DNA of 13,454 bases from Spirochaetota bacterium (GTDB taxonomy: Bacteria > Spirochaetota > Spirochaetia > SZUA-6), in assembly GCA_003641675.1 (NCBI GenBank), contig QNBI01000013.1, forward strand, positions 1-13,454, given 5' to 3'. Positions within the stretch are counted from its first letter, which is position 1; every line of letters starts with the position of its first letter. The position numbers and the translations under genes were made by a program. Below the pieces are notes generated by a model. It made no database searches. It saw only the letters and a list, made by a program, of their open reading frames with translations, and had not been told where the DNA came from. Below are positions 1-13,454 of the stretch, one piece after another.

Positions 1-885
1 GACAGGGTGCTCATAGGCGAAGTTGCGCTTGAGCCGCCAGACTACTTAAAAGGAGCAGAGAAAGCAGCAGCCTACCTCGGTGAAGCCGAGGACGGCCTCC
101 ATGCAGCTTTCAACTTTTCCTTTATGTATTCAAAGTTCAGTGCGGAAAAGTTCAAAGGTCAGGTGAAAACGTGGGAAGAGGCTCTAAAAGGAAAGGGCTG
201 GCCGGTTTATGTGCTCTCCAATCATGATGATAGGCGACATTTAAGCCGCTATGCAAAAGGGAAAGAGACTATTCCCAGAGCAAAAGTATTAGCAGCGATG
301 CTCCTTACACTTAAGGGAACCCCGTTTCTTTACTACGGCGAAGAGATAGGAATGAAAAACTTACAGCTAAAGCGGTCGGAACTACTGGATCCTCTGGGAA
401 AGAGATATTGGCCTTTCCACCCGGGCCGCGACGGAGAGAGGACTCCCATGCAGTGGAATGAGAACTTAAACGCAGGTTTTACAACAGGAAAACCGTGGAA
501 TAAGGTTCATCCCGACTATGCAAGCATCAATGTAGAAGCCCAGAATAAAGAGCCCGATTCCATTCTTAACTTTTACAGGAAACTCATCTGGATAAGAAAG
601 AAAAATATTGCCTTAAGGCAGGGAAAATACAGGGAAAACCCGGACTCACCAAAGGGCGTATTTTCATTCTTCCGGGAAACTAATGAAGAGACTCTTCTTG
701 TGGTGCTCAACTTCACGGATAAGAAACGGCGGCTTTCCTTTAACCGTATAAATATGGATAAGCGGAAAATTATTCTGGCGGAACCTAAAACAGAACATAA
801 CCTTTTCCGAGGAAAATGGATTAACATAGCGCCGTACGGCGTTCTTATACTTAAATTTATTATCCATAACTATAACTTTAAGTAA
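1..885 (+). CDS. GH13 alpha-glucosidase-type enzyme, C-terminal part (5' end outside window)
   Basis: This is the 3' portion of a glycoside hydrolase family 13 enzyme that hydrolyses alpha-glucosidic bonds in maltose, isomaltose-type oligosaccharides or related sugars. The frame is open to the left edge, so the GTG at position 7 is not the true start. The first visible residues, DRVLIGE, are GH13 conserved region III and the Glu coded at 19-21 is the expected acid/base. SNHDDRR follows, with the conserved-region-IV Asp at 226-228 acting as the transition-state stabiliser. The nucleophile Asp (region II) would lie off the window. Segments resembling DPLGKRYWPF, GRDGERTPMQW and AGFTTGKPW are typical of the oligo-1,6-glucosidase/alpha-glucosidase subgroup, and a beta-rich C-terminal domain closes the protein. 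Trehalose-6-phosphate hydrolase or trehalose synthase remain possible. It is the only plus-strand gene and runs convergently into nrdG. Confidence 0.9.
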   Translation, partial: DRVLIGEVALEPPDYLKGAEKAAAYLGEAEDGLHAAFNFSFMYSKFSAEKFKGQVKTWEEALKGKGWPVYVLSNHDDRRHLSRYAKGKETIPRAKVLAAMLLTLKGTPFLYYGEEIGMKNLQLKRSELLDPLGKRYWPFHPGRDGERTPMQWNENLNAGFTTGKPWNKVHPDYASINVEAQNKEPDSILNFYRKLIWIRKKNIALRQGKYRENPDSPKGVFSFFRETNEETLLVVLNFTDKKRRLSFNRINMDKRKIILAEPKTEHNLFRGKWINIAPYGVLILKFIIHNYNFK

Positions 886-1523
886 ACATTCTCCGCATAG
901 CTCTTAAGAATATTCGAAAAATCATTTAGAACTTTATCTTTATAGGGTTTTACGTTATCGACCTGTCTGTACTGCTGGATCACAATATTTTTAGTACCCC
1001 GGAGTATTTTACCCATCTCCGGAAAATCTTCCGGGGAAATGTATTCCGGATACATTGTAATCCTTATTTCATAATTCTCTGTTTTTCTTAGTTCTTCTAT
1101 GGAATTAAGAATAACATCCATCGGAAAATTTAAGTATTTTTCATAGAACAGCGTCTTAAAATCCATCGATATCAAGTCTGCATATGCTGAAATATCTCTA
1201 ATAAAACCCGGACTTGTCCCGTTTGTATCTACCTTTTTTAACAGAGTCGGGAAGGCCGCCGAAAGCCTTATAAAAAAATCCTTAATCTCATCCTGGTACA
1301 ACGAGGGTTCGCCTCCTGTTATAACAACTGCATCTATGAGATTCTGCCGTTTAGTAATGAATTCAAATACACTCCGCTCTGTTATTTTATTGACCCTTCT
1401 CTTTTTAAGAGAAGCATTATGGCAGTAGGCGCAATTAAGATTGCAGCCGCTTACAAAGAGGAGAGTGGATATTTTCTTAGGATAATCAACAAAACTAACC
1501 TTATGGTGTGCGAAAAAATTCAT
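870..1523 (-). CDS. nrdG: anaerobic ribonucleoside-triphosphate reductase activating protein (radical SAM)
   Basis: This radical-SAM activase uses S-adenosylmethionine and a [4Fe-4S] cluster to place the glycyl radical on NrdD. At 217 residues it is the long form, compared with about 154 in E. coli. The cluster motif is C27-x3-C31-x2-C34 within SGCNLNCAYCHN, and a GGEP motif at 70-73 is the SAM-contact element of the fold. The start is an ATG that overlaps the nrdD stop as ATGA, which implies translational coupling, with a weak GGTGA ribosome site inside nrdD. The 3' end overlaps the convergent glucosidase gene by 16 bp. The family also includes pyruvate-formate-lyase activases of similar sequence, but the direct coupling to nrdD settles the assignment. 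Confidence 0.93.
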   Translation of the reverse strand: MNFFAHHKVSFVDYPKKISTLLFVSGCNLNCAYCHNASLKKRRVNKITERSVFEFITKRQNLIDAVVITGGEPSLYQDEIKDFFIRLSAAFPTLLKKVDTNGTSPGFIRDISAYADLISMDFKTLFYEKYLNFPMDVILNSIEELRKTENYEIRITMYPEYISPEDFPEMGKILRGTKNIVIQQYRQVDNVKPYKDKVLNDFSNILKSYAENVYLKL

Positions 1524-3652
1524 TTTTCACCGATACTGATATAGAAATTATTCTCCGCATATCCATCCGGCTGCTCGTTATCCGGTAATGCCAGACCCTC
1601 TATACTGTATTCAACTCTGTTCTTAAACTCCTCTCTTTTCCCCCTGTTCCACGCTTTAACCGGCCTGTAGTATCCCGTTATTCTTGAATAAACTTCACAT
1701 TCTTCGCCGCATTCGGGGCATTTAAAATGTTCTCCCTTTAAATAGCCGTGTATCTTACATACCGAATATGTAGGTGATATGGTATAGTACGGTATTTTAA
1801 AATTAAAGGCTATTCTTTTAACCAGATCACGGGTAACTTCCCAGTCGCCGATACTTTCACCTAAAAATGTATGAAAAACAGTTCCTCCGGTATATTTTCC
1901 CTGAAGAGGTTCCTGCAGCTCTAAAGCGGAGAATATATCCTCCGTATAATCCACAGGAAGATGCGAAGAATTTGTATAATAGGGCACTTTATCTCCGGAA
2001 GTTATTATTAACGGATATTTCTCTTTATCACTCTTTGCAAGCCTGTAGGCAGCCGATTCCGCAGGAGTTGCTTCCAGATTAAAAAGATTACCCGTTTCCT
2101 CCTGATAATCCGCCAGCCTGCCGCGCATATAATCCAGTACTCTAAGCGCGAATGCATGCCCCTCTTTTTCTGCAATACCTTGCCGGATCCATCGTGCATT
2201 TAATGACGCCTCGTTCATCCCAACAAGCCCTATTGTTAGAAAGTGATTATTAAAATCCTTTAAATACCTCTTTGTGTACGGGAAAAATCCCTGACTGCTG
2301 AATTTTTCAATAACCTCTCTTTTTATCATAAGGCTTCTTTTTGCAAGGTCCATAAGCCTGTCTAAATGTATAAAAAAATCATCCTCATTCACGGATGTAT
2401 AAGCAGCCCTGGGAAGATTTATCGTAACAACACCGATAGACCCTGTATACTCATCCGAACCAAAGAGCCCTCCCCCCCTGCGTTTTAGTTCTCTTTTATC
2501 GAGCTGTAATCTACAGCACATACTTCTCACATCTCCCGGCTTAAATTCGGAATTTATGAAATTCTGGAAATACGGGGTTCCGTATTTTGATGTCATCTCA
2601 AAGAGCAGTCTGCTGTTGGGGTTTTCCCAGTTAAAATTCTCCGTAATATTGTATGTGGGAATAGGGTACTGAAAACCTCTCCCGTTATAATCCCCTTCCA
2701 AGTAACATTCCAGCAATGCCCTGTTCACGATATCCATTTCTCTCTGGCATTCGCCGTAGGTAAAATTTGTTTCCTTTCCACCGACAATAGATTTTCGCAA
2801 TTTCATATCCTCAGGTACCACCCAGTCCAGGGTAATATTCGTAAAAGGAGGCTGGGAACCCCATCTGCTCGGTGTGTTTACTCCGAACAGGAACGACTGA
2901 ACAGACTGTTTTACCTGTTTGTAGTTTAAACTGTCTATTTTAACAAAAGGGGCAAGATAGGTATCAAAAGAGCTGAAAGCCTGAGCCCCGGCCCATTCAT
3001 TCTGTAATATACCGAGAAAATTTACCATCTGGTTCACAAGGGTGGATAAGTGCCTGGCAGGGGCGGAAGCCACTCTGCCCTCAACACCGTTTAAACCTTC
3101 CTTTATTAGCTGCTCTATCGACCACCCTGCACAGTAAGGAGCAAGAACACCCAAATCATGGATATGAATATCACCATTTCTGTGTGCAGATGCAATTTCT
3201 CTGTCATATATTTCTTCCAGCCAGTAATTTGCAGTTAAAGCCCCGCTGTTATGCAGTATAAACCCGCCTAAGGAGAAAACCACCGTGCTGTTCTCCTTTA
3301 CCCTCCAGTCCTCCATATTTAAGTAGCTGTCTATTATGCCTTTAAATTCATTAACGGTAGATTTTACTGCCCTTATCTTTTCATGCTGTTTTCTGTAGAG
3401 AATATATGCCTTTGCAGCCTCGGTGAAACCGGAAAGTTCAAGGGTTTTCTCTACACTATCCTGAATATCCTCAATATCAACCGTGTCATTCACAATTCTG
3501 GACCGAAAATCCGCTACAGCTTTCAAAGACAGAAGTTTAATAATCTCCTCATCGTATGGCATATCCGTTGCATTAAATGCTTTCTGTATGGCCGTAGATA
3601 TTTTGCTAATGCTGAACTTAACAACCCTTTCATCTCTTTTTTTTACATACAT
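1520..3652 (-). CDS. nrdD: anaerobic (class III) ribonucleoside-triphosphate reductase
   Basis: This 710-residue glycyl-radical enzyme reduces ribonucleoside triphosphates to deoxyribonucleotides under anoxia, with no need for cobalamin. An ATP-cone allosteric domain occupies roughly residues 3-95. The barrel follows, with C174 in APYCAGW as the likely active-site thiyl cysteine and a C379-C380 pair in MCCRLQLD. The C-terminal part has a four-cysteine zinc site (C632, C645, C648, C652), and the radical glycine is G660 in RITGYYRP. About 27 residues extend past the usual RRV-type end and are unusual in length. The ATG start has a strong GGAGGGG ribosome site 7 nt upstream. It is the first gene of a nrdD-nrdG operon preceded by a B12 riboswitch and terminator-like hairpins, so expression is probably repressed by cobalamin. 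Confidence 0.96.
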   Translation of the reverse strand: MYVKKRDERVVKFSISKISTAIQKAFNATDMPYDEEIIKLLSLKAVADFRSRIVNDTVDIEDIQDSVEKTLELSGFTEAAKAYILYRKQHEKIRAVKSTVNEFKGIIDSYLNMEDWRVKENSTVVFSLGGFILHNSGALTANYWLEEIYDREIASAHRNGDIHIHDLGVLAPYCAGWSIEQLIKEGLNGVEGRVASAPARHLSTLVNQMVNFLGILQNEWAGAQAFSSFDTYLAPFVKIDSLNYKQVKQSVQSFLFGVNTPSRWGSQPPFTNITLDWVVPEDMKLRKSIVGGKETNFTYGECQREMDIVNRALLECYLEGDYNGRGFQYPIPTYNITENFNWENPNSRLLFEMTSKYGTPYFQNFINSEFKPGDVRSMCCRLQLDKRELKRRGGGLFGSDEYTGSIGVVTINLPRAAYTSVNEDDFFIHLDRLMDLAKRSLMIKREVIEKFSSQGFFPYTKRYLKDFNNHFLTIGLVGMNEASLNARWIRQGIAEKEGHAFALRVLDYMRGRLADYQEETGNLFNLEATPAESAAYRLAKSDKEKYPLIITSGDKVPYYTNSSHLPVDYTEDIFSALELQEPLQGKYTGGTVFHTFLGESIGDWEVTRDLVKRIAFNFKIPYYTISPTYSVCKIHGYLKGEHFKCPECGEECEVYSRITGYYRPVKAWNRGKREEFKNRVEYSIEGLALPDNEQPDGYAENNFYISIGEK

Positions 3653-3659
3653 AATAATT

Positions 3660-3666
3660 CCCCTCC
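3660..3666 (-). promoter_or_regulatory. ribosome binding site of nrdD
   Basis: On the minus strand GGAGGGG lies 7 nt before the nrdD ATG. The match to the anti-Shine-Dalgarno sequence and the spacing are strong and fix the nrdD start. Confidence 0.85.
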
Positions 3667-3683
3667 AAAGAATATTTTAGCAC

Positions 3684-3697
3684 CGTGCTTTTGCACA
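3684..3697 (-). other. small hairpin just upstream of the nrdD ribosome site
   Basis: The minus strand reads GTGC-AAAA-GCAC (3696-3685), flanked by a possible T-G pair. It gives a short 4-5 bp stem with an A-rich tetraloop about 18 nt upstream of the Shine-Dalgarno sequence. It might shape access to the ribosome site or protect the processed mRNA, but it is short enough to be chance. Confidence 0.25.
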
Positions 3698-3735
3698 ATT
3701 CCTACACAGCAGTTTCCAGAAATTAAAACTCCGAT

Positions 3736-3775
3736 AAAAAACCCTCTATCCGCATTATCTAAACGAATAGAGGGT
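3736..3775 (-). terminator. intrinsic terminator in the nrdDG leader (riboswitch expression platform)
   Basis: On the minus strand a perfect 9-bp stem, ACCCTCTAT (3775-3767) with ATAGAGGGT (3749-3741), encloses a 17-nt loop and is followed directly by a run of six T (3741-3736). It lies between the cobalamin aptamer and nrdD, in the orientation of nrdD transcription, so it fits premature termination when B12 is bound. A GGAGAGTC segment at 3804-3797 could pair with GACCCTCT at 3776-3769, with one mismatch and one G-U pair, as an antiterminator. That pairing is inference. Confidence 0.75.
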
Positions 3776-3807
3776 CTGTACCCGCCTTAATTAAAAGACT
3801 CTCCTTT

Positions 3808-3842
3808 AAAAAAATAAAACTCATCCTTATCCTCGAGATGAA
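3808..3842 (-). terminator. possible second, weaker terminator hairpin in the nrdDG leader
   Basis: Directly after the B12 aptamer the minus strand can pair TTCATC (3842-3837) with GATGAG (3825-3820), a 6-bp stem counting one T-G pair, with an 11-nt loop. A tract reading TTTTATTTTTTT (3819-3808) follows. The stem is short, but the T-tract is better than that of the downstream hairpin. It may be a tandem terminator or simply an AT-rich linker. Confidence 0.35.
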
Positions 3843-3852
3843 TTCTAAACAC

Positions 3853-4062
3853 AATGCACGGAAAGTATCCTGGCTTAAGGGCTAAAACCTACTCTCCGTG
3901 CCTTCCCATCCTCTGTCATTAATTCGACAGAAAGACAGTGGCATACTACAGATTTCGTTCCCTCTCACAGTGGCGGGTCCGCTCCGGATTCTCACCGGAT
4001 TCCAGTTTAATCTTTTAATAAGAACCGTACACTCATTTAAGTTTTTCAAAGAACCTTTAGAA
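3853..4062 (-). ncRNA. cobalamin (B12/adenosylcobalamin) riboswitch aptamer
   Basis: The minus strand shows the ordered conserved blocks of the cobalamin riboswitch. These are a TTAAAAGA-type segment near 4020-4010, GGTGAGAATCC (3996-3986), GGACCCGCCACTGT (3980-3967), a second GCCACTG (3942-3936), GGGAAGGC (3907-3900), and the B12-box core AGCCAGGATAC (3875-3865). A closing pairing is visible between GCACGGA near 3900-3893 and TCCGTGC (3862-3856). A peripheral hairpin CTGTC/GACAG (3929-3912) fits a variable arm. The outer ends are approximate. The aptamer sits in the leader of nrdDG, followed by terminator hairpins, so B12 binding probably stops transcription into the reductase genes. Known precedent: B12-independent isozymes, including ribonucleotide reductases, are controlled by B12 riboswitches in genomes that also encode the B12-dependent isozyme. 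Confidence 0.93.
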
Positions 4063-4075
4063 ACTAACAAAATTA

Positions 4076-4104
4076 ATCTAAACACTATTTTTGTCTGCTG
4101 TCAA
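4076..4104 (-). promoter_or_regulatory. predicted sigma-70-type promoter of the nrdDG leader
   Basis: On the minus strand a perfect -35 hexamer TTGACA (4104-4099) is followed after 17 nt by TTAGAT (4081-4076), or after 18 nt by TAGATT, as a weaker -10. Transcription would begin near 4069, just upstream of the aptamer, giving a leader of about 415 nt before nrdD. No other promoter as good is seen between the upstream operon and the riboswitch. Confidence 0.6.
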
Positions 4105-4123
4105 GATACATATTTGCATAAAA

Positions 4124-4141
4124 TCCTGATATCTAATCAGA
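4124..4141 (-). terminator. weak candidate terminator at the end of the catabolic operon
   Basis: The minus strand has TCTGAT-TAGAT-ATCAGG, a 6-bp stem including one T-G pair, followed by a poor T-rich run (ATTTTAT). It lies 28 nt past the stop of the molybdenum hydroxylase gene and before the nrdDG promoter, where an operon terminator would be expected. The stem is AT-rich and the tract short, so read-through into the riboswitch leader is possible. Confidence 0.35.
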
Positions 4142-4168
4142 GTTTGTAATTATTGATGACAGTTATTC

Positions 4169-6952
4169 TTACTTACCTGCTATTGCCTTAATAATTTTAT
4201 TAGGAGTCACAGGAATTGAAGTTAGCCATATACCCAGAGCATCGTGTATTGCACTAACAACAGCAGGAGCCACTGCAGAGAGAGGAAGCTCTCCCATCCC
4301 CTTTGCACCATAGGGGCCATCTGCATGAGGATTTTCCACTAGAATGCACTGTATCTCCGGAGTTTGCTTAATCCTCTGAAGGCCTAACCGTCCATAGGAA
4401 GCCGTTATAATTTTTCCATTTTTAATTTTAAACTCTTCGGATAAAGCATAACCGATACCCATCATTACACCGCCTTCCATCTGCCCTTCTACGGCAGCTG
4501 GATTAACAGGCCTTCCCGTATCACTTGCAGAAATTACCTTTAGAACATTTACCCTGCCCGTTTTCTCATTAACTTCCAGCATAACCGCCTGTGCGGAAAA
4601 ACAGTATGCAGCATGAAGCCGGTCTTTACCGGGGTCATATCCTCCCGGAGGCTCCTTAAGGCTAAAATAGGTTTTAGGCGCAGTGTATCTGTATTCATTA
4701 GAAATCTTTATACCCTCTTTTTTTAACCTTAGAGAAAAATTATCCAGAGTTATAATCGGCTCCGGTGAACCTTTTTCATAAAAAGCATCGTCTTTTATTA
4801 GCAACTCTCTGCCTTTGAGATTGTATCTATCTCTTATATAGTTAAAAATCTTCTCCTTCAAATTAAAAGCCATATACTTCACAGCATTACCGGAAACGAA
4901 TGTCTGTCTTGATGCAGTCGTCATCCCTGCATGAGGATCCCGATCGGAGTCTGCAGACTGCACAACAATTTTCGAATAGGGCCAGCCAAGGGTTTCGGAT
5001 GCAATCTGTGCCATAGCGGTATCCGAACCCTGCCCCATATCCACGCTTCCTACCCTTAAAATAAGATATCCGTCATCACTTACTTCTCCGTAAGCACCGC
5101 CGTAATCTTCCATCCCTATCCCAAGTCCTACATTCTTATACGAAGAAGCAATTCCGATTCCTACCTTCCAACCCGGCCTGGTTTTTGGTTTTTCTGCTAA
5201 TCCCAAAGCCTCTTTTACGGCAAGAAGACATGCCTTTGCTCCTACACTGGATTTGATACGCTCTCCTGTCAGCGTAGGGAGCCCCTCTGTAAGTATATTT
5301 CTTAATCGGATATCAAAAGGATCTATATTAAGCTTCTCCGCTATTCTGTTAAGCTGAACCTCGGCTGCAAATGTGACAGGAGGATTACCGAATCCCCGCA
5401 TAGCACATGTCGGATTATTATTCGTATAAACTGCATCGGCTTTAACATCGGCATTTTCAATAGTATACGGTCCCGCGGCAAAACTCACAGACCTCAATAT
5501 TACCGCTTCTTCCGCCGAGGCATACGCCCCTCCATCTGCGAGAATATCCGCCTTAACCGCAGTAATTTTTCCATCCTTCTTTACACCGGTTTTATACTTA
5601 AGAATCTGTGCATTTCTTTTTCCGCTGGTTCTTATCGATTCCCTTCTAGTATAAGTATACTTAACCGGACGGCCTGTTTTTAGAGCTCCGAGTGCAGCTA
5701 TGATATGGACACTAATATCCTCCTTGCCGCCGAATCCTCCTCCTACTGGCATATGTGCAATATGAATATCCTCAGGTTTCATGTTCAAAGCCAGGGCAAT
5801 CTGTTTAATATCATCTTCCGGTCCCTGGCTTCCCACATATATTGTTATTCTTCCGTCTTTCTCTAAAACTGCAGTGCCGGACTCCGGCTCAAGATAGGCA
5901 TGCTCAATAAACTGCGTACGATATTCTCCTTCAAATATCAGATCGGAACTTTTAAATCCTGCAATAATATCTCCTCTGCCGGATTCCATATGTGAAGCAT
6001 TATTTGTTGATTTCCCATTATTATGTATTAAGACTGCATTATTCTTTAAAGCCTCTTCCATAGTTCCCAGAACCGGAAGTAGTTTATATTTGACCCTTAT
6101 TTTCAACACCGCCTCTTCTGCAGCCTTTTCAGTCTCAGCATAAACTGCAGCTACAGCATCACCTGTATAACGGACTTTTTTATCTGCAAGTACAGGTTGA
6201 TCATCAATTATAAGTCCGAAAGCATTTTTACCGGGAATATCCTGAGATGTTAAAATTTTTACAACGCCTTTTACTCTTAGAGCTTCCTTAATATCTATCC
6301 CAAGGATTTCCGCATGCGGGACTTCGCTTCTTAAAACCTTTGCATGGAGCATATTCTTAAAGAAAAGGTCATCCGCATATTTTAACTCGCCTGTAGCTTT
6401 TGCAATTGCATCCACTCTCGGTACGGATTTCCCAAAGGGGTTAGAAATCTGAGGATAGATGTTATCTCTTTTAACCTTAACTTTTCCACTTTTTATAAGA
6501 GAAGCGGCATCTTCAACAGCCTCTATTATTTTAACATAGCCTGTGCATCTGCAGATATTAGGCTGGAGTGCACGCTTAATCTCATCAACATCCGGATCAT
6601 TATTACGATCCAGCAGGGCCTTTGTAGACATAATAAAACCAGGAGTACAAAAACCGCATTGAACGGCACCATGCTTAATATACGAATACTGGATAGCATG
6701 GATGCTTTCATCCGTGCTCAAAGATTCAAGTGTTGTAATCTGCGCACCTTCCAAATCTATCATTTTAGCCATGCATGAGCGTTTTGCTTTCCCGTTAATT
6801 ATTACCGTGCACGCGCCGCAGGAACCATCGTCGCATCCTCTCTTAGCGGCAGTTAAACCAAGCGTTTCCCGTAAATACGAAAGAAGTGTTAGGTTTTTAT
6901 CGCTTATTTCAGGATTATACTCCTGTCCGTTTATTTGTAATTTTACTTTCAT
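4169..6952 (-). CDS. fused [2Fe-2S]/molybdopterin hydroxylase (xanthine dehydrogenase / aldehyde oxidoreductase family)
   Basis: This 927-residue molybdenum hydroxylase inserts water-derived oxygen at a carbon of an N-heterocycle or an aldehyde. Domains in order: plant-type [2Fe-2S] ferredoxin (C40, C45, C48, C60), helical [2Fe-2S] domain (Q98-C99, C102, C134, C136), hammerhead domain from about 183, then the molybdopterin-binding domains. These carry SQGP at 375-378, GGGFGGKED at 404-412, AMRGFG with R519, and GAKGMGE with the expected catalytic Glu E888. There is no FAD domain, so the architecture matches Desulfovibrio aldehyde oxidoreductase and E. coli XdhD rather than complete xanthine dehydrogenase. 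Electrons must leave to a ferredoxin or separate flavoprotein. The start is an ATG four nt after the M20 hydrolase stop. It is the last gene of the eight-gene operon. Substrate unknown; purine or other heterocycle and aldehyde are both open. Confidence 0.92.
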   Translation of the reverse strand: MKVKLQINGQEYNPEISDKNLTLLSYLRETLGLTAAKRGCDDGSCGACTVIINGKAKRSCMAKMIDLEGAQITTLESLSTDESIHAIQYSYIKHGAVQCGFCTPGFIMSTKALLDRNNDPDVDEIKRALQPNICRCTGYVKIIEAVEDAASLIKSGKVKVKRDNIYPQISNPFGKSVPRVDAIAKATGELKYADDLFFKNMLHAKVLRSEVPHAEILGIDIKEALRVKGVVKILTSQDIPGKNAFGLIIDDQPVLADKKVRYTGDAVAAVYAETEKAAEEAVLKIRVKYKLLPVLGTMEEALKNNAVLIHNNGKSTNNASHMESGRGDIIAGFKSSDLIFEGEYRTQFIEHAYLEPESGTAVLEKDGRITIYVGSQGPEDDIKQIALALNMKPEDIHIAHMPVGGGFGGKEDISVHIIAALGALKTGRPVKYTYTRRESIRTSGKRNAQILKYKTGVKKDGKITAVKADILADGGAYASAEEAVILRSVSFAAGPYTIENADVKADAVYTNNNPTCAMRGFGNPPVTFAAEVQLNRIAEKLNIDPFDIRLRNILTEGLPTLTGERIKSSVGAKACLLAVKEALGLAEKPKTRPGWKVGIGIASSYKNVGLGIGMEDYGGAYGEVSDDGYLILRVGSVDMGQGSDTAMAQIASETLGWPYSKIVVQSADSDRDPHAGMTTASRQTFVSGNAVKYMAFNLKEKIFNYIRDRYNLKGRELLIKDDAFYEKGSPEPIITLDNFSLRLKKEGIKISNEYRYTAPKTYFSLKEPPGGYDPGKDRLHAAYCFSAQAVMLEVNEKTGRVNVLKVISASDTGRPVNPAAVEGQMEGGVMMGIGYALSEEFKIKNGKIITASYGRLGLQRIKQTPEIQCILVENPHADGPYGAKGMGELPLSAVAPAVVSAIHDALGIWLTSIPVTPNKIIKAIAGK

Positions 6953-6956
6953 TTCT

Positions 6957-8111
6957 CTACCTACATAAAGTCTTTATCGTTTCCGTGTAGACATTCGCTG
7001 CGTTTTTAAGCTGAGTAATATCCATCATCTCATCATTAGTATGACACAAACCGGCATCACCAGGTCCGTATTGTACCGCAGGAATACCTAAATCATTAAT
7101 TAAAAAATCCATTTCATTATAGCCATCTGTAAAATAAACTTTAGTTTCATTCTTTAATACCGACCTATGCGCATTTTTCACAGCAGTTACTATCTCTGAA
7201 TCCATATCTGTTAAAGCGGGCTTTAACCCTCTCTTTTTTATAGGCTCCCAGTTCCAGTCGGGCCTTGCAATCTCAGCTGTAACGTAAACATCGGGTATAT
7301 GGTTATACTTCTCAATAATCCCATGTATGTCTCTCATAATCTCTTCCTGCGTTTCTCCGGGGATTAATCTTCTATCGAACCAGAGGATACATTCATCCGG
7401 TACTATATTATATGCAACGCCTCCCTTTATGATACCAAGGTTTATCGTAGCCCTCGTTTTACCAATGCCTTTTATTTCGTGGACAGGAAAATCCATAGAT
7501 GTAATTTCACCAGCTGCCTTAATGCAGTATTCTACAGCGCTTACACCAAGCCAGGGTCTGCATCCGTGACTGGCCTTTCCCTTTACCATTATTTTTATCG
7601 GCATAGTTCCTTTACACCCTGTTCCCAATTTTAATCCAGAAGGCTCCGTAACAACTGCATAGTCCGCATGAATATCCATATCTTTAAGAAACATACTTCC
7701 TCTATGCTCGGATTCTTCATCTATAACACCAACAAAACCGACACCTGATGTTAGAGTTTCGTGCTCCGAAAGGATATTCTCAAAAGCAGTAATTACAGAA
7801 GCAATCCCGCCTTTCTGGTCCACAGAACCCCTGCCCCAAATATGATTATCTTTTATTATCGGTTCAAAGGGAGATTTCATTTTGTACGGTGGGACCGTAT
7901 CAATATGTGCATGAAAAAGTAATCCGAGTTTAGCATTAACATTTCCCGGAATTACAGCAAGTATATTAAATCTGCTTTTATCTACTTCGAACAGCTCTGT
8001 TTTACAACCTAATTTTTTAAAACGTTGAAACAGGTATTTCCCGATCTCACCTTCGCTGCCTGTAACACTTTTAATCTTAATGAGTCTTTTAAGTTCTTTA
8101 ACAACATCCAT
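6957..8111 (-). CDS. M20-family metallohydrolase (ArgE/DapE/YgeY-like)
   Basis: This 384-residue zinc-dependent hydrolase belongs to the acetylornithine deacetylase/succinyl-diaminopimelate desuccinylase superfamily and cleaves an amide or N-carbamoyl-type bond in the cytoplasm. Expected metal and catalytic residues are all visible: H69-x-D71 in HAHIDT, D98 in GRGSVDQKGG, the E132-E133 pair in IDEES, E156 in TEPSG, and H357 in LCHTND near the C-terminus. The dimerisation domain lies between, roughly residues 170-285. SVDQKGG, the FDRRL segment and the overall plan recall YgeY-type hydrolases found beside molybdenum hydroxylases in purine/selenium-linked clusters, which fits the neighbour directly downstream. 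ArgE or DapE proper is less likely because no arginine or lysine biosynthesis gene is near. The ATG start has AGGAG close upstream, in a 6-nt gap after the dehydrogenase gene. Confidence 0.85.
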   Translation of the reverse strand: MDVVKELKRLIKIKSVTGSEGEIGKYLFQRFKKLGCKTELFEVDKSRFNILAVIPGNVNAKLGLLFHAHIDTVPPYKMKSPFEPIIKDNHIWGRGSVDQKGGIASVITAFENILSEHETLTSGVGFVGVIDEESEHRGSMFLKDMDIHADYAVVTEPSGLKLGTGCKGTMPIKIMVKGKASHGCRPWLGVSAVEYCIKAAGEITSMDFPVHEIKGIGKTRATINLGIIKGGVAYNIVPDECILWFDRRLIPGETQEEIMRDIHGIIEKYNHIPDVYVTAEIARPDWNWEPIKKRGLKPALTDMDSEIVTAVKNAHRSVLKNETKVYFTDGYNEMDFLINDLGIPAVQYGPGDAGLCHTNDEMMDITQLKNAANVYTETIKTLCR

Positions 8112-8117
8112 ATACTC

Positions 8118-9098
8118 CTATTTTCTCCTCTTGTTCCATACCTCGCTATTAACAATAAACTCAGGATAATTTCCTTCCAAAACGTCAATTACACCTTTTA
8201 CTACTGCCATTCCCATCTTCATTTTTCCGTCATCCGTAAAACTACTAAGATGAGGAGTTACCACTGTATTATCCAGTTTAAATAACGGATTATCCGGATC
8301 GGGAGGTTCTTTTTCGTATACGTCAAGACCGGCGGATTGTATTTCGCCGTTTTTTAAAGCTTCTATAAGCGCCTGTTCATCTACAATTTTTCCTCTGGCG
8401 GTATTTATAAAGATAGCCTCCTTCTTCATCCTTTTAAATTCCTGTTTTCCGATAAACTTTTCCGTATCTTCCGTGTAAGGTATATGGAGAGAAATAACAT
8501 CCGATGTTTCCAACAATTCGTTTAAATCGGCAACCAATGAAAAATTCCCTTTAAGTAAATCGGTATCCTTATCAAAAAACGGATCATAAATGTGTATTTT
8601 CATACCAAGCCCTGCTCCGGCAATCTCTGCGACCCGTTTTCCTATTCTACCCGCCCCTATAAGTCCGAGCGTTTTGCCCTTTAGCTCCATTCCTGTAACC
8701 CTGGTTCTAATTCCAAAATCGCCATCCTTCCTCAGTGCTCTTTCAACAAACTCTATTTTTTTGGCAAGCATCAGCATAAAAGCGATTACATGCTCCGCCA
8801 CGGACTCGGTTGGTCCATTTGGGGCATAAACAACAGGAATTCCTTCCTTTGTCGCAGCTTTTATGTCAACACTGTCATATCCGACTCCCGGACGGCCTAT
8901 CACCCTAAGATTTTTTGCAATTGATATCATTTCTTCCGTCATTTTAAGCGCAACAGAACAGATTACCGCATCCACAGTTTTAATGGAATCTTTCAGCGCT
9001 TTTTTATCATCATTGTAAATCTTTACAACCTCAGCATAGCTCTCCAATTCTGCAAGCGCCTTTTTATGTAAAGGCCTGTCAATTAATACTCTTTTCAT
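8118..9098 (-). CDS. D-isomer-specific 2-hydroxyacid dehydrogenase (phosphoglycerate dehydrogenase-like)
   Basis: This 326-residue NAD-dependent oxidoreductase interconverts a 2-oxo acid and a D-2-hydroxy acid. The Rossmann motif GLIGAGRIG gives G148, G150 and G153. The catalytic set is R235 in NTARGK, E264 in YEKEP and H283 in TPHLSS. The His motif reads PHLSSFT where PHxGxxT is usual, so the substrate pocket may be atypical. There is no C-terminal ACT domain, so it is not a full regulatory serine-pathway SerA. The start chosen is the ATG at 9098, which follows an AAAGGAGAG ribosome site; a longer reading from 9128 has no good site and would extend deeper into the regulator gene. With this start it overlaps the gntR-type gene by 20 bp. 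Its place between catabolic enzymes points to a hydroxy- or oxo-acid intermediate in the pathway. Confidence 0.9.
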   Translation of the reverse strand: MKRVLIDRPLHKKALAELESYAEVVKIYNDDKKALKDSIKTVDAVICSVALKMTEEMISIAKNLRVIGRPGVGYDSVDIKAATKEGIPVVYAPNGPTESVAEHVIAFMLMLAKKIEFVERALRKDGDFGIRTRVTGMELKGKTLGLIGAGRIGKRVAEIAGAGLGMKIHIYDPFFDKDTDLLKGNFSLVADLNELLETSDVISLHIPYTEDTEKFIGKQEFKRMKKEAIFINTARGKIVDEQALIEALKNGEIQSAGLDVYEKEPPDPDNPLFKLDNTVVTPHLSSFTDDGKMKMGMAVVKGVIDVLEGNYPEFIVNSEVWNKRRK

Positions 9099-9798
9099 TA
9101 CTGTTTTTTCTCTCCTTTTTATAAGCATATTCTAGATATATACGCCGTGTATGTTTCAGCAGTGCAAGCATGGCGTCTCTTGCACCTATAGCATTCCGCT
9201 CTTTTATTCTGTCCAGAATTTCTCTATGCATTTCAACCCCTTTTAATGTATGCTCCACAGACTTAATAAAATTTTCAAGCGAAGCATGAAGTACATAGGA
9301 AAATTTCTCAAGAAAGGGGTTTTTAGTACTTTTAACAAGTGCCGAATGAAACTCAAGATCATACTGATAATAATCGGGCGTTTTGTTTCTAACCGAATTT
9401 TCAAGTTTATCCAGATAGATATCCATTTTCCTAATATCCTCGCCATCCGCTTTCTTGGATGATAAAACAGCTACACCAACATCCAGAACTTCGCGTGCTT
9501 CCATAAGATCCCTTATATTTGTCTCTGAATATATTGATAAATTAATGAATTTAGATAAAGGGACAGAATTATTTTCGGTTATATAAGTGCCTGCGCCTTG
9601 TTTGATCTTAACAAATCCCATAGCCTGAAGTATCTGCAGGCCTTCTCTTATGGAAGAAACTCCGACATTTAATACTCTGGCGAGGTCCCTCTGTGAATTG
9701 AGTTTCTGCCCCCACTTTAATTCTCCTTTAGAGAGCATGTTTAATATTTTTTCAGCAACCGCATCGGCAACGGTAAGCGTTTTTATAGGATCTATCAA
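9079..9798 (-). CDS. GntR-family transcriptional regulator, FadR/FCD subfamily
   Basis: This 239-residue DNA-binding regulator has an N-terminal winged helix-turn-helix (about 8-75), including the SQRDLARVLNVGVSSIREGL recognition region and a GAGTYI wing. A helical FCD effector domain follows. D147, H151, H191 and H216 match the usual metal-ligand pattern of FCD proteins, which commonly sense organic acids. The start is TTG, preceded by AGGAGG with 7-nt spacing; the nearer ATG in that stretch is out of frame and stops at once. It lies mid-operon, 29 nt after the PreA-like gene and overlapping the dehydrogenase gene, so it probably controls the operon it belongs to. The operator should be upstream of the operon, outside this window. 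Confidence 0.92.
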   Translation of the reverse strand: MIDPIKTLTVADAVAEKILNMLSKGELKWGQKLNSQRDLARVLNVGVSSIREGLQILQAMGFVKIKQGAGTYITENNSVPLSKFINLSIYSETNIRDLMEAREVLDVGVAVLSSKKADGEDIRKMDIYLDKLENSVRNKTPDYYQYDLEFHSALVKSTKNPFLEKFSYVLHASLENFIKSVEHTLKGVEMHREILDRIKERNAIGARDAMLALLKHTRRIYLEYAYKKERKNSNEKSIN

Positions 9799-9827
9799 AA
9801 CATTTCCTCCTTAATATTTAACTATAC

Positions 9828-10901
9828 CTATTTAAAGGTTACTGCATTTACAGGACATACACTTTCACATAACCCGCAGCCCACACAAGAAATTCTGTTA
9901 ACGGTATAGCTCTTTAAATTTTTACTTATCGCACCAGGGTAACATACCTTTTCGCAAGCCCCGCACATTGTACATATATCAGAGTTTATCCATGCCCTCA
10001 TATTAGCCGATACTTTTCTCTCTTCGACAATCTTATGTGTAATTCCTCTTAAATCTGAAATATTCCCTATATCTTTCTTTTTTAGATAACTTTTAAGATC
10101 TTTTTCCACCTTATTAAAAATGCCAGGGCCTTTAAGGAGAGGTTCGGAAACCATTCCCACACCCGTAGCGCCGGCCATTATCATTTGGAGTGCAGATCTA
10201 TAATCTGTAACACCGCCTACGCCTACAACAGGTACATTCACGAACCTCGAGATTTCATATATGTATTTAAGAGTAACAGGTAGAATATAGCGTCCTGACA
10301 GATAACCAGAGCCATCGACACTTCCAAGTAAAGGCTCTCCTGTTTCTATATCTATGGAAAGTATCGGCCCTATGGAATCCATTGCTGCTATAGCATCCAC
10401 TCCTGCCCTAACCAGACTTTTTAACACCTTTTCCATATCATGAATAAAAGGCGGCAGTTTAACCATAATAGGAACTTTTAATTTTGTTCTAGCAAGTCTA
10501 ACAGTTTTTATTAACTCATTGGAATTATAATCTACAAATGAAACAGCTTTAGAACCCGCCTTAACAAGTTCCACGGCCATTTCTACGGCAGTATCCGGTT
10601 TAACATAGTTTTTCGCTATACTGGTTACCAATGGGACATTAATATCCAGCTTACTTATTACGTCAAGCCACTCATTCATCCCTATACAGGACCAGTCTGC
10701 ATTTATCAGACTCCGCTCGTACTTTCGAATAAAAGGAACAGGAGAGATAGCAGGCTTAAGCCTTATACCCTTTGTAAAAATAAGCCCTATTCTGTATTCG
10801 GATACTAATTTTAGCAGTTCAAAATCCCCCGAAAGCGGACCTTCCGAAAGCATTAGAGGATTTTTTAATCTAAATCCTAGAAAATCAATTGAAAGCGACA
10901 T
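9828..10901 (-). CDS. dihydroorotate/dihydropyrimidine dehydrogenase-like protein with C-terminal 2x[4Fe-4S] domain (PreA-like)
   Basis: This 357-residue protein has an FMN-binding TIM barrel of the dihydroorotate dehydrogenase class (about 3-275) joined to a bacterial-type ferredoxin domain. The ferredoxin cysteines are C310, C313, C316, C320 and C339, C342, C345, C349. Barrel motifs include MVKLPPF (K148), GYLSGRYILP at 199-208, and a phosphate-binding region around GVGGV (227-231) and GATGVGM (244-250). The domain order matches PreA or the C-terminal half of dihydropyrimidine dehydrogenase. Oddly, where relatives have NxSCPx followed by a long active-site loop, this protein reads SFVDYNSNEL (121-130) and then goes straight to the next helix, so the catalytic Cys/Ser loop looks deleted. 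The start is the ATG at 10901 with GAGGAAGAA before it, 11 nt after the polyferredoxin stop; a longer reading from 10967 would overlap that gene. Actual substrate unknown. Confidence 0.85.
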   Translation of the reverse strand: MSLSIDFLGFRLKNPLMLSEGPLSGDFELLKLVSEYRIGLIFTKGIRLKPAISPVPFIRKYERSLINADWSCIGMNEWLDVISKLDINVPLVTSIAKNYVKPDTAVEMAVELVKAGSKAVSFVDYNSNELIKTVRLARTKLKVPIMVKLPPFIHDMEKVLKSLVRAGVDAIAAMDSIGPILSIDIETGEPLLGSVDGSGYLSGRYILPVTLKYIYEISRFVNVPVVGVGGVTDYRSALQMIMAGATGVGMVSEPLLKGPGIFNKVEKDLKSYLKKKDIGNISDLRGITHKIVEERKVSANMRAWINSDICTMCGACEKVCYPGAISKNLKSYTVNRISCVGCGLCESVCPVNAVTFK

Positions 10902-10912
10902 TTCTTCCTCAG

Positions 10913-11293
10913 TTATTCCCTTATACTTAAGGCATTTTCCGGACAGGCAGAAATACATGCCCCGCATTGATCACACATTAAAGCTTTATCACCTTCCGGT
11001 GAAAGAAAAACCCTGTTGCACACCTCCGTACATGCACCGCATCCGTTGCATTTATCATAAATTACACGAATCCCTTTTTCATCATGTATTATTGCATTCT
11101 CCGGACAAGCTGAAATACACACAGGATTCCTGCACTGCACGCAGACCAGGTATTGAAGTTTAATTACATCCCGTCTGTATATTCTAATCCTGCTTTTTGC
11201 CCGGTTTACAACACCTTCTTTTGCCATGGAGCATGCTGCTTCACATATCCTGCAGCCCGTACATAATGTTTTGTCAATACGCAGATAGCTCAA
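10913..11293 (-). CDS. polyferredoxin with four [4Fe-4S] clusters, electron-transfer partner of the tungsten oxidoreductase
   Basis: This small 126-residue iron-sulphur protein is of the HycB/DMSO-reductase-B/AorA type. It has exactly sixteen cysteines in four sets: C11/14/17/21, C51/54/59/63, C82/85/88/92 and C107/110/113/117, enough for four [4Fe-4S] clusters. No signal peptide or membrane segment is present, so it is cytoplasmic. The start is a TTG whose last bases overlap the oxidoreductase stop (TTGA), with GAGGA a few nt upstream; there is no nearby ATG. The tight coupling to the tungsten enzyme matches the AorA-AorB arrangement known in Aromatoleum-type aldehyde oxidoreductases, where the small subunit carries electrons from the tungsten subunit. 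The next gene carries two further clusters, so a chain of iron-sulphur proteins is likely. Confidence 0.9.
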   Translation of the reverse strand: MSYLRIDKTLCTGCRICEAACSMAKEGVVNRAKSRIRIYRRDVIKLQYLVCVQCRNPVCISACPENAIIHDEKGIRVIYDKCNGCGACTEVCNRVFLSPEGDKALMCDQCGACISACPENALSIRE

Positions 11294-13062
11294 ATTAAAT
11301 CCTCGATTTCCAGTCTTTTTAATGTCGATTCCAGAGGCGCTCCATTCTTCGACCAGCCCCGAAACTCATAATATTTATCCAGCATATAATCCTGCTTTGA
11401 TTTACTCATTACCTTTCCCTTTAACGGCCCTTTTTTTATTCCTTCCTTTGCAAATTTTTCCGGAAGATAATCATCGTCTCTTGTAATACCCTCTCTTAGG
11501 TTAAATATCCTCGAAAGGTTCCATATCCTTTCTCCTGCAAGCCTCATTTTTTTTAATGTCCAGTTTTCACCCGTAGATATGCTTACCATTTCCGGCAGGA
11601 TATCATTTAGCAAGCCTATTCCATAGGCAAACTGGCAAACAATTATACTCTCCTCTGCAGCTTTTTCATCCTGCTGTTCCTTGACAAATTTAACCCTCCC
11701 GTCCGTATCATCGGCATCCCAGACTCCTGCAAGTTCTCTGCCCAAAGGCCATGAACGCAGATGGCAGGCTCCTCTGTCCGCCGTCATATACACTAATGCC
11801 GTACCCTCCGAACACCGCGGATCATAGGCGGGTATTCCCATGCCTTTCACCTGTGGAATAAAATAGGATATTCCAAGCTCCCTGCCTGCAGATTTTAACC
11901 CCTCTGCAAGTATATTACCGATACCTTTTCTAAAAGTAATATCTCTCAGGAGTTTTAATACTACATAGCGCTTTTTTCCCGAGCCTTCCTTTCCAGCCTT
12001 CCCCGTGGCAAGCACCGCTCCTAATAATGAGCCTGCCGATATAGTATCCAACCCGTATTCATTACAGTAGTAGTTAAACTCAGCAATTAAATCCGGATCA
12101 AGTATGCCAAGATTGGGCCCGAAAAGCCCGATAGTTTCATATTCCGGTCCCTCAAGTTCTATTTTCCCTTTCCCGTAACCTTTTGCACATGCTACAGGAC
12201 ATTCACCGCAAGAAAGCCTCTGAACTGTAAGATTTTCGAATGCCTTTTCGTCAATGGAATTTACCGAAGGCAGCTGCCCTTCTGTAAAATTATTTACAGG
12301 CATTAAGCCGTTCATATTAACAGGAGCAACAGACCTCGGAGTTCCGTATTGTCTCTGTTCGGCGACCCATGGATTATCAAAAATAATTTTATTTGCTTTT
12401 TTTACTGCCTTTATAAAATTCTTTAAATCAGCGATAGGAATATCTCTGGTTCCTCTTACGGCAATGGCTTTGATCTTTTTAGACCCTAAAACTGCTCCGC
12501 TCCCGCCCCTTGCCGCATTTCTTGAATAATCGTTTGAAATACTTGCAAATCTTACAAGGTTCTCACCTGCAGGACCTATAGACATAACCCGCACACCGGG
12601 TTCGCCGAGCATTTGCCGCACTTTGTTTTCCGTTTCGTAGATATGCATTCCCCACAGATTAGAAGCGTCAATAAACGATACCTTATTATTATGGATATAA
12701 ATTACAACCGGTTTTCCAGATACTCCCTCAAAAATTACAACATCATTCCCGGTAGCTTTTAATTCCTCTGCAAAGTGTCCTCCTGAATTGCAGTCGAGAT
12801 AAATACCGGTTAAGGGAGATTTTGTCACTATTTCTATTCTGGAAGAAGCTGGTGCTGTTGTACCGTTAAGAGGGGCTGTTGAAATAATAAACTTATTCAA
12901 AGGGCCCAGCGGATCGATACCCTGCTTAATTTCTTTAAGAAGATACGCAGTGCCTATCCCCTTTCCTCCGAGGAACTTCTTTTCATACTCCTGCGGTATT
13001 TCTTCCTGCTTATAAGACTGACTATCAAGATTAATCCTTAATAAGGTATGATACCGTGCCAT
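11290..13062 (-). CDS. aor: tungsten-containing aldehyde:ferredoxin oxidoreductase
   Basis: This 590-residue tungstopterin enzyme oxidises an aldehyde to the acid, or runs in reverse, with low-potential ferredoxin. Visible motifs are LGGKGIGTAYL (31-41), GPAGENLVRFASI (163-175) and RGGSGAVLGSKKIKAI (185-200), which fit the pterin-binding N-terminal domain. The [4Fe-4S] ligands are C285, C288, C292 and a fourth, C476, within VCQF. E309 in EYETIGLFG and H434 in GACHLRSW match the conserved active-site Glu and His of the archaeal enzyme. Length is normal for the family. The usual DxxGLC around the last cysteine reads ESIIVC, so this is not a close copy of the best-known enzymes. The ATG follows the amidohydrolase stop with no gap, and the stop overlaps the polyferredoxin start. 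The specific aldehyde is unknown. Confidence 0.93.
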   Translation of the reverse strand: MARYHTLLRINLDSQSYKQEEIPQEYEKKFLGGKGIGTAYLLKEIKQGIDPLGPLNKFIISTAPLNGTTAPASSRIEIVTKSPLTGIYLDCNSGGHFAEELKATGNDVVIFEGVSGKPVVIYIHNNKVSFIDASNLWGMHIYETENKVRQMLGEPGVRVMSIGPAGENLVRFASISNDYSRNAARGGSGAVLGSKKIKAIAVRGTRDIPIADLKNFIKAVKKANKIIFDNPWVAEQRQYGTPRSVAPVNMNGLMPVNNFTEGQLPSVNSIDEKAFENLTVQRLSCGECPVACAKGYGKGKIELEGPEYETIGLFGPNLGILDPDLIAEFNYYCNEYGLDTISAGSLLGAVLATGKAGKEGSGKKRYVVLKLLRDITFRKGIGNILAEGLKSAGRELGISYFIPQVKGMGIPAYDPRCSEGTALVYMTADRGACHLRSWPLGRELAGVWDADDTDGRVKFVKEQQDEKAAEESIIVCQFAYGIGLLNDILPEMVSISTGENWTLKKMRLAGERIWNLSRIFNLREGITRDDDYLPEKFAKEGIKKGPLKGKVMSKSKQDYMLDKYYEFRGWSKNGAPLESTLKRLEIEDLI

Positions 13063-13454
13063 TTAAACCATTCTCCACGAAGCTCTGCTGTCCGGCCATT
13101 TTGCATTTAAAAGCAAATCCACATCCTTTCCGGCTTTTTTATAGAGGTCTTCCCTTAGCCTGTCCGCATTCTCCATTACTTTTTGTTCATCCAGCAGAAG
13201 AACTTTCTTGTTTTCCATTATAATCCTTCCATCCACAATACTGGTAACAACATCGCTTCCTTTAGCACTATAAACAATCTTTGGTACAGGTTTACCGCCG
13301 GGCATAATATGAGGCTGTTTGTAATCCACCAGAATAATATCGGCCCTTTTTCCCGCTTCAAGAGAACCTGTTATATCATCCAGCCTAAGCACTTTCGCTC
13401 CGTCGATTGTAAGCATTTCCAACGCCTTTTCGGCAGTAAGAGCTTCGGCATCCA
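13063..13454 (-). CDS. amidohydrolase (cytosine deaminase/SsnA/atrazine-hydrolase-like), C-terminal part
   Basis: This is the C-terminal part of a metal-dependent amidohydrolase, a superfamily that deaminates or hydrolyses purines, pyrimidines, triazines and related rings. The frame is open to the right edge: the residues before the TTG at 13422 read DAEALTAEKAL, so the TTG is not the start and the N-terminus, with the metal-binding HxH, is outside. LTAEKALEMLTIDGAKVL, GSLEAGKRADIILVD and GSDVVTSIVDGRIIMEN are standard elements of the end of the barrel and the C-terminal beta-sandwich in the SsnA/5-methylthioadenosine deaminase/TrzN group. The substrate cannot be fixed without the missing active site. 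It is the most upstream gene of the operon that is visible, abutting the aldehyde oxidoreductase with no gap. Confidence 0.85.
   Translation of the reverse strand, partial: DAEALTAEKALEMLTIDGAKVLRLDDITGSLEAGKRADIILVDYKQPHIMPGGKPVPKIVYSAKGSDVVTSIVDGRIIMENKKVLLLDEQKVMENADRLREDLYKKAGKDVDLLLNAKWPDSRASWRMV

Follow-up and report, generated by a model that had tools for sequence, protein, structure and literature searches.

Our analysis points to an operon for a second, ferredoxin-linked anaerobic purine-type route, in which an aldehyde:ferredoxin oxidoreductase (AOR) and a polyferredoxin (PFD) would return electrons from an aldehyde product to ring reduction. We hold this reading tentatively, at a little below an even chance; it draws on gene content, conserved gene order and retained active-site residues, from which we infer the substrate, the order of the steps and the electron loop. 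The window, meaning the whole stretch of DNA analyzed, is the entire contig C13 of 13,454 bp, with nothing beyond its right edge in the assembly, and the operon is therefore cut at its upstream end. Neither the absent N-terminal portion of the first gene nor the upstream part of the operon turned up on other contigs in a genome search. The eight genes lie as the first-pass annotation described, on one strand (minus, 4169–13452) with small gaps or overlaps (spacings of -50 to +29 nt), and Pfam and NCBIfam searches back their domain assignments:

13063..13452, minus strand: AMH1, TRZ/ATZ-type amidohydrolase truncated at the contig edge to its C-terminal 129 aa (family models)
11290..13062, minus strand: AOR, putative tungsten aldehyde:ferredoxin oxidoreductase, the metal assigned from the family (Pfam AFOR_N, AFOR_C)
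10913..11293, minus strand: PFD, AorA-like polyferredoxin, 126 aa, 16 Cys, four [4Fe-4S] sites (Pfam)
9828..10901, minus strand: PRE, DHO_dh-fold flavoprotein with two C-terminal [4Fe-4S] sites and without a FAD/NAD domain
9079..9798, minus strand: GntR/FCD-family regulator (Pfam GntR, FCD)
8118..9128, minus strand: HDH, D-2-hydroxyacid dehydrogenase, phosphoglycerate dehydrogenase/glyoxylate reductase-like (Pfam, NCBIfam)
6957..8111, minus strand: M20 hydrolase of the ArgE/DapE group (TIGR01910, 229.8 bits, cut-off 217.6)
4169..6952, minus strand: MOH, fused [2Fe-2S]-Mo hydroxylase of the xanthine dehydrogenase family, without a FAD domain (Pfam)

Orthologues of the operon marker gene were found in 11 of 394 genomes of the same class (Spirochaetia) and in 4 of 396 genomes of a second class (Anaerolineae). 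The first-pass annotation had made conservation of the neighborhood elsewhere one test of its proposal, and the same gene order indeed recurs across several genera, which disfavors a chance arrangement and supports the prediction that the gene set is a conserved operon. Longer copies also carry a PnrA-type ABC importer, a SsnA-like amidohydrolase (AMH2) and a HpaI aldolase, and some further carry a transketolase (TKT) and a hydantoinase (DHP). The reported lack of a hydantoinase holds for the window but not for the locus, which includes DHP in 4 of the 11 cases in Spirochaetia and 1 of the 4 in Anaerolineae. DHP best matches dihydropyrimidinase/hydantoinase models; its identity to E. coli HyuA is 33–36% for the Spirochaetia copies and 45% for one Anaerolineae copy. 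Loci G018 and G209 end at contig ends, and G128 and G184 were covered up to BMP and AMH2; ORF picking sometimes kept antisense ORFs, so that genes may be present although uncalled, such as MOH in L087 and the L076 and L077 [2Fe-2S] subunits. Against the proposed route count the patchy spread, with PRE missing from two genomes of the same genus, and the importer of the Anaerolineae copies, which is only 34–35% identical. An MOH scan of genome contigs gave two relatives at 39% identity; no other operon gene was matched over 60 bits on their stretches, and their genomes gave no PRE match at 1e-20.

In the proposed route, the window genes would be the distal part of a catabolic operon for a purine-type N-heterocycle (base or nucleoside) used without oxygen. 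The ABC importer would take up the ring compound, MOH would set the ring oxygenation in the fashion of xanthine dehydrogenase, and PRE would reduce and dearomatize the ring with ferredoxin-level electrons. Ring opening would fall to AMH2, AMH1 and, where present, the HyuA-like hydantoinase, and the M20 enzyme would strip ureido or acyl groups. The carbon skeleton would then yield small semialdehydes or oxo-acids (glyoxylate, tartronate or malonate semialdehyde, hydroxypyruvate) for processing by HDH, the HpaI-type aldolase and transketolase. AOR would oxidize the aldehyde and the polyferredoxin would hand the electrons to PRE and MOH, both of which lack a NAD(P)H domain of their own, while the GntR/FCD protein would regulate the operon. 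The accessory genes would fit C2–C3 semialdehydes or oxo-acids. Among the genes at Anaerolineae copies are a tartronate-semialdehyde reductase (379.6 bits, cut-off 340.75) and, in the copy without AOR, a methylmalonate-semialdehyde dehydrogenase (508.4 bits, cut-off 448.5). Several enzymes score under the cut-offs of named families, which counts against the route as drawn; HDH, for example, reaches 294.5 bits with the phosphoglycerate dehydrogenase model (cut-off 454) and 255.7 with glyoxylate reductase (cut-off 455).

MOH scores over the Pfam cut-offs for MoCoBD_1, MoCoBD_2, Ald_Xan_dh_C and Fer2_2, consistent with the fold and cofactors of xanthine dehydrogenase, which call for MoCo-binding and hammerhead domains plus two [2Fe-2S] domains. 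Its residues 411, 487 and 888 align with Glu802, Arg880 and Glu1261 of bovine xanthine dehydrogenase, which we take to act in the substrate pocket. All 12 type A MOH copies compared keep these equivalents, which suggests a xanthine dehydrogenase-type pocket; eight hydroxylases of related clusters and E. coli XdhA and XdhD differ at the Glu802 and Arg880 equivalents. With the model for selenium-dependent xanthine dehydrogenase (TIGR03311) MOH gives 725.7 bits, under the cut-off of 830.45.

AOR has the AFOR_N and AFOR_C domains and is conserved at the positions of 1aor Glu313, His448 and cluster cysteines, presumably catalytic and cluster-binding, respectively, and it is thus predicted to be an aldehyde:ferredoxin oxidoreductase. 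It gives 408 bits to 1aor and 408–411 to AORs overall, against 150 to BamB (4z3w). These scores, along with the kept AOR residues, also make it highly improbable that AOR-PFD is itself a tungsten ring reductase like BamBC, although the polyferredoxin partner and the ring-reduction context would suit such a role. AorA of the AorAB system of Aromatoleum aromaticum is a four-cluster polyferredoxin-like subunit (PMC10413684), and AOR is paired with a four-cluster polyferredoxin subunit in both systems; going by the excerpt of that report available, the operon differs in having no adjoining FAD/NAD subunit AorC and a PFD of 126 aa.

Of the 11 operon loci, 10 have AOR no more than 8 kb from PRE (expected 0.32), and AOR is likewise near the PRE-family gene in 10 of 38 other places (expected 1.15); the expectations assume evenly spread genes. 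Moreover, the AOR trees track the cluster types. A doubtful extension of the proposed route is that the FAD-less MOH and PRE have a dedicated donor in AOR and its AorA-like polyferredoxin, the loop being closed by the semialdehyde of the pathway itself. We consider it equally doubtful that the same N-heterocycle operon uses AOR only to harvest energy, the ferredoxin passing to the general pool, Rnf or hydrogenase, as the first-pass annotation had it. AOR is canonical by scores and residues, one Anaerolineae copy lacks both AOR and PFD, which are hence not indispensable, a point that also counts against the proposed route, and AORs are common enough to be easily recruited (139 places in 22 genomes, four of them omitted from the proximity count, two as short pieces and two as under cut-off). 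A harvesting role fits less well with the proximity of AOR to PRE-family genes far above expectation, and with an AOR that has its own polyferredoxin and has co-diverged with the cluster types.

PRE has the DHO_dh fold and 4Fe-4S domain common to PreA/PydA pyrimidine reduction; the catalytic loop of PreA is lost, and PRE gives 143 bits with the PreA model against a cut-off of 335. The loop reads SFVDY in place of NxSCPN, while the PyrD-like protein of the same genome has Asn-x-Ser-Cys-Pro. The NxSCP loop is absent from all 10 type A PRE rows, and a short Tyr loop like that of PRE is also present in 5 of 6 reductases of neighboring SsnA/YgeY-type clusters. The type A clade of PRE has support of 100/99 in a tree that holds three long rows of unsure position. 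Because the NxSCP loop gives way to a short Tyr loop, uracil reduction of the PreA kind by PRE is unlikely, and a uracil pathway was not our first choice. The loss of the usual catalytic loop also counts against the proposed purine-type route.

The reductive uric acid pathway of E. coli and C. difficile was published in 2025 (Li et al., PMC12507026). According to the part of that paper available, its cluster resembles the operon in having a molybdenum hydroxylase (XdhD, the C. difficile form likewise without a FAD subunit), a DHO_dh-type ring reductase without a FAD domain (UacX), a SsnA-type amidohydrolase, an M20 hydrolase and, in some copies, a HyuA-type hydantoinase, whereas the operon adds AOR, polyferredoxin, AMH1, HDH, HpaI, TKT and the ABC importer. 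Compared with the E. coli references, MOH is distant from XdhD (29% identity, 325 bits) and has a different pocket, AMH2 is 29% identical to SsnA (142 bits), M20 26% to YgeY (92 bits) and DHP, present in 4 of 11 Spirochaetia loci, 36% to HyuA (276 bits); PRE gave no hit to YgfK at 1e-5. The 253 ORFs of 20 stretches held no match to YgeW, YgeX or YqeA at 1e-4, and a control search found YgeW in 4 of 10 type B/C stretches and YgeX, weakly, in 2. The YgeX- and YgeW-like steps thus appear to be missing without a certain replacement, which counts against the proposed route.

These comparisons support the expectation of anaerobic purine/selenium-type chemistry, of hydrolases, and of ferredoxin-tied handling of aldehydes and oxo-acids. 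The idea of a different anaerobic route fares less evenly, in that relatives of YgeW and YgeX were not found and AOR-PFD is added, but the core resembles the 2025 pathway. To judge from the available part of that paper (PMC12507026), the operon looks more like a parallel form of the reductive uric acid pathway than like an unrelated route. The literature searched held no described pathway with exactly this set, in line with the first-pass annotation, which knew of none, nor a description of an AOR-type tungsten enzyme paired with a ring-reducing enzyme.

Two further cluster types in the same class have SsnA-like, UacX-like and XdhD-like genes, type B with AOR-PFD (PFD seen in 4 of 5) and type C with AOR nearby (adjacent in 2 of 6); their PRE and AOR clades are separate from those of type A. 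In type B, CP remains in the PRE loop and there is a FAD subunit; in G067 the cluster adjoins a gene for glycine-reductase selenoprotein A. YgeY, carbamoyltransferase and PALP genes occur in type C, though not every copy has them all. That type B has AOR-PFD although its hydroxylase has a FAD subunit counts against the proposed electron loop.

The hydrolases fit their earlier labels poorly. The cut amidohydrolase of the window had been called SsnA-type, yet the most SsnA-like one in relatives is AMH2, for which SsnA is the best model despite scores of 297.4 bits (cut-off 444) and 275.1 bits (cut-off 455.5). The AMH1 part is 72% identical to a 468-aa protein (L036:5180-6586). The deaminase HxxE reads HxxG in all eight longer AMH1 orthologues and HxxD in all five AMH2 rows covering the site, and its absence from both enzymes counts against the proposed route. 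M20 had been taken as YgeY-type; it gives 169.4 and 123 bits with those models (cut-offs 321 and 321.5) and passes that of ArgE/DapE (229.8 versus 217.6).

The importer raises the question of a nucleoside substrate. Its binding protein is closest to Lbp (270 bits), followed by PnrA (175 bits), and the aligned PnrA stacking Phe residues and Asp are kept in 7 of 7 Spirochaetia binding proteins, where the identity of two of the three PnrA ligand sites aligned is our assumption. TKT keeps the residues aligned with what is presumably the phosphate pocket of human transketolase, G138 carries genes for a dihydroxy-acid dehydratase and an aldolase of the DHDPS family, and a pyrimidine-nucleoside phosphorylase gene adjoins the G097 operon. 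Guanosine fits the density in Lbp, as stated in the available part of PMC9601137. These features would suit import of a purine nucleoside, with the aldehyde and aldolase genes serving the ribose half and the other enzymes the base. We judge this unlikely, given that the operon itself showed no recognizable nucleoside phosphorylase, hydrolase or sugar kinase and that tartronate-semialdehyde reductase and HDH point to C2–C3 products. Still less likely is another N-heterocycle of like outline (pterin, flavin fragment, nicotinate-like compound or modified pyrimidine): the ligands of PnrA-type proteins are diverse, pyrimidine pathways also use HyuA-like and M20 enzymes and a polyol side chain would suit the aldolase and aldehyde genes, but the xanthine dehydrogenase-type residues in 12 of 12 MOH copies speak against it. 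Nicotinate fermentation was considered and set aside.

If the proposed ferredoxin-linked route is correct, tungsten enzymes would join anaerobic purine-type turnover in Spirochaetes and Chloroflexota, the related cluster types would rely on the same AOR-PFD device, and genes labeled PreA, SsnA and XdhD in such genomes may belong to another pathway. AOR-PFD would then be a candidate for the physiological donor, so far undiscovered, that supplies XdhAC-type enzymes with electrons, and an operon tying a molybdenum hydroxylase and a ring reductase to AOR-polyferredoxin makes one candidate donor directly testable.

A search for GntR operators upstream of five starts gave none in four stretches and two weak matches in one, and the stretch 3500–4400, which separates the operon from nrdD, showed no terminator-like site. 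The nrdDG genes, 516 nt downstream, were treated as unrelated to the operon; the operon stretches blasted had no nrdD match, and the only nrdG match, in a separate comparison, was a weak radical-SAM hit. The longest PRE ORF spans 9828–10967, and resetting its start to ATG 10901 gives 357 aa, the same as database copy P0001, and gene spacings of 0, -4, 11, 29, -50, 6 and 4 nt.

The operon occupies positions 4169–13452 of contig C13, which is the entire window, as eight minus-strand genes spaced −50 to +29 nt apart; the genome itself is fragmented, with a completeness of 81.8%. Domain and family searches identified ordinary neighbours of the operon in the remaining sequence:

within 1–3652, minus strand (that of the operon), downstream of the operon: nrdD and nrdG
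within 1–3652, plus strand: an alpha-amylase-family gene, cut

Using the DHO_dh-fold flavoprotein of the operon (PRE) as query, matches were obtained in 18 of 98 relatives at E 1e-40, a count that takes in paralogues, and, at E 1e-80, in 11 of 394 genomes of the class, counting that of the window; the latter search revealed none in the two listed same-genus genomes. At the class loci, which include genomes such as G067 and G097 of the window's class, the polyferredoxin PFD was seen in 11/11, the amidohydrolase AMH1 and the tungsten aldehyde:ferredoxin oxidoreductase AOR each in 10/11 (the exception, G018, stops at a contig edge), and the M20 hydrolase and molybdenum hydroxylase MOH each in 10/11 (G209 is cut). 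An ABC importer is found in nine of the 11, the GntR regulator and the D-2-hydroxyacid dehydrogenase HDH each in eight, the SsnA-like AMH2 in seven, a transketolase (TKT) in six and the hydantoinase DHP in four. An HpaI-family gene is present in G066, G097 and G067, the three AMH2-headed loci with sequence examined beyond AMH2. The relatives' AOR and MOH proteins are 45–80% and 41–72% identical to those of the window, respectively. The divergent G138 locus carries a dihydroxy-acid dehydratase, a DHDPS-family aldolase and a second M20 protein with a YgeY match over its first part, and has no match to HDH or GntR. A pyrimidine-nucleoside phosphorylase gene (L040:2592–3908) immediately follows the G097 operon in the same orientation.

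AOR and PRE-family genes lie together well beyond chance. Across 49 PRE-family places in 22 genomes, AOR was located within 8 kb of 20: 10/11 operon loci versus 0.32 expected, 3/11 of the next PRE-family places versus 0.27, and 7/27 of the remaining places versus 0.88, all three expectations being crude. In the AOR tree, the rows of the window-like operons (type A, 11) and of the related clusters of types B (5) and C (3) group into a single clade per type, with support of 100/99, 100/100 and 100/100; in the PRE tree the A rows (100/99) and B rows (99/97) each form one clade and the C rows do not. Elsewhere in the window's genome (L072, contig C17, 2617–10529), another AOR adjoins a three-part molybdenum hydroxylase, opposite PyrD-like and hydantoinase-like genes. 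In L080:2512–11837 (G018, contig C79) a PRE-family gene is adjacent to AOR, and by eye small RraA-like-looking proteins are upstream and a UbiD-like gene downstream.

Li et al. 2025 (PMC12507026) assign XdhD, YgfK/UacX, SsnA, HyuA, YgeW/UacY, YgeY and YgeX to the reductive uric acid pathway and propose that reduced ferredoxin serves C. difficile XdhD and UacX as donor. Five of these enzymes have distant relatives in type A operons, and no YgeW or YgeX relatives were found in the type A stretches searched. Their extra enzymes would suit small aldehydes and oxo-acids. Domain searches showed Fe-S entry points in both PRE and MOH and an FAD domain in neither, and no FAD/NAD subunit was found beside AOR-PFD. 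In the simplest circuit, electrons would pass from an aldehyde to AOR, then PFD, and on to PRE and MOH; we infer this circuit, and likewise which substrate is used, in which direction MOH works and in what order the hydrolyses occur. None of the open-licence papers searched mentions AOR, xanthine dehydrogenase and dihydropyrimidinase together with a gene cluster, and neither "aldehyde" nor "tungsten" occurs in Li et al.

Active-site residues were compared by alignment. AOR retains the residues corresponding to 1aor Glu313, His448 and the cluster cysteines, whose roles we assume, and PFD has 16 cysteines. At the positions of xanthine dehydrogenase Glu802 and Arg880, which we take to be purine-holding, type A MOH has Glu/Arg in 12/12 copies; type B hydroxylases have Asp/Lys (5/5), those of type C Asp/Arg (2) or Leu/Ala (1), the C17 hydroxylase Glu/Tyr, and E. 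coli XdhA and XdhD Gln/Ala and Gln/Asn. Inhibitors are docked on both residues, according to a passage in a review. PRE has a short Tyr-bearing loop in 10/10 A rows and 5/6 C rows, at the position of NLSCPN in PyrD and PTHCPHM in B rows. The deaminase-site motif reads HxxG in AMH1 and HxxD in AMH2 versus HxxE in E. coli SsnA and GuaD. TKT passed the transketolase model (602.8 bits, cut-off 488) and, in the alignment, retains the phosphate-pocket residues of its human counterpart, the roles of which are presumed. For the importer's binding protein (BMP), we assumed PnrA Phe36 and Asp238 as sites, together with the numbering offset. Phe, Phe and Asp occupy the Phe36, Phe186 and Asp238 positions in 7/7 Spirochaetia copies; of two Anaerolineae copies, one shows Tyr/Phe/Asp and the other Phe/Phe/Asp. 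The binding protein has Asn-Gln at the place of PnrA Asp27-Ser28. The Phe186 site derives from an excerpt of PMC7093131.

All five type B stretches sampled (G067, G059, G026, G008 and G080) contain AOR, FAD subunit, Mo subunit, SsnA-like and UacX-like genes. PFD is present in four (the G080 stretch begins at AOR), and BMP and an ATPase were each called in 4/5. In G008 the cluster is flanked by a transketolase gene whose product shares 59% identity with TKT of the operon. The window's own genome carries type B-like pieces on three contigs:

C349 (L073): AOR with Mo-hydroxylase subunits
C395 (L074): Mo subunit with an SsnA-like gene
C283 (L071): UacX-like gene with BMP-ABC genes

These are probably fragments of one type B cluster; PRE from C283 and AOR from C349 group within the B clades of their respective trees. 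At L075:1057–6527, L076:10136–14985 and L077:14724–19491, type B clusters made up of PFD, AOR, Mo hydroxylase subunit, SsnA-like, UacX-like and BMP-ABC genes adjoin glycine-reductase-type genes. L075 (G067) has the selenoprotein A gene GrdA (PF04723) and a thioredoxin nearby, and a DUF5940/FA_synthesis protein is encoded in L075 and L076; visual inspection suggests a comparable ORF in L077. It seems possible that heterocycle breakdown is linked to glycine reductase.

The six type C stretches (G034, G008, G059, G097, G049 and G025) combine a UacX-like gene with varying sets of SsnA-like, YgeY, carbamoyltransferase or PALP genes. The distance to AOR is <1 kb for both G034 and G008, rises to 6.0 kb for G097 and 10.0 kb for G059, and is greater still for G025 and G049. 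Types A and B occur together in G059 and G067, and types A and C in G059 and G097.

Outside the class, PRE was found at E 1e-75 in 4/396 genomes of the class to which G395, an Anaerolineae-titled record, belongs, and a 66% relative carries the name Candidatus Atribacteria. AMH1 and AOR lie near PRE in G470 and G663; G470 also has a tartronate-semialdehyde reductase gene between the permease gene PERM2 and AMH1, and G663 a HyuA-like gene (45% to E. coli HyuA) beside PRE. The G417 locus contains AMH2, the importer, AMH1, PRE and MOH, with no AOR or PFD, and after MOH a CoA-acylating methylmalonate-semialdehyde dehydrogenase gene; this and the reductase score above curated cut-offs. G644 provides a 3-kb piece with PRE and a partial MOH. 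In L034:3729–13426 (Chloroflexota) a related Mo hydroxylase is followed by an amidohydrolase, with F420-type genes and a luciferase-family gene by eye, reminiscent of the F420 variant noted in PMC12507026.
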